64,000 bases of DNA, from the NCBI GenBank assembly GCA_035532555.1, contig DATKQS010000024.1, positions 75,225 to 139,224 of the forward strand, read 5' to 3'. This document shows positions 1 to 64,000 of the stretch, piece after piece (within the stretch, counting starts at the first letter, position 1; each line of letters begins with the position of its first letter). The DNA is from Thermoplasmata archaeon (lineage in GTDB: Archaea > Thermoplasmatota > Thermoplasmata > Lutacidiplasmatales > UBA184). Made by a program: the position numbers and the translations under genes. The notes under the pieces were generated by a model. The model saw nothing but the letters and a program-made list of their open reading frames with translations, was not told the origin of the DNA and did no database searches.

Positions 1-82
1 CCTTGTTGGCGTCGTCCCAGTTGATTGTCGTCGATCCGAACAGGCTCCCGCCCTTCGGCGGGATCGGTTGATTGGTCACCAT
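1..82 (-). CDS. Start of an unidentified protein (partial)
   Basis: Only the first 27 codons lie in the window. The ATG is at 82 and the peptide begins MVTNQPIPPKGGSLFGSTTI. A good Shine-Dalgarno (GGAGG, 97 to 93 on this strand) sits 10 nt before it and lies immediately after the stop codon of the upstream zinc-ribbon gene, so the two are probably on one message. No family can be named from this fragment. Confidence 0.5.
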   Translation of the reverse strand, partial: MVTNQPIPPKGGSLFGSTTINWDDANK

Positions 83-97
83 CGTCTCGTTTCCTCC

Positions 98-775
98 TTA
101 TTGCACCAGGATGCCTTGGACCGCCTTCAGCCGGACCTGGAATGCCTGCTGAAGCTGGCTGACCTGACTTCGCGCGCTGGCCACCAGGCGCTGCAGGTCC
201 GCGGCATTCGCTCCGGCCGCGAGGGCGGGGAGGGGGGCGAGCGTCTGGTCGAGCTGGTCCGCCGCCAGGACGAAGCCGTAGTCGTACTCGTAGAGCCGGT
301 CGAGATCAGCATTGCCGACCCGGGTCGCCGGCGAGATGCCCGAATACCCTTGTTCCGCGCTCCGGATCTTAGGCTCCAGGGTGAGGAGGTCGGAAATGAG
401 CGGGGCGAGGTCCATCAGGACCGAGAACTGCCCGGACTGGGTCAGGGCCGCGCGCGCGTTCTCCGCGCTCGTGCGCGCGTTCTTGATCTTGTCCGCCACC
501 TGGCGGCGTAGGATGCTGTCCGCCGCGCGAATGTCCTCGCCCTGGCGGTACGCTCGGAACCCGGGGACGAGCAGCTGCAATCGTTTGAGGGTCCCCCGAT
601 CCTGATCGACCTTCTCCCTCAGATCAACCGGAGCCGAACCGGCGGCCGCCGTCGCGGGCGGGGCCGGAATGGGGCCCCCACACGACGGGCAGAACCGGTC
701 GGACGCACCCACCGGCGCGTGGCAGGACGGGCAGACCCGCGGGGCGGGTTCGGTCGGCCCGGGGGGAGGCATCAC
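98..775 (-). CDS. Zinc-ribbon protein with helical C-terminal region
   Basis: This 225-aa protein opens with a Pro-rich stretch and one zinc ribbon made of two CxxC knuckles (C15/C18 and C29/C32), of the kind often seen at the N-terminus of archaeal regulatory or scaffold proteins. A short Pro/Ala linker follows. Residues about 50-225 look all-helical and partly coiled-coil. There is no signal peptide or membrane span, so it should be cytosolic. It starts one base after the stop of the membrane protein upstream (777-1310) and its own stop abuts the ribosome binding site of the next gene, so the three form an operon. The biochemical role is unknown. Confidence 0.7.
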   Translation of the reverse strand: MMPPPGPTEPAPRVCPSCHAPVGASDRFCPSCGGPIPAPPATAAAGSAPVDLREKVDQDRGTLKRLQLLVPGFRAYRQGEDIRAADSILRRQVADKIKNARTSAENARAALTQSGQFSVLMDLAPLISDLLTLEPKIRSAEQGYSGISPATRVGNADLDRLYEYDYGFVLAADQLDQTLAPLPALAAGANAADLQRLVASARSQVSQLQQAFQVRLKAVQGILVQ

Positions 776-776
776 G

Positions 777-1310
777 TCAGGGACCCCGCGAGCTCGGGGG
801 GGAGGGAGGAGGAGCGGTCGCCGGAGCGTCCGGCGCGTGAGCGGTCTGGTAATCGAACGCGGAGACGGGCGTCCGAGCGCGCCACTCGGCCCGGGCCGCC
901 TCGCGGGGAGGCTCGGTCGCGAGCATTCGGCTGCGCCAGGCGATCCCCGCGATCGACCCGGCGAGAGCGACGAGCGTCAGGACGAGGCCGGTGACCTGCC
1001 AGACGAGCGCAAGGCTGTACGCCGGGGCCGGAAGCGCGAACGTGACGAGAAGGAGCGCGAACCCGAAGGCGTAGAACGCCCAGGCGAGGGTGCGCTGCGG
1101 GGCCGGGTTCGCCGCGGAGAGGGACTGCGCGAGGTAGGAGATCGCGGCGAACACCAACGAGAGGATCCCGATCGTGACCAGGCCGAGGTAGTGGCCGTTC
1201 TGGGGGAGCAGGAGGTACATCCCCACCATGAGCACGACCGCCGCGACGAACAGGATCGCGGCGACGATCGGCGCGGCGATGCGTGACACCGGCGTAGAAA
1301 CGGAGGCCAT
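777..1310 (-). CDS. Four-helix integral membrane protein, unknown function
   Basis: This is a 177-aa protein with four clear hydrophobic segments at roughly residues 10-35, 42-65, 75-95 and 100-125. A polar, Pro/Ala-rich cytoplasmic-type tail of about 50 residues follows. No catalytic or binding motif was recognised. It is the first gene of a three-gene minus-strand operon with the zinc-ribbon protein and the partial gene at the window edge. A TATA-like box lies at about 1340-1348 on the same strand. A membrane protein coupled to zinc-ribbon partners suggests a small membrane-associated complex, but that is inference. Confidence 0.65.
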   Translation of the reverse strand: MASVSTPVSRIAAPIVAAILFVAAVVLMVGMYLLLPQNGHYLGLVTIGILSLVFAAISYLAQSLSAANPAPQRTLAWAFYAFGFALLLVTFALPAPAYSLALVWQVTGLVLTLVALAGSIAGIAWRSRMLATEPPREAARAEWRARTPVSAFDYQTAHAPDAPATAPPPSPPSSRGP

Positions 1311-1424
1311 TCGTGAACTCCGAGTGTAATGGGGGAGGGCGATATATCAGGATGACCCCCCGATGTGGGCGTCCGAGGAAGTTGGGATCGGCTGGGAGCG
1401 GAAGCACTCTCCGGCGAGAACGGT

Positions 1425-3992
1425 TCAGAGCCTCGGTTCCTCGTCGGTGCGCATGCGCCGAGGTGGGCGAGCTGCCGCTGCTTCCGGGGCGGGCGCGATC
1501 GACGGAGGGGCCACGACGGGCCGGGCTCGGGCCGCTGCCTCACGGGGAGCTCGAGGTTCCCTCGGCGGGCGCTCGGGAGCTTCGTCCTCATCGTCGTCCC
1601 GATCGGGTTCGTCACGGGCGTCCTTCGGAGGGGCCCGTTCTCGCCGTGTCAGAGCGGCTCGCGGGGTCACGGGCTCGGCTTCCTCTGCCGGCAGCGGGGG
1701 CCGTGGGCCCGCGTGAACCGGAGCGGCGTGGGCATGGGGCCGGTCCGGCCCGCCGATCGGTGCGTTCGATTGGTCCACGGGGTAGCGGCACTTCGGACAC
1801 TGCCGGAAGTTGCCGAGACAGTGCTCGCAGATCGGAGCACCGCAAACATGCGTGATGGCGGCGATCCCGCCGCACCCGATGCACCGGATCGGCTCGGCTC
1901 CCCGCCGATGAGATATCGGAGTGAGCCCGGCGGAAGCCCCGCCGAGAGACACCCCGTATCCCCCGCCCCCCGAGGGATGACCGGCGACGAGCCCGGCGGC
2001 GCCTTCGTGGGGGAAGAAATGCGGCTCGGCGACCAGAACGGGGAGCGCCGCGTTCGCGAAGGCAGCCGCCGCCGGAGCGGCCCCGCCTCCCAGCGTGAGC
2101 GTGGGCAGAGGCGCGTGGGCGGCGCCCCCGGCACGCTCCACGGTCTGGATGAGGCGCGCCTTGAAGATCCCGATTCGAAGGTCGCGCACGAGTTCAAAGA
2201 CGGTTCGATCGTCGCCGCCGGCGCTCATCGCCTGGCGTGCTAGCTCTTCGACATCGGGGGTGAGCTCGAGATTCTCCGGCCGGATATCGAGGTGGAGCAC
2301 GGCCTCGAGGTAGGCGAAGAGCCTCTGGACCTGTTCGAGGGACGTCTCCGCCGGGCTGAGCACGGCGATGTCCGCGAGGCTCAGCGAACCGGGTTCGATC
2401 CCGCCCGGCCATCGCTCGACAGCCGAAGTGATCAGACGGACCGATACCGCCTCGAGCTCGGCGAGTTCCGCCGCGGGCAGGCGATAGACATCGATCTTCG
2501 GGGTCCGGCCCATCGCCGCGATCACCGAATCGAGCATCTCGAATGGCACTCGAAGGGAGACGAAGAGATCGTTCTTGGTGATGGGGCGGTGCAAATCGGC
2601 TTCGAGGCGCAGGGCCGCGAGGCCCTGTCGGTCGATGGCGAAGTCGCGTCGCTTCTGGCCGGCGGCCTTCTTCCCTTCCTTGGCCGCGTCGGACTCGGGG
2701 TCGATCAACAGCGCGCGATCGAAGCTGGCGAGCGCCGGCTCGGGCTGCCGAGCGGCGAGCAGTGCGAGACCCCGGCGGGTCCATGCGTTCCCATCGTGGG
2801 GTGCGATCTGAACGGCCCGATCGTACAACGAGAGTGCCTCGGTGGAGTCCCCCCGGCGCTCGGCGACGAACCCGGCCCGCAGCAGGATCGATGCGTTCCC
2901 CGGGACGAGCTCGACCGCGTGCGCGAATGCGGCGGCGGCTCCGGCCCAGTCCTCCCGGGAGATGTCGAGCTCTCCGAGACGGATCCACAGCGAACTGGAT
3001 TTCGGGAGGAGCTCGAGCCCGTGCTGGACCTCGCGAGCGGCTTCGTCCCGGTTTCCGAGCCCGCTCTCCGCCTCGGCGAGCAGGAGCACGAGTCGTTCGT
3101 CCCGGGGGATGCGGCCGAGCGAGCTGCGCAACAGCTCGCGCGCTTCGGAATGCTTGCCCTCCTCCATGAGGGAGTGGGCGGTTCCCGCAACGGCCACGGC
3201 TGAGCTCGGTTCCTTGCGAAGGATCTCCTCGTAGATGGCGCGCGCTTCCGCCGGGCGTTCGGCCCGCGATAGGATCTCCGCGCGCAGGAGGAGCATCGCA
3301 TCATCCGCAGGGTCTGGGGCGGTACCCGGAGCGCTCCCGGCATCCAGCCGCTCGAGCGCGAGGTCCGGGCGGCCGGATTCCATCAGGAGACGGACCCGAC
3401 GGAGCGTCACGTCGCGGGTGCGCTCTGGATCGATCTCTATCACCTGGCCATAGGCCGCTTCCGCCTCCCCGACCATCGAGAGCCGAGCCGCGAGATCGCC
3501 AAGTCGCAGGTAGAGCGTGGGATCGCGGGCGTCGGGACCGTCGATGCGCAGTACCGCATGGAGCGTATCGTACGCCGCTCGAGTCTCTCCCGTGATCTCC
3601 TGGACCTCGGACCTCTCGATCTGGACCGCACGATCGGCCGGGTCGAGTCGGGCAATTGCGGTCAGGGAGTACAGAAGTTCCTGCGGGTTGCGCAGGGCTC
3701 GATAGGCTTCGGCGCGGGTGCGCCATACATCGACATCCTCCGGGCGTTGCGCGAGAAGGGAGTCGCATACTCGCACGCAGGCCGCCGGGTCGCCCGCCAA
3801 CTCGAAGGTGCGCGCGATGCCCAACAGCCCTCCGCGATCGTTCGGGGCGGATCGCAGCCCCTCCTGGTACTCCGCGATCGCCTCCGGGAACGCCCCACGC
3901 TCGGCGAGCGAGCGCGCGTGCTGGAACACGGCGTGGGCGGGTTCTAGTTCGCCCGGGCCGGGCGGCTCAGTGACAACAACTCTCCCGGGCAT
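1425..3992 (-). CDS. Large TPR-repeat protein with C-terminal RING-like zinc finger
   Basis: This 855-aa soluble protein has at least ten tetratricopeptide repeats over residues about 20-440, with typical A/Y/P positions such as AIAEYQEGL and ALASFDRALLIDPES. A mostly helical domain of unknown type covers about 440-690. Near residues 708-745 is a compact finger with cysteine spacing CxxC-x9-C-x4-C-x2-C-x6-C-x2-C and a His two residues before the third Cys. That gives eight possible zinc ligands, as in RING or B-box folds. The last 110 residues are Pro/Arg/Glu-rich and probably disordered. TPRs bind proteins, so an assembly or adaptor role is likely. Any ubiquitin-like ligase role is speculation. 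A TATA box at 4018-4026 suggests a leaderless ATG at 3992. Confidence 0.75.
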   Translation of the reverse strand: MPGRVVVTEPPGPGELEPAHAVFQHARSLAERGAFPEAIAEYQEGLRSAPNDRGGLLGIARTFELAGDPAACVRVCDSLLAQRPEDVDVWRTRAEAYRALRNPQELLYSLTAIARLDPADRAVQIERSEVQEITGETRAAYDTLHAVLRIDGPDARDPTLYLRLGDLAARLSMVGEAEAAYGQVIEIDPERTRDVTLRRVRLLMESGRPDLALERLDAGSAPGTAPDPADDAMLLLRAEILSRAERPAEARAIYEEILRKEPSSAVAVAGTAHSLMEEGKHSEARELLRSSLGRIPRDERLVLLLAEAESGLGNRDEAAREVQHGLELLPKSSSLWIRLGELDISREDWAGAAAAFAHAVELVPGNASILLRAGFVAERRGDSTEALSLYDRAVQIAPHDGNAWTRRGLALLAARQPEPALASFDRALLIDPESDAAKEGKKAAGQKRRDFAIDRQGLAALRLEADLHRPITKNDLFVSLRVPFEMLDSVIAAMGRTPKIDVYRLPAAELAELEAVSVRLITSAVERWPGGIEPGSLSLADIAVLSPAETSLEQVQRLFAYLEAVLHLDIRPENLELTPDVEELARQAMSAGGDDRTVFELVRDLRIGIFKARLIQTVERAGGAAHAPLPTLTLGGGAAPAAAAFANAALPVLVAEPHFFPHEGAAGLVAGHPSGGGGYGVSLGGASAGLTPISHRRGAEPIRCIGCGGIAAITHVCGAPICEHCLGNFRQCPKCRYPVDQSNAPIGGPDRPHAHAAPVHAGPRPPLPAEEAEPVTPRAALTRRERAPPKDARDEPDRDDDEDEAPERPPREPRAPREAAARARPVVAPPSIAPAPEAAAARPPRRMRTDEEPRL

Positions 3993-4017
3993 CGATGGTA
4001 AAAACGGCGGTATATGC

Positions 4018-4026
4018 GATAAATAG
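4018..4026 (-). promoter_or_regulatory. TATA box for the TPR protein gene
   Basis: Read on the minus strand this is CTATTTATC, centred about 29 nt before the ATG at 3992. That is the spacing expected for a leaderless archaeal transcript. Confidence 0.5.
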
Positions 4027-4124
4027 CTTCTCTACCACAGGAAGCGGAACTCCGGGCACGGACTCGAGGACGGCGCCGGTCGTCGGCCGACGCTCGACCG
4101 GCCCGCCGCCGCGTTGCCGAGGAG

Positions 4125-4130
4125 TTTATT
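4125..4130 (+). promoter_or_regulatory. TATA box deciding the HD-domain gene start
   Basis: TTTATT is centred 25 nt before the GTG at 4153. It argues that translation starts leaderlessly at 4153 and not at the upstream in-frame TTG at 4114, which lies before the box. Confidence 0.5.
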
Positions 4131-4152
4131 CCTCGGGCGCCCTCGGGCAATC

Positions 4153-5424
4153 GTGCGGCCACCCACCTCGCCCCCGCGGAAGTCGATCTTCGACCCGGTC
4201 CACGGTCAGATCGAGCTCGAGGGGGCCGCGCTCGCGCTGGTCGGAACGCGGGAGTTCCAGCGCCTCTGGGGGATCCACCAGACGGGGTTCGCCCACCTCG
4301 TGTTCCCGGGAGCGAATCATACGCGACTCGAACACTCGCTCGGTACCTACTGGGTCGCGCGGGAGATGGCTCGCCACCTCGATCTGGACGCCCCTTCGAC
4401 CGAGCTCGCGATGGTCGGCGGGCTGCTCCACGATCTGGGTCACCCGCCCTTTTCCCACACTCTCGAACCCTCCATGCGGGAGGTGCTGGGACGTGGGCAC
4501 GAGGCGGTCTCGCGCGCCCGGATCGTCGGAGCGGAGATCCCCGGTGTGGAGGAGGACCCCGAGGCGGTCACGGTTCCGACCACCCTCGAGAAGCACGGAC
4601 TCCGGCCCCGGGACATCGCCGACCTCGTCGATCCGCCGCGCCACCGGGAGCTCCATGGACTCCTCCGCTCGATGCTGCACAGCGCGGTGGACGCGGATCG
4701 CATCGATTACCTTCAGCGCGATGCGCACTACACCGGGGTCGCACACGGCGCGATCGACGCGGTGCGGCTGCTCGACACCATCCGAGCCCACCGCGATCGG
4801 ATCGCGTTTGCCGAGAAAGGCCGGATGGCGGTCGAGGGGTTCCTCGTCGGTCGGGCCCTGATGTACGCGGCAGTGTACTACCACAAGACGGTGCGCGCCG
4901 CCGAACTCATGGCCCAGGCGGCCGTCGAGCGCTCCGAAGGGTATCCGGAATCCGCGCGTGTTCTGTTCTCGTGGACCGATGGCGAGCTCCTCACCCGCCT
5001 CCCCGATCGTGGAGGTCTCACGGCGCGACTGGTGAAGGGCCTGCTCGAGCGGCGCTTGTACAAGCGCGCGTATCGTCTGACGGAACTCGATGCGGGAAGG
5101 GCCCGCCGGTGGGCTCGGATCCTGCGCTCACCGGCCGAGCGTCGACAACGCGAGGACGCGCTCGCCGAACGCCTCCGAGCGCCGCCGGGGAGCGTCCTCT
5201 TCGATCTCGCGGGCCTCGAACCCCGGGGCCGCCCCCTCGACGATTGGGCGGCGATCGCCGTCCTCGGGCGTCGGGGCGCGACGTACCCGTTCCGAGCCGC
5301 CTCTCCCTGGAGAGCCTTGGTCGAGCGACCCGCGGCCGACTCGCCCGTCGTGGTGTACACCGCCCCGCGGTATCGGGCGGCGGCGTCTCGGATACTGGCG
5401 CGCTCGCCCTCGCTCCTTCCCTAG
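4153..5424 (+). CDS. HD-domain metal-dependent phosphohydrolase (dGTPase/SAMHD1-like)
   Basis: This 423-aa protein belongs to the HD superfamily of (d)NTP or phosphate-ester hydrolases. The metal-binding residues are visible in order: a His in NHTRLEHSLGTYWVA, the HD pair in LLHDLGHPPFSHTLE, and the distal Asp in HSAVDADRIDYLQRD. The N-terminus (IFDPVHGQIEL) is typical of the archaeal and bacterial YpgQ/dGTPase-like subgroup. The C-terminal half is helical with an Arg-rich region. The start was set at GTG 4153 because of the TATA box 25 nt upstream. The substrate cannot be told from sequence. It is divergently arranged with the TPR gene. Confidence 0.85.
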   Translation: MRPPTSPPRKSIFDPVHGQIELEGAALALVGTREFQRLWGIHQTGFAHLVFPGANHTRLEHSLGTYWVAREMARHLDLDAPSTELAMVGGLLHDLGHPPFSHTLEPSMREVLGRGHEAVSRARIVGAEIPGVEEDPEAVTVPTTLEKHGLRPRDIADLVDPPRHRELHGLLRSMLHSAVDADRIDYLQRDAHYTGVAHGAIDAVRLLDTIRAHRDRIAFAEKGRMAVEGFLVGRALMYAAVYYHKTVRAAELMAQAAVERSEGYPESARVLFSWTDGELLTRLPDRGGLTARLVKGLLERRLYKRAYRLTELDAGRARRWARILRSPAERRQREDALAERLRAPPGSVLFDLAGLEPRGRPLDDWAAIAVLGRRGATYPFRAASPWRALVERPAADSPVVVYTAPRYRAAASRILARSPSLLP

Positions 5425-5440
5425 CGAACTCTCGGAGCCT

Positions 5441-5839
5441 TCACTCGAGAGCGAGCACGCGATTCCACTGGGCCCCCGTCAACGGGAGGACGGAGAGCCG
5501 ACCGATCCGCACGAGGGGGGAGTCGGAGAACACCGCCTCCTGCTTCAGCCGTTCGAGCGGTACGGGGTGGTGGAGGGCGCGTACGGGGCGGACCTCGATC
5601 GACCAGGAGCCCCGATCATCGTGAGGGTCGGGGCGAGGCTCGGAGGAGACCCGGAGGATTCCCACCGCGGCGCGTTCCGCGCCGGTATGGTACATAATCG
5701 CTTCGTCGCCGGGCCGCATCGCGCGCAGATGCCGGAGCGCGAGCGCATTGTGAACGCCGTTCCACTCGGTCGTGCGATCCCGGACGAGATCGGAGAATCG
5801 ATAGCTCTCCGGATCCTCTTTGAGCAGCCATCGCGCCAT
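5441..5839 (-). CDS. EVE-domain (PUA-like) protein
   Basis: This 132-aa single-domain protein matches the EVE fold, a PUA-like domain that binds modified bases in DNA or RNA. The N-terminal MARWLLKEDPESYRFSDL and the central LRAMRPGDEAIMYHTG are the usual EVE signatures (strand, aromatic cage region, then MKPGD..lfYHS). Length fits a stand-alone EVE protein. It is convergent with the HD gene and divergent from the glycosyltransferase. The ligand is unknown. Confidence 0.85.
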   Translation of the reverse strand: MARWLLKEDPESYRFSDLVRDRTTEWNGVHNALALRHLRAMRPGDEAIMYHTGAERAAVGILRVSSEPRPDPHDDRGSWSIEVRPVRALHHPVPLERLKQEAVFSDSPLVRIGRLSVLPLTGAQWNRVLALE

Positions 5840-5886
5840 AACCTCCCGAGTTCGCCGGAGGCATTACGGGCTCGGTCCGCCACGCC

Positions 5887-5894
5887 CTTTATAC
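5887..5894 (+). promoter_or_regulatory. TATA box for the GT4 gene
   Basis: CTTTATAC is centred about 25 nt before the GTG at 5916. This fixes that GTG as the start and excludes 32 codons of open frame further upstream. Confidence 0.6.
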
Positions 5895-5915
5895 CGGACG
5901 GTCCCTCGGTACGCT

Positions 5916-6962
5916 GTGCGCGTCGTCCTGGTCGGCACCGGGGTCTATCCCATCCCGCCGCCCGGCTACGGTGCGATCGAGCGCCTCATCGCCCAATACG
6001 CGCAAGCGCTGCAGGCCGGTGGCCACGCGGTCACGGTAGTTCAGGAGGTCCGGCGCCAGCAGCCCGTCGACGAATACTGGTTCGCAGGCCGGTTGAAGGG
6101 GCTCCTCCGTTCCCAGACCGCCGACATCGTTCACGCTCAGACCCCGGTGGTGGGGAACCGGATCGCCTCGCTCGGCATCCCGTACGTCTACACGACCCAT
6201 TCTCGCAACTGGTTCTCGGTTCGGGGGCTCACGCAGCGATGGGGATTCCGGCTGGAACGCCGCGCGATCTCGCGCTCGGCGGCCACGATCTGCCCGACGG
6301 ATCGCCTCAACGCGGAGGTCAGCCGGCGCTTGGGAACCCATCGCCCCGCGGAGCTTCCGACGATCCCCATCGGAATCGATGTGGGCTCGTGGCGACCGGC
6401 CGAACCACCCCCCGCGACGGTCTCCGCCCTCGCGGTAGGGACCGTGATCCCGATCAAGCGATGGGAGCAAGCCGCGGGCGCCCTCGCGGGAACGGGGATC
6501 CGACTGCGTCTTGCCGGCCCGGTGCCGGATCGCGCCTACGCCGAGCGCGTTCGATCGGCCGGTCCCGTGGAGATCCTCGGCGAGATCCCCGATGCCCAAC
6601 TGCAGGAGGAGTACCACGCCGCGTCGTTCCTGATCCACCCCAGCGCGAGCGAGATCCTTCCCGTCGCTGTGCTCCAGGCTTTCGCGTGCGGAATCCCCGT
6701 GATCGGGTCGGAGGCCATCCGGCCGGTGCTCGAAGATGGAATCGCCGGATTCATCGCGGTGCCGGATTCGCGCGGCAGCCTCGCCTCGAGCCTTCGGGCG
6801 CTCGCCGTGCAGCTCCGAGATGACCGTCCGTTGCGCGCACGCCTGGGCGCCGGGGCTCGGCGCTGCGCGGAGGAGCGGTACAGCTGGCCGAAGATCGTGG
6901 CCGCTCATCTCGACCTGTACGAGGCCGTCCGCAATCGCTTCGGCCCGGCACTCCCCGGCTAG
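5916..6962 (+). CDS. GT4-family glycosyltransferase
   Basis: This 348-aa GT-B retaining glycosyltransferase has an N-terminal acceptor domain beginning VRVVLVGTGVYPIPPPGYGA with the glycine-rich loop, a linker near PIGIDVGSW, and a C-terminal donor domain with HPSASEILPVAVLQAFACG. In GT4 enzymes the donor-binding motif is E-x7-E. Here the first Glu is kept and the second is Gln. No membrane segment is present, so it is probably cytosolic or peripherally bound and may act in cell-surface glycan, lipid or glycoprotein synthesis. The GTG start follows from the TATA box at 5887-5894. The next gene downstream is a tRNA. Confidence 0.85.
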   Translation: MRVVLVGTGVYPIPPPGYGAIERLIAQYAQALQAGGHAVTVVQEVRRQQPVDEYWFAGRLKGLLRSQTADIVHAQTPVVGNRIASLGIPYVYTTHSRNWFSVRGLTQRWGFRLERRAISRSAATICPTDRLNAEVSRRLGTHRPAELPTIPIGIDVGSWRPAEPPPATVSALAVGTVIPIKRWEQAAGALAGTGIRLRLAGPVPDRAYAERVRSAGPVEILGEIPDAQLQEEYHAASFLIHPSASEILPVAVLQAFACGIPVIGSEAIRPVLEDGIAGFIAVPDSRGSLASSLRALAVQLRDDRPLRARLGAGARRCAEERYSWPKIVAAHLDLYEAVRNRFGPALPG

Positions 6963-7046
6963 CCCCGTACGACCCGCGGACGCCCGGGCTCGCCGGTCGC
7001 CTCGATGGCGTCGAGGCCGTAATTTCAAGGATTCCGAAGATACTCT

Positions 7047-7053
7047 CTTATGG
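7047..7053 (+). promoter_or_regulatory. TATA-like box for tRNA-Ser
   Basis: CTTATGG lies about 28 nt before the tRNA 5' end at 7078. Confidence 0.35.
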
Positions 7054-7077
7054 GGTACGCCCTATCGCGTCTCCGGT

Positions 7078-7197
7078 GCTGAGGTAGCCTAGCTCGGCCA
7101 AGGCGCCAGATTCGAGATCTGGTGGTGCGTATGCATCGCGGGAGTTCAAAGGGGACCCGGCCACATGTCCGGGTCTCGGAGATTCTCCCCCTCAGCG
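7078..7197 (+). tRNA. tRNA-Ser(CGA) with a predicted 33-nt intron in the T-loop
   Basis: The acceptor strand GCTGAGG (7078-7084) pairs perfectly with CCTCAGC (7190-7196), followed by discriminator G73. The D-arm is GCC/GGC. The anticodon arm is CCAGA-TTCGAGA-TCTGG with anticodon CGA at 7113-7115. The long class-II variable arm is a 5-bp stem (7124-7128 with 7133-7137) closed by GTAT. The T-stem GGGAG (7140-7144) pairs with CTCCC (7185-7189), but the T-loop is interrupted after TTCAAA by about 33 extra bases. Removing them gives an 87-nt tRNA with a normal 7-nt T-loop. CCA is not encoded. A short open frame for the next gene begins inside this tRNA. Confidence 0.85.
7151..7183 (+). other. Predicted archaeal tRNA intron (noncanonical position, about 59/60)
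   Basis: The insert folds into a 9-bp stem (GGGACCCGG, 7152-7160, with CCGGGTCTC, 7169-7177) capped by an 8-nt loop. Outside it TTC (7145-7147) can pair with GGA (7178-7180). That leaves bulges AAAG (7148-7151) and GATT (7181-7184) on opposite strands, which is the relaxed bulge-helix-bulge shape cut by the archaeal tRNA endonuclease. The exact ends could shift by one base without changing the 33-nt length. Confidence 0.7.
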
Positions 7198-7217
7198 CCT
7201 CCCATCGCCCGCGGCGG

Positions 7218-7430
7218 ATCGTTGTCACGCTCGAGATCACGCGGGCGGGTTCGGTAGACCGACGTCGGGTCCTCATCGCCCCCGGCTCTTCGATCCGGGA
7301 GGCGCTCGCAGCCGTGGGAGCTCCGCCGGAAGGTAGCGCGGTCCTCCGCGAGGGAGTTCCTCAGCCACTCGATGCGACGATCGACCGCTCGGTGCGCCTC
7401 ACGGTCATTCCCACGTTCTCGGGGGGATAG
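7218..7430 (+). CDS. Ubiquitin-fold sulfur-carrier-like protein (SAMP/ThiS/MoaD type) ending in Gly-Gly
   Basis: The coding region reads IVVTLEITRAGSVDRR, then a helix SIREALAAVG, and ends VIPTFSGG with the C-terminal Gly-Gly needed for adenylation by an E1-like enzyme. That pattern is typical of ThiS, MoaD and the small archaeal modifier proteins, and the length of about 70 residues fits. The start is a puzzle: the only in-frame ATG/GTG codons (7122, 7125, 7131) lie inside the tRNA-Ser gene, and none follows until deep in the domain. The domain itself begins at ATC 7218, given here as the boundary. Candidate roles are sulfur transfer for thiamine, molybdopterin or tRNA, or protein tagging. 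A CADD-like gene follows closely. Confidence 0.6.
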   Translation: MVVTLEITRAGSVDRRRVLIAPGSSIREALAAVGAPPEGSAVLREGVPQPLDATIDRSVRLTVIPTFSGG

Positions 7431-7525
7431 TTCCGCCGCCCATGCCTTCCGCGCGGGGCGCGGGGGTTGCAGGGCACGCAGGAATCGTTCCCGAACCGAC
7501 CGAAAAGTACGACTACCTCCAGAGG

Positions 7526-8197
7526 ATGGAGCCGGAGATGACGACCCTCCGCGAGCTGGACACTGCGATCCGGACCCGGCACCTGCTGAAGCACCCGTTC
7601 TACACGGCATGGTCGCGCGGCGAACTTTCGCTCGACACGCTTCGACAGTACGCCGGCCAGTACTACCACTTTGAATCCAACTTCCCGCGCTACGTCGGGG
7701 GCGCCTACGCCCGGCTCCAGCGCGCGGAGGATCGTCGCGTCCTGCTCGAGAACCTCCAAGACGAGGAGGGGTCGTCGCCGACGCACCCGGAACTCTGGAT
7801 CGATTTCGCCCGTGGGATCGGAGCTCGCTGGTCCGCCCGCCGGCCCCCCGCGCCTACGCGGCCCACTCGGAACCTCTGCTCGACCTACGAGGCGCTCACG
7901 ATCGGGGCCGGCGAAGCCGCCCCGGCACTCGGAGCTCTGTACGCGTATGAGGCGCAGTTCGCCGAGGTCGCGGCGGAGAAATCGCGCGGCTTGCGGGCGT
8001 TCTACGGCGTCCGAGCGAAATCGGCCCACGAGTTCTTCCGAGTCCACACGGTCGCCGACGTGGAGCACTCGGCTGCGGAGCGAGCTGTCCTCGCCCGGGA
8101 GTTGCGGGCGTCGCCCTCCGCGGGTCCCGCGACCGGCCGCGCGGTCGACCGGACCCTGGGCGCCTGGTGGAGCTTCCTCGATTCGTTCGCTGGCTGA
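7526..8197 (+). CDS. CADD-family heme-oxygenase-fold protein (putative self-sacrificing p-aminobenzoate synthase)
   Basis: This 223-aa all-helical protein of the TenA/PqqC fold closely resembles chlamydial CADD, a dimetal oxygenase that makes p-aminobenzoate for folate from its own tyrosine. Key residues keep the CADD spacing. The Tyr of KHPFYTAW lies 54 residues before the Glu of LQDEEG, which lies seven before the His of SSPTHPELW. The Glu of YAYEAQ is ten before a Lys. The ligand set H-x3-D-x2-H is in RVHTVADVEHS. The C-terminus SFLDSF also matches. The start was placed at ATG 7526 by comparison with CADD. ATG 7442 or 7538 are alternatives. Neighbours are the sulfur-carrier-like gene and GAR1-TFB. 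Confidence 0.8.
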   Translation: MEPEMTTLRELDTAIRTRHLLKHPFYTAWSRGELSLDTLRQYAGQYYHFESNFPRYVGGAYARLQRAEDRRVLLENLQDEEGSSPTHPELWIDFARGIGARWSARRPPAPTRPTRNLCSTYEALTIGAGEAAPALGALYAYEAQFAEVAAEKSRGLRAFYGVRAKSAHEFFRVHTVADVEHSAAERAVLARELRASPSAGPATGRAVDRTLGAWWSFLDSFAG

Positions 8198-8251
8198 ACG
8201 AACCGAGGAACCAGCGGAAACGGAACTCCCTCGAAGCCGAACCGTAACGCT

Positions 8252-8258
8252 CATATAG
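8252..8258 (+). promoter_or_regulatory. TATA box for the gar1-tfb operon
   Basis: CATATAG lies 26-27 nt before the TTG at 8282, consistent with a leaderless TTG start. A second TATA-like TTTATA at 8272-8277 has no start codon at the right distance. Confidence 0.5.
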
Positions 8259-8281
8259 GTATCGCAAGTGGTTTATACCAC

Positions 8282-8569
8282 TTGTCGCGCGTCGACGGGC
8301 GATCGGCATCGCGAGAGGTCGGTACGGTTTTGGCCGTGACCCCCACGGGGACGCTGACGGTGCGCTCCTCCGGAGCGGATGTCGCTCCGGAAGGAACCAT
8401 CGTGACAGATCATAAGGGTGGATTCCGCGGGCGCGTGCTGCGAGTGTTCGGGCCGGTGTCTCGGCCGTACTTGGTCGTTCGGCCCCGGCGGACGGTCTCG
8501 CCCGCCGAGGGCGCGGCCCTCATCGGAGCGAGCCTTCTGCGCGACTCGAGAGAGGAGGGCGCGAGATGA
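8282..8569 (+). CDS. gar1: H/ACA ribonucleoprotein subunit GAR1
   Basis: This 95-aa protein has the GAR1/Naf1 six-strand barrel pattern: [18 protein letters not shown], then [22 protein letters not shown] and PYLVVRP. In archaea GAR1 joins Cbf5, Nop10 and L7Ae in the H/ACA RNP that converts uridine to pseudouridine in rRNA guided by sRNAs. It starts at TTG 8282, placed by the TATA box, and overlaps the TFB start by four bases (ATGA). The gar1-tfb pairing is conserved across many Euryarchaeota. Confidence 0.85.
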
Positions 8570-9567
8570 CGGTTCCCCGTGAGAGCGCCAAGGAGCCGAA
8601 GACGGCAAACCTCGCGGTCCCCGCCGGGCCGAAGGCCGCCGCGAAAGCCGGGGACCTCGTCGTTCCCACCCGTTGCACGAATTGCGGATCGACCCACCTG
8701 ACCCGCGACTACGAACGCGGCGAACTGGTCTGCGACGAGTGCGGTCTGGTCCTCGAAGAGGCGATGATCGACCAAGGCCCCGAGTGGCGTGCCTTCGACG
8801 CGGAGCAGGGCGCGAAGCGGGCCCGCACGGGCGCCCCGAGCACCCTGACGATCCACGACAAGGGGCTCTCGACCGAGATCGGTTGGCGCAACCGCGACAC
8901 GTTCGGCAAATCCATCCCAACGCGCAACCGGGCGCAGCTCTACCGGCTTCGGAAATGGCAGCGACGGATCCGCGTCTCGAACGCGACCGAGCGCAATCTT
9001 TCGTTCGCGCTGGCCGAGCTCGAGCGCATCGCTTCGAGCATGGGGCTCCCGCGCAACGTCCGGGAGACCGCGGCGATGATCTATCGAAAGGCGGTCAATC
9101 GCAACCTGATCCGCGGCCGCTCGATCGAGGGAGTGGTCGCGGCGTCGCTCTACGCGAGCTGCCGCCAGTGCAACGTGCCGCGCACGCTGGACGAGATCGC
9201 GTCCAAGTCGCGCATCGGACGCAAGGAGATCGGACGGACCTACCGCTTCATGACGCGTGAGCTCCAGCTCAAACTGCTCCCGACGAAGCCCGCGGACTAC
9301 ATCCAACGGTTCTGCTCGGAGCTCAAGCTCAAGGGAGAGATCCAGACCCGCGCGAACGAGATCCTAAAACTGGCGACGGAGCGGGAGCTAACGAGCGGGC
9401 GCGGCCCGACGGGCGTCGCCGCCGCCTCGATCTACATCGCGAGCGTTCAAGCCGGGGAGCGCCGGACCCAGCGCGAGGTCGCGGAGGTCGCCGGCGTGAC
9501 CGAAGTGACGATCCGCAATCGCTACAAAGAGCTCACCGAGAAGCTCAACCTGCGCGTGATGCTCTAG
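8566..9567 (+). CDS. tfb: Transcription initiation factor IIB (TFB)
   Basis: This is a 333-aa full-length archaeal TFIIB. Residues about 36-70 form the zinc ribbon ([18 protein letters not shown], then CDECG). The B-reader/linker contains WRAFD and the Ser/Arg-rich stretch with [10 protein letters not shown]. Two cyclin repeats follow (about 135-220 and 230-330) with the usual SLYASCRQ and ASIYIAS helices. It bridges TBP at the promoter and RNA polymerase. Translation is coupled to gar1 by a four-base overlap. About 30 extra N-terminal residues precede the ribbon and look disordered. Confidence 0.95.
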
Positions 9568-9581
9568 AACCGATGCGCCGT

Positions 9582-10217
9582 CTACCGCGATGCGGCGATC
9601 ACCGGCTCGGTGTTCTCCAGGCTTCGCCATAGATAGTACGTCGCGTGGGATCTCCACGGCGCCCAGGGCCGGCCGATCCGTTCCACCGTGCGCTCCGCGG
9701 GGAGAGCGCGGTACCCATAGGAGAGTTGGACCGCCCTGCGCACTCCCAGGTCGCCGGTGGGAAGGACGTCGGGTCGGCCGAGCGAGAACAGCAGGAACAT
9801 CTGCGCGGTCCAGCGGCCGATCCCGTGGACAGCGCTCACGTGTTCGGTGATCTCCTCGTCCGTCATGCGGGGGAACCGGTGGAAGTCGATGCGCCGGTCC
9901 ACGACGTGCGACGCAAGGTCCCGTAGATAGCGGATCTTCTGCGGCGAGATCCCCGCGCTACGCAGTGTCGCGTCGGACGATGCGAGGAACCACCGCGGGG
10001 GAGGCATCGCGCGCGTGCCCGCCGTCCGTTGGATCTTCCGCAGGATCGACGCGCCGGCCGCGCCGCTGATCTGCTGGTAGATGATCGCGCGGGCGAGCGC
10101 GGGGAACCCGGAGGGGCGCACCGGCGGTTCGTGGAGGCCGACCCGCCGGATGATCCCGGCCATGACCGGATCCGACCTGCCGAGGTGCCGCGCGATCGAG
10201 CGGGACGAGGGGGCCAT
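9582..10217 (-). CDS. HhH-GPD DNA glycosylase (AlkA/3-methyladenine type)
   Basis: This 211-aa protein has the helix-hairpin-helix motif VHGIGRWTAQMFLLFSLG followed 16-18 residues later by the catalytic Asp in LPTGDLGVRR, the arrangement of AlkA-type glycosylases that excise alkylated purines. No C-terminal iron-sulfur cysteines are present, which separates it from Nth/MutY. The helical region ALARAIIYQQISGAAG is the standard glycosylase core. Its role would be base-excision repair. It is convergent with tfb and divergent from purN. Confidence 0.85.
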   Translation of the reverse strand: MAPSSRSIARHLGRSDPVMAGIIRRVGLHEPPVRPSGFPALARAIIYQQISGAAGASILRKIQRTAGTRAMPPPRWFLASSDATLRSAGISPQKIRYLRDLASHVVDRRIDFHRFPRMTDEEITEHVSAVHGIGRWTAQMFLLFSLGRPDVLPTGDLGVRRAVQLSYGYRALPAERTVERIGRPWAPWRSHATYYLWRSLENTEPVIAASR

Positions 10218-10300
10218 GCTCGGAGGCGAGCCTCGGGCGCAGTAACCGTTGGCGCCCCGCTCCCCACCACCGTATTCTAGGGCGGCGAGGTGAACGGGCC

Positions 10301-10957
10301 GTGCCGCCGCCGCTCTCCATCGGGGTCCTCGCGTCGGGAGAGGGAACGACCCTCGAGGGGATCGCCCGGGGGATCGCCGAGCACGGGATCCCGGCGCGCA
10401 TCGTGCTCGTCGTGTCCGACCGAGAGGGGGCCCCGGTGGTGGACCGCGCCCGTCGCGCGGGATTGCCCGTCGCGGTGCTGCCGGTTCGCGGGACCGAGCG
10501 CGAGGCGTGGGCGCGCGAACTCACGCGGCTCCTGCGGACCCACGGCGTCCAACTCGTGGTCCTCGCGGGATTCCTCGCGATCTTACCCGAGGGCTGGGTG
10601 GAAGAGTGGCGCGGCCGGGCCATCAACCTTCACCCATCGCTCCTGCCACGGTACGGGGGACGCGGCATGCACGGCTTGCGGGTCCACGCGGCCGTGCTCG
10701 CGGCCGGTGATCGCGAGACCGGCGCCGCGGTGCACATCGTCACCAACGAGGTCGACGGCGGTCCGGTCCTCGGCCAGGACCGTATCGAGGTTCGACCGGC
10801 CGATACACCGGAGTCGCTGCGCGATCGGCTGCGCCCGATCGAGATCCGTCTAATGATGGAGACGATCCGGCGGTTCGCAATCGGAGAGCTCGCGCTGCCC
10901 TATCCGGTCGCCGCGTCGGCCGGCGCCGCCAGCGCCTCCGAGAGCCGTACGGGGTGA
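10301..10957 (+). CDS. purN: Phosphoribosylglycinamide formyltransferase
   Basis: This 218-aa PurN homologue transfers the formyl group from 10-formyl-THF to GAR, the third step of purine synthesis. The catalytic Asn and His are in AINLHPSLLPRYGG and the Asp is in VTNEVDGGPVLGQ. The substrate phosphate loop is near VLASGEGTT. GTG 10301 is the start, eight residues before the first strand. The last 58 bp overlap the end of the convergent SerK-like gene, so the C-terminal Ala/Ser-rich tail is probably not conserved. Confidence 0.9.
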   Translation: MPPPLSIGVLASGEGTTLEGIARGIAEHGIPARIVLVVSDREGAPVVDRARRAGLPVAVLPVRGTEREAWARELTRLLRTHGVQLVVLAGFLAILPEGWVEEWRGRAINLHPSLLPRYGGRGMHGLRVHAAVLAAGDRETGAAVHIVTNEVDGGPVLGQDRIEVRPADTPESLRDRLRPIEIRLMMETIRRFAIGELALPYPVAASAGAASASESRTG

Positions 10958-11328
10958 GCGGGCAGCTTCACGTGGAGGATGTGGCGGGTCGTCTTCGGCG
11001 GGAACGGCTCGCTGGCCCGCGCGCGTCGCACGACCTCGGCTCGGGAGATGGGGGGCCCCGGACGCCACCGTTCGAGGGAGATCACCGAGTCGTCCTCGTA
11101 CTCGACCGCCCAGACCGGGATGCGGGTCGCTCCGAGCCGTAGAAGGGCGGCGTAGCGGTGGTGGCCGTCGAGCAGCACGCCCGTCGCGCGATCGATGTAG
11201 ATCGGGGTCTCGCACACGCCCGAGCGCTGCATCTGCCTCGCGAGCTTCTCGACGCGCACAGGGTCGGTCCGTTCGTGGATGAGGATCCGGTCGGCCGGCC
11301 ACCACTCGAACGTAGGGCCCGAGCTCAT
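10900..11328 (-). CDS. ParB/Srx-fold protein resembling SerK free-serine kinase
   Basis: This 142-aa protein carries the ParB-like nuclease-fold motif GVLLDGHHRYAALLRLGA, which in SerK/SbnI enzymes forms the nucleotide site for phosphorylating free L-serine. The C-terminal PFPPKTTRHILHV closely matches the conserved PKTTRH segment of Thermococcus SerK, so this assignment is favoured over chromosome partitioning. It is shorter than SerK because the middle insert is reduced. It is the last gene of the molybdenum hydroxylase operon, overlapping the FAD subunit by ATGA. What serine phosphorylation has to do with that operon is unclear. Confidence 0.6.
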   Translation of the reverse strand: MSSGPTFEWWPADRILIHERTDPVRVEKLARQMQRSGVCETPIYIDRATGVLLDGHHRYAALLRLGATRIPVWAVEYEDDSVISLERWRPGPPISRAEVVRRARASEPFPPKTTRHILHVKLPAHPVRLSEALAAPADAATG

Positions 11329-12311
11329 GCCACCCTCGCGGAATCGCGCACCTTCGTGAGCGCGCGGCGCACGAACACTCCGACCATGCGCTTGCGGTAC
11401 TCCGGGGCGAGGAAGGTGTTGTGGACGGGGCGCGACTGCCGCACGACCCCCTCCGCGATCGCCCGGATCCGCTCGTCGCTCAAGCGCGAACCGACGACGG
11501 GGTCCGTCAGTTCGTCGAAGCGGCGGGGGCGGGTCTCGACGCCGCCGAGGCCGAGCCTCAGCCCCAGCACTCGGTCTCCGTCGAAGCGCCCGGCGGCCGC
11601 GACGCCGAGCTCGGGGAAGTCGAACGAGGGACGCACGCGCAACTTCAGGTATGTCGCGGCACGCTCGCGCGCGTCCTTCGGCAGATGGACCGCGACCAGG
11701 AGCTCTCCCGGCGCCATGCGGTGCCGGCGGATCCCGTCGCCCTCGGCGTCGTACAGGCGCTCGAGGGCGACCCGGCGCCGTCCGTCGGCCCCCGCGATCT
11801 CCACTTCGGCATCCAACACCTCGAGGGTGGGGGCGAGATCGCCACTGAACGTGGCGTAGCACTTCTCCTTCTGGGGCACGACGTGGCACCGATCCCCATC
11901 GGCCTTGAGGCAGTAGCCGAGGCTCGCGCGCCAGAACTCGCTCTGGTTGAAGAAGAAGCATCGCGTCTCGAGGAGGAGATTGCCGCCCACCGTACCCGAG
12001 GCCCGGACGAGCGGGGTGGCGATCTCGCGGATCGCCTCCCAGATGCCGGGGTACGAGCTCGCGAACGCGCGGTCCCGCTCGAGGTCGGCGAGTCGAGCCA
12101 TCGCGCCGATCCGATCGAGCGAGATCCCGTCGAGCTCGGCGACGTTCCCGAGCGCGATCAGGTGGGGCCGCACGTTCAGATGCATCTTGTAGTTCGGCAG
12201 GAGATCCGTCCCGCCGGCGAGGTAATCGGAGCCGTCGACGTGCTCCGCGCGCAGGCGCACGGCTTCCTCGATCGTCGTCGGCTGGTAGAGCTCGAACGGG
12301 TCGAGATGCAT
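11325..12311 (-). CDS. Molybdenum hydroxylase FAD subunit with extra [4Fe-4S] site (HcrB-like)
   Basis: This 328-aa protein has the CoxM/FAD_binding_5 fold, with FAD loops at AGGTDLLPN and TVGGNLLLETRC. Between the FAD domain halves are four cysteines, C118, C134, C142 and C151, spaced x15, x7 and x8. That spacing is the one known for the additional [4Fe-4S] cluster in the beta subunit of Thauera 4-hydroxybenzoyl-CoA reductase. This insert is absent from ordinary CO dehydrogenase and xanthine dehydrogenase FAD subunits, so low-potential reductive chemistry is possible. ATG 12311 follows the large-subunit stop by two bases. The electron donor is not encoded here. Confidence 0.85.
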   Translation of the reverse strand: MHLDPFELYQPTTIEEAVRLRAEHVDGSDYLAGGTDLLPNYKMHLNVRPHLIALGNVAELDGISLDRIGAMARLADLERDRAFASSYPGIWEAIREIATPLVRASGTVGGNLLLETRCFFFNQSEFWRASLGYCLKADGDRCHVVPQKEKCYATFSGDLAPTLEVLDAEVEIAGADGRRRVALERLYDAEGDGIRRHRMAPGELLVAVHLPKDARERAATYLKLRVRPSFDFPELGVAAAGRFDGDRVLGLRLGLGGVETRPRRFDELTDPVVGSRLSDERIRAIAEGVVRQSRPVHNTFLAPEYRKRMVGVFVRRALTKVRDSARVA

Positions 12312-12313
12312 GG

Positions 12314-14638
12314 TCAGGCGCCCTTCCAGGCGCGACCCTCCTTGCGGCGATCCTCGATCCCGCGGACGATCCGGTCCGGGGTGATCGGCAGTTCGTAGCA
12401 TCGGACTCCGACGGCGTCGTAGATGGCGTTCCCCATCGCGGGCAGCGCCGCGATCAGCGGACCTTCGCCCGCCTCCTTCGCCCCGAACGGCCCTTCGGGG
12501 TCGTCGTCGCCCACCAGGAGCACTTCGATCTCGGGCATCTGGGCGGGGGTGGGTATCTTGTACTCGAGCAGCGACGGATTCAAGAGGCGCGCGCCGCGGT
12601 AGTTCATCGACTCGCCCATGACCTGGCCGAGGGCCATGTGGATCGAGCCCTCGACCTGTCCTTCGACCGCGAGCCGGTTGAGCGGACGACCGCAGTCGAA
12701 CGCCGCCCACATCTTCTCGGCCCGGTACAGGCCGGTCTCGGGATCGACCGCGACCTCGGCGACGTACGCGCCGAAGGAGTAGGCGGGGGCGGTGCCGGCG
12801 CGTGCGCCCTTGAACGAGCCTCCCATCGGGGGAGAGGAGTACGCCCCGGTCGCGGTGAGAGCTCCGGCGCGCTCCATCGCCGCGTGGAGCGCCTCCATGA
12901 ACGTCACTCCCACTTCGGGTCGGTGTCGGACCTGGATCCGCTCGTACGCGACCTCGAGCTGCTCGACGGGATGGCCGGTCCGGTGGCTCGCCGCCCGCAG
13001 GAGCTGGGCCTTCAGGTCCTCGGCCGCCCGTCGGGCAGCGTTCCCCATCATGAACGTCACGCGGCTCGAGTAGCTGCCGATGTCGATCGGGCTGACGTCC
13101 GAGTCGACGCGCTGGACATGGACGCGCTCGAGATCGACTCCCAGGACCTCGGCTACGATCGCCGCGAGCAGCGTGTTCGATCCCTGTCCGATATCGGCCT
13201 GCATCGAGTGCACCGCGATCCCGCCGTCCATGTCAACCTTGAGATGGACGGTCGATTGCGGCATCACGGGCTTGAAATGGATCGGGCTGTTCGAGCCCGA
13301 GATGTAGAATCCGCACCCGAGCCCCACACCGCGGCCGTAGGGCAACTTGCGGAACTTCGAATCCCACCCGCTGCGCTCGCGTGCGGCAGCGAGGCATTTC
13401 AAGAAGGAGGTCGAGGTGATCCGGAAGTCGTTGATCGTCGTCGAGTTCGGTGGGAGCGCGTTGCGCGTGCGCAGGTCGAACGGATCGAGCTTCGTCGCTT
13501 CCGCGATCTCGTCCAGCCCGACCTCGATCGAGTAGCGCAGATTGGTGCCGCCGTGGGCCCGCATCGCCCCGGACGGAGGCTTGTTCGTGTACACGCGGCG
13601 GCCGCGGTACCGGAAGTTCGGAATCCGGTACGGGCCCATGGCGAGAACCCCGTTGTAGTACGTAGTGACCGTTCCGAACGAGCTCCACGCTCCCCCATCG
13701 ATCAGCGCGTCGATGTCGTAGGCGAGGATCCGACCCTCGGCATCCGTCGCGATCCGAACCTCGTTATCGGTCGGGTGCCGGCCGTGGTTGGTGTAGAACA
13801 CGTCCTCGCGGTCGAGCAGCATCTTCACGGGCCGGCCGGTCTCGATCGAGAGCGCGGCGCACACGATCTCGTGCGGAAGGGGGTCCGATTTGCCCCCGAA
13901 GCCGCCTCCGACCTCCGGTTTGATCACCCGGATCCGGTGCATCGGGATCCCGAGCACCTCGCTCAGCGCGCGATGCAGATAGTGCGGGACCTGGGTCGCG
14001 CTGTAGACCGTGAGGCGACCATCGGCCGTCGCCTCGGCGATCGTGACGAGCGGCTCGGTGAACGCATGGGTAACTCCGGCAAAGCGTCCGTGGACCCGGA
14101 CCCGGTGGGTCGCTCGGGCGAACGCCACGTCGACGTCGCCGAAGTGCTGGACGACCTCCTTCTGGATGTTCGTCCCGAGAAGCCCGCGCGCATGGATCGG
14201 CTCGGCGACCTTTTCGACGCCCATCCGGGGGTCGGTGTACTCGGGCAGGGGTTCCACGTCCACTCGGACCAGTTCGAGCGCTCGCTCGGCCGTCCGCTCG
14301 TCCACCGCGGCCACGGCTGCGACGATGTCTCCGATGTACCGTGTCTTTCCGACCGCGATCGCGGTCTCGTCGCGCGTGATGGGGAGCACGCCAAACGGGG
14401 TCGGGTACTTCTCACCGGTGAGGACCGCGGCGACGCCCGGCAGGGCTCGGGCCGCGCTCGTGTCCACCGAGACGATCCGCGCGTGCGCCCACGGGCTGCG
14501 CAGGAGCCGACCGACCAGCATGCCGGGCCGACGGATGTCGTCGGTGTACTCCGCCTGGCCCGTCACCTTCAGCGGGCCGTCGATGTACGGGATCCGGCCC
14601 CCGAGGAGGCGCATCCCGCGCGTTCCCCCGGTCGCCAT
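12314..14638 (-). CDS. Molybdenum hydroxylase large (Mo-cofactor) subunit, HcrA-like
   Basis: This 774-aa member of the xanthine oxidase family is about the length of 4-hydroxybenzoyl-CoA reductase alpha. The N-terminal a/b hammerhead domain starts near VTGQAEYTDDIRRPGM. Two Mo-cofactor-binding domains follow, with PEVGGGFGGKSD, PSGAMRAHGGTNLRY and DIGQGSNT. The catalytic-base Glu is in GAKEAGEGP near the C-terminus. The active-site loop VAYRCSFR of aerobic CO dehydrogenase is absent. ATG 14638 overlaps the stop of the 2Fe-2S gene by one base. The substrate is not provable from sequence. An aromatic acyl-CoA or N-heterocycle is plausible. Confidence 0.85.
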   Translation of the reverse strand: MATGGTRGMRLLGGRIPYIDGPLKVTGQAEYTDDIRRPGMLVGRLLRSPWAHARIVSVDTSAARALPGVAAVLTGEKYPTPFGVLPITRDETAIAVGKTRYIGDIVAAVAAVDERTAERALELVRVDVEPLPEYTDPRMGVEKVAEPIHARGLLGTNIQKEVVQHFGDVDVAFARATHRVRVHGRFAGVTHAFTEPLVTIAEATADGRLTVYSATQVPHYLHRALSEVLGIPMHRIRVIKPEVGGGFGGKSDPLPHEIVCAALSIETGRPVKMLLDREDVFYTNHGRHPTDNEVRIATDAEGRILAYDIDALIDGGAWSSFGTVTTYYNGVLAMGPYRIPNFRYRGRRVYTNKPPSGAMRAHGGTNLRYSIEVGLDEIAEATKLDPFDLRTRNALPPNSTTINDFRITSTSFLKCLAAARERSGWDSKFRKLPYGRGVGLGCGFYISGSNSPIHFKPVMPQSTVHLKVDMDGGIAVHSMQADIGQGSNTLLAAIVAEVLGVDLERVHVQRVDSDVSPIDIGSYSSRVTFMMGNAARRAAEDLKAQLLRAASHRTGHPVEQLEVAYERIQVRHRPEVGVTFMEALHAAMERAGALTATGAYSSPPMGGSFKGARAGTAPAYSFGAYVAEVAVDPETGLYRAEKMWAAFDCGRPLNRLAVEGQVEGSIHMALGQVMGESMNYRGARLLNPSLLEYKIPTPAQMPEIEVLLVGDDDPEGPFGAKEAGEGPLIAALPAMGNAIYDAVGVRCYELPITPDRIVRGIEDRRKEGRAWKGA

Positions 14639-15153
14639 CAGCGTCCCTCTCGGGCCGCAGCCTCGATCGCTTCGATGATCTTCGTGTAGCCGGTGCATCG
14701 GCACAGGTTTCCCGAGATCGCGTCGATGATCTCCGCTCGCGTGGGGCTCGGCCGTTCCTGGAGCAGGGCGGTCGCGGTGACGAGGAATCCCGGCGTGCAG
14801 AACCCGCATTGGGTGGCACCGTGCTCGACGAATGCGCGCTGGAGCGCCGAGAGGCCGTGGACCGGAGTCACGCCTTCAATCGTCGTGATCGACCGGCGAT
14901 CGACGAGGCGAGCGAGCGTGAGGCAGCTCAGCGTCGGTCGCCCGTCGACGAGGACGGTGCAGCAGCCACAGGTTCCGAGATCGCAGCCCCGCTTGGTGCC
15001 GGTGAGCTCGAGGTCCTCTCGGAGGAGGTCAAGGAGGATGCGCTCGGGTGGGCACGGCCTATCGATTGGAAGGCCGTTGACGGTGATCTTCAGCGAGCTC
15101 GAGGGCGTGGGACCCACGCCGTTCGCCGCACCGCCTTTCGCGCGTGATGGCAT
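14638..15153 (-). CDS. Molybdenum hydroxylase [2Fe-2S] subunit
   Basis: This 171-aa protein carries two [2Fe-2S] clusters. The plant-ferredoxin-type cluster uses RGCDLGTCGCC plus the Cys of RPTLSC. The C-terminal helical cluster uses QCGFC and LCRC, as in CoxS, XdhC-type and HcrC subunits. It moves electrons between the Mo site and FAD. The order 2Fe-2S, Mo, FAD in transcription with one- or two-base junctions supports a co-expressed heterotrimer. About 20 extra N-terminal residues precede the ferredoxin fold. Confidence 0.9.
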   Translation of the reverse strand: MPSRAKGGAANGVGPTPSSSLKITVNGLPIDRPCPPERILLDLLREDLELTGTKRGCDLGTCGCCTVLVDGRPTLSCLTLARLVDRRSITTIEGVTPVHGLSALQRAFVEHGATQCGFCTPGFLVTATALLQERPSPTRAEIIDAISGNLCRCTGYTKIIEAIEAAAREGR

Positions 15154-15154
15154 C

Positions 15155-16000
15155 CTACGGGCCCCCGGTGCCGGGGGAGGTGTCCGACCGTTTCGCGACC
15201 GCCGCGGGCCGGGGGAGCGGGCTGCGCGTCGGATGTCGTCCCCGTACGAGCTCGGCCGCGACGCTCAGTGCGATCTCGCTGGGACTCTCGGCGCCGATGT
15301 CGATGCCCACGGGGGAGCGGATCCGGCCGATCGCGGTCCGCGAAACGCCTCGCTCCCGCAGCGTGTGGAACATGTGCTCACGCTTGGAAGCGCTCGCCAT
15401 CAGCCCGATGTGCCCGGGGAACCGCTCGATCGAATCGGCCAGGAGTTCTAGGTCCTTCATCGCGTCGTAGCCCAGGAGGTAGAGGTGGGTGAACGACGCA
15501 GGGTCGAATATATCCCAGACCCCGCGAGGCGCGACGACCTCGCGCCGGACCGCTGTGGGAAACCGATCGAAGCCGACCCAGTCTGGGCGGTCGTCCGCGA
15601 CGCTGTAATCGTACTCGAGGCTCGGAAGGAGCGCCGCGATCGCAAGGGAGACATGTCCACCGCCCCAGAGCAAGAGGTTGGGCCGGGCGGGGACGTACTC
15701 GACGGCGACATCCACGGTCCCCCCGCAGAGGCTTCTCAGACCTCCAGGTTTCCAGGCCTGAAGATCGAAGTGGAGGAGATCCCCCTGTCCCAGTTCGAGT
15801 GCCTTCCGGCACGCTTCCTTGACGCGCTCCTCGAGTTCGGCGCCCCCGACGGTGCCGAGCGAAGTGCCGTCCGCCCGCACGAGCATGCAGGCCCCGAGCT
15901 TGCCCGGGACCGACCCTGCCGTGCGGACGATCGCTGCGCGAGCGAAGGGCTGGTGCGCCTCCATGAGGTGCAACTCCTCCCGGATCAACCTTCGATCCAT
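15155..16000 (-). CDS. XdhC/CoxI-family Mo-cofactor insertion and maturation protein
   Basis: This 281-aa protein has the N-terminal XdhC domain (RTAGSVPGKLGACMLVRADG and GTVGGAELEE) and a C-terminal Rossmann-like domain (LLLWGGGHVSLAIAALLPSL, then the terminal SPVGIDIGAESPSEIA). In the family it binds molybdopterin, protects it during sulfuration and delivers it to xanthine-dehydrogenase-type enzymes. It overlaps the nucleotidyltransferase gene by 16 bp and ends just before the 2Fe-2S gene, so it is part of the hydroxylase operon. Confidence 0.9.
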   Translation of the reverse strand: MDRRLIREELHLMEAHQPFARAAIVRTAGSVPGKLGACMLVRADGTSLGTVGGAELEERVKEACRKALELGQGDLLHFDLQAWKPGGLRSLCGGTVDVAVEYVPARPNLLLWGGGHVSLAIAALLPSLEYDYSVADDRPDWVGFDRFPTAVRREVVAPRGVWDIFDPASFTHLYLLGYDAMKDLELLADSIERFPGHIGLMASASKREHMFHTLRERGVSRTAIGRIRSPVGIDIGAESPSEIALSVAAELVRGRHPTRSPLPRPAAVAKRSDTSPGTGGP

Positions 16001-16620
16001 CGACGCTCCGAGCGCTCCCGCCACTCCTGATGCGCGGAGACATATCGCTCCAACGTGTCCACGTTGGCGAAGACCCCCGGGTCGTCCACGGGAACTCGAA
16101 CCACCTGCGGCCCGAGCGCGGGGAGGAGACTCCGCAGAGGGGCGTCGGCGGCCAACGACTCGATGGCCGGAAACACCGAGCGTCGGATCAGGACGGGGTG
16201 GCCTCCGTGTCCCCCCCACGTCGGAACGAACCACGATCCCAGCGCGTCGCGGGCCCGGGCCCGCAACAGCTCGAGCACGGTCGCCGGCTCGACGAAAGGG
16301 TGGTCGACCGGCCATAGGAGCACGTCGTGGCCCGCCGGGATCGCCCCGAGGCCGGCCTGGATCGAGGCCGTTCGACCCTCCCTCCACCGCTCCGCCTCGA
16401 CCACCGAAACGGGGAGCCCCTGAACGGCCCGGAGCACCGCGTCGGAGTGCGCGCCCGCCACCGCGATCACCGGGAACAATTCCTCGTCCAACGAGATCTC
16501 CGCCATCCGCCGGATCGCCGGGCGAGAGCCCACGGGGAGGAGGGCCTTCGGTCGGCCATAGAAGCGATTGGAGGCGCCGCCGCTGAGCAGCAGCGCGGCA
16601 ACCTTCTCCCCGTCGTTCAT
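15985..16620 (-). CDS. MobA/MocA-like molybdenum cofactor nucleotidyltransferase
   Basis: This 211-aa Rossmann-fold nucleotidyltransferase has the signature LLLSGGASNRFYGRPKALLP, where GRPK replaces the usual GxxK loop, followed by LWPVDHPFVEP with the metal-binding Asp. In an operon with xdhC and a xanthine-dehydrogenase-type enzyme it most probably makes the dinucleotide form of the cofactor (CTP-dependent MocA activity). The ATG at 16620 lies about 32 nt after the transcription start expected from the TATA box at 16674-16683. A perfect 9-bp palindrome covers that start region. Confidence 0.8.
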   Translation of the reverse strand: MNDGEKVAALLLSGGASNRFYGRPKALLPVGSRPAIRRMAEISLDEELFPVIAVAGAHSDAVLRAVQGLPVSVVEAERWREGRTASIQAGLGAIPAGHDVLLWPVDHPFVEPATVLELLRARARDALGSWFVPTWGGHGGHPVLIRRSVFPAIESLAADAPLRSLLPALGPQVVRVPVDDPGVFANVDTLERYVSAHQEWRERSERRWIEG

Positions 16621-16641
16621 AGAACCCACTCGGCGCGGAGA

Positions 16642-16661
16642 CCCCCCAACTCGTTGGGGGG
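16642..16661. repeat. Perfect inverted repeat upstream of the molybdenum operon
   Basis: CCCCCCAAC-TC-GTTGGGGGG has nine-base arms and a two-base centre. It lies 21-41 nt before the nucleotidyltransferase ATG, close to the predicted transcription start, so it could be an operator or a 5' hairpin. Confidence 0.75.
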
Positions 16662-16673
16662 AGGAGCGCCGGC

Positions 16674-16683
16674 ACATATTTGT
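16674..16683 (-). promoter_or_regulatory. TATA box of the molybdenum operon
   Basis: ACAAATATGT on the minus strand predicts transcription starting near 16652. The box is nearly symmetrical, so it could also serve a plus-strand transcript starting near 16704. Confidence 0.45.
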
Positions 16684-16687
16684 CTCC

Positions 16688-17086
16688 CGAGGTGATGGCC
16701 CCGGCGTACAGCCGAGCGAGTTCCCCTCCGAAGGGAGCGAGAACGCTCGGCGCAGGGTGCGCCCGCCCCCGAACACCTCGCACGAGGTAAGGCACTTCCA
16801 CGAGAGAGCACCGGCTGAAGGTCGGGAATCGACGGGCATACGCACCAGACTCGGGGAGCCACGCCTCCGCAAGGAGGGGACGGAAACACCTTTGATGCCC
16901 CTCCCCGAGTCGGGCCGCTTCCCGCTTTGTGCGGGTAGGGATCGGAATCCCGAAGTCGACCGGCCCATCCCGCTCCGTACCGTCGGTAAGACGGCGTTTT
17001 CTGGGGAACCAAAACCTGGACGGATATTCGTAGTGCAAGCCTCCCAACTTGCTGGGAGGTCGTTGACCTTGACCCATGGAGCGGGA
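16688..17086. ncRNA. Strongly structured gene-free region, candidate non-coding RNA
   Basis: No plausible protein is encoded in 16621-17183, yet the sequence is full of exact complementary segments: 16688-16694 with 16774-16780; 16712-16718 with 16744-16750; an 11-bp helix 16848-16858 with 16901-16911 enclosing CCTCC-GCAA-GGAGG (16864-16877); 16912-16917 with 16961-16966 enclosing two hairpins (16921-16935 and 16938-16951); 16968-16976 with 17078-17086; and hairpins 16980-16994 and 17040-17059. The GCAA loop on the plus strand is a GNRA tetraloop, which hints at plus-strand transcription from the TATA at 16674-16683. The conserved cores of RNase P and SRP RNA were not found, so the family is unknown. 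Confidence 0.45.
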
Positions 17087-17152
17087 GGCGCCGCGGAGCG
17101 GCCTGGGGCCGGCCCGGAGCGCATCGCGCTATCGAGAGAATCCACATACGGC

Positions 17153-17158
17153 TAAATA
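17153..17158 (+). promoter_or_regulatory. TATA box for the S19e operon
   Basis: TAAATA lies about 28 nt before ATG 17184. This supports that ATG over the GTG at 17169. Confidence 0.5.
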
Positions 17159-17183
17159 CCCTCACCGGGTGGCTCGCCGCCTC

Positions 17184-17639
17184 ATGACTCACCCAAGGGA
17201 CGTTCCGCCTTCCGCTTTGCTGCCCCGTTTGGCGACCGAGCTCAAGAACCGAGCGGCGGTCACACCCCCGACGTGGGCGGCGTTCGTGAAGACCGGGGTC
17301 CATAAGGAACGCGCTCCCACCCAGGACGACTGGTGGTACATGCGCAGCGCCTCCGTCCTGCGCAAGATCTACGTCCACGGGAATATCGGCATCTCGCGGC
17401 TGAGCGCGGACTACGGGGGCAAGCGCGACCGCGGCAGCGCCCCGTACCACGCCCGGAAGGGCTCCCGAGCCGTGCTGCGGGAGATCGTCCAGCAGCTCGA
17501 GCATGCGGGCTTGGTTCAGGCGTACAAGAACAAAGGCCGGCGCGTCAGCGGGGAGGGTCAGAAACTCCTCGACACGCTCTCGCGCGACACGTTGAAGGCT
17601 CTCGCCGAAAGCCGCCCCGAACTGGCCAAGTACCTCTAG
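17184..17639 (+). CDS. rps19e: 30S ribosomal protein S19e
   Basis: This 151-aa archaeal/eukaryotic-type S19e has the diagnostic TPPTWAAFVKTGVHKERAP, DWWYMRSASVLRKIY and YGGKRDRGSAPYHARKGS. It binds the head of the small subunit. It heads the cluster S19e, PDCD5, L39e, L31e, eIF6, whose order is conserved in Euryarchaeota. Leaderless ATG 17184 is supported by the TATA box. Confidence 0.95.
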   Translation: MTHPRDVPPSALLPRLATELKNRAAVTPPTWAAFVKTGVHKERAPTQDDWWYMRSASVLRKIYVHGNIGISRLSADYGGKRDRGSAPYHARKGSRAVLREIVQQLEHAGLVQAYKNKGRRVSGEGQKLLDTLSRDTLKALAESRPELAKYL

Positions 17640-17670
17640 CGCCGTGATGGGACGGGAGTCGCGAGATCCG

Positions 17671-18024
17671 ATGACGGCCAATGACGACGTGGAGCTCGCC
17701 GAGCTTCGGCGGCGTCGCCTGCAGGAGATCCAGCAGATGCAGCAGGGGGCGACGCAGAACGCCTACTCCGCTCAGCAGGCCGAGATGGAGCGGCGCGACG
17801 CGGAGCGGGCGGAGGTCCTCCGCCGCGTCCTGACCCCCGAAGCCCGAGAGCGACTCGGACGGATCCGTCTCGCGAAGCCGGACGTAGCGGCGTCGGTGGA
17901 GCAGCAGGTCATCGCCCTCGCCGCGAGCGGGCGGCTCCAGCGGCCGATCGACGATGCGACACTTCGCGCTCTCCTCGAGCGCATCTCCCCGGAACGACGC
18001 GAGATCAAGATCACCCGCCGGTAG
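17671..18024 (+). CDS. PDCD5-family DNA-binding protein
   Basis: This 117-aa protein is related to human PDCD5 and the archaeal MTH1615 family: an N-terminal long helix ([15 protein letters not shown]) rich in Gln and Arg, then a three-helix bundle ([18 protein letters not shown] and [14 protein letters not shown]). It lies between S19e and L39e as in many Euryarchaeota. The cellular role is uncertain; the archaeal protein binds DNA weakly. ATG 17671 gives the usual family length. ATG 17647 is also in frame. Confidence 0.9.
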
Positions 18025-18043
18025 GGACGAAGAGGATACTCCA

Positions 18044-18202
18044 ATGGCGAATCGCAGGAAGAGCTCCGCGCGCAAGACCCGACTGAACCGCGCCGTCAAG
18101 CAGAACCGCCGGGTTCCCGCCTGGGTCATGCAGCGCACGAGCCGGCGCGTGGTCCGCCACCCGAAGCGGCGCACGTGGAAGCGCGGACATCTGCACAAGT
18201 AA
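18044..18202 (+). CDS. rpl39e: 50S ribosomal protein L39e
   Basis: This 52-aa very basic protein includes [20 protein letters not shown] and ends [10 protein letters not shown], the normal L39e pattern. It lines the polypeptide exit tunnel. The start at ATG 18044 is preceded by GAGGAT, and it sits 20 nt after PDCD5 and 17 nt before L31e. Confidence 0.95.
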
Positions 18203-18219
18203 TGGAGGAGTAGACGATC

Positions 18220-18519
18220 ATGGCACGCAATCCGAACGCCGCCGCGCCGACCGAGGAACTCGAACGCGAGTACGTGATCCCGCTGCGGGCCAGCATGCAC
18301 CAGCCGTCGCGTCGCCGCCGCTCGGGCCACGCGCTCGAGACCGTCCGCCGCTTCATCAGCCGCCACATGAAAGGCAAACCCGAGGACGTCTGGATCGACC
18401 CGCGCATCAACCTGTTCATCTGGGAGCGCGGCATCCAGCACATCCCTCGACAGGTTCACGTGAAAGCCATTCGCTTCGAGGACGGCCTCATCGAGGTCGA
18501 CCTCCTGGACGAGGCGTAA
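18220..18519 (+). CDS. rpl31e: 50S ribosomal protein L31e
   Basis: This 99-aa protein is recognised by REYVIPLRASMHQPSRRRRS, the ALETVRRFISRHMKG helix and DVWIDPRINLFIWERG. L31e surrounds the tunnel exit and helps dock the SRP and Sec complex. It has a 15-residue Ala/Pro-rich N-terminal extension before the core. It has its own Shine-Dalgarno (GGAGGAG) before ATG 18220. Confidence 0.95.
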   Translation: MARNPNAAAPTEELEREYVIPLRASMHQPSRRRRSGHALETVRRFISRHMKGKPEDVWIDPRINLFIWERGIQHIPRQVHVKAIRFEDGLIEVDLLDEA

Positions 18520-18545
18520 GACCTCGTCCGGGGGAACCACGAGGC

Positions 18546-19211
18546 GTGCCGGTCGGTCGTGCACTGTTCGGCGGAAGCCCGTATCTCGGCGTCCACCTGC
18601 GCGTCACCGACTCCGCGGCGATCGTGCCGCCGAGCACCCCGGCCGCGCTCGAGCATGAGATCGAGCGGCTGCTCGGGGTGAAGGCCTACCGCACGACCGT
18701 CTGCGACAGCGAACTGGTCGGTCCCCTTCTCGCGATCAACTCGAACGGGGCGGTCGTCGGCGACACGATCGATGTCTTGGAGCGGGCCGTGCTCGAGCGG
18801 ATCGTGCCGGTGGTCGTGATCCGCGCGCGCCAGAACGCGCTCGGCAACAATCTGCTCGCGAACGATCACGGAGCGCTCGCACACCCCGAACTATCGGACG
18901 TGGCGATCGGCAAGATCGCCGGGGCCCTCGGAGTACCCGTCCATCGGGGAACCCTGGGCGGCCTCGGTACCGTCGGCATGGCGGGCCTCGCGACGAACCG
19001 CGGAGTGGTGGTGCACCCGAAGGCGACGGAACACGAGGTCGCGTTCGCGGGCGAGGTCCTGGGCGTGCCGGTCCATCGATCCACGGCGAACTTCGGGGTT
19101 CCGGTGGTCGGTGCCTGCGCGATAGCGAACTCGCGAGGGTTCATCACCGGCCGGCCCACGACCCCGGTCGAGATCTCCCACCTGCAAGAGGGGCTCTCCA
19201 TCTTCGACTAG
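18546..19211 (+). CDS. eif6: Translation initiation factor 6 (aIF6)
   Basis: This 221-aa protein has the pentein fold with five pseudo-repeats. Motifs include NSNGAVVGDT, ARQNALGNNLLANDHGALAHP and GVVVHPKATEHE. aIF6 binds the 50S subunit and prevents premature joining with 30S. GTG 18546 is the start, 26 nt after L31e. In many Euryarchaeota L18a, prefoldin and FtsY follow here, but in this genome the cluster ends and a convergent aldolase gene follows. Confidence 0.95.
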   Translation: MPVGRALFGGSPYLGVHLRVTDSAAIVPPSTPAALEHEIERLLGVKAYRTTVCDSELVGPLLAINSNGAVVGDTIDVLERAVLERIVPVVVIRARQNALGNNLLANDHGALAHPELSDVAIGKIAGALGVPVHRGTLGGLGTVGMAGLATNRGVVVHPKATEHEVAFAGEVLGVPVHRSTANFGVPVVGACAIANSRGFITGRPTTPVEISHLQEGLSIFD

Positions 19212-19230
19212 GCCGGCGCGCGGAGCCGGT

Positions 19231-20028
19231 CTACGCGTTCAGGTAGTCCTGCGCACCCTGGATCAGGAAGCGCACGTCCGACGCGAGGGAGATGAACCGG
19301 AAGCCGAGCTCGACGGCCGCCCGCTTCTCTTCCACGTCGATGACGAGCGTGCCCGCGATCTTGCCATGCCGCTCGCAGGCGTCGACCACGCGACGCATGG
19401 CGTCGCGCACCTTCGCGTTCTTGCGATCGTCCAGGAAGCCCAGGCTCAGGGTGAGGTCCTGCGGCCCCACGAACAGGATGTCCACGCCGGAGACCCCCGC
19501 GATCGCCTCGAGATTGTCCAGGGCTTCCTTGGTTTCGATCTGAACGCCGACCGTGGTCTCCGCGTTCGCGACCCGCAGGTACGAAGCCAGGTGGCGCCCG
19601 TAGCGAGAGGATGCCCCGGCGGCCGCACCCCGGATCCCGTCCGGCGGATACTTCGCATAGGCCACGGCAGCCCTCGCCTGGGCCTCGGTGTTCACGAGTG
19701 GAACGAGGATCCCGCGTGCGCCCGAGTCGAGCGCCTGCTTGACGAGATACGGATCGAGGTTGCCCACCCGGATGAAGGGGGTGGCCCCGCTCCCGCCCAG
19801 GTCGGCCATCATCGCGGCTATCGTCTCGGGGTTCACCTGGGAGTGCTCGGTGTCGACCATGAACCACTCGAAGCCCATATCCTTCAACGCGTCGAGGCAG
19901 ACGAAGGAGGACGACGAGATCCAAGTGCCGAAGGACACGGCGGGGGAGGAAAGGAGTCGGCTCTTGAGAGAATCCTGCACGGGAACGTCGGATGCAGTAA
20001 GGCCGGAGTTTGGGGATAACCGTTGCAC
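19231..20028 (-). CDS. HpcH/HpaI-family class II aldolase
   Basis: This 265-aa TIM-barrel enzyme of the 2-keto-3-deoxy-sugar acid / 4-hydroxy-2-oxovalerate aldolase group has the first strand motif SFGTWISSSS, catalytic-base region MVDTEHS, metal ligands in VGVQIETKEA (Glu) and LFVGPQDLTLS (Asp), and the substrate loop GILVPLVNT. It would cleave or form C-C bonds with pyruvate as donor and Mg2+ or Mn2+ as cofactor. Some archaeal relatives serve in sugar or lipid metabolism, so the substrate is open. GTG 20028 is the start. Confidence 0.85.
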   Translation of the reverse strand: MQRLSPNSGLTASDVPVQDSLKSRLLSSPAVSFGTWISSSSFVCLDALKDMGFEWFMVDTEHSQVNPETIAAMMADLGGSGATPFIRVGNLDPYLVKQALDSGARGILVPLVNTEAQARAAVAYAKYPPDGIRGAAAGASSRYGRHLASYLRVANAETTVGVQIETKEALDNLEAIAGVSGVDILFVGPQDLTLSLGFLDDRKNAKVRDAMRRVVDACERHGKIAGTLVIDVEEKRAAVELGFRFISLASDVRFLIQGAQDYLNA

Positions 20029-20091
20029 CGGTTTACTGGGTGGGGAGATCCGAGGTTCGCCCGACCGATGCGGGCGGCGCCGCCGAGCGCT

Positions 20092-20319
20092 CTAGGTTCC
20101 ACGCTTGCGCTTGACGTAGCGGACGGTGTAGCCGGCGATTCGGTTGGCCAGCTTCTTGTACGTTGCGTGGTACTCGCCACCTTCGACCGCCACGCCGAGG
20201 TCCGTCAGCTCGAGGACCTTGCGCTTGTTGTTCGCGAAATCTCCGTTGAAATCGTTCGGGTAATGGCGGATGAGGTCGATCGCGACCCTTTTGATGTAGG
20301 TCTGGCGGATGTTGCCCAT
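20092..20319 (-). CDS. rps17e: 30S ribosomal protein S17e
   Basis: This 75-aa protein begins MGNIRQTYIKRVAIDLIRHY and continues FNGDFANNKRKVLE, the S17e signature. A C-terminal basic tail VRYVKRKRGT contacts rRNA. ATG 20319 lies 29 nt from the centre of the TATA box at 20345-20352, indicating a leaderless transcript. The frame extends far upstream but that part is not coding. Confidence 0.95.
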   Translation of the reverse strand: MGNIRQTYIKRVAIDLIRHYPNDFNGDFANNKRKVLELTDLGVAVEGGEYHATYKKLANRIAGYTVRYVKRKRGT

Positions 20320-20344
20320 GCGGGCGGCTCCGACCCAGGTGCGG

Positions 20345-20352
20345 GTTATAAC
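20345..20352 (-). promoter_or_regulatory. TATA box for S17e
   Basis: GTTATAAC is centred about 29 nt upstream of ATG 20319. It is palindromic but no plus-strand gene starts at the matching distance. Confidence 0.5.
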
Positions 20353-20505
20353 CGTTCGCCCAGCGCCGGGCGGGAGGCTTTCCTCCGTTAGGCGCACCCG
20401 GGTGCGCGCTTGAGGTCCCGTGCAAGCCTGTCGTAGGCGGCCGTGCGGTCGGGACCCGCCCAAAGCGCCCACAACGCTAAGCGCCCCGGCGAACGTGGAG
20501 GGGCG

Positions 20506-20697
20506 ATGGCGCTCGGAATCGACCATCGGCACTGCAAGGTCTGCGGGAAGACCTGCGCTCCTGGTTCGGAGACCTGCAGCGCCGCCTGCCAGGAGAAGCG
20601 CGACGCCACGATCCGCACCCGACGTTTCTACACGAACGTGATGTACATCGTCATCGCGTTCCTCGTAATCGTGCTGGCCATCAGCTTCATCCGGTAG
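20506..20697 (+). CDS. Small zinc-ribbon membrane protein (DUF2116 type)
   Basis: This 63-aa protein starts MALGIDHRHCKVCGKTCAPG, then ETCSAACQEKR, giving an HC-xx-C / C-xxx-C zinc knuckle typical of the archaeal DUF2116 family. The C-terminal 20 residues (MYIVIAFLVIVLAISFIR) form one transmembrane helix, so the knuckle faces the cytoplasm. It is 10 nt before coaD and probably co-transcribed. Function is unknown. Confidence 0.8.
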   Translation: MALGIDHRHCKVCGKTCAPGSETCSAACQEKRDATIRTRRFYTNVMYIVIAFLVIVLAISFIR

Positions 20698-20707
20698 AGG
20701 GACCCCG

Positions 20708-21544
20708 GTGGCGCGTTTTCCGGTCGTGGTGCTGGGAGGCACCTTCGATCGCCTCCACGTCGGTCACGAAGCGCTCCTGAACACGGCCTTCCGCGTGGGG
20801 CGGAAAGTGGGCATCGGCCTCACCACGACCGCCTTCCTGCAGGGCCGGTCGAAGCCGCAGGCCGAACTGATCGCACCGTACCCTGCGCGGCGCCGCGCCC
20901 TCGCCGTGTGGTTGCGGCGGCATCATTCCGATCGAGCGTGGTGGATCGCTCCTCTGGACGATGGCTTCGGCCGGTCCGTCGAGCCTGGCGTCTCCGCGCT
21001 CGTGGTCTCGTCGGACACCCTGGAAGGCGCTCGCGCAGTGAATCGAGAGCGCCGACGGCAGGGCTTGCCGCCCGTGGTGGTGGTGGCGGTGCCGCTCGTC
21101 CTCGCCGACGATCTCCAGCCGGTGAGCTCGCGGCGGGTCCGGGCTCGGATCATCGATCGTCGGGGTCGCCGACTCTCGCGCATTCCGATCCGCGTCCGCG
21201 CCCCGCGTGAAGCTCGCTCCGCGATCCGGGCGGCCCTCGAAGGCGTCTATCCGTCCCCCCGGATCCGTTGGTCCGCCCCGGGAGAACCCCCGTCGGCCTC
21301 GCAGCGGGAACGGGAGCGCCGACGCCCGTCCGAGATCGACCTCGAGGTCCGACTGCGCTCGCGTCGGAGCGGCACGTGGAGCATTGCCATCGCGGCGAGC
21401 CGGATCCGACTGCCGACGATCCGGGTTCGAGTCCGCTCGGCCGAGGAGCTCGAGACGCCGGTCCAGGAGAGACTCCGTCCGCCTCCCGCCCACGCGCGCG
21501 CCTCGCGGCGACGAATTCGCCGGCAGCGACTGAACAAACATTAA
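20708..21544 (+). CDS. coaD: Archaeal phosphopantetheine adenylyltransferase with extra C-terminal domain
   Basis: This 278-aa protein has an N-terminal nucleotidyltransferase domain (about 1-160) with the HxGH-type motif in GGTFDRLHVGHEALL and the second signature PVSSRRVRAR, so it should make dephospho-CoA from 4'-phosphopantetheine and ATP. Residues about 165-278 are an Arg-rich second part. Its opening (IRVRAPREARSAIRAALEGV) resembles the start of the DUF84/YjjX inosine-xanthosine triphosphatase fold, but the glycine motif is lost, so it may be a degenerate fusion. GTG 20708 is the start. Confidence 0.85.
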   Translation: MARFPVVVLGGTFDRLHVGHEALLNTAFRVGRKVGIGLTTTAFLQGRSKPQAELIAPYPARRRALAVWLRRHHSDRAWWIAPLDDGFGRSVEPGVSALVVSSDTLEGARAVNRERRRQGLPPVVVVAVPLVLADDLQPVSSRRVRARIIDRRGRRLSRIPIRVRAPREARSAIRAALEGVYPSPRIRWSAPGEPPSASQRERERRRPSEIDLEVRLRSRRSGTWSIAIAASRIRLPTIRVRVRSAEELETPVQERLRPPPAHARASRRRIRRQRLNKH

Positions 21545-21570
21545 GCCGAGCGGCGCCCATTCCGCCCGCG

Positions 21571-21792
21571 ATGGAAACGTACCTTCGGGTGACGTTCGAC
21601 AGCGAGGGCGGGAAGCCCTCGGACGTGGCCGGCCAGCTGCATGCGATCGGATTCGATCCGACCCAGGGCAACTACGACTTCGTCTACGATTGGCAGGGCG
21701 GCGCTCGCCTGGAGCAGCTCTTGGATCTGACGGACGAGCTCACGCGCAGACTCCGCGGGTACCGGGTCCGGTTCGAGATCGAGACGGTCTGA
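21571..21792 (+). CDS. Small conserved-looking archaeal protein, unknown
   Basis: This 73-aa acidic protein starts METYLRVTFDSEGGKPSDVA and continues NYDFVYDWQGG, then a helix LEQLLDLTDELTRRLRGY and a last strand VRFEIETV. The beta-alpha-beta pattern suggests a small ACT- or ferredoxin-like fold. It sits between coaD and the DUF5611 gene on the same strand. No function can be assigned. Confidence 0.6.
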   Translation: METYLRVTFDSEGGKPSDVAGQLHAIGFDPTQGNYDFVYDWQGGARLEQLLDLTDELTRRLRGYRVRFEIETV

Positions 21793-21826
21793 TCGGTTCG
21801 GTGCGGGCCGGGACTCCGGCTAAGCG

Positions 21827-21833
21827 TTTATAG
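21827..21833 (+). promoter_or_regulatory. TATA box for the DUF5611 gene
   Basis: TTTATAG lies about 28 nt before GTG 21858. Confidence 0.5.
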
Positions 21834-21857
21834 AAAGCTCCGCTTCGACGGGGCGCC

Positions 21858-22175
21858 GTGCAGAGATATCCGGTCCGGACGAGCCATCGTTCCCAACTGA
21901 CTCCCGAGATCCTTCAGAGTAAGTTGACCGCGGAGTTCGGTCCCGCCCAGATCGTGGGCGGCGCCGCGACGGCACGCTATGGGGCTCTCGAACGGATCTC
22001 GGCCCACGCCGAGGGAAGGGAGCTCGAAGTGGATGTCACGATGAACCCGAAGGTACCCGAGGACGTCGCCCGCGAAACGATCAATCGATACAACCGCTTC
22101 CTGGAAGCGGCGACCGGGTATTCGGCCAAAGAGCGCGCCAAGCGATTGCGAAAGTCGCCCGCTGCGTCGGACTAG
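21858..22175 (+). CDS. DUF5611-type protein
   Basis: This 105-aa protein has QRYPVRTSH at the N-terminus, ATARYGALERISAH in the middle and MNPKVPEDVARETINRYN followed by FLEAATGYSAKERAKRLRK. That order matches the DUF5611 family, which I know mainly from Thermoplasmatota and relatives, and it is one of the reasons for the lineage suggestion. It is leaderless from GTG 21858 given the TATA box. It is followed 15 nt later by the membrane protease. Function is unknown. Confidence 0.7.
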   Translation: MQRYPVRTSHRSQLTPEILQSKLTAEFGPAQIVGGAATARYGALERISAHAEGRELEVDVTMNPKVPEDVARETINRYNRFLEAATGYSAKERAKRLRKSPAASD

Positions 22176-22190
22176 CGAGGTCGAGCATCG

Positions 22191-23777
22191 ATGGGTGGCC
22201 CCGGGGCCGGGCCCCTCCCATCCTCCGGGTCGCCGAGCGAACTCGACCGGCTACGTGCGGCGGTCGCGCTCTACTTTCCCATCTACGAGACCCAGATAGC
22301 GCCCGCTTCCCTCGTTCTCTCCGTCGACGTCGATCCCGCGACGCTCGAGGAGAAGTTCGACCGGCTCTGCAAGGATCTCTGGCCGCTGTTCTACGTTCCG
22401 ATCCTCCACTACCAGACCGGAGAGTACACGATCGAGGTGATCCGGCGTCCCATCCCCCGCCACAAGGGGGTCTGGATCAACATCATCCTCTTGGTGGCGA
22501 CGATCGCGTCGGTCGATTTCGCCGGAGCGCTCATCTGGCTCTCGTACGAGGGCCAGTCGACGATCACCTCCAACGCGTTCCTGTGGGGAGGGCTCACGTT
22601 CGCGCTCCCGCTGATGCTGATCCTCGGCCTCCACGAGCTCGCGCACTACTGGATGTCCCGACGCTACCAGCTGGAGGCGTCGCTCCCGTTCTTCATCCCG
22701 GTCCCGCCCCCGCTCCTCCTCGGTACCTTCGGTGCGTTCATCAGCATCCGCCAGCCGTTCACCAACCGCAAGGCGCTCTTCGACATCGGAGCCGCGGGAC
22801 CGATCGCCGGGTTCATCGTCGCCATCCCCGTGACGATCCTCGGGCTGTACCTCTCCGCGCACTCCGCGGCCCCATCGCTCGCCGCGTGCGGGCCGACGGT
22901 CCTGGGAACGAGCTACAGCAACCTCGTCCTCAACAGCCCGCCCTTGTGGTACGTGCTCTCGCTGTTTTTCCCGATCTCGGGCAACGTCCACCCGCTCGAG
23001 TTCGCAGGGTGGGTGGGGATCCTCGTCACCTCCCTGAACCTGTTGCCCGCCGGACAACTCGATGGCGGTCACGTCTGGCGCGCGCTCCTGGGAGACCGGG
23101 CCCGGTTCATGAGCATCGCCGCGGTCTTCTTCCTCTTCGCGATCGGGCTGTTCTTCTACTTCGGGTGGCTGATCATTGGGTTCCTCGTCCTCTTGATGGG
23201 GGTTCGCCATCCTCCACCCCTCAACGACATCACGCCGATCGGGCTCGGTCGGACGCTGGTCGGGATTGGCGTCGCGGCAATCCTCGTCTCGGGCTTCGTC
23301 CTCGTCCCAATCTCCGCCCCCACGGGGGGAATCGGCTTCTCGGGTGCGACGATCCAGTACCCGGCGCACCCTCCTCCCGGGACGCTCGTCGCGGCGAACC
23401 TCTCCGTGGTCATTCAGAACTCCGACGAGATCGCGCATGGGTTCTTCTTCTCGACGACCGTCCAGAACGTCTCGATACCGACCCAGAACGGTAGTTGGCA
23501 GTACTTATCCGGTGCGGCGTTCACCGCGTACGCCGGGAATTCCACGTGGACGTTCTACTTCCCGAACGGCACGAGCGTCGTGCTCCACGGTGCGTCGGTG
23601 ATGACCTCCTCCGCCGCGTACGTCACGATCGCCTCCTCCGATTCGGCTCCGCTGGCCGTGATGTACACGAACCCCTCGGCCGCCCACTCGATCCTGATCC
23701 AACTCGGTGCGATGGAGGTGTGTCCTCCCGTCGGCGCCGGTTCGGCGAGCACGAATTTCGCGCTCAGTCCCCCCTAG
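22191..23777 (+). CDS. Site-2-type M50 intramembrane metalloprotease with exported C-terminal domain
   Basis: This 528-aa membrane protein has an N-terminal soluble domain of about 90 residues like that of archaeal and plant EGY proteases. Transmembrane segments carry the zinc motif GLHELAHYWMSRRYQLEA (HExxH) and the distal LPAGQLDGGHVWRALLG (LDG). FFIPVPPPLLLGTFGAFI is the conserved M50B loop. Residues about 380-528 form a Ser/Thr/Asn-rich beta domain with several N-x-S/T sequons, probably outside the cell. It would cleave membrane-bound regulators. Its last 14 bp overlap the convergent tRNA methyltransferase gene. Confidence 0.85.
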   Translation: MGGPGAGPLPSSGSPSELDRLRAAVALYFPIYETQIAPASLVLSVDVDPATLEEKFDRLCKDLWPLFYVPILHYQTGEYTIEVIRRPIPRHKGVWINIILLVATIASVDFAGALIWLSYEGQSTITSNAFLWGGLTFALPLMLILGLHELAHYWMSRRYQLEASLPFFIPVPPPLLLGTFGAFISIRQPFTNRKALFDIGAAGPIAGFIVAIPVTILGLYLSAHSAAPSLAACGPTVLGTSYSNLVLNSPPLWYVLSLFFPISGNVHPLEFAGWVGILVTSLNLLPAGQLDGGHVWRALLGDRARFMSIAAVFFLFAIGLFFYFGWLIIGFLVLLMGVRHPPPLNDITPIGLGRTLVGIGVAAILVSGFVLVPISAPTGGIGFSGATIQYPAHPPPGTLVAANLSVVIQNSDEIAHGFFFSTTVQNVSIPTQNGSWQYLSGAAFTAYAGNSTWTFYFPNGTSVVLHGASVMTSSAAYVTIASSDSAPLAVMYTNPSAAHSILIQLGAMEVCPPVGAGSASTNFALSPP

Positions 23778-24783
23778 GGACCCGCTCGTAGACGCGGAAC
23801 TCGCGGGTCAGGCTGCGGTGGACGCGCATCGGGATCGAGAGCATCCGACGCCAGGGCGCAGGAAGCGGATCCGGCCCCCCCGGGACGATGACGACCACGC
23901 GACCTCCCTCGCGGACCCGGCTCGCCCACACCGGCAGCACGCGAGCCATCAGGGCGGCCCCGCCCTCCTCTCCCGTCGCTGACGCCCGCCCGTACGGCGG
24001 GTCGGTAAGGAGCGCGTCGAACTCCTCCGTGCCGGCCTCGGCGCCGAGCGTCCCGGCGTCGCCGACCGTCAACTCTTCGGCGTGGATCCCGAGATGGGCG
24101 AGGTTCTGGAGCGCGCCCCGTATCATCGTCGGGTCGATGTCGACGCCGTAAAGCCGGGCTCCCAACAGACCCGCCTCGGCCAAGAGCGCCCCCGTCCCGA
24201 CGAACGGATCGATCACGCGGTCGTTCGGACGGACGCGCGCCAGGTTGGCCGCGGCTCGCGCGAGCCGCGGGTCGAGCCCGACGGGGCGTTGGAAGGGGAG
24301 TCGGGAGATGCGTCGGCTCTCGAACCGGGAGCGATCCACGCTCGCGATCTCCTCGAGGTAGAGGTCGGAGTCCTCCGGACCCTCCGCGATCCAGATGCGC
24401 AGGTCCGGATTCGCGAGCGATATCTTGCCCCCACCACGACGGAACGCTTGCGCGCCGCGGGCGATCGCGGGGTCCGAGCCGCCCGAGCTCGCATGGCCCA
24501 GGCGGCGCAGCGCCGCGGTACGGCCTCCGGAGCCTTGCGCTTCGATCGCGTCGAGCGCGTTGGATGGTCCGGTCCCCATCGGTCGAAGCACCCGCCGGGA
24601 CAGTGCGAGCCGTCGTGCGAGGTCCGCGGGGTCCACCGCGCTCGGGAGCTCGATGGCCAAGAGCCCCGGCGCGGGGGGAGGCACCGATGCCTCCGCGTGC
24701 CCGCCGAGCGCTTCGGCGGCGCCGGCCGCCTCCGCGCGCGCCAGCGGCTCGCTCAGCCCCGATAGCTCGATCCACAGGCGCAC
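23764..24783 (-). CDS. tRNA (guanine-N2)-methyltransferase, Trm-G10/Trm11 family
   Basis: This 339-aa protein has an N-terminal THUMP-like region (about 1-150) and a C-terminal Rossmann methyltransferase with DRVIDPFVGTGALLAEAGLL, GVDIDPTMIRGALQNL and the catalytic TDPPYGRAS, the DPPY motif of N2-guanine methylases. The archaeal relative methylates G10 of tRNA. GTG 24783 starts two bases after the Mut7-C stop, so the two RNA-related genes form an operon. Confidence 0.85.
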   Translation of the reverse strand: MRLWIELSGLSEPLARAEAAGAAEALGGHAEASVPPPAPGLLAIELPSAVDPADLARRLALSRRVLRPMGTGPSNALDAIEAQGSGGRTAALRRLGHASSGGSDPAIARGAQAFRRGGGKISLANPDLRIWIAEGPEDSDLYLEEIASVDRSRFESRRISRLPFQRPVGLDPRLARAAANLARVRPNDRVIDPFVGTGALLAEAGLLGARLYGVDIDPTMIRGALQNLAHLGIHAEELTVGDAGTLGAEAGTEEFDALLTDPPYGRASATGEEGGAALMARVLPVWASRVREGGRVVVIVPGGPDPLPAPWRRMLSIPMRVHRSLTREFRVYERVPRGD

Positions 24784-24785
24784 GG

Positions 24786-25259
24786 CTATGCCCCCGATGG
24801 ATGGGTCGCGCGTGCGACGAGGCTGCGGACCTTCTCCGAGTGGGACCCTTCCCAGTAGACGTGGCGGCAGTCCGGGCACCGGTACAGCGCGAGGCCGTGT
24901 TCGACAAGCTCCCGCGGAGCGCCTACGGGCAGGGGGTCTTCAGGAGAAGGGATCCACCGGGCGAGCGCGCCGTTGCAGAGCGTGCATCTCTCGGGACGGA
25001 CCTCCCATCGGATCGTCGGGAACGCCTTGCGAAGCTCGGCCAACTGGCCGTCGATGTCGGTGGCGCAGAGTCCTACGGCACCGGGCGTTTGACGGGCCAG
25101 CGTACGGTCCCGGGTCAGGAGGATCCTTCCTTCGAGCTGGGTCCGGGCTCGGACCTCGTGGTCCGTCCATCCCCGTGCGTACGCGGTGTCGAAGCCCATG
25201 AAACGAAGATAGCGCGCGAGGCGGCCAAGCATCTCGTCGGCCATCCAGCGCGGCTCCAT
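24786..25259 (-). CDS. Mut7-C RNase-domain protein with zinc ribbon
   Basis: This 157-aa protein has a PIN-like N-terminal domain with the acidic residues expected of Mut7-C: ADEMLGRLARYLRFMGFDT and ILLTRDRTLA. A C-terminal zinc ribbon (CTLCNG and CPDCRHVYW) follows. Such proteins are predicted ribonucleases in archaea and bacteria; targets are unknown. ATG 25259 matches the family start (MEPRWMADEML). It is divergent from glmM. Confidence 0.85.
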   Translation of the reverse strand: MEPRWMADEMLGRLARYLRFMGFDTAYARGWTDHEVRARTQLEGRILLTRDRTLARQTPGAVGLCATDIDGQLAELRKAFPTIRWEVRPERCTLCNGALARWIPSPEDPLPVGAPRELVEHGLALYRCPDCRHVYWEGSHSEKVRSLVARATHPSGA

Positions 25260-25304
25260 GGCATCCGAGACGGCGGTGCGGGGAAACCCGTTTCGCACGG
25301 GGGG

Positions 25305-25312
25305 TCATATAC
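25305..25312 (+). promoter_or_regulatory. TATA box for the phosphohexomutase gene
   Basis: TCATATAC is centred about 33 nt before ATG 25342, allowing a leader of a few bases. Confidence 0.4.
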
Positions 25313-25341
25313 ACCGGACGCGTCGCGGGACCCGAAACTCG

Positions 25342-26703
25342 ATGCGCTTGTTCGGGACGAACGGAATCCGCGAGGTGGTGGGACCGACGCTCACGCCGGA
25401 GTTTACGACCCGCCTCGCGAACGCCATCGCCGGGACCATCCCGGTCGGGAAACCCGTGGTGGTCGGCTGGGACGGCCGTACCTCCAGCCGCGCCCTCTCC
25501 TCCATCGTATCGTCCACGCTCGCGCTCGCGGGACACCACGTCATCGAGGTGGGGCTCTTGCCGACGCCGGCCATCCAGTACATGGTCGTGCGGCTCGCCG
25601 CCCAGCTCGGGGTCGTCATCACGGCGTCTCACAACCCTCCCGAGTTCAACGGGTTCAAGTGCATCCACTCCGACGGCCTCGAGATCCCCCGGTCGGCCGA
25701 GGAGGAGATCGAGCGCCGGTTCGCCGACACGCCGAGCACCGCGGTCCGCTACCGGTCGGTCGGGGAGATCGGCTTTCACGGAAGCGGCGCGCGCGAGTAC
25801 GTCCATGGGGTTCTGGCCCGGGTGGACGCCCCGCGCATCTCCGCGCGCGCGTACACAATCGTTCTCGACGTCGGTAATGGCACCGCGGCGGTGACCAGCC
25901 CGGATCTCTTGCGGAGACTCGGCTGCCGGGTCGTGACGCTGAACGGCCATGTGGATGGGACGTTCCCCGGCCGGCCCTCGGAGCCGACCGAGGCCAACGT
26001 CGCCGATCTGCGGCGAGCGGTCCCGAGCGTCGGCGCGGATCTCGGGATCGCCCACGATGGGGACGCCGACCGCGCCGTGTTCGTCGAGCGCTCGGGACGC
26101 TACGTCCCGGGCGAAGAGATCCTCGCCCTCCTGGCGCGGGACGCGGTCCGACGCCACGGCGGCGGGATCGTCGTCACTCCCGTGACCGCGCCGGACTCTG
26201 TCGAGGAGGCCGTCCAGCCGTTGGGAGGGGAGGTCGTCTACACGCGCGTCGGCAGCCCAAACGTGACGCGCGAGATGCTCGCCCGCCACGCCGTGATCGG
26301 CGGCGAGGAGAATGGAGGCCTGATCTTTCCAGAGTTCCAGCTCGCCCGCGACGGCGCGATGACGGTGGCGGTCGTGCTCGACCTGATGGCCCGAGAAGAT
26401 CAGCCCCTCGACGTCCTGCTCACCGGGCTTCCGCACCACACCCTGCTCAAGGAGAAGGTCCCGTGCCCGCTCGATCGCCGGGAGGAGGCGGTCCGGGCTT
26501 TCGCCGAGCGCTTCGGTCCGGGCGCGGAACGCGTCGTCGCCATCGACGGAGTGAAGATCTACCACCCCGGGGGCTGGGTGCTCCTGCGGCCGAGCGGGAC
26601 GGAGCCGCTCCTCCGCCTCTTCACCGATTCGAAGGATCCCAAACGAGCGCGCGAGCTCGCGGACGAAGCGCTCGCCGCGGTGCACGCCTCGATCGGCGCG
26701 TAG
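25342..26703 (+). CDS. glmM: Phosphoglucosamine/phosphomannomutase family enzyme
   Basis: This 453-aa alpha-D-phosphohexomutase begins MRLFGTNGIREVVGP. The phosphorylated serine is in VVITASHNPPEFNGFK, the metal loop is GIAHDGDADRAVF, the sugar-binding loop is GGEENGGLIFPE, and the phosphate-binding loop is RPSGTEPLLRL. Four domains of normal length are present. It interconverts hexose 6- and 1-phosphates for glycan precursors. The archaeal subgroup prefers glucosamine phosphate, but mannose or glucose phosphate is possible. Confidence 0.9.
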   Translation: MRLFGTNGIREVVGPTLTPEFTTRLANAIAGTIPVGKPVVVGWDGRTSSRALSSIVSSTLALAGHHVIEVGLLPTPAIQYMVVRLAAQLGVVITASHNPPEFNGFKCIHSDGLEIPRSAEEEIERRFADTPSTAVRYRSVGEIGFHGSGAREYVHGVLARVDAPRISARAYTIVLDVGNGTAAVTSPDLLRRLGCRVVTLNGHVDGTFPGRPSEPTEANVADLRRAVPSVGADLGIAHDGDADRAVFVERSGRYVPGEEILALLARDAVRRHGGGIVVTPVTAPDSVEEAVQPLGGEVVYTRVGSPNVTREMLARHAVIGGEENGGLIFPEFQLARDGAMTVAVVLDLMAREDQPLDVLLTGLPHHTLLKEKVPCPLDRREEAVRAFAERFGPGAERVVAIDGVKIYHPGGWVLLRPSGTEPLLRLFTDSKDPKRARELADEALAAVHASIGA

Positions 26704-26711
26704 TGGGGGGC

Positions 26712-27134
26712 CTAGCGGATCAGCGGCCCGATCACCAAGAGGCCCAGGACGAGCAGCACGAAGACGGTGAAGGTGATCCGCGCGACCAGGATCTCTCCGT
26801 TCCGGTGGAAGAAGTAGAACCCGGCGAGGACCCGGGCGATCGGCACCACCAGGAGCGTGAAGATTCCCAGGGTGAGGTAGGCCTCTGGCACCCCGGCCCA
26901 GAGCCCTGAGGCGAGGCCCCCGAGGGAGAGGTAGTTCGCGATCGGATTGATCGCAATCACGCTCGAGGAATCCGCCGAGGGGTTTTCCACGCCGAAGGCG
27001 ATGAGCGCCCCGAACAGTATCGAGAGCGCGATCGCGAGCCCGATCTGGAGGAGTCGGGTCATCGCGGCGGCCGCCGCGGGAGGTAGCGGGTGCAGGTACA
27101 CCGGCCCCCGGACGGTCGAGAGGGTCTCGTTCAT
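26712..27134 (-). CDS. DUF1634-type membrane protein
   Basis: This 140-aa protein has three transmembrane helices at about residues 25-47, 80-100 and 118-138. The motif IFTLLVVPIARVLAGFYFF is the DUF1634 hallmark. DUF1634 genes commonly follow TauE/SafE permeases, as here, where the ATG overlaps the permease stop (ATGA). It is probably a small partner of the transporter. Confidence 0.8.
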   Translation of the reverse strand: MNETLSTVRGPVYLHPLPPAAAAAMTRLLQIGLAIALSILFGALIAFGVENPSADSSSVIAINPIANYLSLGGLASGLWAGVPEAYLTLGIFTLLVVPIARVLAGFYFFHRNGEILVARITFTVFVLLVLGLLVIGPLIR

Positions 27135-27997
27135 GGGCCCCCCAGCGCCCGGACGATCAGCTCGATCGCGAGCCCGCAGACCACGACGAAGAACAGGACG
27201 CGGAGCCACAGCGTGCGGGCTCCGGGAAGGATGTGGCTGCCGATGATCGCACCCACCGTCGAACCAATGCCGACCGGCGCCGCGAGGACTGGGTTCACAT
27301 AGCCGGCCGCGAGGAGGATCCCCGCGCCCGCGCATGCTGTCACCCCGATCATGAAGTTGCTGGTCGCCGTGGCGACCTTGAACGGCATGCGGAGTTCGCC
27401 GTCGAGCGCGAAGACCTTCAGGACGCCGCTTCCGATGCCGAACATTCCGGATACGATCCCCGCGCCGAACATGACGCCGAACGCCCCGTTCGTATTGGCG
27501 GCCTGGTAGACGATCGTGTTGCCGGTCCGAGCGTCCCGGAACGCTCCCGTCAGTCCGAGCTTCTGGGAGGTCCGATCGGGCACCACGTTCTGGGGCACCT
27601 CCTCGTGACGACGCAAGAGCGCCGAGAGCGAGCCGAGGATCAGAACGATCGCGAGGGCGATCAACAGGGCCGTCGTGAGATTGTAGCGCGTCAGCAGGAT
27701 GGTGAGGCTCGCTCCGAGGAGCGCCCCGGGGACGGTGGCAATCTCGAGCACCATCCCGATCCGGAGATCGGTGAGACCCTCGTGGATGTACGCGGCTCCC
27801 GTGGTGACCGAGTTCGCCAGGATCGTGATGAGTCCGGCGCCGACGGCCTCGATAAACGGCACCTGGAAGAAGATCACGAGCACCGGGATCACGATGATCC
27901 CGCCCCCGATCCCGGTGAGCGAGCCGATGAACCCGGCTGCAATCGCGATCAGGAAGAGCAGCACGAGGAACAGGACAAGTTCCACATGGGTCGTCAC
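27131..27997 (-). CDS. TauE/SafE-family anion (sulfite/organosulfonate) permease
   Basis: This 288-aa protein has eight predicted membrane helices in two halves. Each half carries the family glycine-rich motif: SLTGIGGGIIVIPVLVIFF and GMFGIGSGVLKVFAL. Members export or import sulfite, sulfoacetate and similar anions. GTG 27997 is the likely start. It is in operon with the DUF1634 gene and divergent from the glucoamylase gene. Confidence 0.85.
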   Translation of the reverse strand: MTTHVELVLFLVLLFLIAIAAGFIGSLTGIGGGIIVIPVLVIFFQVPFIEAVGAGLITILANSVTTGAAYIHEGLTDLRIGMVLEIATVPGALLGASLTILLTRYNLTTALLIALAIVLILGSLSALLRRHEEVPQNVVPDRTSQKLGLTGAFRDARTGNTIVYQAANTNGAFGVMFGAGIVSGMFGIGSGVLKVFALDGELRMPFKVATATSNFMIGVTACAGAGILLAAGYVNPVLAAPVGIGSTVGAIIGSHILPGARTLWLRVLFFVVVCGLAIELIVRALGGP

Positions 27998-28088
27998 GAG
28001 CCGGACGGGAAAAGGACGTTGGGCGGTGCGAAGCCGGCCGGACCCGGAACGAAACGGCCATGAAGGGCTCTTGGCTTCGGGGCCACCG

Positions 28089-30509
28089 ATGGAACCACGC
28101 GGGGACCGACTCGCCTTCGGCCACCCGGGGACGGCCCTCTTCGGCGCTCCGAGCCGCAAGGACGGATTCGGGACGGCCTACTCGGCGGATTCCCAGCTCT
28201 GGTACACGACGTGGCGGGGCGTCGTCACCGAGGTCTACTACCCCACGATCGACCGCCCGAAGCTCCGGGGCATCGAGTATGTGGTCACGGACGGGGACAC
28301 CTTCCTGCACGACGAAGCCGTGCATATGGAGAGCACCATCGAACGGCCTCACGAGCATGCGCTGGGCTACCGCATCCAGTCGCGCGACCCGGAGGGCCGT
28401 TACACGATCGACAAGGAGGTGCTCTCGGCCCCGCACCTACCGTGCCTGCTCATGCGCACGCGCATGCAGACACGGACGACGACGCTCCGCGAGCGGCTGA
28501 AACTCTACGTGCTCATCGCCCCCCGACTCGATCCCAACGACGCCGGGGATGATGGGGACGTCTTCGATCTGGTCGGAATGCCGATCCTCGCGGCGTCGCG
28601 ACCGGGGGTAGCGCTCGCGGTCGGTGGGACCGTGCCGTTCTCCCGGGCGTCGGTGGGCTACATCGGGCGGAGCGACGCACGGACCGATCTCATGGACCAC
28701 TTCGGCATGTCCTGGGAGTTCGATCACGCTCCCGCCGGGCACATCCTGCTCGCGGGTGAGATCCCCGTGCCCGACGATGGGGAGTTCACCCTCGCCTTCG
28801 CCTTCGGCGGCTCGCCAGAAGCGGCCTCGACCACCTTGCTCCAGGCGCTCGGCACCCCGTTCAGCTGGCAGCGGGACCGCTTCATCGAACAATGGGACCG
28901 CACGGCCCGTCATGAACGGCCCCTCGGGTCCCACTCCGGCGACGACGGACGACTCTACCGGGCGAGCCACTCCGTCCTGCTCGCGCACGAGGACAAGGAG
29001 TTCCCCGGCGCGTTCATCGCCTCGCCTTCAACGCCGTGGGGCATCGTCCATGGCACCGAACGCGGAGGCTACCATCTCGTCTGGACCCGTGATCTGGTTC
29101 ACACCGCGACCGGGCTGCTCGCCGCCGGCAATCGCGAGGCGCCCCTGCGGGCGCTGATCTACCTCGCCTCCCGCCAGCAGGGCGACGGGGGATTTCCGCA
29201 GAACTTCTGGGTCGACGGGGGCGCCTACTGGAAGGGCGTCCAGCTCGACGAGGTCGCCCAACCGATCCTGCTGGCGGCACGGCTCGATCGCGCGCGCGCC
29301 CTCCAGCAGTTCGACCCGTACCCGCTGGTCCAGCGCGCGGCGAGATACCTCATCGAGCGCGGCCCGGCGACCCCAGAGGACCGCTGGGAGGAAGTGAGCG
29401 GCTACTCTCCCTCCACCCTCGCGGCCCAGATCGCGGCGCTGACCTGCGCGGCCGGGTTCGCCCGCGCCCGGGGCCATGCGGGAACCTCGCGCTTCATCCA
29501 GGAGTACGCGGATTTCCTAGAGTGCCACGTCGACCCGTGGACGATCACCGAGCATGGTACCCTCGACCCGGAGATCCCACGCCACTACGTTCGTATTCGG
29601 CCCGTCGATCCGAACGATCCCACTCCGAACGAGTCGGCGGACTTCGGCACGATGCGACTGCCGAACCTCCCGCCCGGCACGAACTCGACGTTCCCGACCG
29701 TGGAGATCGTCTCCGGCGACTTCCTCGAACTCGTCCGAGAGGGAATCCGGGCTGCGGACGATCCGGCAGTGGTCGACTCCCTCCGTCTCATCGATCGCGT
29801 GCTCCGGGTCGATACCCCGAAGGGCCCGGTCTGGAGACGGTACACGCACGATGGGTACGGGGAGGGCGTGGATGGGTCCCCGTTCCTAGGTTCGGGCGTC
29901 GGCCGGGCGTGGCCGCTCCTCACGGGGGAGCGCGGTCTCTACGAGCTCGCCGTCGGCCGCGACCCGACCCCGTACCTGCGCGCCCTAGAGCATTTCGCCA
30001 CGGGTACCGGCCTATTGCCGGAGCAGGTCTGGGATGCGCCTGCGTTGCCCGACCGCGAGCTCGCGCCCGGCCAGCCCACCGGCTCCGCGACCCCGCTTGC
30101 CTGGGCCCACGCCGAATACGTGACGCTGCTGCGCTCGGTTGCGGACGGGGTGATCTTCGATCGGATCCCGATGGTGGCCGACCGTTATCTCCATCGCCGA
30201 CGGTCGACGAAGTTGGTCGAGATCTGGAAGTTCAATCGGCGGCCCTCGACGATCGGGACCGGCCGGCTCTTCCGCATCCAGGTCTCGGCGCCGTTCCGGC
30301 TGCATTGGTCGGACGACGACTGGAGGACCGCACACGACACCGACTCGACCGAGACCTCGCTCGGGATCAGCTACGTCGATCTGCCTCCGCTCGAACGCCC
30401 CGGGAACTCCTACCGGTTCACGTTCTACTGGCCGCAGAGCGATCGATGGGAAGGTCAGGACTTCCGCATCGATTCGGTGCCGGCGCCGCCCCCGGACGCG
30501 ACGCCGTAG
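28089..30509 (+). CDS. GH15 glucoamylase-type glycoside hydrolase
   Basis: This 806-aa protein has an N-terminal beta-sandwich domain (about 20-270) and a C-terminal (alpha/alpha)6 barrel, as in archaeal and bacterial glucoamylases. The general acid Glu lies in RWEEVSGYSPSTLA and the general base Glu in GLLPEQVWDAP. HGTERGGYHLVWTRDLVH shapes the -1 subsite. No signal peptide is seen, so it probably acts on intracellular glucans, releasing glucose that the ROK kinase near 48 kb could phosphorylate. Trehalase activity is known for some archaeal GH15 enzymes and cannot be excluded. Confidence 0.9.
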   Translation: MEPRGDRLAFGHPGTALFGAPSRKDGFGTAYSADSQLWYTTWRGVVTEVYYPTIDRPKLRGIEYVVTDGDTFLHDEAVHMESTIERPHEHALGYRIQSRDPEGRYTIDKEVLSAPHLPCLLMRTRMQTRTTTLRERLKLYVLIAPRLDPNDAGDDGDVFDLVGMPILAASRPGVALAVGGTVPFSRASVGYIGRSDARTDLMDHFGMSWEFDHAPAGHILLAGEIPVPDDGEFTLAFAFGGSPEAASTTLLQALGTPFSWQRDRFIEQWDRTARHERPLGSHSGDDGRLYRASHSVLLAHEDKEFPGAFIASPSTPWGIVHGTERGGYHLVWTRDLVHTATGLLAAGNREAPLRALIYLASRQQGDGGFPQNFWVDGGAYWKGVQLDEVAQPILLAARLDRARALQQFDPYPLVQRAARYLIERGPATPEDRWEEVSGYSPSTLAAQIAALTCAAGFARARGHAGTSRFIQEYADFLECHVDPWTITEHGTLDPEIPRHYVRIRPVDPNDPTPNESADFGTMRLPNLPPGTNSTFPTVEIVSGDFLELVREGIRAADDPAVVDSLRLIDRVLRVDTPKGPVWRRYTHDGYGEGVDGSPFLGSGVGRAWPLLTGERGLYELAVGRDPTPYLRALEHFATGTGLLPEQVWDAPALPDRELAPGQPTGSATPLAWAHAEYVTLLRSVADGVIFDRIPMVADRYLHRRRSTKLVEIWKFNRRPSTIGTGRLFRIQVSAPFRLHWSDDDWRTAHDTDSTETSLGISYVDLPPLERPGNSYRFTFYWPQSDRWEGQDFRIDSVPAPPPDATP

Positions 30510-30531
30510 GCGAACCGCCCTCGTCGGGGCT

Positions 30532-31593
30532 CTACGAGGTCAGCAGCCCGGGGGGATGCGGCACCATCGCGGGGTTGGGCCCCCTCCATGTGCGGGCCAC
30601 CCGCGCGAAGGTGTTCGATAGGATCCGGTCCCGGATCATGCCGACGTTGGACCAGGAGAAGATCGACGGCTCGAGGTAACAGGCGAGCGCGCACTTGTTG
30701 CACGTCTCGTACTTCGACCAGTCGTAGGAATTCCACAGCGCGGCGACATCCGTCTCCCAGACCGGGGTCTGCCCGGCGTACTCGTGCAGCGTGTAGCAGG
30801 GCAGCACGATCCGGCCCTGCGGATCGACGTTCATGGTCATCCACGGCTTGCAGTGCCAGCTCTCCTGGCGGTACCACGAGTTGATGATCGCGTCGAAGTA
30901 GTCGGGAGACTCGAGGATCGGCGCCCCGTTGACGCGCCGCAGGCGCAGTTCCCGGAGCACCTCGAGGAGATCGGGACCCATCGGGCTCATCGCATCCGCC
31001 GTGGAGTAATCGTAGGCGACCTGGAAGGTGATCGAGACCCCCATCGACTCGGCGAGGTCGACCAGCGGAACGGCGTGGTAGATGTTGTCCTTCGTGATCG
31101 TGCTCGAGATCGCGACCGGGAGGCGCTCGCGTGCCGCCTTGATGCCTTCGATCGCCCGCTCGAACGACCGCGGGATCCCCCGCAGGAAGTCGTGCATCGG
31201 GCCGATGCCGTCGAGGCTGACGAAGAGGAGTTCGAGCGACCGCGCGATCTCGGGCAGCCGCTGCTGGAGCAGCCAGCCGTTGGTCACGAGCGAGGTGTGG
31301 AAGCGGTCGTGCGACTCGCGCAGGATCTCGGGCAGGTCGCGGCGCAGCATCGGCTCGCCACCCTCGAACCCCAGGAAGGAGACGCCCGTGCGCACGAGGG
31401 CGTCCATCATGCGGATCTCCTGGGAGAGCGACAGGAGCTCCTCGTCCTCCCGTCGCCAGAACGGACACATCTTGCACTCGAGATTGCAGCGGTAGAGCAA
31501 CTTGTGCCCCGCAATGACCGGCAGCTTCTGGCCGCGCGCTTCGCGGGTCGCTCGCTTCAGACTCCGCAGCACCACCGGCTCGAAGAACGCCAT
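30532..31593 (-). CDS. Radical SAM enzyme with C-terminal SPASM-like cysteines
   Basis: This 353-aa protein has the radical SAM cluster CNLECKMC near residue 35, the GGEP motif in FLGFEGGEPMLRRDL, and a C-terminal cysteine group (HCKPW, PCYTL, CNKCALACY) typical of SPASM or twitch domains that bind auxiliary iron-sulfur clusters. Such enzymes modify peptides, cofactors or lipids. No substrate peptide gene was noticed nearby. ATG 31593 gives the normal N-terminus. It is convergent with the GH15 gene. Confidence 0.85.
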   Translation of the reverse strand: MAFFEPVVLRSLKRATREARGQKLPVIAGHKLLYRCNLECKMCPFWRREDEELLSLSQEIRMMDALVRTGVSFLGFEGGEPMLRRDLPEILRESHDRFHTSLVTNGWLLQQRLPEIARSLELLFVSLDGIGPMHDFLRGIPRSFERAIEGIKAARERLPVAISSTITKDNIYHAVPLVDLAESMGVSITFQVAYDYSTADAMSPMGPDLLEVLRELRLRRVNGAPILESPDYFDAIINSWYRQESWHCKPWMTMNVDPQGRIVLPCYTLHEYAGQTPVWETDVAALWNSYDWSKYETCNKCALACYLEPSIFSWSNVGMIRDRILSNTFARVARTWRGPNPAMVPHPPGLLTS

Positions 31594-31718
31594 GGCCCTC
31601 GAAGGGACCAACGCAGAGATGACCTTATGCTGGAGGGAAGGGCACGCCGGGCGCTCCGCGGATCGTCGGCGATCTCGGGCGGCCGTCGGGGCCGCGGGCC
31701 CGCCCCTCGAGCGCGAGG

Positions 31719-31725
31719 CATATAC
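31719..31725 (+). promoter_or_regulatory. TATA box for the small exported protein
   Basis: CATATAC lies 27 nt before ATG 31749. It lies before the alternative GTG 31728 by only a few bases, so ATG 31749 is the start. Confidence 0.5.
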
Positions 31726-31748
31726 GAGTGGACACTCTGGCGCGCGCG

Positions 31749-32246
31749 ATGCATAAGGTTTGGATCGGAATCGGTCTGCTGATCTTGATCGCCGGGCTGA
31801 TCGTGGGTGTTCTCGGAAACGTCCAGACCGGTACTGGAACCCTCTCCGCGACCCAACGGACCTCGTCGTACACCGCGAACGAACTCCTCCTCGGGACCGG
31901 CAGCGTTTCCGTCAGTTGGAGCCGGGCGCCGGCGAACACGACGTTCGCCTTCGTGGCGTGCTCGGACTCCAGCTGTTCGTCCGGGCGTACCGTCGCCACG
32001 GGCAATGGCTCGAGCGGCAGCTTCTCCTCCGGCGCATCGAACGCGCAATCGTTCCAGATCCAGATCACCGGACCCGTCCTCCTGGGAAGCAATGTCACCA
32101 CCACGATCGTCTGGACCGAATCCGGATTCACGTACTTGGCCTTCGGCGGCATCGTGCTCTCGGTCGGCGGGGTCGCGCTCGTGTACCTCGCTATCGAGAG
32201 ATCCGAGGATTCCGAAGGAGCTGCGACCGCGGCACCGAAGCCCTGA
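31749..32246 (+). CDS. Bitopic membrane protein with extracellular Ser/Thr-rich domain
   Basis: This 165-aa protein has an N-terminal hydrophobic helix (VWIGIGLLILIAGLIVGVL), an exported beta-rich domain with N-glycosylation sequons and two cysteines (VACSDSSCSSG), and a second helix near residues 135-155 (FGGIVLSVGGVALVYLAI), then a short charged tail. Topology would place the middle outside. It is leaderless from ATG 31749. Function is unknown. Confidence 0.65.
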   Translation: MHKVWIGIGLLILIAGLIVGVLGNVQTGTGTLSATQRTSSYTANELLLGTGSVSVSWSRAPANTTFAFVACSDSSCSSGRTVATGNGSSGSFSSGASNAQSFQIQITGPVLLGSNVTTTIVWTESGFTYLAFGGIVLSVGGVALVYLAIERSEDSEGAATAAPKP

Positions 32247-32260
32247 TGCGCCGGGCCGGT

Positions 32261-32335
32261 CGGGCGCGGGGGGATTTGAACCCCCGACCCCCGGGTTAGG
32301 AACCCGGTGCCCTATCCAGGCTGAGCGACGCGCCC
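32261..32335 (-). tRNA. tRNA-Arg(CCT)
   Basis: The 75-nt cloverleaf on the minus strand has acceptor GGGCGCG/CGCGCCC, D-arm beginning GCTC, anticodon arm CCGGG-TTCCTAA-CCCGG (anticodon CCT), a 5-nt variable loop and T-arm GGGGG-TTCAAAT-CCCCC. The discriminator is G. CCA is not encoded and there is no intron. Its 5' end lies 26 bp from the integrase gene, marking the left edge of the integrated element. Confidence 0.95.
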
Positions 32336-32360
32336 CGAAGGTCTCCCCGTTTCGGACATA

Positions 32361-33272
32361 TCAGGGCTTCCCCCCTGGTCGTGCGGGCTCGATCAATCGA
32401 AGGGCCTCGGCTACGCGGTGTCGGCGCACGAGCGGCGCGACGTACTGACGGGTTGTCTCCGGCGAGGAATGGAGCAGGGCTCCGCTCACGTCCTCCCAAT
32501 CGGCTCCGCGCTCGCGCAGCAGGGTCGCGGTTCCCCGGCGGAACGAGTGACCGGGCCACCGGCGGACTCCGGCCCGGTCCTCGGCGGAGTGTAGGAGGCG
32601 GTCGGCGTACTGGTACGACACACCGACCAGGCGGTCCCCGTCCCACCGGCAAACCAAGTGGCCCGAGTCCGACGTTGCGCGCGAGGACCACTCGGCGCGC
32701 AGTGGGAGCCACCAGGCAAGCTCGGACAGGAGCGATGGCGTAAGCTCCATGCCCGCGTCCGTCACCGAATCGCGGCCGCCCTTTTGCCGCACGTCGTACG
32801 ACGCCGGGTCGCGGTCGAGGTGGAAGTCCTCGACCCGAGCGCGAATCACCTCGACCCGCCGACGACCTACCCCGTAGAGCGCGGTTACGATTCGTTCGAG
32901 ACCCTGCGCCGCGTTGAGGACCCGGTCGCGGTCCTCGACGGTGATCACCGGAGTGTTGAGCGCACGGTTCGGGAAGTGCGCCGTTATCCCCGACTCTTGG
33001 ACGATCCAATTCCCGCGCCACGAGAGGAAGCTCCCGAGGAGGCGGAGGTAGGTGAGCTTCGTCTTCGAGGCCCCGCGCCCTCGCACATGCCCCAGGATTT
33101 CCCAGAGGTCGTCTTCCCTGACCTTGAGCGGAGTGACACTCACCCACTCGCCACACCGACGGAAGAACCGTGTCGCGTCGTCTCCGTGTCTCCCGAGGTA
33201 CTTTCCCTTCGACCGTTTCTCCTCCAGCCATTCGTATCCTTCTTCGACCCACCGCTCGCCCGTGTCGGGCAA
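32361..33272 (-). CDS. int: Tyrosine recombinase / integrase
   Basis: This 303-aa protein has an N-terminal SAM-like DNA-binding domain and a C-terminal catalytic domain. The first Arg is in YGVGRRRVEVIRARVEDF, a candidate Lys in DVRQKGGRDSV, the HxxR box in GHSFRRGTATLLRERG, and the nucleophile Tyr in TTRQYVAPLV. Its 3' end faces the 5' end of tRNA-Arg 26 bp away. It should integrate and excise the element. It is intact, so the element may still be mobile. Confidence 0.9.
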   Translation of the reverse strand: MPDTGERWVEEGYEWLEEKRSKGKYLGRHGDDATRFFRRCGEWVSVTPLKVREDDLWEILGHVRGRGASKTKLTYLRLLGSFLSWRGNWIVQESGITAHFPNRALNTPVITVEDRDRVLNAAQGLERIVTALYGVGRRRVEVIRARVEDFHLDRDPASYDVRQKGGRDSVTDAGMELTPSLLSELAWWLPLRAEWSSRATSDSGHLVCRWDGDRLVGVSYQYADRLLHSAEDRAGVRRWPGHSFRRGTATLLRERGADWEDVSGALLHSSPETTRQYVAPLVRRHRVAEALRLIEPARPGGKP

Positions 33273-34132
33273 GTCGGCGTCCTCCGAGTGAATCGAAACG
33301 AGACCCGGTTCAAGGACTCTTGGTTCCGGCTCGGCAAGAACCTCGGAGGACTCCGAGGCGTCAACGCACGCTATCGTGGAAGGAGGACTATCGGCCCCCC
33401 GGCCGGTGATCGCTCCCCTCGTTCGGATCCAATCCGCACATGGGGTGCCCGTGGTTCGGGTCCAATACTCGCGACGGTCCTGCTCCGTCGTCTTCCCGTC
33501 GGCACCAGGTGGGATTCCTCCCGGGCTTCGGTGCTACCGCTCACGCGGTACGGGCGCATGTCGGGTACCACCCCGCGCCCACTGACGGACAGCGGCCCGC
33601 GCCGGAATGCGCGACCGCGCGACTCGATGGCGAGTACGGAACGTGACAGGATGGGAAACCGCCCCGGGACCACCAGGCACGGGCAGCGCGGGCATCCTCC
33701 CCCACGCATTCGAGAGGAATCTGCTTCCTTGCGTCCGCGCCTGGCAGTGGGAGGCAATCGGAGTACTGGTCCGACGCCTCCCCAGGCGGGAGGAGAGTGC
33801 GTCAGGTAGATAGCTCGTTTGACGAATGAGACAACGCGACCACGGACCAGTACCCCGGGGCTTTCGCCCGTAGAGACATCACGGACGTAGTATTTCTTAG
33901 CTCTGCCACATTCGCACGCACGGTCGGCAAGTGTCGAACTTTTGAGCCCGTAATGTCGAACTTTTTGACACCGGGATCCCGGCCGGCGTTTCGACGCGAG
34001 AGGCCGTTTTCGAGGTGAAATCGCTCCGGCCGACCGCCATACGAGGCCGTACACGGGTTTTTCCGACGCAGCGCATATCCCAACACCCCCCCTTTTTCGA
34101 GAGAGACAGGCATCCCGGTCGAACGCGCGCGT
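33273..34132. other. Control-type region of the element, no confident gene
   Basis: Several frames are open here but none has convincing protein character. The part from about 33800 to 34060 is richer in A+T than the surroundings and contains two 12-bp direct repeats. A short minus-strand frame with CECGRAKKYYVRDVSTGE near 33870 might be a small zinc protein, but no start codon decides it. Confidence 0.5.
33932..33965. repeat. Two 12-bp direct repeats, 22-bp period
   Basis: TGTCGAACTTTT occurs at 33932-33943 and 33954-33965. The 22-bp period is two DNA turns, as expected for paired sites of one DNA-binding protein (iterons or operators). Confidence 0.7.
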
Positions 34133-34444
34133 TCAGGAAAGGCGGCGGACGGTCTCGACTCCGCCCGCGTTACTGACGTGAAACCGAGCGACCACGTACG
34201 GAACGCCGTGGGCGGCGGCCCACGTCGCCATGCCCCGCTCGCCGTCGGTCAGGGAGGACGGGGAGAAGGACCGATCGGGGTCCACCGAGGTCTTGATTTC
34301 GTAGAGCCACGGCCTCCCGCTCGGGTCGATTCTCACAAGGTCCACATGGGACGGACCCGTCGGGCGAATCACCACCGACCCGTCGGACTCGAGGTCGCGC
34401 ACCAGCTCGCGGCGGGCGAGTTCGTGGCGCTGGTGGCCGTTCAT
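34133..34444 (-). CDS. Small PD-(D/E)xK nuclease-fold protein
   Basis: This 103-aa protein has HVDLVRIDPSGRPWLYEIKT, i.e. Asp followed by Glu-x-Lys, the catalytic core of PD-(D/E)xK nucleases such as Hjc resolvases and VRR-NUC domains. The first helix ELARRELVRDLESDG and the strand SVVIRPTG also fit. It is coupled by ATGA overlap to the 483-aa protein gene. In a rolling-circle element it could resolve recombination or replication intermediates. Confidence 0.65.
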   Translation of the reverse strand: MNGHQRHELARRELVRDLESDGSVVIRPTGPSHVDLVRIDPSGRPWLYEIKTSVDPDRSFSPSSLTDGERGMATWAAAHGVPYVVARFHVSNAGGVETVRRLS

Positions 34445-35892
34445 TCGCGCACCGCCGCACGGACCAGGCGTCGGGCCGAGTCGGTGTCAGGGAGCCCGAG
34501 CATACGCACGACCTCTGCGACCGTGAACCCGAGCGATTTGAGCCACCGAGCCTCGCTCGGATTGAAATGGTGAACGCGAGGACGGCCCGAGCGTCGCTCT
34601 GGAAGGCTCGGAGCGAGCGGGACGGGCTCGGAGCCGTCACGGGCCTCTGGGACGGCTCCTGCGCCCGCGCTCGGCACGTCCGAAGATGCCTTCGGAGAGA
34701 CCGCTTGCGCGGGCTCTCCTCGGCTCGGCCCGGGGGGGCGGATCAATACCTCCGAGGGGGGCGGATTAATGGGCGGATTAATGGGCGGAAAAACCTCTGG
34801 TTTTAGGCTATCCTGAATCCCACCACCACTGTTACGACCGAAGGGAGTAACAGTGGTGGTGGGATTGTGGTCTCTCGCGCCGGTCGCGGTGGGGTCACTC
34901 GGGGCCGATTTCGGAGGGAAAACGGGGACCCCCTCGGGGATGCCGTACTTCGACCGGAGGGCGCGCTCGGCGTCCTCGAGCCTACGCTTCTCCTCGCGCT
35001 CTCGGTCGACGGCAAGACCTCGGTAGTGCGCGGCCTCCTGCGCCTCCTGCTCGCGCTTGGCGTCCTGTTGCGCGAGGACCCCGTATTCCGACGGGTCGGC
35101 TCCGGGGTGCTTGAGAGCCATCGCGGAGACCCATCGCGCCTTTTCCTCCGCGTCCCGCCGCTGAACACCGTCCCACCACCGACGTAGCTCGCCCGAGCGA
35201 ACGGCGTTGTCGTACGTGTCCCAATCCCGCTCCCAGTGCGACGGGTTGCGCCAACCGTTCGGGTGGGTGTTGCGCGTGTCGTCGTTATAGGCCATGTGAA
35301 CGGCCCACCGCTTGCGGCGCTCGGGGTGCGCCGCGTCGTAGTGAACCTCCGAGCGGTAAGTCTCCTCGGCGGCCACACGGTCAGCGTCGCGGAGGAGACG
35401 GTCGAGGGCGGCGGCCGGTTGCGCGCGGCGTAGCTCCTCGGCGCTGCGCGCGGCGGTGCGCGAAGCCTCGGCTCGCGCTTCGGCACGGGCCTTCGTCTCC
35501 CGTTCGTCGCGCGCACGGAGGCGAGTGTCGTCGAACGTGGCGAGCCACAGACGGTTGAACAACGAGAGGTCAGGCCGATGCCGGAACGCCTCACGCGCGG
35601 CGACCGTAGAGTTGGCCCACCGCTCCAACCGCGACAGCTTTCGCGGTCGGGGGGCCAGCCGTGCGGCGGTGATACGAGCGTCCATGAGTTCCGCCGCCGT
35701 CGGCTGACGAACGGGCGGAGCCACGCGCCGTTCGACCAACACAACGTCACGGCGAACGTTCTTCATGCGCGCGGCTTGCCGCTCCGTGCGCTCGGTGATC
35801 GAGCCCCACCCCATCGAACCGTCGGCGGAGCGGACCCGAACGGCGACCTTCGCGGCCTTCTTCCGCTTGCGGCGCGGCTCGTCCTCCGTCAC
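34441..35892 (-). CDS. Element-encoded charged protein with C-terminal HTH, unknown
   Basis: This 483-aa protein is Arg/Glu/Ala-rich. Residues about 60-320 are helical with strongly charged coiled-coil-like stretches. Residues about 335-430 are a Pro/Ser-rich linker that includes the exact repeat PPINPPINPP and the coding of a 20-bp perfect inverted repeat. The C-terminal 45 residues (FNPSEARWLKSLGFTVAEVV and following) look like a helix-turn-helix. It overlaps rep by GTGA, so GTG 35892 is the start. A role in replication or partition is a guess. Confidence 0.65.
   Translation of the reverse strand: MTEDEPRRKRKKAAKVAVRVRSADGSMGWGSITERTERQAARMKNVRRDVVLVERRVAPPVRQPTAAELMDARITAARLAPRPRKLSRLERWANSTVAAREAFRHRPDLSLFNRLWLATFDDTRLRARDERETKARAEARAEASRTAARSAEELRRAQPAAALDRLLRDADRVAAEETYRSEVHYDAAHPERRKRWAVHMAYNDDTRNTHPNGWRNPSHWERDWDTYDNAVRSGELRRWWDGVQRRDAEEKARWVSAMALKHPGADPSEYGVLAQQDAKREQEAQEAAHYRGLAVDREREEKRRLEDAERALRSKYGIPEGVPVFPPKSAPSDPTATGARDHNPTTTVTPFGRNSGGGIQDSLKPEVFPPINPPINPPPSEVLIRPPGPSRGEPAQAVSPKASSDVPSAGAGAVPEARDGSEPVPLAPSLPERRSGRPRVHHFNPSEARWLKSLGFTVAEVVRMLGLPDTDSARRLVRAAVRE
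34816..34866. repeat. 20-bp perfect inverted repeat inside a coding region
   Basis: The left arm AATCCCACCACCACTGTTAC (34816-34835) is exactly complementary to 34847-34866, with an 11-base loop (34836-34846). It lies in the linker-coding part of the 483-aa protein gene. It could be a single-strand origin, a Rep or resolvase site, or a transcript hairpin. Confidence 0.9.
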
Positions 35893-37055
35893 GGCACACC
35901 TCCCCACGCGCCCTCGAAGCTCACCGCACGGAACGCGAGAACGTCAGCATGGCCCGAGTCACCGTCAGGCGGCCCGGTACCACCATTCGCAAGCTCGAAG
36001 CACGCGGTACGAGGCACCAGTCGCTTACACACGGGGCAAAGGACCACCGGCACTCCCTCCTCGGTCGGTTTCGGGTGCTTCATACACCCGTACGACCAGG
36101 TTCCGACCCACGTCACCGTTTGAACCGGCCGAACTACCTTGTCGTTAGGCGAGGTTCCCGAGCTTCGCTCGGCGCGGGGAGCGTGTGAGAGGAGGTAGAG
36201 CGCGGTCGCGTACACGGAGTCACGGAGGCCCACGTTCCAAATCGCCCACTTGCCTTCGGCGATGTCCTCCGCACGGGTCGGCACCGTCCACGCATCAGCG
36301 ATCGCGTGCCAGTGAGGACCAGCGACGCATGTTCCACCCCGAGAGTTGTCCCATCGGTCGCCGAGGCGGTATTCGTGGAAGACCATACACGCCCCGTCGA
36401 CGCCGGCGGCCTTCGCCTGGGAGTACGCGAGAGCGCGGAGAGTCAGGAAGCCGTCGAGTGTCGCAGTCAAGTGCCACAAGGCGGGGGGCGGAGGAATGAC
36501 TACATGGACCGCCTGTCGGCGACCGCGCGTCCACCGCCAGTGAACGACCGCGCCGTTCTTTCCTCGCACGCACTCCGGCCCGAGCGTCGGGAACGAATCG
36601 CCGTCGAGCGTTCCCTGCCGAACGCAACCACACTGCGGGTGCGCGGACTTACCGAGGCTCACCCGTTGAAGGTGCGCCCCGAGCCCGAGCATCACTCGGT
36701 CGGAGATCCTTCCCGCCTCGCGCGAGGCCCACTCCTGGTAGCACATCGGGCAGTCGAACCGCCCGCATGAGCGCCGTTGCTTCCACCAATCCCAACCCGA
36801 ACTCTCACGGTGGCCCCACGTTCGGAACTGACCGCACGTCTCGCGCGGCGCACCGTGACCGGGGAGGACCCACGACACTCCGTCGGTCGAGGAAACCGGC
36901 GCGCACGGCAGGGGCCGCGCGAGGTCGCGGAGGGCGCGCTCCTCGTTGAACGCGAGGTCGAAGCCCGCCCCCAGGTCGTCGGGGCGTGCGCTCAAAGGCA
37001 CGGCCCTCCCGCCTCGTGGAAGACCCGGCAGAGCGGGCAGAGGCGCGGCGCGCAC
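35889..37055 (-). CDS. rep: Rolling-circle replication initiator (HUH endonuclease)
   Basis: This 388-aa protein has an N-terminal zinc-finger-like segment (SCGRFDCPMCYQEWASREAG), the HUH metal motif in AGPHWHAIADAW and the catalytic-tyrosine region SVYATALYLLSHAP, closely like Reps of small haloarchaeal plasmids. A C-terminal CPVCKR finger follows. Rep nicks the double-strand origin to start replication. The longest frame starts at GTG 37055; later starts are possible. A UUCG-capped hairpin lies 18 bp before it. Confidence 0.85.
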   Translation of the reverse strand: MRAAPLPALPGLPRGGRAVPLSARPDDLGAGFDLAFNEERALRDLARPLPCAPVSSTDGVSWVLPGHGAPRETCGQFRTWGHRESSGWDWWKQRRSCGRFDCPMCYQEWASREAGRISDRVMLGLGAHLQRVSLGKSAHPQCGCVRQGTLDGDSFPTLGPECVRGKNGAVVHWRWTRGRRQAVHVVIPPPPALWHLTATLDGFLTLRALAYSQAKAAGVDGACMVFHEYRLGDRWDNSRGGTCVAGPHWHAIADAWTVPTRAEDIAEGKWAIWNVGLRDSVYATALYLLSHAPRAERSSGTSPNDKVVRPVQTVTWVGTWSYGCMKHPKPTEEGVPVVLCPVCKRLVPRTACFELANGGTGPPDGDSGHADVLAFRAVSFEGAWGGVP

Positions 37056-37072
37056 GGGCCGATGGAGAAAGA

Positions 37073-37094
37073 CGCCCCGGCCGAAGCCGGGGCG
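37073..37094 (-). repeat. 9-bp hairpin with UUCG loop before rep
   Basis: On the minus strand CGCCCCGGC-TTCG-GCCGGGGCG is followed by TCTTTCT. It may be part of the double-strand origin or an attenuator of rep. Confidence 0.8.
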
Positions 37095-37200
37095 GAAGGG
37101 GTTGTCCTACGCTTGCGGAGGGCTCGAAGAAGGTCGTCGGTGTCCCGCTTACAATCGGCCGGTCCGGGACCCAAACGGGGAAAGTACCGGCGGGCGTCGC

Positions 37201-37225
37201 GTTGTCCAGGCTAGGCTACGCGCCC
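37201..37225 (-). pseudogene. tRNA 5'-half remnant, candidate attachment site
   Basis: The minus-strand sequence starts GGGCGCGTAGCCTAGCCTGG and reads like a tRNA from the acceptor strand to the D-loop, then homology stops. It shares GGGCGCGT and AGCCTGGA with tRNA-Arg(CCT) at 32335 in the same order and strand. No anticodon or T-arm follows. It is best explained as the displaced 5' part of a tRNA at the right edge of the element. Confidence 0.5.
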
Positions 37226-37288
37226 TCGCCTCCCCACCCAGGGGGGGTCTTATCACCGTTCCGACCCGGAGCCGGATCCCTTCCCGCA

Positions 37289-38347
37289 TCAGGACGAGTT
37301 CGGGACGAGGAGGTCGTACCGATGGTCGATGGCCATCGAGAAGCTCGTCGACGCGTCGTGGACGATCTCGATCGCCTCCATCGCCTCCCGCAAGGTGCTC
37401 AGAACCGAGCGACGGCCGGGAGCCGCAGCGCCGGGTCCGGTCTCGGGGGACGAGCCACCCAGCGCACCGAACAGCCAGCGGTTCTCTCCGACTACGTACA
37501 GGAAGGGGAACACTCGGCACTTGGCCGTCAGTGCCTCGAACAGTCGTTCGGGCCGCGCTCCGGGGCGCGGGATTCCCGAGATGAAGTGGACGCGATCCGC
37601 CGCTCGGCCCATGTAGGGCGGAAGGCGCGAAGGCTCGAGGAAGACCCGGTGGGTGACCCACCCGTTCAAGAAGAGGCGACGCTCGGAATAGGGGAGTCCG
37701 AAGGCGCCGAGCATGTGCCCGTCCTCGCCCCGCTCCGCGGCGTCGATGGGACGCGCCAAGAGGTGCCCGAACGCCCAGCGCGTGTGGGGCGTCAGGGGCG
37801 CATCGGAGTCCGTGCCCTCGGCTCCATCCGGCCGCGCGCCACCGAGGCCGTGCGGATAGGAACTCGTGCCATCAAGGCCGGCGAGGTGGTCCCAGAGCCC
37901 CTCGAAATCGAAATAGACGGGGACGCTCGGCGCGGTGAGAGGCACCGTGACGTGCAGGCTCGATGCGAGGAACCGCTCGCGCTCCCAGCGCGCCACCTCC
38001 TTGGCGCCGGCTTCGGGGGTCTTATGGAGGAACACGGCGAGGGAGATCTGGGGGCTCGCCCAGAGAACGACCTCGGTGAGCGGCCCGGTCGGCCGGGCGT
38101 TCAGGAAGTCGGCGTACCGATCGAGGAACGGCCGGGCCACAAGGAACGTCGCATAGGAGAATCCGAGCCGAGAGGGGTCCGGGACGTACCGATCGTGCAG
38201 CCAGCCCTCGGAGTACGCGCGCCGGCGCACTGTGTAGTACGTCGAGCGAGGGATGCCGGTTTGACGGAGCCGTTCCCGTTCCCGGTCCGGTCGCGCGGCG
38301 AGCAGCGTGGCGATCACGCGGGCCTCGGCGTCCGTCAGAGGGCGCAC
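37289..38347 (-). CDS. Winged-helix/HTH regulator-like protein
   Basis: This 352-aa protein begins with an HTH (TDAEARVIATLLAARPD, then RQTGIPRSTYYTVRRRAYSE), like Lrp/AsnC-type or sigma-like DNA-binding domains. The rest (about 70-350) has no familiar motif but is alpha/beta and soluble. GTG 38347 places the HTH at the N-terminus. It is the first chromosomal gene to the right of the integrated element and may be a lineage-specific transcription factor. Confidence 0.6.
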   Translation of the reverse strand: MRPLTDAEARVIATLLAARPDRERERLRQTGIPRSTYYTVRRRAYSEGWLHDRYVPDPSRLGFSYATFLVARPFLDRYADFLNARPTGPLTEVVLWASPQISLAVFLHKTPEAGAKEVARWERERFLASSLHVTVPLTAPSVPVYFDFEGLWDHLAGLDGTSSYPHGLGGARPDGAEGTDSDAPLTPHTRWAFGHLLARPIDAAERGEDGHMLGAFGLPYSERRLFLNGWVTHRVFLEPSRLPPYMGRAADRVHFISGIPRPGARPERLFEALTAKCRVFPFLYVVGENRWLFGALGGSSPETGPGAAAPGRRSVLSTLREAMEAIEIVHDASTSFSMAIDHRYDLLVPNSS

Positions 38348-38475
38348 GCCGGCACCTCCGGGGAGACCTCGGTCCGTCTCCGGCCTCCGACGCGAAAGTC
38401 TAGCATGGCGTCCAGCCGTGAGGGGTCCGAACCACACTCGTGCTTATCTCGCAAGGGCGGGATTCCGTGTCGACC

Positions 38476-39930
38476 ATGCGAGCCACCACTCGACGGCGGG
38501 CCCGGTGGGCCGCGCGCGCCGGAGCGATTACGGTCACTGCGTTGCTAGCCACCCTGGCGATATGGACCTTTCCAGTAGGGAGCGTCACCGCCGCCCCTCC
38601 CGCCCTTGGCGCGGCACCGGGGGCCCCACCGGCCCCGTGGGCGTACGGCAACCTCACCACCGAGAACGTCACCTGGCCGGCGATGCACGGGATGTACGAG
38701 GGCTACGCGACGTACGGATTTTCCGTGGTCCTGATCCAGACGAACACTTCGGCGACGACGTACAGCCTGTCGGAGAATCAGACGGTCGGAGCGCTGATCA
38801 ATCTCACCTATTGTCGGCCGAACTGCGAGAAGCCGATCGAGACCGAACAGTACTTCTATCGGGCGTGGGAGACGTGGAACGACGTCACGAACTTCACCAC
38901 GGCCGTCTCCGTGACCCTGCACGATGGGTCCTCCGTCGGCGCGGTCGGCATCGCCGGCTCCAGCGCCTCGAGCGCCGCCAACATCACGGAGAAACTCACG
39001 ACCGATCGCAGCGGATCGGTTCGTCTCGTCGACCAGCTGTTCGCGTCCGCCTCCACTCGATTCTCCCTCGACTTCGCGCCGGCGCTCGGCCTGTTCCCCC
39101 TCAACCTGACCCTGGGCTCAAGCTGGATCGCATCGGCTGCGTTCACCGCGGTCGGATCGTGGGAGTCGAGCTACCTATCGGCCAACGCGCACGGGCGGAC
39201 CGGCTCGAGCCAGAGCAGCGGCAACCTCTCGGGCAGCGGGATCGCGACCCTCGGCGGGATCGATCGAGGTTCGCTCCTCCTTGCGGATCGGGGCCTCACG
39301 CAGGTCGCGCTGCGCCTCGCCGTGCTCCCGACGCTGGGAAGCGTCGGATTCCGGGCGGGTTTCGAGCTGATGGATGGGTTCGCGATCCTGCCGAACGTGG
39401 CCAACCTCCTCCAATCGTCCTCCACCGCGGCCTGGGCTTCGCGCGCCATGGGCAACACCACCGCCACGACCTCGCTCGCGGACCTCGGCCCTCGCTCCGG
39501 CAGTGGGCCGGAGAGCTTCATCGCCTCCGCCTGGAGCTACTCGACCGCCATCTCCGCCCCGGACCCGAGTAGCTCGGGGAACTCCAGCACCGTCCAGGGG
39601 GCCCCGCTCACGCCCGCCCAGGCGAGCTCGACCTCGAACTGCCTCGAGGGAACGGTCGCATGCGGCACCACCGGTAGCAACCCCACGACGCCGACGTTCG
39701 CCGGGAACGGGCTGCTGCCGATCGCGTTCCTCGGCATCGGGACGGTGGCCATCGCCGTCGTCGTGGGGGGACTCCTCATCGCACAGCGGCGGCGCATTCC
39801 CCCTCCGATCTACCCGAACGCCGCGCTCTACCCACCGGGGGGCTCTATCGCACGCACGGACGCTCCCGCCAAACCGACCGAGCCCGCGCCTCCGCCCGTA
39901 GAGGACGACCCGCTCCAGAACCTCTGGTAA
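38476..39930 (+). CDS. Secreted, membrane-anchored Ser/Thr-rich glycoprotein-like protein
   Basis: This 484-aa protein has an Arg-rich start and a hydrophobic segment (ITVTALLATLAIWTF) as signal. A large exported domain follows, with many N-x-S/T sequons and a Cys pair (YCRPNCEKP). A C-terminal membrane helix (LLPIAFLGIGTVAIAVVVGG) and a Pro-rich cytoplasmic tail end it. It is probably a cell-surface protein. ATG 38476 is the likely start. Function is unknown. Confidence 0.65.
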   Translation: MRATTRRRARWAARAGAITVTALLATLAIWTFPVGSVTAAPPALGAAPGAPPAPWAYGNLTTENVTWPAMHGMYEGYATYGFSVVLIQTNTSATTYSLSENQTVGALINLTYCRPNCEKPIETEQYFYRAWETWNDVTNFTTAVSVTLHDGSSVGAVGIAGSSASSAANITEKLTTDRSGSVRLVDQLFASASTRFSLDFAPALGLFPLNLTLGSSWIASAAFTAVGSWESSYLSANAHGRTGSSQSSGNLSGSGIATLGGIDRGSLLLADRGLTQVALRLAVLPTLGSVGFRAGFELMDGFAILPNVANLLQSSSTAAWASRAMGNTTATTSLADLGPRSGSGPESFIASAWSYSTAISAPDPSSSGNSSTVQGAPLTPAQASSTSNCLEGTVACGTTGSNPTTPTFAGNGLLPIAFLGIGTVAIAVVVGGLLIAQRRRIPPPIYPNAALYPPGGSIARTDAPAKPTEPAPPPVEDDPLQNLW

Positions 39931-39938
39931 GGTCGTTC

Positions 39939-41225
39939 CTACTCCGCGCGCCGCCCCGCGCTCGGGGTCCGGGGCAAGGGGTAGCGCAGGATGGCGGCTA
40001 CGCCTCCGAACGCCTTCGTCAGCATCTGGCCCTCCTCGCTCTCGGTCGAGATGAGGCGGACCTCTCCGCCCATCGCCTGGACCTGCTGGAAGAGACCCTC
40101 GACATAGTCCTCGGAGGTTGTCTCGGTGAGCATGCTCTGACCGCACGTGGGGCAGGGACCCGCCAGCAACGCGTCGACCTCGGCGTCTGGAAGGGTGCGG
40201 GTGAATGGGGTCGAGCACGCCGAGCACCGGAACGCCACCTTGCGCTTGCGCAGGCCTTCCGAAACGAGAAGGATGTCGACGGCGCGCGCCCCGAGGGCGC
40301 GGGTGACCTCGGCGTCGCCGTACGCGGCGAGGCCCGCATCGGTCTTGCGGATCTCGGCGAGGAGGCGTCGCACGATCGCCTTCTCCTCGGTGACCTCCAT
40401 CCCGTGCAGGGTCTGGGTCGCCTTCTCGACGAGCTCCTTCAGGCCGAAGTCGTCCGTGTAGCCGGTGTCGAACAGCGGCTGGACGATCTTCTGTTGGAGC
40501 TCGTAGTGGAGGTAGTTCTCCTTGTAGAAGTACTCCTTCGTCGCGCCCGGCCCGCCGAGTAGGATCCCCTTGAGCATGTCCTTCTTCGGAAGGAAGATGT
40601 CGTTGGACATCTCCCCGATCTTCACGAAGAACTCGTGTGCGGCGTGCTCGATCATCCGCTCGAACCGGTGCGCCGACTGCCCGCCGCGACCGTGCTTGCT
40701 CGGAACGAGGGACTGGCGATTCCGCACGACTTCGATCCGCTTCCCCCGCAGGAAGCCGATCGTCACCTCGGCCCGGTCCATCACGACCAGTCCCCAGAGG
40801 TCCGGCTCGTGGGCCATCGAGAGGAGCGGTTCGAGGAAGAAGGTCGAATCGCAACGGTACATGTACGTGTTGAGGGGCTCCGGCGGCTCGACGATGAACG
40901 TCACCGGCTCGTAGCGATCTGCGCCGACGGCCTTACTGCCCACGAAGAAGGCGACGCCGTGGGGAGGCGGCTCCTTGAACTGGCGGACCCGGCCCATGAG
41001 CGACTCGATCGCCCACATCACGTTCTTGCGCGTGACCCGGCTCTTGATGTTCGAGCTCTGTGCGTACTCATTTCGCAGGTATCCCATCACCTCGGAGATC
41101 TGCTTGCCCGGCGGAACGTACAGGGTCACGAGCTCCGTCGCTCGCCCTTTCGCCGCCGCGATCTCGTCGAGCTTGCGCTGGAAGGAGTAGCGCGCGAGCT
41201 GGGTCTCGGTGGAGTCGACCGTCAT
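39939..41225 (-). CDS. prf1: Archaeal peptide chain release factor aRF1
   Basis: This 428-aa class I release factor has the stop-codon-reading NIKS in SSNIKSRVTRKNV and the YxCxxxF element in YMYRCDSTFFLEPL. The GGQ loop is in KHGRGGQSAHRFERMI. A C-terminal zinc-ribbon-like region (CSACSTPF and CPTCGQ) is present. It recognises all three stop codons and triggers peptide release. A short Pro/Arg tail extends past the core. Confidence 0.95.
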   Translation of the reverse strand: MTVDSTETQLARYSFQRKLDEIAAAKGRATELVTLYVPPGKQISEVMGYLRNEYAQSSNIKSRVTRKNVMWAIESLMGRVRQFKEPPPHGVAFFVGSKAVGADRYEPVTFIVEPPEPLNTYMYRCDSTFFLEPLLSMAHEPDLWGLVVMDRAEVTIGFLRGKRIEVVRNRQSLVPSKHGRGGQSAHRFERMIEHAAHEFFVKIGEMSNDIFLPKKDMLKGILLGGPGATKEYFYKENYLHYELQQKIVQPLFDTGYTDDFGLKELVEKATQTLHGMEVTEEKAIVRRLLAEIRKTDAGLAAYGDAEVTRALGARAVDILLVSEGLRKRKVAFRCSACSTPFTRTLPDAEVDALLAGPCPTCGQSMLTETTSEDYVEGLFQQVQAMGGEVRLISTESEEGQMLTKAFGGVAAILRYPLPRTPSAGRRAE

Positions 41226-41320
41226 GCGGCCGAGCCCCCGGGTGGCCCTGCCGACCTACCGGTCGGACCTCGGATCACGTACGCCGCGTGCGCGCGGCGC
41301 CCGTGCCTCGGGCGGGAGAG

Positions 41321-41638
41321 TCAGAGCAGTCGCCGGACGTGCTCGTCGATGACGTCCTCGGGGTACGCCCCGACGATGCGGTCGACGAGCTTGCCCTGCT
41401 TGTAGAACAGGATCGTCGGGATGCTCATGATCCCGAGGGCCCCGGCCTTCTCGCCGTTGTCGTCGGAGTTCATCTTTCCGAAAGCGACCTTGCCGTTGTA
41501 CCTCTCGCTGAGGTGGTCGACGATGGGGGAGACCATCCGGCACGGACCGCACCAGGGCGCCCAGACGTCGATGACCGCCGCGGCGTTCTTCCCCGTGAAT
41601 GTGTCGTACTGGCTCCCGTTGATCTCTTGGACCGCCAT
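41321..41638 (-). CDS. trx: Thioredoxin
   Basis: This 105-aa cytosolic thioredoxin has the active site WAPWCGPCRM and the cis-proline in MSIPTILFYKQGK. Length is normal. A Shine-Dalgarno-like GAGGT precedes ATG 41638 and an A+T-rich TTTAATAC lies near 41673-41680. It is transcribed in the same direction as the aRF1 gene. Confidence 0.95.
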   Translation of the reverse strand: MAVQEINGSQYDTFTGKNAAAVIDVWAPWCGPCRMVSPIVDHLSERYNGKVAFGKMNSDDNGEKAGALGIMSIPTILFYKQGKLVDRIVGAYPEDVIDEHVRRLL

Positions 41639-41724
41639 CGTGCTCTACCTCTACCCTTTGGAGAAACGTGGCGTATTAAATGATGCCGGAACGCGGAGTC
41701 CACCTCCCACCCTTTGGGACCAGA

Positions 41725-41732
41725 TATTTTTA
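41725..41732 (+). promoter_or_regulatory. TATA box for the methyltransferase at 41755
   Basis: TATTTTTA is centred about 27 nt before ATG 41755, indicating a leaderless transcript. Confidence 0.5.
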
Positions 41733-41754
41733 GTCGAGGGCCCTTCGGTGGGAC

Positions 41755-42522
41755 ATGAGGGAGTCGGCGGCGCTGCGTGCTGCGGCGCGTGCTCCTCGGC
41801 CGAGCGCTCTGCTGTCGCCGGCGGCCCACAAGGCGATCCGGCATCGGATGCTCTTCTACCGCCCGGCCTCCCTCACCCGCGTCGCCGAGCTCGCGGGGGT
41901 CACCGTCCCCGAGCTCCACCGCTACCGCCAGGAGCTCGCGCGGGGGGTGCTCGCGGATCTCCTTCTCGCGCGGGGGGCGAACTTCGCTTTCGTCCGCGAG
42001 CTGCCCCAGGGTCCCCTTCTGTACCTCCTCGTCCGGGCCCTGCGGCCGGTGCGGCTCGTGGAGACCGGGGTGCGCCCGGGGTACTCTACGGCCTGGATCC
42101 TCGCGGCGCTCGATGCGAACGGGGCCGGACAACTAACCTCCCTCGGCCCCGGGGCGACCACCGGTCGCTCGGCCGGTATCGAGAACGTCACGGTGGGCCA
42201 GTTCGTTCCCCCGGCTCTGCGGTCCCGCTGGATCCTCGAGCTCGGCAACAACGAGGAGCACCTGCGCACGATCCTCGCCGGCGCGCGGGACCTCGACCTC
42301 TTCTTCTACGACAACGGCCCGGAGGTCGTGCGTGCGCGATTCGAGTTGAAGAGCGCATGGGCCTCCCTCGGCAGCCGGGGGGTCCTCCTCGCCCACCACG
42401 CCAATGCGAACACCGCGTGGAGCGATTTCTGCCAGGCGCAGGGAGTCCCGCCGCAGATCCTCGACAGCGGCCCTCCGCCGCTGGGCGCGCTCTCGATGCG
42501 CTCGGCGCCGAGAGGGGCCTAG
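41755..42522 (+). CDS. Class I SAM-dependent methyltransferase-like protein
   Basis: This 255-aa protein has a helical N-terminal region and a Rossmann domain with the SAM loop VETGVRPGYSTAWILAALDA and acidic strand LDLFFYDNGPE, like the O-methyltransferase/Methyltransferase_24 group. LLAHHANANTAWSDF follows at the expected place of strand 6. The substrate is unknown. It overlaps the convergent moaB by a few bases. Confidence 0.7.
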   Translation: MRESAALRAAARAPRPSALLSPAAHKAIRHRMLFYRPASLTRVAELAGVTVPELHRYRQELARGVLADLLLARGANFAFVRELPQGPLLYLLVRALRPVRLVETGVRPGYSTAWILAALDANGAGQLTSLGPGATTGRSAGIENVTVGQFVPPALRSRWILELGNNEEHLRTILAGARDLDLFFYDNGPEVVRARFELKSAWASLGSRGVLLAHHANANTAWSDFCQAQGVPPQILDSGPPPLGALSMRSAPRGA

Positions 42523-43046
42523 CGCTCGAGTTCCTCGACCAGGTGCTGGACCGACGGCAGGATCAACTTCTCGATCGCCGTGCGCACCGCGCGCTCCGAG
42601 CCCGGGAGCGCGAACACCGGCTTCTGCTGGATGAGGTAGAGTCCGGCCCGGCTCAGCACCGCCAGCGGGCCCACCTCCTGGAAGCTCAGCGAGCGGTACA
42701 GCTCTCCGAACCCATCCAGACGCTTCGCACCCATCCCCTCGATGGCCGCGACCGTCAGGTCCCGCGAGCTCACACCCGTGCCGCCGACCGTAATCACGCA
42801 CTCGACCTTGGGATCGGCGATCCACGGATCGAGCGCGTCGCGCACGTCCGCGATCGAGTTCGCGACGAGATGATAGTGCACCAGCTTGTGGCCGCCCGTC
42901 TGGACGAGGTCGCGCGCGAGGTGACCGGACGGATCGTCCTCCTCCGTGTGGGTATCCGTCACCGACAGGATACCGAACCCGATGGCCCGCTCGCCTCCGA
43001 GGTGATGGCGCGGCGCGTGCGTGCTTCCCTTCTCTTCCGTCGTCAT
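42519..43046 (-). CDS. moaB: Molybdenum cofactor adenylyltransferase-type protein MoaB
   Basis: This 175-aa MoaB/Mog-fold protein has the molybdopterin-binding VITVGGTGVSSRDLTVAAI and the acidic loop following it. The C-terminal FALPGSERAVRTAIEKLILP is typical. It activates molybdopterin by adenylation before metal insertion. It overlaps moaC by ATGA. Together with the molybdenum hydroxylase operon it shows that the cell makes Mo (or W) cofactor. Confidence 0.9.
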   Translation of the reverse strand: MTTEEKGSTHAPRHHLGGERAIGFGILSVTDTHTEEDDPSGHLARDLVQTGGHKLVHYHLVANSIADVRDALDPWIADPKVECVITVGGTGVSSRDLTVAAIEGMGAKRLDGFGELYRSLSFQEVGPLAVLSRAGLYLIQQKPVFALPGSERAVRTAIEKLILPSVQHLVEELER

Positions 43047-43492
43047 CGACCTCGCAGAGCTCCCTTTTCTTTGATCCGTACCCGGACCGGACCGAGCGCC
43101 GTCTCGGGGTAGAGGCCGCGGCCATCCTTCTCCAAGTACTTGACCATGTCCCAGACCGTCAGTAGCGCGATGCTCGCCCCTACGAGGGCTTCCATCTCGA
43201 CCCCGGTGCGGCCGATCGTCTCGGCCTCTGCGAGGACCCCGACGCGATCGCGCCTCACGGTGATCTCCACCCGGCTCGCCGTGAGTGGAACGATGTGGCA
43301 GTGAGGGATGAGCTCCGCGGTCCGCTTCATCGCGAGCAGCCCGGCGAGCTCGCCCGCCGCCACCGGGTCTCCCTTGGCCACGCGCCGCGCGCGGATGCGC
43401 GCGAGGGTCGTCCGGCGGACTCGCAGCTCGCCCTCGGCGATGGCGCGCCGGGGCACTGCCGGCTTACCGCTGACGCGGCGCTGACGCGCCAG
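43043..43492 (-). CDS. moaC: Cyclic pyranopterin monophosphate synthase MoaC, probable CTG start
   Basis: This 149-aa protein has all MoaC marks: RRAIAEGELRV, the catalytic KRTAELIPHCHIVPLT, VEAEAETIGRTGVEMEALVG-type segment and LLTVWDMVKYLEKDG. It makes cPMP from the MoaA product. No ATG/GTG/TTG lies at the expected place. A perfect Shine-Dalgarno GGAGGTGA (43507 to 43500), whose TGA is the RFC stop, is followed after 7 nt by CTG 43492, giving the right N-terminus. A GTG 13 codons later would cut the conserved N-terminus. Confidence 0.85.
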   Translation of the reverse strand: MARQRRVSGKPAVPRRAIAEGELRVRRTTLARIRARRVAKGDPVAAGELAGLLAMKRTAELIPHCHIVPLTASRVEITVRRDRVGVLAEAETIGRTGVEMEALVGASIALLTVWDMVKYLEKDGRGLYPETALGPVRVRIKEKGALRGR

Positions 43493-43499
43493 GGACGGC

Positions 43500-43507
43500 T
43501 CACCTCC
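43500..43507 (-). promoter_or_regulatory. Perfect Shine-Dalgarno deciding the moaC start
   Basis: GGAGGTGA is complementary to the 3' end of archaeal 16S rRNA. It overlaps the RFC stop and places the start at CTG 43492. Confidence 0.7.
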
Positions 43508-44486
43508 CCGCGAGGGCGCCCGCGCAAATCCGCGCGAGGACGGCCTCGAGTTGGATCCGGTCGGAGGCACCTTGGGCGATGCGGAAATCGACCTCTCCGA
43601 GCTGGTCGATCAGATCGAGCTGGGCTCGTACGGGGATTGAGAGCGACTTGCGGTCGTCCGCGAGGTAGCTGTGGAGCGCGCGCAGGATGTCCTCGCCCGA
43701 GACGCCTCGGTCCGTGAACAGCGCGTAGAGCTGCGAGCGCGCGGCTAGGAAGTCGCCCTTCACCGCCGCACCGAGCATCCCTTCCACCTCGCTGCGCAGC
43801 GGCACCGCCGTGTACGCCTGCAGGGTCTGCCGGGTCACGTGGTCGGCGTGGGTGGCCGCGAGCTGGAGCAGATTGGTCGCGCGACGCATGTCGCCGGTGG
43901 CCGCCGCGATGATCGCCTCGTACGCGTCATCGTCGACGCGCTTTCCCTCCGCCTTCGTGATCCGCTCGAGCTGGGAGCGGATCGCCTCGGAGGAGTAGGC
44001 GCGGAAGCGGAACACCGCGCAGCGGGACTGGATCGGCTCGATGAGCCGAGAGGAGTAGTTGCACGAGAGGACGAACCGGCACGAGAGCGAGTAGCGCTCC
44101 ATGAGGCGCCGCAACGATGCCTGAGCCTCGGCCGTGAGGTTGTCGGCCTCGTCGAGGAACAGCAGCTTGAAGCCGACCCCGCCGATCGGGGCGGTTCGTG
44201 CGTACTCCTTGATCTTCGTGCGGACGGTGTCGATCCCCCGTTCGTCCGACGCATTGAGCTCGAGGAAGCTGTCGCGCCAGTTCTCGCCGTAGAGGTCCCG
44301 CGCGAGGGCGAGTGCGGCGGTCGTCTTTCCGGTCCCGGGCGGTCCTGCGAACAAGAGGTGGGGCATCGAGCGCTTCTCGGCGTACGTGCGCAGCAGCGGG
44401 ATGATCGTCTCCTGGCCCGTCATCTCGGAAAGCGAGTGGGGGCGATACTTCTCGACCCACACCGCTTCGTACGGACGCGCCGCCAT
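43500..44486 (-). CDS. rfcS: Replication factor C small subunit
   Basis: This 328-aa AAA+ clamp-loader ATPase has Walker [19 protein letters not shown], Walker [12 protein letters not shown], sensor 1 FVLSCNY and the SRC motif [10 protein letters not shown]. The C-terminal collar domain is complete. It loads PCNA onto primed DNA with the large subunit, which is not in the window. Its stop is embedded in the moaC ribosome binding site. Confidence 0.95.
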
Positions 44487-44520
44487 GGAGAGCCTGGATC
44501 TGTGGGAGAAGGGCAGGCTA

Positions 44521-44961
44521 TTAGTCCTTCGTGGACGCCGAGCTCATCGAAGCGAGGAGCCGTTCATCGGCCAGGTGCCGGCGGACGGCGTCGGCCACAA
44601 GGCGGCCGTACTGGCCGAGGGCTTGCCGGTTGCCTCCATGACCGTCCTCCTCCGCGATCCGCAGGAACCAATCGAGCTGGTCGAAGGAGGTCTCGAACCA
44701 GCGGTGGTCCGCCCGGACCAGTTCGGTGAGGGTGCGCCCGAGGGGGTCGGTCCGGAGCGGACCGTGCGCGAGGTGGGATTCCGCACGATCGGAGTGGAGG
44801 CGAACTTCCTGGTGAAATCGGTCCACGGCCCCGCGCACTTCGGTCAGCGGGTAGGGTTCGAGGAGCACGAGCCCGTAGCTGAGCGCTTCGAACCAGTCGA
44901 CGAGCTCCTCGAGGGCCGCGGGCGGGCGAGCGAGGTCGAGCGCGGAGGGTTCGAGCTCCAC
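44521..44961 (-). CDS. Helical protein of unknown function
   Basis: This 146-aa acidic, all-helical soluble protein includes [20 protein letters not shown], then a long helix [20 protein letters not shown] and [15 protein letters not shown]. The pattern of regularly spaced leucines and histidines suggests a four-helix bundle, but no metal motif is convincing. GTG 44961 is a guess for the start. It precedes rfcS on the same strand by 34 bp in the sense of reading order from the far side. No function is assigned. Confidence 0.5.
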
Positions 44962-45081
44962 GCTCCCGCGGGAGGGGGAGCCAAGACATGAGGTTACGTC
45001 CTCGCCCCTCGGTAGCCGGACCGGGCGGGGCTGCGTCGGGATTATAACTCGTGGCGGTCTTCGAAGGTCGCAAGGCCGCCG

Positions 45082-45873
45082 ATGGTGCGCGAACGATTGG
45101 CCCATGTACAGTTCCGCGGGACGATCCGCGAACGGTCCGTCGAGCCGTTCACGCGGATGCTCAAGGCGATCCGGGAGCGGGGACGTTTCCGCGGGGTTCT
45201 CCTCGACATCTCGAGCGGCGGGGGCGAGGCCGTCGCCTCGATGGATCTCTATCTTGCGATCAAGCGACTCGACCAGATGAAACCGGTCGTGGCGTCGATC
45301 GGATCGATGGGCGCCTCGGGAGCGTACATGGCCGCGCTCGGCGCGCGCCGGATCTTCGCCTACCCCGAGTCGAATGTCGGTTCGATCGGAGTCGTGTTCC
45401 CTCACATCGCCGTCCAAGAGTTGCTGCGGCGCGTCGGGGTCTCGGTCGAGCTGTTGCATGCCGGCCGCCACAAGGACGCCTACCAGGGACTGCGGCCTCT
45501 CTCCGAGGAGGAGCGAGCGAAGCTGACCGCTATCGTTCACCAAGATTACGACGCGTTCGTGAAGATGGTGGCGCTGGAGCGCAAGCAGCCCATCGAGAAG
45601 ATCCAGGAACTCGCGACCGGTGAGTTCTGGACCGGAGCCCGGGCGCGGGAGCTCGGCCTCGTGGACGATCTCGGGGACCGGGAGATGGCCCTGGAGGCTC
45701 TCTCGCAGATGACGGGCATCCCCGCGCGCAAGACGATCGATGTCGCCCCACCTCGACCGTTCCTGGAGCGCCTCTTTTCCGGTAGCTTCTCGATGATGGG
45801 GGATCGGCTCAGCGCGAGCGTCCGCAGCTCGCTCGAGGACCTCGTCTTCGAGTCCGGAATCTACCGTCGGTAG
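45082..45873 (+). CDS. SppA/S49-type Ser-Lys protease without membrane anchor
   Basis: This 263-aa ClpP-fold protease of family S49 has the nucleophile Ser in SIGSMGASGAYMAALGARR and the Lys base expected in AGRHKDAYQGLRPLSEEER. LDISSGGGEAVASM forms the oxyanion strand. No signal peptide or membrane helix is seen, so it is likely cytosolic or loosely membrane-bound. It would cut signal peptides or damaged membrane-protein fragments. A TATA box TTATAA lies near 45045. Confidence 0.9.
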   Translation: MVRERLAHVQFRGTIRERSVEPFTRMLKAIRERGRFRGVLLDISSGGGEAVASMDLYLAIKRLDQMKPVVASIGSMGASGAYMAALGARRIFAYPESNVGSIGVVFPHIAVQELLRRVGVSVELLHAGRHKDAYQGLRPLSEEERAKLTAIVHQDYDAFVKMVALERKQPIEKIQELATGEFWTGARARELGLVDDLGDREMALEALSQMTGIPARKTIDVAPPRPFLERLFSGSFSMMGDRLSASVRSSLEDLVFESGIYRR

Positions 45874-45947
45874 GGTCTGCGGCGATCCATCGCGCCGGTC
45901 CCGCGGATCCGGCCCGGGACCTCGGGAGCACCGGCTCTTGGTAGCGA

Positions 45948-45955
45948 TTATATAT
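45948..45955 (+). promoter_or_regulatory. TATA box for Sec61-beta
   Basis: TTATATAT is centred about 29 nt before ATG 45981. Confidence 0.6.
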
Positions 45956-45980
45956 CCTACCTCGCGTCGGCTGGTCGAAC

Positions 45981-46142
45981 ATGCCCGAGAGCAAGAACCG
46001 CGGCTTCTCCAGCGCCGCCGGTCTCATCCAATACTACGACATGGAGGAGACCAGGGCGGTCAAGATCCCTCCGTTCATCATCATCGGGCTCGGGATCGCG
46101 GTCTCCATCCTGGTCGAGATCCTCAGCTGGCGGCTCGGCTAG
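45981..46142 (+). CDS. secG: Protein translocase subunit Sec61-beta (SecG-like)
   Basis: This 53-aa protein has the family core FSSAAGLIQYYDMEE, then KIPPFIIIGLGIAVSILVEI as the single tail-anchored membrane helix. It is the small peripheral subunit of the SecYEG/Sec61 channel. Length and layout (cytosolic N-terminus, C-terminal helix) are normal for archaea. It is leaderless from the strong TATA box. Confidence 0.9.
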   Translation: MPESKNRGFSSAAGLIQYYDMEETRAVKIPPFIIIGLGIAVSILVEILSWRLG

Positions 46143-46199
46143 TCGCCGGTCGAACGTTACGCGCATGCACCGATGCCTCCCATCTGCCGGAGGATGTCC

Positions 46200-46949
46200 A
46201 TGAACTCACCTCGCTCCCGGTCCTCGCTGCGGCTCGCTTGGCCGGAGGTCGTGCTCTTCGATCTCGACGATACGCTCTTCGATCACACACGGGCCTGCCG
46301 TTCGGGCATCGCCCACCTCCGTCGAAAGGACCGGCGCCTCGCCCAGCACTCCGTGGACGAGCTCTTCCGAGAGTACTCGCGCATGCTCGAAGCGATCCAC
46401 CCGGAGGTCGTCGCGGGCACCCTTACCCCCGACGCGGCTCGTCTCCTCCGGTTCCGCCGCCTCGCCACCTGGAGTGGGTTCGAGATCGATGGAGAGGAAG
46501 CCGCCCGCTTCTCCGAGGAGTACCGGAGGCGCTACCTCCGCGCCCGTCGCCCCGTGCCCGGAGCCCGCGCCGTGCTCGATCGCCTGCAGGGGCGAGCGAC
46601 GATCGGGGTCGTGACGAACAATCAGGTAGCGGAGCAGGACGACAAGATCCGGGCCATCGGCCTCGAGGGCTGTCTCGACTTCCTCGTGATCTCGGAGGCC
46701 GCCCGCGTCTCCAAGCCCGATCCCCGCATCTTCCGGATCGCCCTGAGGAAGGCGAAGGCCCGCCCGGAGGAGGCCGTGATGATCGGGGACTCCTGGGGAA
46801 GCGACGTGCGCGGGGCCCTCGGCGCCGGCATCCGACCGATCTGGTTCAACCGGTTCCATCGACCCATGCCGGAGTCCCTGGAGGTGCCTGAGATCGACTC
46901 GTACACGCCCGTGGGTGGTCTGACCCGCCTGCTGCCCCGATCGCCCTAG
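46200..46949 (+). CDS. HAD-superfamily phosphatase (YjjG/Neu5Ac-9-P phosphatase-like)
   Basis: This 249-aa protein has HAD motif I VVLFDLDDTLFDHT, motif II GVVTNN, motif III Lys in RVSKPDPRIFRIAL and motif IV VMIGDSWGSDVRGAL. A helical C1 cap lies between motifs I and II. It probably removes phosphate from a nucleotide or sugar phosphate. ATG 46200 was chosen because GGAGG lies 6 nt before it. ATG 46173 and 46194 are also in frame. Confidence 0.85.
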   Translation: MNSPRSRSSLRLAWPEVVLFDLDDTLFDHTRACRSGIAHLRRKDRRLAQHSVDELFREYSRMLEAIHPEVVAGTLTPDAARLLRFRRLATWSGFEIDGEEAARFSEEYRRRYLRARRPVPGARAVLDRLQGRATIGVVTNNQVAEQDDKIRAIGLEGCLDFLVISEAARVSKPDPRIFRIALRKAKARPEEAVMIGDSWGSDVRGALGAGIRPIWFNRFHRPMPESLEVPEIDSYTPVGGLTRLLPRSP

Positions 46950-47914
46950 GCGACCATGGGAAGCTCGCCGCTCGGGCCCAGCCCGGGCAGGTAGCGCCCC
47001 TCGGCGCTCTCTCCGAGAAGATAGACCTTGGAGTCCGGAGACTCGTCGAGCACCTGGTAGCCGGTCCGGCGCGCGAGCTGGCGGGCGAAATGGCCGATCT
47101 CCTCGTGCGTCGGGACGTGGCTCTTGCCGAGCCGCTGACGGGACTTTCCCATGTACACGTAGCCCTTCGGCTCGATGAAGTCCGGTCGCGCGGTGAGGTC
47201 CATCTCGGCGTAGGCGTCGACCCAGCCGAGATTCCATCCCTTGACCAGGGTGTGGCGGACGACCCGGCGCGTGTTGAGATCGCGGATGATCTCGAGCGAC
47301 TCCTGCAGCCGTTCCCACGCGTCCTCCTGCGCGGGCAGGGTCAATCGACGGAACACTTCGGCGTTCGGCGCGGTGACCGAGACGTACAGTTGCGTCGGAA
47401 GCGGATCGAGGTGGCGCAAGGCGTCGGGGTTCGTGCCGTTCGTGACCAGGAAGGTGGTGATGCCTCGGGTGTGGCAGAGCTCGAGGAAGCGGTTCATCTT
47501 CGGGTAGAGCGTGGGCTCGCCGGTCAGCGAGATCGCGACGTGGCGTGGAGCCTGGGACTCCTTCCAGCGGTCGAGATCGATCGAGTCGTCCCCCTTGAAC
47601 CCGGAAAGTATCCGCCGTTGCGCCTCGATCGACCGATCGATGAGGGTCTCGGGGTCATCGTACTCGGGCATCGTCTCGTCGTTCTCCCAGCCTTGGTTGC
47701 GCCAGCAGAAGCGGCAGTGCAGATTGCACGAGTCGATCGCTGGGGACATCTGCAGGCACCGGTGGCTCTGAATCCCGTAAAATCGGCCTTTGTAGCAATC
47801 GCGCTTGTTCACGAGGGACTCGCGGGTCCAGTAGCAGAGCTTCACCGCGCTGTGGCGGCCCACTAGCTGGTAGCCCTGACCCTGGAGCTCGCTCGAAAGG
47901 TCCTGGTCGCCCAT
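46946..47914 (-). CDS. taw1: tRNA 4-demethylwyosine synthase Taw1
   Basis: This 322-aa radical SAM enzyme has the SAM cluster CNLHCRFCWRNQGW and an upstream cysteine set (LCYWTRES, RDCYKG, HRCLQM) for the second cluster. LTGEPTLYPKMNRFLELC and LVKGWNLGWVDAY are typical of the TYW1/Taw1 family. It condenses pyruvate with N1-methylguanosine-37 of tRNA-Phe to start wybutosine synthesis. ATG 47914 has a TATA-like CCTTATGG about 29 nt upstream (47940-47947). Confidence 0.95.
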   Translation of the reverse strand: MGDQDLSSELQGQGYQLVGRHSAVKLCYWTRESLVNKRDCYKGRFYGIQSHRCLQMSPAIDSCNLHCRFCWRNQGWENDETMPEYDDPETLIDRSIEAQRRILSGFKGDDSIDLDRWKESQAPRHVAISLTGEPTLYPKMNRFLELCHTRGITTFLVTNGTNPDALRHLDPLPTQLYVSVTAPNAEVFRRLTLPAQEDAWERLQESLEIIRDLNTRRVVRHTLVKGWNLGWVDAYAEMDLTARPDFIEPKGYVYMGKSRQRLGKSHVPTHEEIGHFARQLARRTGYQVLDESPDSKVYLLGESAEGRYLPGLGPSGELPMVA

Positions 47915-48169
47915 CGGTGCCGCTCGACTGGGCTCCGACCCATAAGGCTTTCCGAAATCCGCTAGGATCGACGCGCGTGGAGCAGGATCCGACGCGTCCG
48001 GGACCCCCCGTCGCGAGGGCTCGCGGCGCGCGCGGAACCCCTCACGGCGGATACCCACGGGAGCTCCGGCCCCCCGTTCTCATTCCGCGGACCGCGCGGC
48101 CGCCCCACGGCGCCTCCCGACGCGCCCCGGACCACGCGGCTTAACCGACTCGCGTCCTTGGGACCCACG

Positions 48170-48937
48170 ATGTCGCCCCCTCCTCCGCGCACGGGCCTGC
48201 AGATCCTCGTTCTCGACGTCGGCGGAAGCCATGTCCGGGCCGCGTTCTCCGATCGGGCCCGGCGGATTCGCATCGTCTCCGGCCCGACGATGACACCCGG
48301 TCGGATGGTTCGGCAGCTCCAGACGCGGCTGCGAGGGCACGAGTACGACGTCGTGGCCATCGGCTACCCGGGGGTCGTGACGAAGGGTCGGATCATGCAG
48401 GACCCCCACAATCTCGGGCCCGGCTGGGTCGGCTTCGATTTCACCCGGGCCTTCCGGCATCCGGTGCACGTCGTCAATGACGCGGCGATGCAGGCGCTCG
48501 GGAGCTACCGGAAAGGCCGGATGCTCTTCCTCGGGCTCGGCACCGGTCTCGGATCGGCCATGGTGATCGAGGGCAAGCTCCAGCCCATGGAGCTCGCGCA
48601 CCTCCCGTACAAGAAGGAGCGGACGTTCGAAGAGTACGTGGGAGAGGCCTCGCTCGAGCGGTACGGCCGGAAGAAGTGGTCCAAGGAGGTGCGCAAGGTG
48701 GTCGGCGTGCTCGCCGCCGCTCTCGAGCCGGACGAAGTCGTCCTCGGGGGAGGGAACGCGCGCCTCATCCGCAAGCTCCCTCCGCGCACCCGCGCCGGGA
48801 GCAACGAGCACGCCATCATCGGTGGATTCCGCCTGTGGCAGGACCCCACCGAGTGGGTCGACCTGACCGAACGCCGGACCGGTCCGAAGCGTGCGCGATC
48901 CCGGTCCCCAACGACCCGGCGCCGACCCCGACGCTAG
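48170..48937 (+). CDS. ROK-family sugar kinase (polyphosphate/ATP glucokinase-like)
   Basis: This 255-aa protein has the ASKHA phosphate-1 loop VLDVGGSHVRAAFSD, the sugar site AIGYPGVVTKGRI with NLGPGWVGFDF, the catalytic Asp in VHVVNDAAMQALGSY and phosphate-2 LFLGLGTGLGSAMV. The ROK zinc-cysteine motif is absent, as in polyphosphate glucokinases. It probably makes glucose-6-phosphate, the substrate of the pathway encoded just downstream on the other strand. The C-terminus is very Arg-rich. A weak TATA box lies at 48140-48146. Confidence 0.8.
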   Translation: MSPPPPRTGLQILVLDVGGSHVRAAFSDRARRIRIVSGPTMTPGRMVRQLQTRLRGHEYDVVAIGYPGVVTKGRIMQDPHNLGPGWVGFDFTRAFRHPVHVVNDAAMQALGSYRKGRMLFLGLGTGLGSAMVIEGKLQPMELAHLPYKKERTFEEYVGEASLERYGRKKWSKEVRKVVGVLAAALEPDEVVLGGGNARLIRKLPPRTRAGSNEHAIIGGFRLWQDPTEWVDLTERRTGPKRARSRSPTTRRRPRR

Positions 48938-49752
48938 CCGCGCGCCGGGTGGCGCTTCTCCCTCGGCAGTGGGCCCGGGCCGATCGCCGCGCGCGGCACG
49001 CGCGAGGCCGCGGCGCGATCGAGAAACCAGAGGATCGGTCCCGCCGAGCGCACCAGGCTGGCCGGCAGCTTCGAGTTGCCGCGGGGCCCGGCTCGTAGGA
49101 CCCTCGCTACGGTAGCGGCCTTCTCCGAGCCTTCGACCAAGAACAGAACTTCTCGGGAGGATGCGAGCGCCGGCAGGCTGAGGCTCAGCCGCGGGACCCA
49201 GGGGGGGTGGCCCGCGCGCGGTACGGAGACGACCATGCACGTTCGCTCTCGGAGGGCCGGCGCTCCGGGAAAGAGCGAGGCGGTGTGACCGTCCGGCCCG
49301 AGCCCTAGGAGCACGGTATCGAAGCGCGGGGGTGCCCCCGTGGGCGGCGCGGGTCCGATGAGACGCGCGTAGTCCTCGGCCGCCTTGGACGCGGGCCGAA
49401 GCTCTCCTCGAAGGCGGTGGACCTGTCGGCGGGGGATCGGTACATGGGCGAGCAGCGCCTCCCGCGCCATGGCGTAGTTGCTCTCGGGGCCCCGAGGACC
49501 CACGCACCGCTCGTCGCCAAAGAAGATCTCCGTTTCTTCCCACGGGAAGCGCGAGCGCCACCGACGTGCGAGGAGCCGGTAGAGTGCCTCGGGCGTGCGG
49601 CCCCCCGCGAGCACCCAGGAGAACCGACCGCGCGCTCGCACGGCCGCTCGCGCCTGCGCGGCGAGGTGGCGTGCCGCCGCTTCAGCTTCGCGGGTCGGAT
49701 CGGGAAAGACCCGGATCTCCCGTTCTAACCGGGGTCCCACCGGTGCCCCCAC
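48934..49752 (-). CDS. pgl: 6-phosphogluconolactonase
   Basis: This 272-aa DevB/SOL-type protein has the phosphate loop WVLAGGRTPEALYRLLA, EIFFGDERCVGP with SNYAM, and the active-site LGLGPDGHTASLFPG. It hydrolyses 6-phosphoglucono-1,5-lactone. GTG 49752 overlaps the end of zwf by 28 bp (GTG 49740 is also possible). It is the last gene of the pentose phosphate operon and is convergent with the ROK kinase gene. Confidence 0.9.
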   Translation of the reverse strand: MGAPVGPRLEREIRVFPDPTREAEAAARHLAAQARAAVRARGRFSWVLAGGRTPEALYRLLARRWRSRFPWEETEIFFGDERCVGPRGPESNYAMAREALLAHVPIPRRQVHRLRGELRPASKAAEDYARLIGPAPPTGAPPRFDTVLLGLGPDGHTASLFPGAPALRERTCMVVSVPRAGHPPWVPRLSLSLPALASSREVLFLVEGSEKAATVARVLRAGPRGNSKLPASLVRSAGPILWFLDRAAASRVPRAAIGPGPLPREKRHPARG

Positions 49753-51182
49753 TCCTCGACGAGCCTCTGCGTCTCGACCGGGCCGTCGGAGCCCGCCGGA
49801 TAGAACACGATCGCCGGAGGGTGCTCCAGGATCGGCGCGTAGAGACGCCAGGACTCCTCGATCTCGTCGTCCCGGACGAAGAGGCTCGCGTCTCCTCCCA
49901 TCACGTCCACGAGGAGCGTCTCGTAACCGTCGGGGAGCTCGCCGAAGACGTCGGCGTAGTGGAACTTCATCCGGTGCGTCTGCACCCGCATCTCGCGGCC
50001 GGGGATCTTGATCTCGAAGGCGAGCTCGAACCCTTCCTGAGGCTGCAAGAGGATGGTGATTCGATCCGGGTTGACCGCGTACTCCTGCTCCGTCTGAAAG
50101 AACGAGACCGGCGGGGCCTTGAACGTTACCACGACCCGGCTCGATTTGGCCCGGAGGCGCTTTCCGGTCCGCAGGAAGAACGGCACGTTCTGCCAGCGCC
50201 AGTTGGCGACCTTCAGCCGAAGCGCGATGTACGTTTCCGTGTCCGAGTCCGGTGGGACGCCCGGCTCTTGCCGGTACCCGGGCAACGGTTGACCGTTGAG
50301 GTTTCCCGGCCCGTACTGCCCGCGCACGACGTCGCCCGGCGCGATCCGTACGGCGCTGTGCAGGACCTTGACCTTCTCGCTGCGGATCGCGTCCTCATCC
50401 TTCGTGGCGGGCGGCTCCATCGCGACGAGCGTGAGGAGCTGGGTGACGTGGTTCTGCACCATGTCCCGCAGCGCGCCGGAACTCTCGTAATAGCCGGCTC
50501 GACCTTCCACGCCGAGGCTCTCGGCCACGGTGATCTCTACGTGGTCGATGCGGTCGCGGTTCCACAGCGATTCGAAGAACACGTTGGCGAAGCGGAAGAC
50601 CAACAGGTTCTGGACCGTCTCCTTGCCGAGGTAGTGATCGATCCGGTAGATCTGCTTCTCCTCGAAGTAGCGGTGCGCGAGCGCGTTGAGCGCCACGGCC
50701 GATGCGAGGTCGCGGCCGAACGGCTTCTCGATGACGACCCGGGTCCATCCGGGGCTCCTGCTCAAGCCCGCCTCGCCCAGCCCTTGAAGCGTCGGACCGA
50801 ACGCTTCGAGGGGGAGTGCAAGGTAGAAGATCCGGTTCCCCGGGAGCCCGTGCTCCTTCTCGACCTGTTCGATGCGGCCCCGAAGTGTTTGGTATCCGGT
50901 ACCGGATTGGTTGTCGAGGGGTTGGTAGTAGAGGGTGCGCTCGCAGAACACCCGCACGTCGGCTTCCGCACCGGCCTTCTCCTCCAGCAGAGAGGCGGCG
51001 GCCTGCTTCCGGAACGCCGCGTCGTCCAGCGGATGGCGGGCGACTCCGAGGATGACGGTCTCTCCCGGGAGCTTGCCCTGCGCGGCGAGGTGGTACAGCA
51101 CCGGGAGCATCTTTCGTTGCATGAGGTCGCCCGTGGCCCCGAAAACCACGAAGATGTGCGGCTCGCCGGCGGGGGAGTCCAT
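49725..51182 (-). CDS. zwf: Glucose-6-phosphate 1-dehydrogenase (bacterial type)
   Basis: This 485-aa full-length enzyme has the coenzyme loop FVVFGATGDLMQRKMLPVLY, the substrate-lysine motif VIEKPFGRDL and the signature RIDHYLGKETVQNL with catalytic His. It oxidises glucose-6-phosphate with NAD(P)+. This family is bacterial and eukaryotic and rare in archaea. ATG 51182 follows gnd by two bases. The base composition is like its neighbours, so if transferred it is well adapted. Confidence 0.95.
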   Translation of the reverse strand: MDSPAGEPHIFVVFGATGDLMQRKMLPVLYHLAAQGKLPGETVILGVARHPLDDAAFRKQAAASLLEEKAGAEADVRVFCERTLYYQPLDNQSGTGYQTLRGRIEQVEKEHGLPGNRIFYLALPLEAFGPTLQGLGEAGLSRSPGWTRVVIEKPFGRDLASAVALNALAHRYFEEKQIYRIDHYLGKETVQNLLVFRFANVFFESLWNRDRIDHVEITVAESLGVEGRAGYYESSGALRDMVQNHVTQLLTLVAMEPPATKDEDAIRSEKVKVLHSAVRIAPGDVVRGQYGPGNLNGQPLPGYRQEPGVPPDSDTETYIALRLKVANWRWQNVPFFLRTGKRLRAKSSRVVVTFKAPPVSFFQTEQEYAVNPDRITILLQPQEGFELAFEIKIPGREMRVQTHRMKFHYADVFGELPDGYETLLVDVMGGDASLFVRDDEIEESWRLYAPILEHPPAIVFYPAGSDGPVETQRLVEEWGHRWDPG

Positions 51183-51184
51183 GG

Positions 51185-52093
51185 TCAGGCGTCCTTCTTC
51201 ACTTCGTGGCCGCCGAACTTGTTGCGCATCATCGCCAATAGGCGTTCCGCGAACGGATCGGACTCGCGCGAGCGCAGTCGCTGCTGGAGGGCGAGCGTGA
51301 TGACCGGCGCGGGAATGTTGAGGTCCATCGCCTCGGTCACGGTCCAGCGGCCCTCGCCCGAATCGACGACCCAGGGCTGGATGCCCTGGAGCGTCGGGTT
51401 CTCCGCGAGCGCCGACTCGGTGAGCTCGAGCAGCCAGGAACGGATCACGCTCCCGTAGCGCCAGACCTCCGAGATCTGGTGCAGATCGAGCGCGAAGTCC
51501 GTTTTCGCCTGGAGGACCGCGAATCCTTCCGCGTAGGCCTGCATCATGCCGTACTCGATCCCGTTGTGGACCATCTTCACGAAATGACCGGAGCCGATCT
51601 TTCCCATGCGACCCCATCCCTTCGTCGGGCCCGGGGCGAGCGTCTCGAGGATCGGCCGTATCTGTTCGACGTCGGTGGGGTCGCCGCCGACCATCATCGA
51701 GTAGCCCTCCGTGAGCCCCCAGATCCCACCGCTCGTACCGACGTCCACGAATCGGAACCCCCAGCTCTTCACCAGCTCCGAGCGGCGCAGCGTGTCCCGG
51801 TAGTACGAGTTCCCTCCATCGACGATGAGGTCGCCCGGCGCGAGCAGCGGATGGAGCTGTTCCAACTCCTGATCGACGGGAGCCCCGGACGGGATCATCA
51901 GCCACACGATCCTCGGGGTGGGAAGCTGTCGGACGAGGTCGGCGAGCGAACTCGACCCGGTCACCCCTTGCGCCACCGCGCCATCGACGACCGATTTCGT
52001 GCGCGCATACCCGACCACGGTGTGGCCTCCGCGCACGAGTCGCACGGCCATGTTGGCGCCCATCTTTCCGAGTCCGATCATTCCGAGTTTCAT
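51185..52093 (-). CDS. gnd: 6-phosphogluconate dehydrogenase, short (YqeC/GndA-like) form
   Basis: This 302-aa protein is of the short decarboxylating class. It has Rossmann KLGMIGLGKMGANMAVRLV, IVDGGNSYYRD, substrate loop VGTSGGIWGLTEGYSMMVGG and catalytic-Lys motif SGHFVKMVHNGIEYGMMQ. It converts 6-phosphogluconate to ribulose-5-phosphate and CO2. Short forms usually prefer NAD+. ATG 52093 starts at the Rossmann strand. It is in the operon between the HAD gene and zwf. Confidence 0.95.
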   Translation of the reverse strand: MKLGMIGLGKMGANMAVRLVRGGHTVVGYARTKSVVDGAVAQGVTGSSSLADLVRQLPTPRIVWLMIPSGAPVDQELEQLHPLLAPGDLIVDGGNSYYRDTLRRSELVKSWGFRFVDVGTSGGIWGLTEGYSMMVGGDPTDVEQIRPILETLAPGPTKGWGRMGKIGSGHFVKMVHNGIEYGMMQAYAEGFAVLQAKTDFALDLHQISEVWRYGSVIRSWLLELTESALAENPTLQGIQPWVVDSGEGRWTVTEAMDLNIPAPVITLALQQRLRSRESDPFAERLLAMMRNKFGGHEVKKDA

Positions 52094-52107
52094 CGATCTG
52101 CTCCTTC

Positions 52108-52722
52108 TCACCCCGCGACGATGCCGGCGGAGGCGAGCTCCTCACGGATCCGGTCGGGGTCTCGCACCCAGAGGGTGCGCAGGCCGAGCCGGGCGGCCGA
52201 CTCGACGTTCTCACGTCGGTCGTCCAGAAAGAGCGCCTCGTCGAGGTCGCGCTGAGTGATCTCCAGTGCATATCGGTAAGCTTCGGGATCCGGCTTGCGT
52301 CGGCCCGTGTAGCACGAGCTGAGGAAGAGGTGGAAGATCTCGGGCAGATGGAAGGTCCGAATGCGATATTCGTTCAGGTCCCGCGACTCGTTGTTCAGCG
52401 CCGCCATCACGAACCTTCCCGCGGTACGGAGCTCGCGGGCGAAAGCGAGCGCCACCGGGTGCGGGGTCGATCGAGCGTGCATGAACCGACGGAACTCCTC
52501 GCGACCGAACGTCCGCGGTAGGTAGAACACCGTCGCCGAGAGGTAGGCCTCGAGGTCCGTCCGGCCCGTCTCGAAGTCCGTCTCCACCTGCCCGTGCCGT
52601 CGTTCGAACTCGGCGGGGTCAAGATCGAACCTCTCCACGGCCGCCTGGCGCGCCGCGTGGTCCCAGCCGTTCGAGAGCAGCACGCCGCCGACGTCCCACA
52701 GGAGGAGGGACACATCAGCCAT
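52108..52722 (-). CDS. HAD-like hydrolase within the pentose phosphate operon
   Basis: This 204-aa HAD protein has motif I as LLLWDVGGVLLSNG, where the second Asp of DxD is replaced by Gly. NNESRD is motif II, RKPDPEAYRYAL gives the Lys, and FLDDRRENVESA is motif IV. It resembles epoxide-hydrolase-like or haloacid-dehalogenase-like members rather than typical phosphatases because of the missing Asp. It overlaps the tal-pgi stop by 8 bp, so it is co-expressed. The role in the pathway is unknown. Confidence 0.8.
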   Translation of the reverse strand: MADVSLLLWDVGGVLLSNGWDHAARQAAVERFDLDPAEFERRHGQVETDFETGRTDLEAYLSATVFYLPRTFGREEFRRFMHARSTPHPVALAFARELRTAGRFVMAALNNESRDLNEYRIRTFHLPEIFHLFLSSCYTGRRKPDPEAYRYALEITQRDLDEALFLDDRRENVESAARLGLRTLWVRDPDRIREELASAGIVAG

Positions 52723-55471
52723 CGAGCGCCTCTCGCACGCGTCCGAGGCCCCCCGCAACGTCGGTTCCGAGATCGACGCGCAGGACCCGGCGCCCCTTGT
52801 GGCGCAGCGCCTGGTAGTCTCCCAGCGACTGCGCACGGATCAGTTGCCCGAACGTGTAGCCCGCTCCGGGAACCTCGAGATCCTGGCGCGGGGTATCGAC
52901 CAGCTGGAGGAAAAGACCGGTATTCGGGCCTCCCTTGTGCAGCTGGCCGGTGGAGTGCAGGAAGCGCGGCCCGTACCCGAGCGTGGTCGCGACATGCATC
53001 CGTTCGAGCGTTCGCCGGCGGATCGCCTCGAGCGCGCTCCAGGTCTCCGCGCTCGGAGCCAGGTACGCCTGGATGCCCGCGTAGTCTCCCGGTCGGCAGG
53101 TGGCGAGCCAGGCCCTCACGGCGTTCGAGAGGGCGGCGGGGTCGCCTCCCGCAACCGTCTCCACCTCCGGGGTCGGCGCCCCGGGCGCGGCGGGAGCCAT
53201 CGCCCGTCGCGCGAGCTCCTTCGCGAGCTCCACGTCCGGTTGGTCGAACGGGTCGATCCCGAGGATCATCCCCGAGCTCGCCACCGCGAGCTCCCAGCGG
53301 AAGAACTCCTGCCCCAGGTCGACGAGCTCGCGGGCGCGCAACCGTACGACCGGGTGCCCCGCGGCCTCCAGTCGGGCGGTGTGCGATGCGAGCGCGGCAT
53401 TCACCCCATCTCCTTCTTCGATCTCAACGAACAAGCGATCGGGCCCGTACACCTCCGGCGCGAGCATCGGTTCATCTACGATCGGAACGATCCCCTTGCC
53501 GGTCTTCCCCGTGCTCTCGGCGACGAGCTGTTCGATCCAGTCCGGGAACGGGGCGAAGCTCGGCGAGGCATAGAAGGTGAGCTTGTCGCGGCCGTGCGTC
53601 GCGAGCTCTCCGAGCGTCGCCCCCAATCTCAGAGCAGGATTCTCGGGAACGGGTATGGAGGGAGCACAGGCCGCACCCATCGTCCGGGCGCGATCGAGGA
53701 GCGTCAGGACGTCCACGCCGCAGAGCGCAGCGGGGACGAGCCCGAACATCGTGAGCGCGGAGTACCTTCCTCCCACGGTGGGGAGCGCGCGGAACGTGGC
53801 CCGGAACTTCAGATCCTGTGCGAGTTTCTCGAGCGGCGTGCCGGGATCGGTGACCGCGATGAATCGCCGCTCGGGCGCCTCGCCGGCCGCCCGCAGCACT
53901 TCCCAGAAGTACCGATGGAAGGAGAGCGGCTCGGTCGTCGTCCCCGATTTGCTCGAGACGACGAACAGGGTGTGTCGAGGATCAATGCGACTCTGCACCT
54001 CGCGGATCGCGTCGGGATGCGTGCTGTCCAGCACGAGAAGCTCCGGATAGCCCTCGCGGGGGCCGAAGATCCTTCGGAACACGTTCGGCGCGAGGGAGGA
54101 GCCGCCCATCCCGAGGACGACGACGTGGCGGGTCCCGTCCGCTCGGACCTCCTCCGCGAACTTGAGGAGCGCGGGCAGCGCGTCTCGCATCGTCTCGGGC
54201 AGTCGAAGCCAGCCGAGTCGGTCGGCCACGTCCGGAGCGGCGGCGGCCGGCCAGAGCGTGGGATCGCCTCGCCACAGTCGATCACCGACGTGCGCGTCCT
54301 GCCAGGACTGGATCCGAAGCTCCACGCTCTTCGCGGCGGGCCCGAGGTTCCACACCTGCGGATCGATCGCGCCGGCGAGGATCGCTTTCTTGCGGGTGTC
54401 GAGAGAGGCGAGGAGTTGCGCATACGAAGCCGCGAACGCCGCGACGCCCTCGACCTGAAGGGCCTCGGTGATCCGGACGAGGTCGATCCCAACCTCCTTC
54501 GCCCGCTTCAACAGGTCTCGGGCCTCGGGCACTCCCTCGGTGACTGTGTTGCCCCGGACGACCCCGTGGTCCTCGAACGCGGCCAGAGTGGCCGGCGGGA
54601 TCGTATCCACGGTTTCGGGCCCGACGAGCTCCTCGACGTACAACGTATCGCGCAGGCTCGGGTCCTTCGTGCTGGTGCTGGCCCACAGGAGTCGTTGAGG
54701 TCGGGCGCCCTGCTTCGCCCACGCGGGGAACGCCGCGCCTTCGAACAGTTCTTGGAACCGGGCGTAGATCACGCGGCTGTTGGCGATAGCGATCTTTCCC
54801 TTGAGGGCGTTCGCCCGCGGGTCCGTCGAGGCGTCGAGGAGCTTGTCCACGGCCGTGTCGATGCGGCTGACGAAGATCGACGCGACCGATGCGAGTTGGG
54901 ACGGCGCGGAGGAGCGGGCGAGCGCCGCGAGGTACGCCTGGGCGACCGCCTCGTAGTGCGCGAGGGAGAACATCAGCGTGATGTTGACGTTGATGTTCTC
55001 CGAGAGCAACTGCTGGATCGCCGGGATCCCCTCGGGCGTCGCGGGGACCTTGATAAGGAGATTCGGCCGGTGGACCGACGCCCAGAGGCGGCGCGCTTCC
55101 GCGATGGTACCCGGGGTGTTGTGCGCCAGTCCGGGCGCGACCTCGAGGCTGACGAACCCGTCGGCTCCCTTCGTCCGATCGTACACCGGGCGCAGGATGT
55201 CGGCCGCCAGGGTGACGTCCTCGATCGCGAGGCGCTCGTACAGCTCGGCGGCGGAGAGGTGAGGCTCGCGGGCCAGGAGCACCCTCAGCGCGGCGTCGTA
55301 GTCGGTACTGCCGGCGATCGCCTTTTCGAAGATCGTAGGATTGATCGTGACGCCCGTGATGCCGTCCGTGTTCACCATCCGCGCGAGATCGCCGTGGGTG
55401 AGCAAGCTCCGTCGGATGTAATCGAGCCAGGGTGATTGGCCTTGGGCGAGGAGGGCGGCCAGGGGCTTCAC
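52715..55471 (-). CDS. tal-pgi: Bifunctional transaldolase / glucose-6-phosphate isomerase
   Basis: This 918-aa fusion has transaldolase in about 1-370: GVTINPTIFEKAIAG and the Schiff-base Lys in PNLLIKVPATPEG. Phosphoglucose isomerase follows in about 390-918: LGMGGSSLAPNVFR, VVSSKSGTTTEPLSF and HSTGQLHKGGPNTGLF with the catalytic Lys. Such fusions are known from bacteria. It links glycolysis to the pentose pathway at fructose- and glucose-6-phosphate. GTG 55471 starts three bases from the transketolase stop. Confidence 0.95.
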   Translation of the reverse strand: MKPLAALLAQGQSPWLDYIRRSLLTHGDLARMVNTDGITGVTINPTIFEKAIAGSTDYDAALRVLLAREPHLSAAELYERLAIEDVTLAADILRPVYDRTKGADGFVSLEVAPGLAHNTPGTIAEARRLWASVHRPNLLIKVPATPEGIPAIQQLLSENINVNITLMFSLAHYEAVAQAYLAALARSSAPSQLASVASIFVSRIDTAVDKLLDASTDPRANALKGKIAIANSRVIYARFQELFEGAAFPAWAKQGARPQRLLWASTSTKDPSLRDTLYVEELVGPETVDTIPPATLAAFEDHGVVRGNTVTEGVPEARDLLKRAKEVGIDLVRITEALQVEGVAAFAASYAQLLASLDTRKKAILAGAIDPQVWNLGPAAKSVELRIQSWQDAHVGDRLWRGDPTLWPAAAAPDVADRLGWLRLPETMRDALPALLKFAEEVRADGTRHVVVLGMGGSSLAPNVFRRIFGPREGYPELLVLDSTHPDAIREVQSRIDPRHTLFVVSSKSGTTTEPLSFHRYFWEVLRAAGEAPERRFIAVTDPGTPLEKLAQDLKFRATFRALPTVGGRYSALTMFGLVPAALCGVDVLTLLDRARTMGAACAPSIPVPENPALRLGATLGELATHGRDKLTFYASPSFAPFPDWIEQLVAESTGKTGKGIVPIVDEPMLAPEVYGPDRLFVEIEEGDGVNAALASHTARLEAAGHPVVRLRARELVDLGQEFFRWELAVASSGMILGIDPFDQPDVELAKELARRAMAPAAPGAPTPEVETVAGGDPAALSNAVRAWLATCRPGDYAGIQAYLAPSAETWSALEAIRRRTLERMHVATTLGYGPRFLHSTGQLHKGGPNTGLFLQLVDTPRQDLEVPGAGYTFGQLIRAQSLGDYQALRHKGRRVLRVDLGTDVAGGLGRVREALDG

Positions 55472-55473
55472 GG

Positions 55474-57483
55474 TCAAGCCCCCTTCGAGGACGCGGCGAG
55501 CAGGCGCGTGGCGACCTCGACCACGTGCTCGACCGTGAGGCCTAGTTCCTTCTGCAGGATGGGGCCGGGCGCGGACGCGCCGAACCGATCCACCCCGATC
55601 GATGCTCCATGCTCCCCGACGTATCGAGTCCAGCCGAGGGTCACTCCGGCTTCGATCGAGATCTTGGGAACTCCGGGAGGAAGGACCGACTCGCGGTAGG
55701 AGCGGGGCTGTTCGTCGTAGAGGCGCCACGACGGCAGGGAGACCACACGAACCGGCACCCCAGTGCCGGCGATCCGCTGTTGAACGGCCAGCGCGAGTGA
55801 CACCTCCGACCCGGTCGCGATGAGCACGAGCCTCGGAGGAGCGGACGCCGCCTCCGAGAGAATGTACCCGCCGCGGGGCACGCCCTCCGCGATGGGATAC
55901 TTACCGGCATCGAGGATCGGGAGTTTCTGGCGGCTGAACACAAGGGCCGTAGGACCCGGCCGCTCGATAGCGACTCGCCACGCAGCGATCGTCTCGTTGG
56001 CATCGGCCGGACGGATGACGTTGAGGCCGGGGATCGCGCGCAGGCTCAGCAGCTGCTCGACCGGCTGGTGAGTGGGGCCGTCCTCCCCCATTCCGATGCT
56101 GTCGTGCGTGAACACGAGGATCACGTGCGTCTGTTGGAGCGCCGCGAGCCGGATGGCGCCCCGCGCGTAGTCGGAGAAGATGAGGAACGTCCCGCCGTAC
56201 GGGAGGAGCCCTCCGTGCAGCGCCATGCCGTTGAGCGCGCCGACCATCGCGTGCTCTCGAACCCCGAAGTGGAAGTTGCGTCCCTTCGCCTCCACGGAGG
56301 AGTAGTCCGGAGACCCCGGCAGGAGCGTCTTCGTCGAGGGGGAGAGATCGGCCGCTCCGCCGACGAGCGCCGGGAGAGTCGGCGCGAGGGCGTCCAGCGC
56401 CCTCTGGGAGGCGTCCCGCGTCGCCATGGGCCCGTCGGCGGGAGCGAAGGTCGAGAGGGTCGAGCTCCATCGGGGAGGAAGTGTCCCGGTGATCTGTCCA
56501 TCGAACGCGGCGGCCTTCACGGGGTACGCGATCCGGAACCTCTCCCGGAGGGTCTCCCACTCCTTCTGCCATGTCGCTCCACGGGCAACGGCCTCGCCGA
56601 AGTGCATGCGGGCCACAACCGGAACCAGGAAAGTAGGTTCGAGCGGCCAGTCCAGCTTCTCCTTCGTCGCCCGGAGGTTGACCGGCCCCAGTGCCTCTCC
56701 GTGCGCCTCGCGAGTGTCCTGAACCGGACTGCCGTAGCCGATGTGGGTGCGCACGCAGATGAGGGAGGGGTGCGCCGTTTCTGCCTGCGCGGCACGGATC
56801 GCGGCCTCGATCGCGGGGAGATCGTTCCCGTTGGGGACCCTCTGGACGTGCCAGCCGTACGCGACGAACCGTGCGGCGACGTCCTCCGTGAACGCCCACT
56901 CCGTCGGCCCCTCGAGAGAGATGTGATTGTCGTCGTAGAGATAGATCAGTTTGCCGAGACCGAGCGTTCCGGCGAGCGAAGCGGCCTCGGAGGCGATCCC
57001 CTCCATCAGGTCTCCGTCGGAGACGATCGCGTAGGTGTAGTGGTCCACGAGCGGGAAGCCTTCCTCGTTGAAGGTGGCGGAGAGATGCCGCTCCGCGATT
57101 GCCATCCCCACGCCCATCGCGAATCCCTGTCCCAAGGGGCCGGTCGTGGCCTCCACGCCCGGAGTGAGTCCGTACTCGGGGTGCCCGGGGGTCCGGCTCC
57201 CCCACTGCCGGAACCGCTGGAGCTCCTCGATGGGCAGGTCGTACCCCGTCACGTGGAGGAGCGAGTACAGCAGAGCGGAACCGTGTCCTGCCGACAGCAC
57301 GAAGCGGTCCCGGTTGCACCAGTGCGGGTCTCGAGGGTTGTGACGGAGGAACCGATCCCAGAGCACGTAGGCCATCGGCGCCGCGCCGAGCGGCAGGCCG
57401 GGATGGCCGGACTTCGCTTTCTCGATCGAGTCGACGGAGAGGAATCGGAGGGTGTTGATGCACGTCGAATCCATATCGGCCAT
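55474..57483 (-). CDS. tkt: Transketolase (full-length, bacterial type)
   Basis: This 669-aa single-chain transketolase contrasts with the split N/C subunits common in archaea. Thiamine diphosphate motif: [18 protein letters not shown], then [10 protein letters not shown]. Substrate loops: [20 protein letters not shown] and [20 protein letters not shown]. The middle [15 protein letters not shown] carries the catalytic Glu. It is the first gene of the operon. The TATA-like CTTTTAGA near 57613-57620 implies a 5' leader of about 100 nt, unusual for this genome. Confidence 0.95.
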
Positions 57484-57758
57484 GTGGTTCGCCTCGGATC
57501 GACGGGAGCGCTGGGGAGTCGTCTCGATGCGGTCGGGGAGCGTGCGCCCCGCTCCTCGGTCGATGGACGACTCGCCTTCGCAACCGTGTCCAGCGGGCCG
57601 CAAAGCTTGCTGGTCTAAAAGCGAACGGTGCGTCGGGACGCTCCAGCCGCCGGGTTTCGTCCCCGGAGGGATCGCGGAACCAACCGAAACGAGCGGCGGC
57701 GCTACCGTGTCGGTCCCTTCGCTCTCCGCATCGCTCCGGGACGTTCTAGGCAACTGTC

Positions 57759-57887
57759 ATGAATCCTCTCGGCCTTCCCGGGGGGATGTCCGCCGAGATT
57801 GCTTGTGCGTGCTGCTCGTGCTCGGATTGCTGCCGGTGCTGTGCCTGTTGCTCCGTGGAGCAGGCCTGCTGCCCAACCTGCCCTTGA
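57759..57887 (+). CDS. Cysteine-rich metallothionein-like peptide
   Basis: This 42-aa frame has 13 cysteines, all between residues 16 and 41, arranged as CxCC, CxCxxCC, CCxCC and CCxxC (CACCSCSDCCRCCACC, then CCPTC). Apart from Met-Asn-Pro-Leu-Gly at the start it is almost all Cys, Ala, Ser and Pro, with no aromatic residues, the composition of metallothioneins that bind Cu(I), Zn or Cd as thiolate clusters. ATG 57759 or 57786 can start it. It ends 22 bp before a methyltransferase gene and 1.2 kb from a copper ATPase. No strong TATA box was seen, so expression is unproven. Confidence 0.5.
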   Translation: MNPLGLPGGMSAEIACACCSCSDCCRCCACCSVEQACCPTCP

Positions 57888-57909
57888 AGGTCAGGATGCG
57901 ACGGGCCCC

Positions 57910-58794
57910 ATGGTTTCTCGACGCCGGCATTGGGACTCCATCTACCGGACCAAAGGCGAGGACGAGCTCAGCTGGCACCAGGATGAACCGACCGCTTCCC
58001 TTCGTCTGCTACGAGGGGTAGCGAACCGTCGCAGTCGAATCGTCGACATCGGAGGCGGAACCTCGCCCTTGGCAGGCCGACTGTCCGAGCATGGTTTCCA
58101 CCAGGTCACGGTCGTCGACATCGCCGACGCGGCGGTCCAACTGGGTCCCAAGCGTTCGGAGACCGGCGAACCGAACGTTCGTTGGATCCGTGCCGACGTC
58201 ACCCGCGTGGACCGGCTGGCTCGGTTTGACGTCTGGCACGACCGGGCGTTCTTCCACTTCCTCACCGACGCCAAGGATCGGAGAGCCTACGTGCGGCTGG
58301 CCCGCCGGAGCGTACCCGTGGGGGGCCACGTCATCCTCGCCGCCTTTGCTCTGGATGGGCCGGAGACCTGCAGCGGCCTCGACGTCGTTCGGTACGATGG
58401 GAGGAAGCTCGAGTCGGAGTTCGCGAGAGGCTTCCGACTCCTTCGGGAGCGTCGGGAGATCCATCGGACCCCGTGGGGGGCCCGCCAGCCTTTCACGTAC
58501 GTCGTGTTCCGACGGGTTCGAGTGGGCGAAGCAGGCGCCCGGGCCCGGAGTCGATCGCCTAGAGCACGCCCCAGGTCGCATTCACCCAGACCGTCACCAT
58601 ACCGGAGCCCGCGCCCGCGAACCCCGCGCCACACTGGTACGTCCCGCCCCACGACCAGAACGAGTAGGAGTCGGTCCCGTCCATCATCGAGTGGTCGAAC
58701 ATCATCCCGCCCGATCCTTCCATCCAATAGTGCATCGCTCGCACCCCCGCCCCTGGGGAAAAGTGAACCGTCACCCACCCCACCTCGGGGATAG
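57910..58794 (+). CDS. TPMT-like SAM-dependent methyltransferase
   Basis: The family domain covers about residues 1-205 of the open frame: HWDSIYRTKGEDELSWHQDE, SAM loop IVDIGGGTSPLAGRLSEHG, VTVVDIADAA, and FDVWHDRAFFHFLTDAKD, as in thiopurine/thiol methyltransferase relatives. GPETCSGLDVVRYDG is typical of the group. The frame then runs on for about 90 low-complexity Arg/Ser/Pro residues antisense to the next gene. A stop in the other frame at 58560 suggests the true end is near 58560 with a one-base shift or sequencing error. It may methylate small thiols or metalloids. Confidence 0.7.
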   Translation: MVSRRRHWDSIYRTKGEDELSWHQDEPTASLRLLRGVANRRSRIVDIGGGTSPLAGRLSEHGFHQVTVVDIADAAVQLGPKRSETGEPNVRWIRADVTRVDRLARFDVWHDRAFFHFLTDAKDRRAYVRLARRSVPVGGHVILAAFALDGPETCSGLDVVRYDGRKLESEFARGFRLLRERREIHRTPWGARQPFTYVVFRRVRVGEAGARARSRSPRARPRSHSPRPSPYRSPRPRTPRHTGTSRPTTRTSRSRSRPSSSGRTSSRPILPSNSASLAPPPLGKSEPSPTPPRG

Positions 58795-58975
58795 ATACGG
58801 CGGTCGTTGCGCCCGCCTGCGACGAGACCGTGATCGGTTTCGATGCCGAGTTGTACGGCACGATCGTCAGCGCGAGAAACGCGCCGGCGATGATCACCAC
58901 CGTCACGACCACGACGATGACTCGCCGCTGCCGGCTGGAAGCCGGCCTCCTCCCGGGTTCGGAGGATCGCACCAT
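58559..58975 (-). CDS. Membrane-anchored Met/His-rich protein, possible copper binder
   Basis: This 138-aa protein has a basic N-terminus, one membrane helix (VIVVVVTVVIIAGAFLALTI) and an exported beta domain. The segment AMHYWMEGSGGMMFDHSMMD has five Met and two His residues, a composition used for Cu(I)/Cu(II) binding outside the cell. Cys and Trp occur nearby (YQCGAG). It sits next to the CopA-type ATPase, 68 bp after its stop in reading order. The copper role is inferred from composition and position. Confidence 0.6.
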   Translation of the reverse strand: MVRSSEPGRRPASSRQRRVIVVVVTVVIIAGAFLALTIVPYNSASKPITVSSQAGATTAVSIPEVGWVTVHFSPGAGVRAMHYWMEGSGGMMFDHSMMDGTDSYSFWSWGGTYQCGAGFAGAGSGMVTVWVNATWGVL

Positions 58976-59042
58976 GCGATCCTTGACGGCGGAAGGAGAT
59001 TAGAAGCGCCCGTCAAGCGCGCTTGACGCGGTATCCCACGGG

Positions 59043-61115
59043 TCAATGGGCCAAAGAGACGAATCGAAGGGAAAGTGAGTTCAGTACGACCGAGGTGGAC
59101 GAGAGACCCATGGCGAGAGCCCCCGTGATGGGCAGTACGTTGTAGATGCCGAGGCCGAAGACGGGGACCAGGGCACCGGCCGCGATCGGGAGCAGAACTG
59201 CATTGTACCCGAGCGCCCACGTCAGGTTTCCCTTGACCTTCCCCACGGTCCGGCGTCCGGTGCGCAGCGCGAGGGCCACTCCTCGGAAGTCCGACCGCAC
59301 GAGGATCACCCCACCGGCTTCCTTGGCGACGTCGGTGCCGGCGCCGATCGCGATGCCGAGGTCTGCGGCCGCGAGCGCCGGTGCGTCATTGATGCCGTCG
59401 CCGACGTAGGCGACGTGCTTCCCTTGGGCTTGGTACTCCTTGATGATCGCCAACTTCTCCTGGGGGCTCACGTTGGCGTGCACCACGGCGATCCCCACCT
59501 GCTCCGCCACACGTCGCGCGGCGGCCTCGTGATCGCCGGTCACCATGATCGCGGCGATACCGTCCTGAGTCAGGGCCGAGATCGCCGCTCGGACGCCGGG
59601 AGCGACCTCGTCGGAGAAGCCGAGGATTCCCAAGGGGCGCCCCTCTTCGAGGACTACTGACCACGTCTTCCCTTCCGACTCGAGCCTGCGGGAATCCGCG
59701 ACCAAGGGGCCGAGTTCCAAACGGTCCGTCCGGGCGGCGGCACCCCGAAGGATCGAGACCGTCCTTCCATCTGTTTCGCCGCGGATCCCTCGTCCGGGTT
59801 CGGCGGTGAGCGAGCGAACCGGGGAGATGGTCGAGCCGCGCCGGGCCGCGGCGTCGCGCACCGCCTGGGCCAGCGGGTGCTCGGAGCCCTGCTCCAGGCC
59901 CGCCGCGACGCTGAGGAGGTGGGCCGGATCGACTCCCGGCATGGCCAGCATGTCGGTCAGAGAAGGTTCTCCGCGGGTCAGGGTCCCCGTCTTGTCCGTA
60001 AGGACCACGTCCGCCTGGCTCGCGCGCTCGAGGGAGTCGCGTCCCTTGAAGAGGATCCCTTCCTCGGCGGCCCTCCCGGTTCCCACGATGATCGCGGCGG
60101 GGGTCGCGATGCCGAAGGCGCAAGGGCAGGCCGTGATGACCACCGACACCAGAACGAGCAGGGATATCGTCAGGCCCACGCCGGCCAGGGCCCAGGCGAA
60201 GGACGCCAGGACCGCCAGGACCAGCACGACGGGGACGAACGTGGCGGCGATCCGGTCGGCCAGCTTCTGCAGGGGCACTCGGCTCGTCTCGGCCTCGGCC
60301 ACGAGCTGGCCGATCTGGGCCAGCAGCGTGTCCTCTCCGACCTTCGTCGCCTCTACCGTGAGGAGTCCTTCCCCGTTGATGGACCCGGCGATGATCGAAT
60401 CGCCGGGGCTCTTCTCTACCGGCAGGCTCTCCCCGGTGAGGATCGCTTCGTTGATGGCCGAATGGCCCTCTAGGATCACGCCGTCGGTCGGGACACGCGC
60501 CCCCGGGCGGACGCGGAAGCGGTCTCGGGCCTGGACCTCCGAGACCGGGACCTCCACCTCGCTTCCGTCCCGCAGAACCCTCGCCGTGCTCGGGAGCAGC
60601 TCCTGGAGCTTGCGCAGGGAGCCGCGGGCCTTCTCGCGGGTGAGATGTTCGAGGTAGTGTCCCGTCAGGATGAGGGTAACGATCAGGGCCGACGCGTCAA
60701 AGTAGTAGTTGTGAGGTAGCCCCGCCGGCGCGACCACCACCGCGGTGCTGTACGCGAAGGCGACGGTGGTTCCGACCGCGATGAGTATGTCCATGTTCCA
60801 GACGCGGTTATGGATCGCATCGTAGGTCCCGCGGTAGAAATCGAGGCCGGGGTAGAACTGGACGACCCCCGCGAGCGCGAGCGCGACCCAAGGCCATCCC
60901 GGCGGGGAGTACACGTACGATAGGACGAGAATCACCGCGGAGAGGGGCCAGGCGATCGCGAGTCGGAGCTGGAGCTGGGCGAGTTGATGCTCCGGGGCGG
61001 AGAACTCCTTTAGGCACGTCGTGGAGCAGAAGTAGTAGGTTCGACTCTCGCGCAGTAGGGTGAGCTCGGCGCTCTTCTCGTCGACGAACATCCCGCAGAT
61101 CGGGTCGGTCGCCAT
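59043..61115 (-). CDS. copA: Copper-exporting P1B-type ATPase with N-terminal YHS domain
   Basis: This 690-aa ATPase begins with a YHS/TRASH-like metal-binding domain (DPICGMFVDEKSAE and YYFCSTTCLKEF) instead of CxxC heavy-metal domains. Eight membrane helices follow. The transport-site CPC is in VITACPCAFGIATPAAI, with YN (GYNAVLLP) and MxxSS (MGLSSTSVVLNSL) of Cu(I) pumps. The phosphorylated Asp is in LTDKTGTLTRGEP, TGES is in LTGESLPVEK, and the hinge is GDGINDAPALAAADLG. It expels Cu(I) or Ag(I) using ATP. Confidence 0.95.
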   Translation of the reverse strand: MATDPICGMFVDEKSAELTLLRESRTYYFCSTTCLKEFSAPEHQLAQLQLRLAIAWPLSAVILVLSYVYSPPGWPWVALALAGVVQFYPGLDFYRGTYDAIHNRVWNMDILIAVGTTVAFAYSTAVVVAPAGLPHNYYFDASALIVTLILTGHYLEHLTREKARGSLRKLQELLPSTARVLRDGSEVEVPVSEVQARDRFRVRPGARVPTDGVILEGHSAINEAILTGESLPVEKSPGDSIIAGSINGEGLLTVEATKVGEDTLLAQIGQLVAEAETSRVPLQKLADRIAATFVPVVLVLAVLASFAWALAGVGLTISLLVLVSVVITACPCAFGIATPAAIIVGTGRAAEEGILFKGRDSLERASQADVVLTDKTGTLTRGEPSLTDMLAMPGVDPAHLLSVAAGLEQGSEHPLAQAVRDAAARRGSTISPVRSLTAEPGRGIRGETDGRTVSILRGAAARTDRLELGPLVADSRRLESEGKTWSVVLEEGRPLGILGFSDEVAPGVRAAISALTQDGIAAIMVTGDHEAAARRVAEQVGIAVVHANVSPQEKLAIIKEYQAQGKHVAYVGDGINDAPALAAADLGIAIGAGTDVAKEAGGVILVRSDFRGVALALRTGRRTVGKVKGNLTWALGYNAVLLPIAAGALVPVFGLGIYNVLPITGALAMGLSSTSVVLNSLSLRFVSLAH

Positions 61116-61157
61116 CGAGCGCGCGCCCTCCGAGCCGTTCGACTACGCGCCCCGAGT

Positions 61158-61298
61158 CTACGCGCTGGGGTGGGTGCGCTCGTACGTCTTGCGGCAGCCC
61201 TCGCTGCAGAAGTAGATCGTCTCGCCGCCGTACGTCCCCTTCGCCGGGGCGCGGGCCGGGTCGACCATCATTCCGCAGACCGGGTCACGGAACTGCAT
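61158..61298 (-). CDS. Stand-alone YHS-domain protein
   Basis: This 46-aa protein begins MQFRDPVCGMMVDPARAPAK and continues ETIYFCSEGCRKTYERTHPS. The Cys positions (CGM and FCSEGC) match the metal-binding YHS domain, the same type as at the N-terminus of the adjacent ATPase. It is 42 bp upstream of the ATPase on the same strand, so probably co-transcribed, and could act as a copper carrier for it. Confidence 0.8.
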   Translation of the reverse strand: MQFRDPVCGMMVDPARAPAKGTYGGETIYFCSEGCRKTYERTHPSA

Positions 61299-61418
61299 GT
61301 CGGATGTGAGCCCGAGCGAGCATATAGGGCCCGCCTAACGCGTTTCCGCCCGCGCGACCGATAGGGGCGGTGGGGGGGTGTAGAAAGGAATATGCCCGCC
61401 CCGCTCGATGGCTGCACG

Positions 61419-61745
61419 ATGGTTGCACGGACGACGCCGGAAGAGGTGGCCCGCCGGCTCTCGGAAGAACCAGAGAGTTTGCTGCTCTTGGATGTCCGTG
61501 AGGACGAGGAGCGGGTCACCGCGGCGATCCAGCCTTCGATCCACATCCCGATGTACGAGGTCCCCGAACGGCTCGCCGAGATCCCACGGGACCGAGAAGT
61601 GGTCGTCTACTGCCACCACGGTTCGCGCTCCGAAATGGTCGCCGGTTTCCTCGAGGGCGAGGGGTACGCGCGCGTCACGAATCTCTCCGGGGGCATCGAC
61701 GCCTGGTCCGCCCAGGTCGATCGCAAGGTCCCGCGGTACACCTGA
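61419..61745 (+). CDS. Rhodanese-domain sulfurtransferase
   Basis: This 108-aa single rhodanese domain has LLLLDVREDEERVTAAIQPS and the active-site loop VVVYCHHGSRSEMVAGFLEG, where the Cys carries persulfide. NLSGGIDAWSAQVD closes the fold. ATG 61419 is chosen because GAATATG at 61388-61394 lies about 28 nt before it. ATG 61392 is in frame but overlaps that box. It may supply sulfur or detoxify thiols. It is divergent from the YHS gene. Confidence 0.9.
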   Translation: MVARTTPEEVARRLSEEPESLLLLDVREDEERVTAAIQPSIHIPMYEVPERLAEIPRDREVVVYCHHGSRSEMVAGFLEGEGYARVTNLSGGIDAWSAQVDRKVPRYT

Positions 61746-62179
61746 CGCAGCCTCGGCCGAAGGGCTCACCGTTCGTGAGCGCCCTCCGTGCGCTAGGCAT
61801 GTCCTCCTAGGGAGGGTTCCCGCCTCCATGTCCGCCCTCTCGTCCCCGGGAATGAGGAGCGTGGTGATGCCGCCGCCGTCCTCCGAGCGCCCACCGATGA
61901 ACGCAGCCTGCGAACTCCGCGCAAGCGACCGGGAACTCCTTGCGCGTCCGTACGACCCTCCTCGCAGATTTCCCGGCGCGCATCGCCTCCGCGAGCTGCT
62001 CCAGCGTCTCTCCGGCCGCAACGCTCGAGACGCGCGCTCCCATGCGGCAGAAGCTCCGTTCGATCCGAAGGGCGGGTGCCCGGCCGTGAGGCCCGTCGTC
62101 GGCTTCGTGACGCTCCGTTAGGGCTCGATCGGCCCCTTGGGGTCCCCGCAGGTCGCGTCCAACCGCACGGGGGGCGCGG
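61746..62179. other. Intergenic stretch without a confident gene
   Basis: A minus-strand frame at 61807-62043 (78 aa) starts MGARVSSVAAGETLEQLAEA and ends with a His/Gly/Arg-rich tail containing HHHAPH. Its N-terminal half looks helical and could be real, but no promoter or family supports it. Nothing else was recognised. Confidence 0.4.
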
Positions 62180-62527
62180 TCAGCGTCCGCTCGCTGCCCC
62201 GGAGGAGCCCGAGAACGCCTCGGTGTACGCCCGCATCCTCCAGTACGTGTTCAGGAACTCCTGCCCTCGAACGGTGACTTGGTAGACGGTGTGCCCATCG
62301 GATTCGTCCGACGAGAGCAGGCCGAGCGCGATGAGCCGATCAATCGATCGACACAGGCGGTCGACGGGCATGCCGGCGCCGTAGGAGACACGGGTGACCC
62401 GGGCCCGACCGTGGTGACGTTTGACGACCTCTAGGATCGTAGCGTAGAGGTCGGTCTGCTCGCGGCGACGCGCGGTCCCTGAACCCTCACGCGGCCGGTC
62501 CCACACGGTTCGAGGCCCCCCCTTCAA
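62180..62527 (-). CDS. Archaeal winged-helix DNA-binding protein
   Basis: This 115-aa protein has a wHTH of the archaeal HTH_45-like type: a first helix (DLYATILEVVKRHHG), recognition region (MPVDRLCRSIDRLIALGLL) and wing (SDGHTVYQVTVRGQEFLN). A final helix probably dimerises. The start overlaps the stop of the bactofilin-like gene (ATGA), so the two form an operon, and it may regulate it. Confidence 0.8.
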   Translation of the reverse strand: MKGGPRTVWDRPREGSGTARRREQTDLYATILEVVKRHHGRARVTRVSYGAGMPVDRLCRSIDRLIALGLLSSDESDGHTVYQVTVRGQEFLNTYWRMRAYTEAFSGSSGAASGR

Positions 62528-63741
62528 AGAGGGAACGTGGGGAGATGGTCCACCTTCTGCAAGGACCCACGAACCGACCCAGGGGTCTGCTCCCCGAACG
62601 ATCGCGTGTACCGGACCTCATCGGCGGTGGCACCCCGTTCGAGGACGACCTCCCCGGCGAAGATCCGGGTCGCGTGGGCATCCCGACCGAGCTCCACGCT
62701 ACCGGCGTAGATCTCCTCCGCTTCGGAGTCCGCTTCGAGGATCACCCGGTCCCCCACGAGCGCTCCGCGGGCCTGGGTCTTGCGGCCCACTCGGATCCGG
62801 CGACCCTTGAGGCCCTCGGTCGTGCCGACGGAGCCCCCGACCTCGACCTCGCCGGAGATGATAGCGCGCAACGCACGCACCGCTCCCCCGACCTCGAGGC
62901 GCGCGGCGGTGAGGCGTTCTCCGACCTCGAGCATCCCGCCGATCTCGACGGAGTCCTGGACCTCGAGCGATCGGAGGACATCGAGCTTGCCTCCGACCTC
63001 CACCGATTGGCCGGTACCGTTTCCGTGGATCGATCCGATCCCACCGATCTCGAGTCGTGCGAAGTGAAGATCCCCGTCGGTTCGGAACACGCCTCCGATG
63101 TCGATGTTCCCGCCCTTGGAGGGAGCGCCGAGGCGCGCCTTCCCGCCCACGTCCAGGGAGCCGAAGGTGAGGGGGCCGGTCGCATCGATCGTGCCGCCCA
63201 CGGTGATCGAGCGGCGGATCTCTCCTCCCTGGAGCGAGATCCGCCCTCCGATGGCGAGTTCGTCGAGTTCGACCGTTGCGAGCTCGGCCATTCCGCCGAC
63301 GTCGAGCTTCTCCGCCTTGAGGGCTCCCCGGACAACGACCCGCCCTCCCACGGAGACCCGGCGCGCCGTGAGGGTGTCGCTGCAGTCGAGCAATCCGCCG
63401 ATCTCGAACCGCTCGCCCGTGGCCGGGCCGCGTACGACGAGCTGCTTGTCGATGTCGACGTCACGCGCCCGGAACGTTCCGTCGACCCGGATCGAGGACC
63501 GTTCACCCTCGAGGTCCTCCGCTACCTCGAGGTTGCCGTGGATGAGAAGGTCCGCGTGGTCGGCTCGGAGCGAGGCGCACTCGACGTTCCCTGCGATCTC
63601 GGCGTCGCCGGCGAAGCTCGCGCGTCCCAAGACCTTCAGAAGGCCGTCAACGTCGATGCGCACGTTCTTCTCGACCTCCAGATCGCCCTCGATGGTCCCG
63701 AGACGGACGCGGGAACCCTTGGGCACGTGTTGGTCGGCCAT
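62524..63741 (-). CDS. Bactofilin-like beta-solenoid polymer-forming protein
   Basis: This 405-aa protein is built almost entirely of short beta repeats of about 17-20 residues with recurring VGG, IGG or VRG turns (for example LEIGGIGSIHGN, VEVGGKLDVLRS, LEVGGAVRALRA). That is the pattern of right-handed beta-helices in bactofilins, which polymerise into cytoskeletal filaments. There is no signal or membrane helix. It is much longer than typical bactofilins (about 120-200 aa), so it holds about two or more solenoid blocks. ATG 63741 has a TATA-like box at 63762-63770. Confidence 0.7.
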   Translation of the reverse strand: MADQHVPKGSRVRLGTIEGDLEVEKNVRIDVDGLLKVLGRASFAGDAEIAGNVECASLRADHADLLIHGNLEVAEDLEGERSSIRVDGTFRARDVDIDKQLVVRGPATGERFEIGGLLDCSDTLTARRVSVGGRVVVRGALKAEKLDVGGMAELATVELDELAIGGRISLQGGEIRRSITVGGTIDATGPLTFGSLDVGGKARLGAPSKGGNIDIGGVFRTDGDLHFARLEIGGIGSIHGNGTGQSVEVGGKLDVLRSLEVQDSVEIGGMLEVGERLTAARLEVGGAVRALRAIISGEVEVGGSVGTTEGLKGRRIRVGRKTQARGALVGDRVILEADSEAEEIYAGSVELGRDAHATRIFAGEVVLERGATADEVRYTRSFGEQTPGSVRGSLQKVDHLPTFPL

Positions 63742-63761
63742 GAGGGCTGGAGGCGGGGGGT

Positions 63762-63770
63762 AAGTAAAGG
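63762..63770 (-). promoter_or_regulatory. TATA box for the bactofilin-like operon
   Basis: CTTTACTTA on the minus strand is centred about 25 nt before ATG 63741, favouring it over the upstream frame extension. Confidence 0.5.
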
Positions 63771-63814
63771 ACTGCGTCACTCCCGGTGAGTCTCCCGCGG
63801 GTTCTCCGGCGAAC

Positions 63815-63822
63815 GGATATGC
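63815..63822 (+). promoter_or_regulatory. TATA box for the uracil-DNA glycosylase gene
   Basis: GGATATGC is centred about 25 nt before ATG 63843. Confidence 0.4.
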
Positions 63823-63842
63823 CCGGAATCGGTCCGGCCTGC

Positions 63843-64000
63843 ATGACGGATTCCTTGGCCGCGCTCCGGACCGAGGTCGTCGCCTGCCGCCGCTGCCCGC
63901 GGCTCGTGCGCTACCGCGAGGAGGTGGCCGCCGTCCGCAAGCGTGAGTACCGAGAAGAGGAGTACTGGGGGAAACCCGTCCCGGGCTTCGGCGACCCGGA
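63843..64000 (+). CDS. Uracil-DNA glycosylase, family 5 (partial)
   Basis: Only the first 52 residues are present, cut by the window end. They include the iron-sulfur cysteines VACRRCPRLVRYREEVA and the conserved EEYWGKPVPGFGDP, which separates family 5 (UDGb) from family 4. The enzyme removes uracil and other deaminated bases from DNA. It is leaderless from the TATA box. Confidence 0.85.
   Translation, partial: MTDSLAALRTEVVACRRCPRLVRYREEVAAVRKREYREEEYWGKPVPGFGDP

Follow-up and report, generated by a model that had tools for sequence, protein, structure and literature searches.

Thirteen-cysteine peptides in Thermoplasmata, a candidate metallothionein-like family new for Archaea

The cysteine-rich gene and its locus

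On the plus strand at 57759-57887 of the 64,000-nucleotide stretch of Thermoplasmata DNA analysed here (the window) lies an open frame of 42 residues, MNPLGLPGGMSAEIACACCSCSDCCRCCACCSVEQACCPTCP, with 13 cysteines and no aromatic residues. The open frame is present as the first-pass annotation had described it. The locus has the following features:

55474..57492, minus strand: transketolase, the divergent upstream neighbour (Pfam Transketolase_N, E 6e-136)
57744..57749, plus strand: possible TATA-like element ttctag, beginning at -42 from ATG 57786; tentative
57759..57785, plus strand: upstream extension (nine codons) of the frame as first read; probably a non-coding 5' leader
57786..57887, plus strand: most likely peptide coding sequence, 33 amino acids, MSAEIACACCSCSDCCRCCACCSVEQACCPTCP, 13 cysteines; frame and cysteines conserved in relatives
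57910..58563, plus strand: class I SAM-dependent methyltransferase, starting 22 nt past the peptide stop (Pfam Methyltransf_25, E 2e-10)
59043..61115, minus strand: copper-type P1B-ATPase with an N-terminal YHS domain (TIGR01511 copper-translocating ATPase, 546 bits, over cut-off)

The cysteine density of the peptide is far beyond chance. Its densest 27-residue stretch holds 13 cysteines, compared with at most 6 elsewhere in the window, and 6 was also the maximum per 27 residues in 60 windows of the same composition simulated with a first-order Markov model. A tandem-repeat search at the gene found no array. The whole 1.6 Mb genome carries one copy.

The start codon is most likely ATG 57786, because in the sister genome G001 the equivalent 27 bases between the two ATGs hold an in-frame TGA, and because these bases are 67% identical between the window and G001, compared with 98% over the 102 bases that begin at ATG 57786. 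The intergenic region is 92% and the methyltransferase gene 93% identical. The start at 57759, as annotated earlier, is thus not supported. Cysteine makes up 39% of the revised peptide (13 of 33 residues), which combines low mass with very high cysteine content as metallothioneins do. Histidine is absent from it, as are aromatics, another trait of the metallothionein class.

TATA-like hexamers in the family cluster at -50 to -21 before the chosen starts. One is found at -45 to -22 in 16 of 54 loci, compared with 0-2 in upstream control windows. The cluster hints at promoters of the genes' own with short leaders, a reading that is tentative because the list of TATA-like patterns was chosen partly after looking at the window.

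Conservation of the cysteine pattern

Searched with the single peptide, 60 relatives yielded about 20 genomes that carry it, all of one genus, after a hit in G035 and two in G044 were discounted as false. When 20 loci were aligned by homology alone, with no selection for a pattern, all 13 cysteines were invariant (20/20). The alignment of translated loci also shows A20 to be invariant, and S23 and V24 nearly so. A profile search found the peptide in 54 of the 106 genomes of the order, all within one family and five genera (this count discounts a G021 match at E 0.46). Among the high-quality genomes of the order, 18 of 39 carry it (G021 left out). Across 390 genomes from the whole phylum, every strong profile match falls inside the same family. 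The six remaining matches are weak (E 0.009-0.58); when their loci were scanned for cysteine-dense frames, one such frame emerged, which lacks the pattern. The restriction to one family holds within the phylum only, because low-complexity filters, which mask such peptides, blunted the wider searches. These were a BLAST-type search of genome contigs beyond the phylum, which found only the sister genome, and a plasmid collection search, which gave zero matches; both are weak for that reason.

The family pattern is C-x-C-C-x-C-(x)2-3-CC-x-CC-A-CC-[S/A]-V-x3-CC-xx-C. The full 13-cysteine pattern is present in 54 copies across 53 genomes; the pattern filter demands the first ten cysteines only, and the last three are also kept in all 54. 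Two copies have decayed, namely the sole copy of G385, which has lost three cysteines, and the second copy of G450. About half of the family's genomes are without the gene, which is therefore dispensable. Members are 32-60 amino acids long and keep the CC, CxC and CxxC arrangement between relatives. In the family alignment the N-terminal part varies in sequence and length, and the cysteine part is invariant. Over the core of the 54 copies, histidine occurs at one position in 6 and phenylalanine once; aromatics are nearly absent.

The first-pass annotation had proposed looking for the frame and cysteine pattern in related genomes, and had named loss of the frame beside retained flanking genes as grounds for abandoning the idea. 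Both are conserved across a whole archaeal family, and the sister genome keeps the frame together with the same neighbours. The frame is also kept in genomes with quite different neighbours.

Selection on the reading frame

The reading frame and the 13-cysteine spacing are under purifying selection. The pN/pS ratio is 0.30 in frame, compared with 1.40 and 1.11 in the other two frames of the same strand, and out-of-frame readings of the family loci also contain stop codons. For the non-cysteine columns alone the ratio is 0.71, and most of the constraint therefore falls on cysteine. The 705 cysteine codons of the 54 copies comprise 549 TGC and 156 TGT, and both codons occur at every cysteine column tabulated.

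These results bear on an earlier caution, that the DNA is a TGC-rich low-complexity stretch. An open frame arising by chance in such DNA would explain the TGC and TGT codons and the locally repetitive texture, and the family pattern written as DNA does match simple TGC repeats in other collections. The matches listed from a viral collection, however, are only regular repeats and cysteine runs, with no family member recognised among them. Because selection is frame-specific, the peptide is not a TGC-repeat artefact; wobble positions change freely and there is no tandem array, and the caution can be set aside. A chance frame, of practically negligible probability, is refuted by the family-wide conservation, the wobble freedom and the in-frame pN/pS.

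Variable gene neighbourhoods

Two neighbours in the window had been read as clues to function, a "thiol-type" methyltransferase and a copper pump. The methyltransferase is indeed adjacent and the copper P1B-ATPase is real, but neither the thiol label nor direct adjacency of the pump stood up. A thiol methyltransferase identity was rejected, since the matches are generic: TPMT scores E 0.006, below the curated cut-off, and the NCBIfam search gave no specific assignment. The pump lies about 1.2 kb from the peptide gene on the opposite strand, with another ORF between. A P1B-ATPase is found near the peptide gene in only three genomes, those of the window (G000), its sister and G450. Since each genome has about 2-3 E1-E2 ATPases, we estimate that chance alone would put one near the peptide gene in roughly one of the 54 genomes; the association is about chance level and was rejected as functional evidence.

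Two small proteins are encoded around the ATPase. Beside it, 58559-58975 on the minus strand encodes a 138-amino-acid protein that has a single hydrophobic segment at its N-terminus and a stretch containing Met and His, HYWMEGSGGMMFDHSMMDG. This protein has no Pfam or NCBIfam family and is possibly an extracytoplasmic copper protein. Upstream of the ATPase, a stand-alone YHS/TRASH-like ORF of 46 amino acids at 61158-61298, also on the minus strand (DPVCGMMVD...YFCSEGC), resembles the N-terminal domain of the ATPase itself.

The transketolase is outside the peptide system. G001 shares the window arrangement, with the methyltransferase 22 nt downstream and the transketolase diverging upstream, and a co-transcript of peptide and methyltransferase is possible in the window species and G001 only. 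A methyltransferase ORF also adjoins the peptide gene in G441. GTP cyclohydrolase II lies upstream in g28 genomes and in several g165 genomes, and MsrB lies downstream in g28; in four g28 genomes (L079-L082) GTP cyclohydrolase II, the peptide gene and MsrB stand in that arrangement on one strand. Other neighbours are an OB-fold protein gene upstream in five g1 genomes, glyoxalase genes in G015, G379 and G146, an Hsp70 gene in G009, a HesB/IscA-type Fe-S assembly gene in G457 and, nearby in three g25 genomes, a gene for a haem-oxygenase-like protein. Most family members have no metal genes alongside, and no metal-responsive regulator was identified adjoining the peptide gene. Because the neighbours vary across genomes, the peptide gene is an autonomous cistron and the argument from context fails, the methyltransferase and copper pump included.

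The same variability weighs against two other readings of the gene. Many cysteine codons directly ahead of another gene, as in the window, could mark a cysteine-sensing leader peptide that attenuates the downstream gene. Attenuation has no need of an exact 13-cysteine spacing or of a conserved A20, S23 and V24; moreover, the downstream genes differ by genome, and no cysteine-metabolism gene was identified among them. The conserved spacing appears to have largely refuted this reading already, and we give it hardly any weight. A precursor of a ribosomally synthesized and post-translationally modified peptide (RiPP), whose cysteine-rich part would be the core for thiazoles, thioethers or disulfides, is quite improbable. 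The small size, the cysteine richness, the variable N-terminal extension and the methyltransferase found close behind in G000 and G001 and adjoining in G441 would suit it. However, the conservation pattern is reversed, with a variable N-terminal leader and an invariant cysteine part. Several members are nearly leaderless (e.g. MACACC...), the neighbours are unconserved, and genes for a cyclodehydratase, lanthionine synthetase or radical-SAM enzyme were not found among the neighbours scanned.

Association with MerB-type lyases

One gene stands apart from this variability, that for organomercurial lyase (MerB). Members of PF03243 (MerB) occur in 17 of the 106 genomes of the order. The peptide is present in 15 of these 17, compared with 39 of the 89 others (Fisher p 0.001, uncorrected for kinship). 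In G014, G031, G007 and G440 a divergent MerB-like gene lies downstream of the peptide gene in the same orientation, with gaps of 3 nt in G440 and 20 nt in G031. In G465, MerB lies just upstream of the peptide gene, in tandem. The divergent proteins form a short family:

L025:2460-2897, plus strand, with further members at L027, L089 and L021: divergent short MerB-like proteins of about 130-150 amino acids that carry an additional CPxCG motif, encoded in tandem with the peptide

Identity to the G031 protein is 40-51% in the four divergent proteins, which keep C30, D33 and C91; we take these residues to correspond to the catalytic Cys96, Asp99 and Cys159 of MerB. In PDB, MerB2 matches best (E 4e-6). 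A second MerB match lies elsewhere in G031 and in G007.

MerA over its curated cut-off is absent from all 17 MerB genomes. Co-occurrence of MerA with the peptide was rejected, with no enrichment (4 of 14 MerA-bearing genomes, p 0.09). Canonical MerA (14 genomes) and MerB (17) show zero overlap in the order, which is suggestive only (p 0.12).

The MerB association possibly points to a soft-metal ligand, perhaps Hg(II). Given the tandem arrangement and the co-occurrence, copper is no more plausible as the ligand than Hg(II) or some other soft metal. The window genome has no MerB, and mercury is therefore not the peptide's only role. A more specific proposal, doubtful at present, is that the peptide might accept the Hg(II) freed by MerB-type lyases where canonical mercuric reductase is absent. 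If so, mercury would be parked on a metallothionein rather than reduced to Hg(0). The proposal draws on the five tandem loci, on the peptide's presence in 15 of 17 MerB genomes and on the lack of MerA in all 17.

A probable metallothionein-like peptide

The explanation that we favour, with a probability of about 0.78, is that this autonomous small gene encodes a cytosolic, metallothionein-like peptide that would form metal clusters and buffer or detoxify metals. The peptide would be unfolded in the cell until metal arrives. Its 13 thiolates would then wrap several soft or borderline ions, such as Cu(I), Hg(II), Cd(II) and Zn(II), each peptide forming one multinuclear metal-thiolate cluster, and the cluster would buffer or detoxify the bound metals. 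We infer that the peptide binds metal, forms clusters, resides in the cytosol and serves in detoxification. The 13 thiols, the lack of a conserved histidine, the few aromatics and the lack of a predicted apo-fold fit a metallothionein that folds around its cluster. AlphaFold without metal gave no confident fold (mean pLDDT 54.5), and such a low-confidence model is as would be expected for an apo-metallothionein.

Cysteine-only ligands would also suit a structural or redox protein of the Zn or Fe-S type, acting as a thiol buffer or as a metal chaperone with a single client rather than in storage or detoxification, and some neighbours have redox, stress or Fe-S functions (MsrB in g28, the HesB/IscA-type gene in G457). 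This is unlikely, since 13 cysteines in 27 residues exceed the four ligands of a zinc finger or a single Fe-S cluster, and no partner gene is conserved.

The metallothionein idea of the first-pass annotation thus survives in part. A real, family-conserved, cysteine-rich and metallothionein-like peptide stands, and the start codon and the function drawn from neighbours do not. The peptides are good candidates for a new metal-binding, metallothionein-like family in Archaea. In eukaryotes and in some bacteria, metallothioneins are familiar. The first-pass annotation had called them hardly known in Archaea; no described archaeal family turned up in the literature searched, and genome studies of Thermococcus gammatolerans (PMC3407056) and Haloferax mediterranei (PMC9240420) each report that no metallothionein was found. 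The five-genus family would offer a first concrete archaeal sequence set to express and test. If metal binding is true, the metallothionein solution would have arisen in Archaea.

Comparison with known metallothioneins

Searches of Pfam, NCBIfam and PDB with the family gave no match, and present-day family libraries miss genes of such small size. A lone Pfam match for one member is to an unrelated domain (E 0.34). The bacterial metallothionein family PF02069 matched none of 20 family members at E<=10, and none of 293 phylum genomes holds a PF02069 match over cut-off, while the Synechococcus elongatus control was found; the composition correction of HMMER makes these homology negatives less decisive. 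An hhalign comparison of the family profile with SmtA, whose query sequence may be inexact, gave nothing significant (E 0.4). The peptides thus form a family without detectable homology to known metallothionein families.

Bacterial metallothioneins (SmtA/BmtA of PF02069, those of Pseudomonas, and MymT) are likewise very small and cysteine-rich and are expected to fold around metal-thiolate clusters. In contrast to them, the archaeal peptide is dominated by cysteine doublets and has no conserved histidine ligand. The Pseudomonas cluster has nine cysteine ligands and one histidine, and in cyanobacteria smtA has the repressor SmtB as its partner (PMC7387436). No such gene-repressor pair was seen beside the archaeal peptide gene. 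Fungal CUP1-type copper metallothioneins have cysteine-only ligands, are poor in aromatics and are similar in cysteine number to the archaeal peptide, which differs from them in having no Pfam match and in its cysteine spacing. Vertebrate metallothionein (MT2 alpha domain, CCSCCPVGCAKC) has a similar texture, with CC-x-CC doublets, then a hydrophobic turn and further cysteines. A profile comparison with human MT2, whose query sequence may also be inexact, aligned 7 residues at 8% probability, and the resemblance is therefore compositional and presumably convergent.
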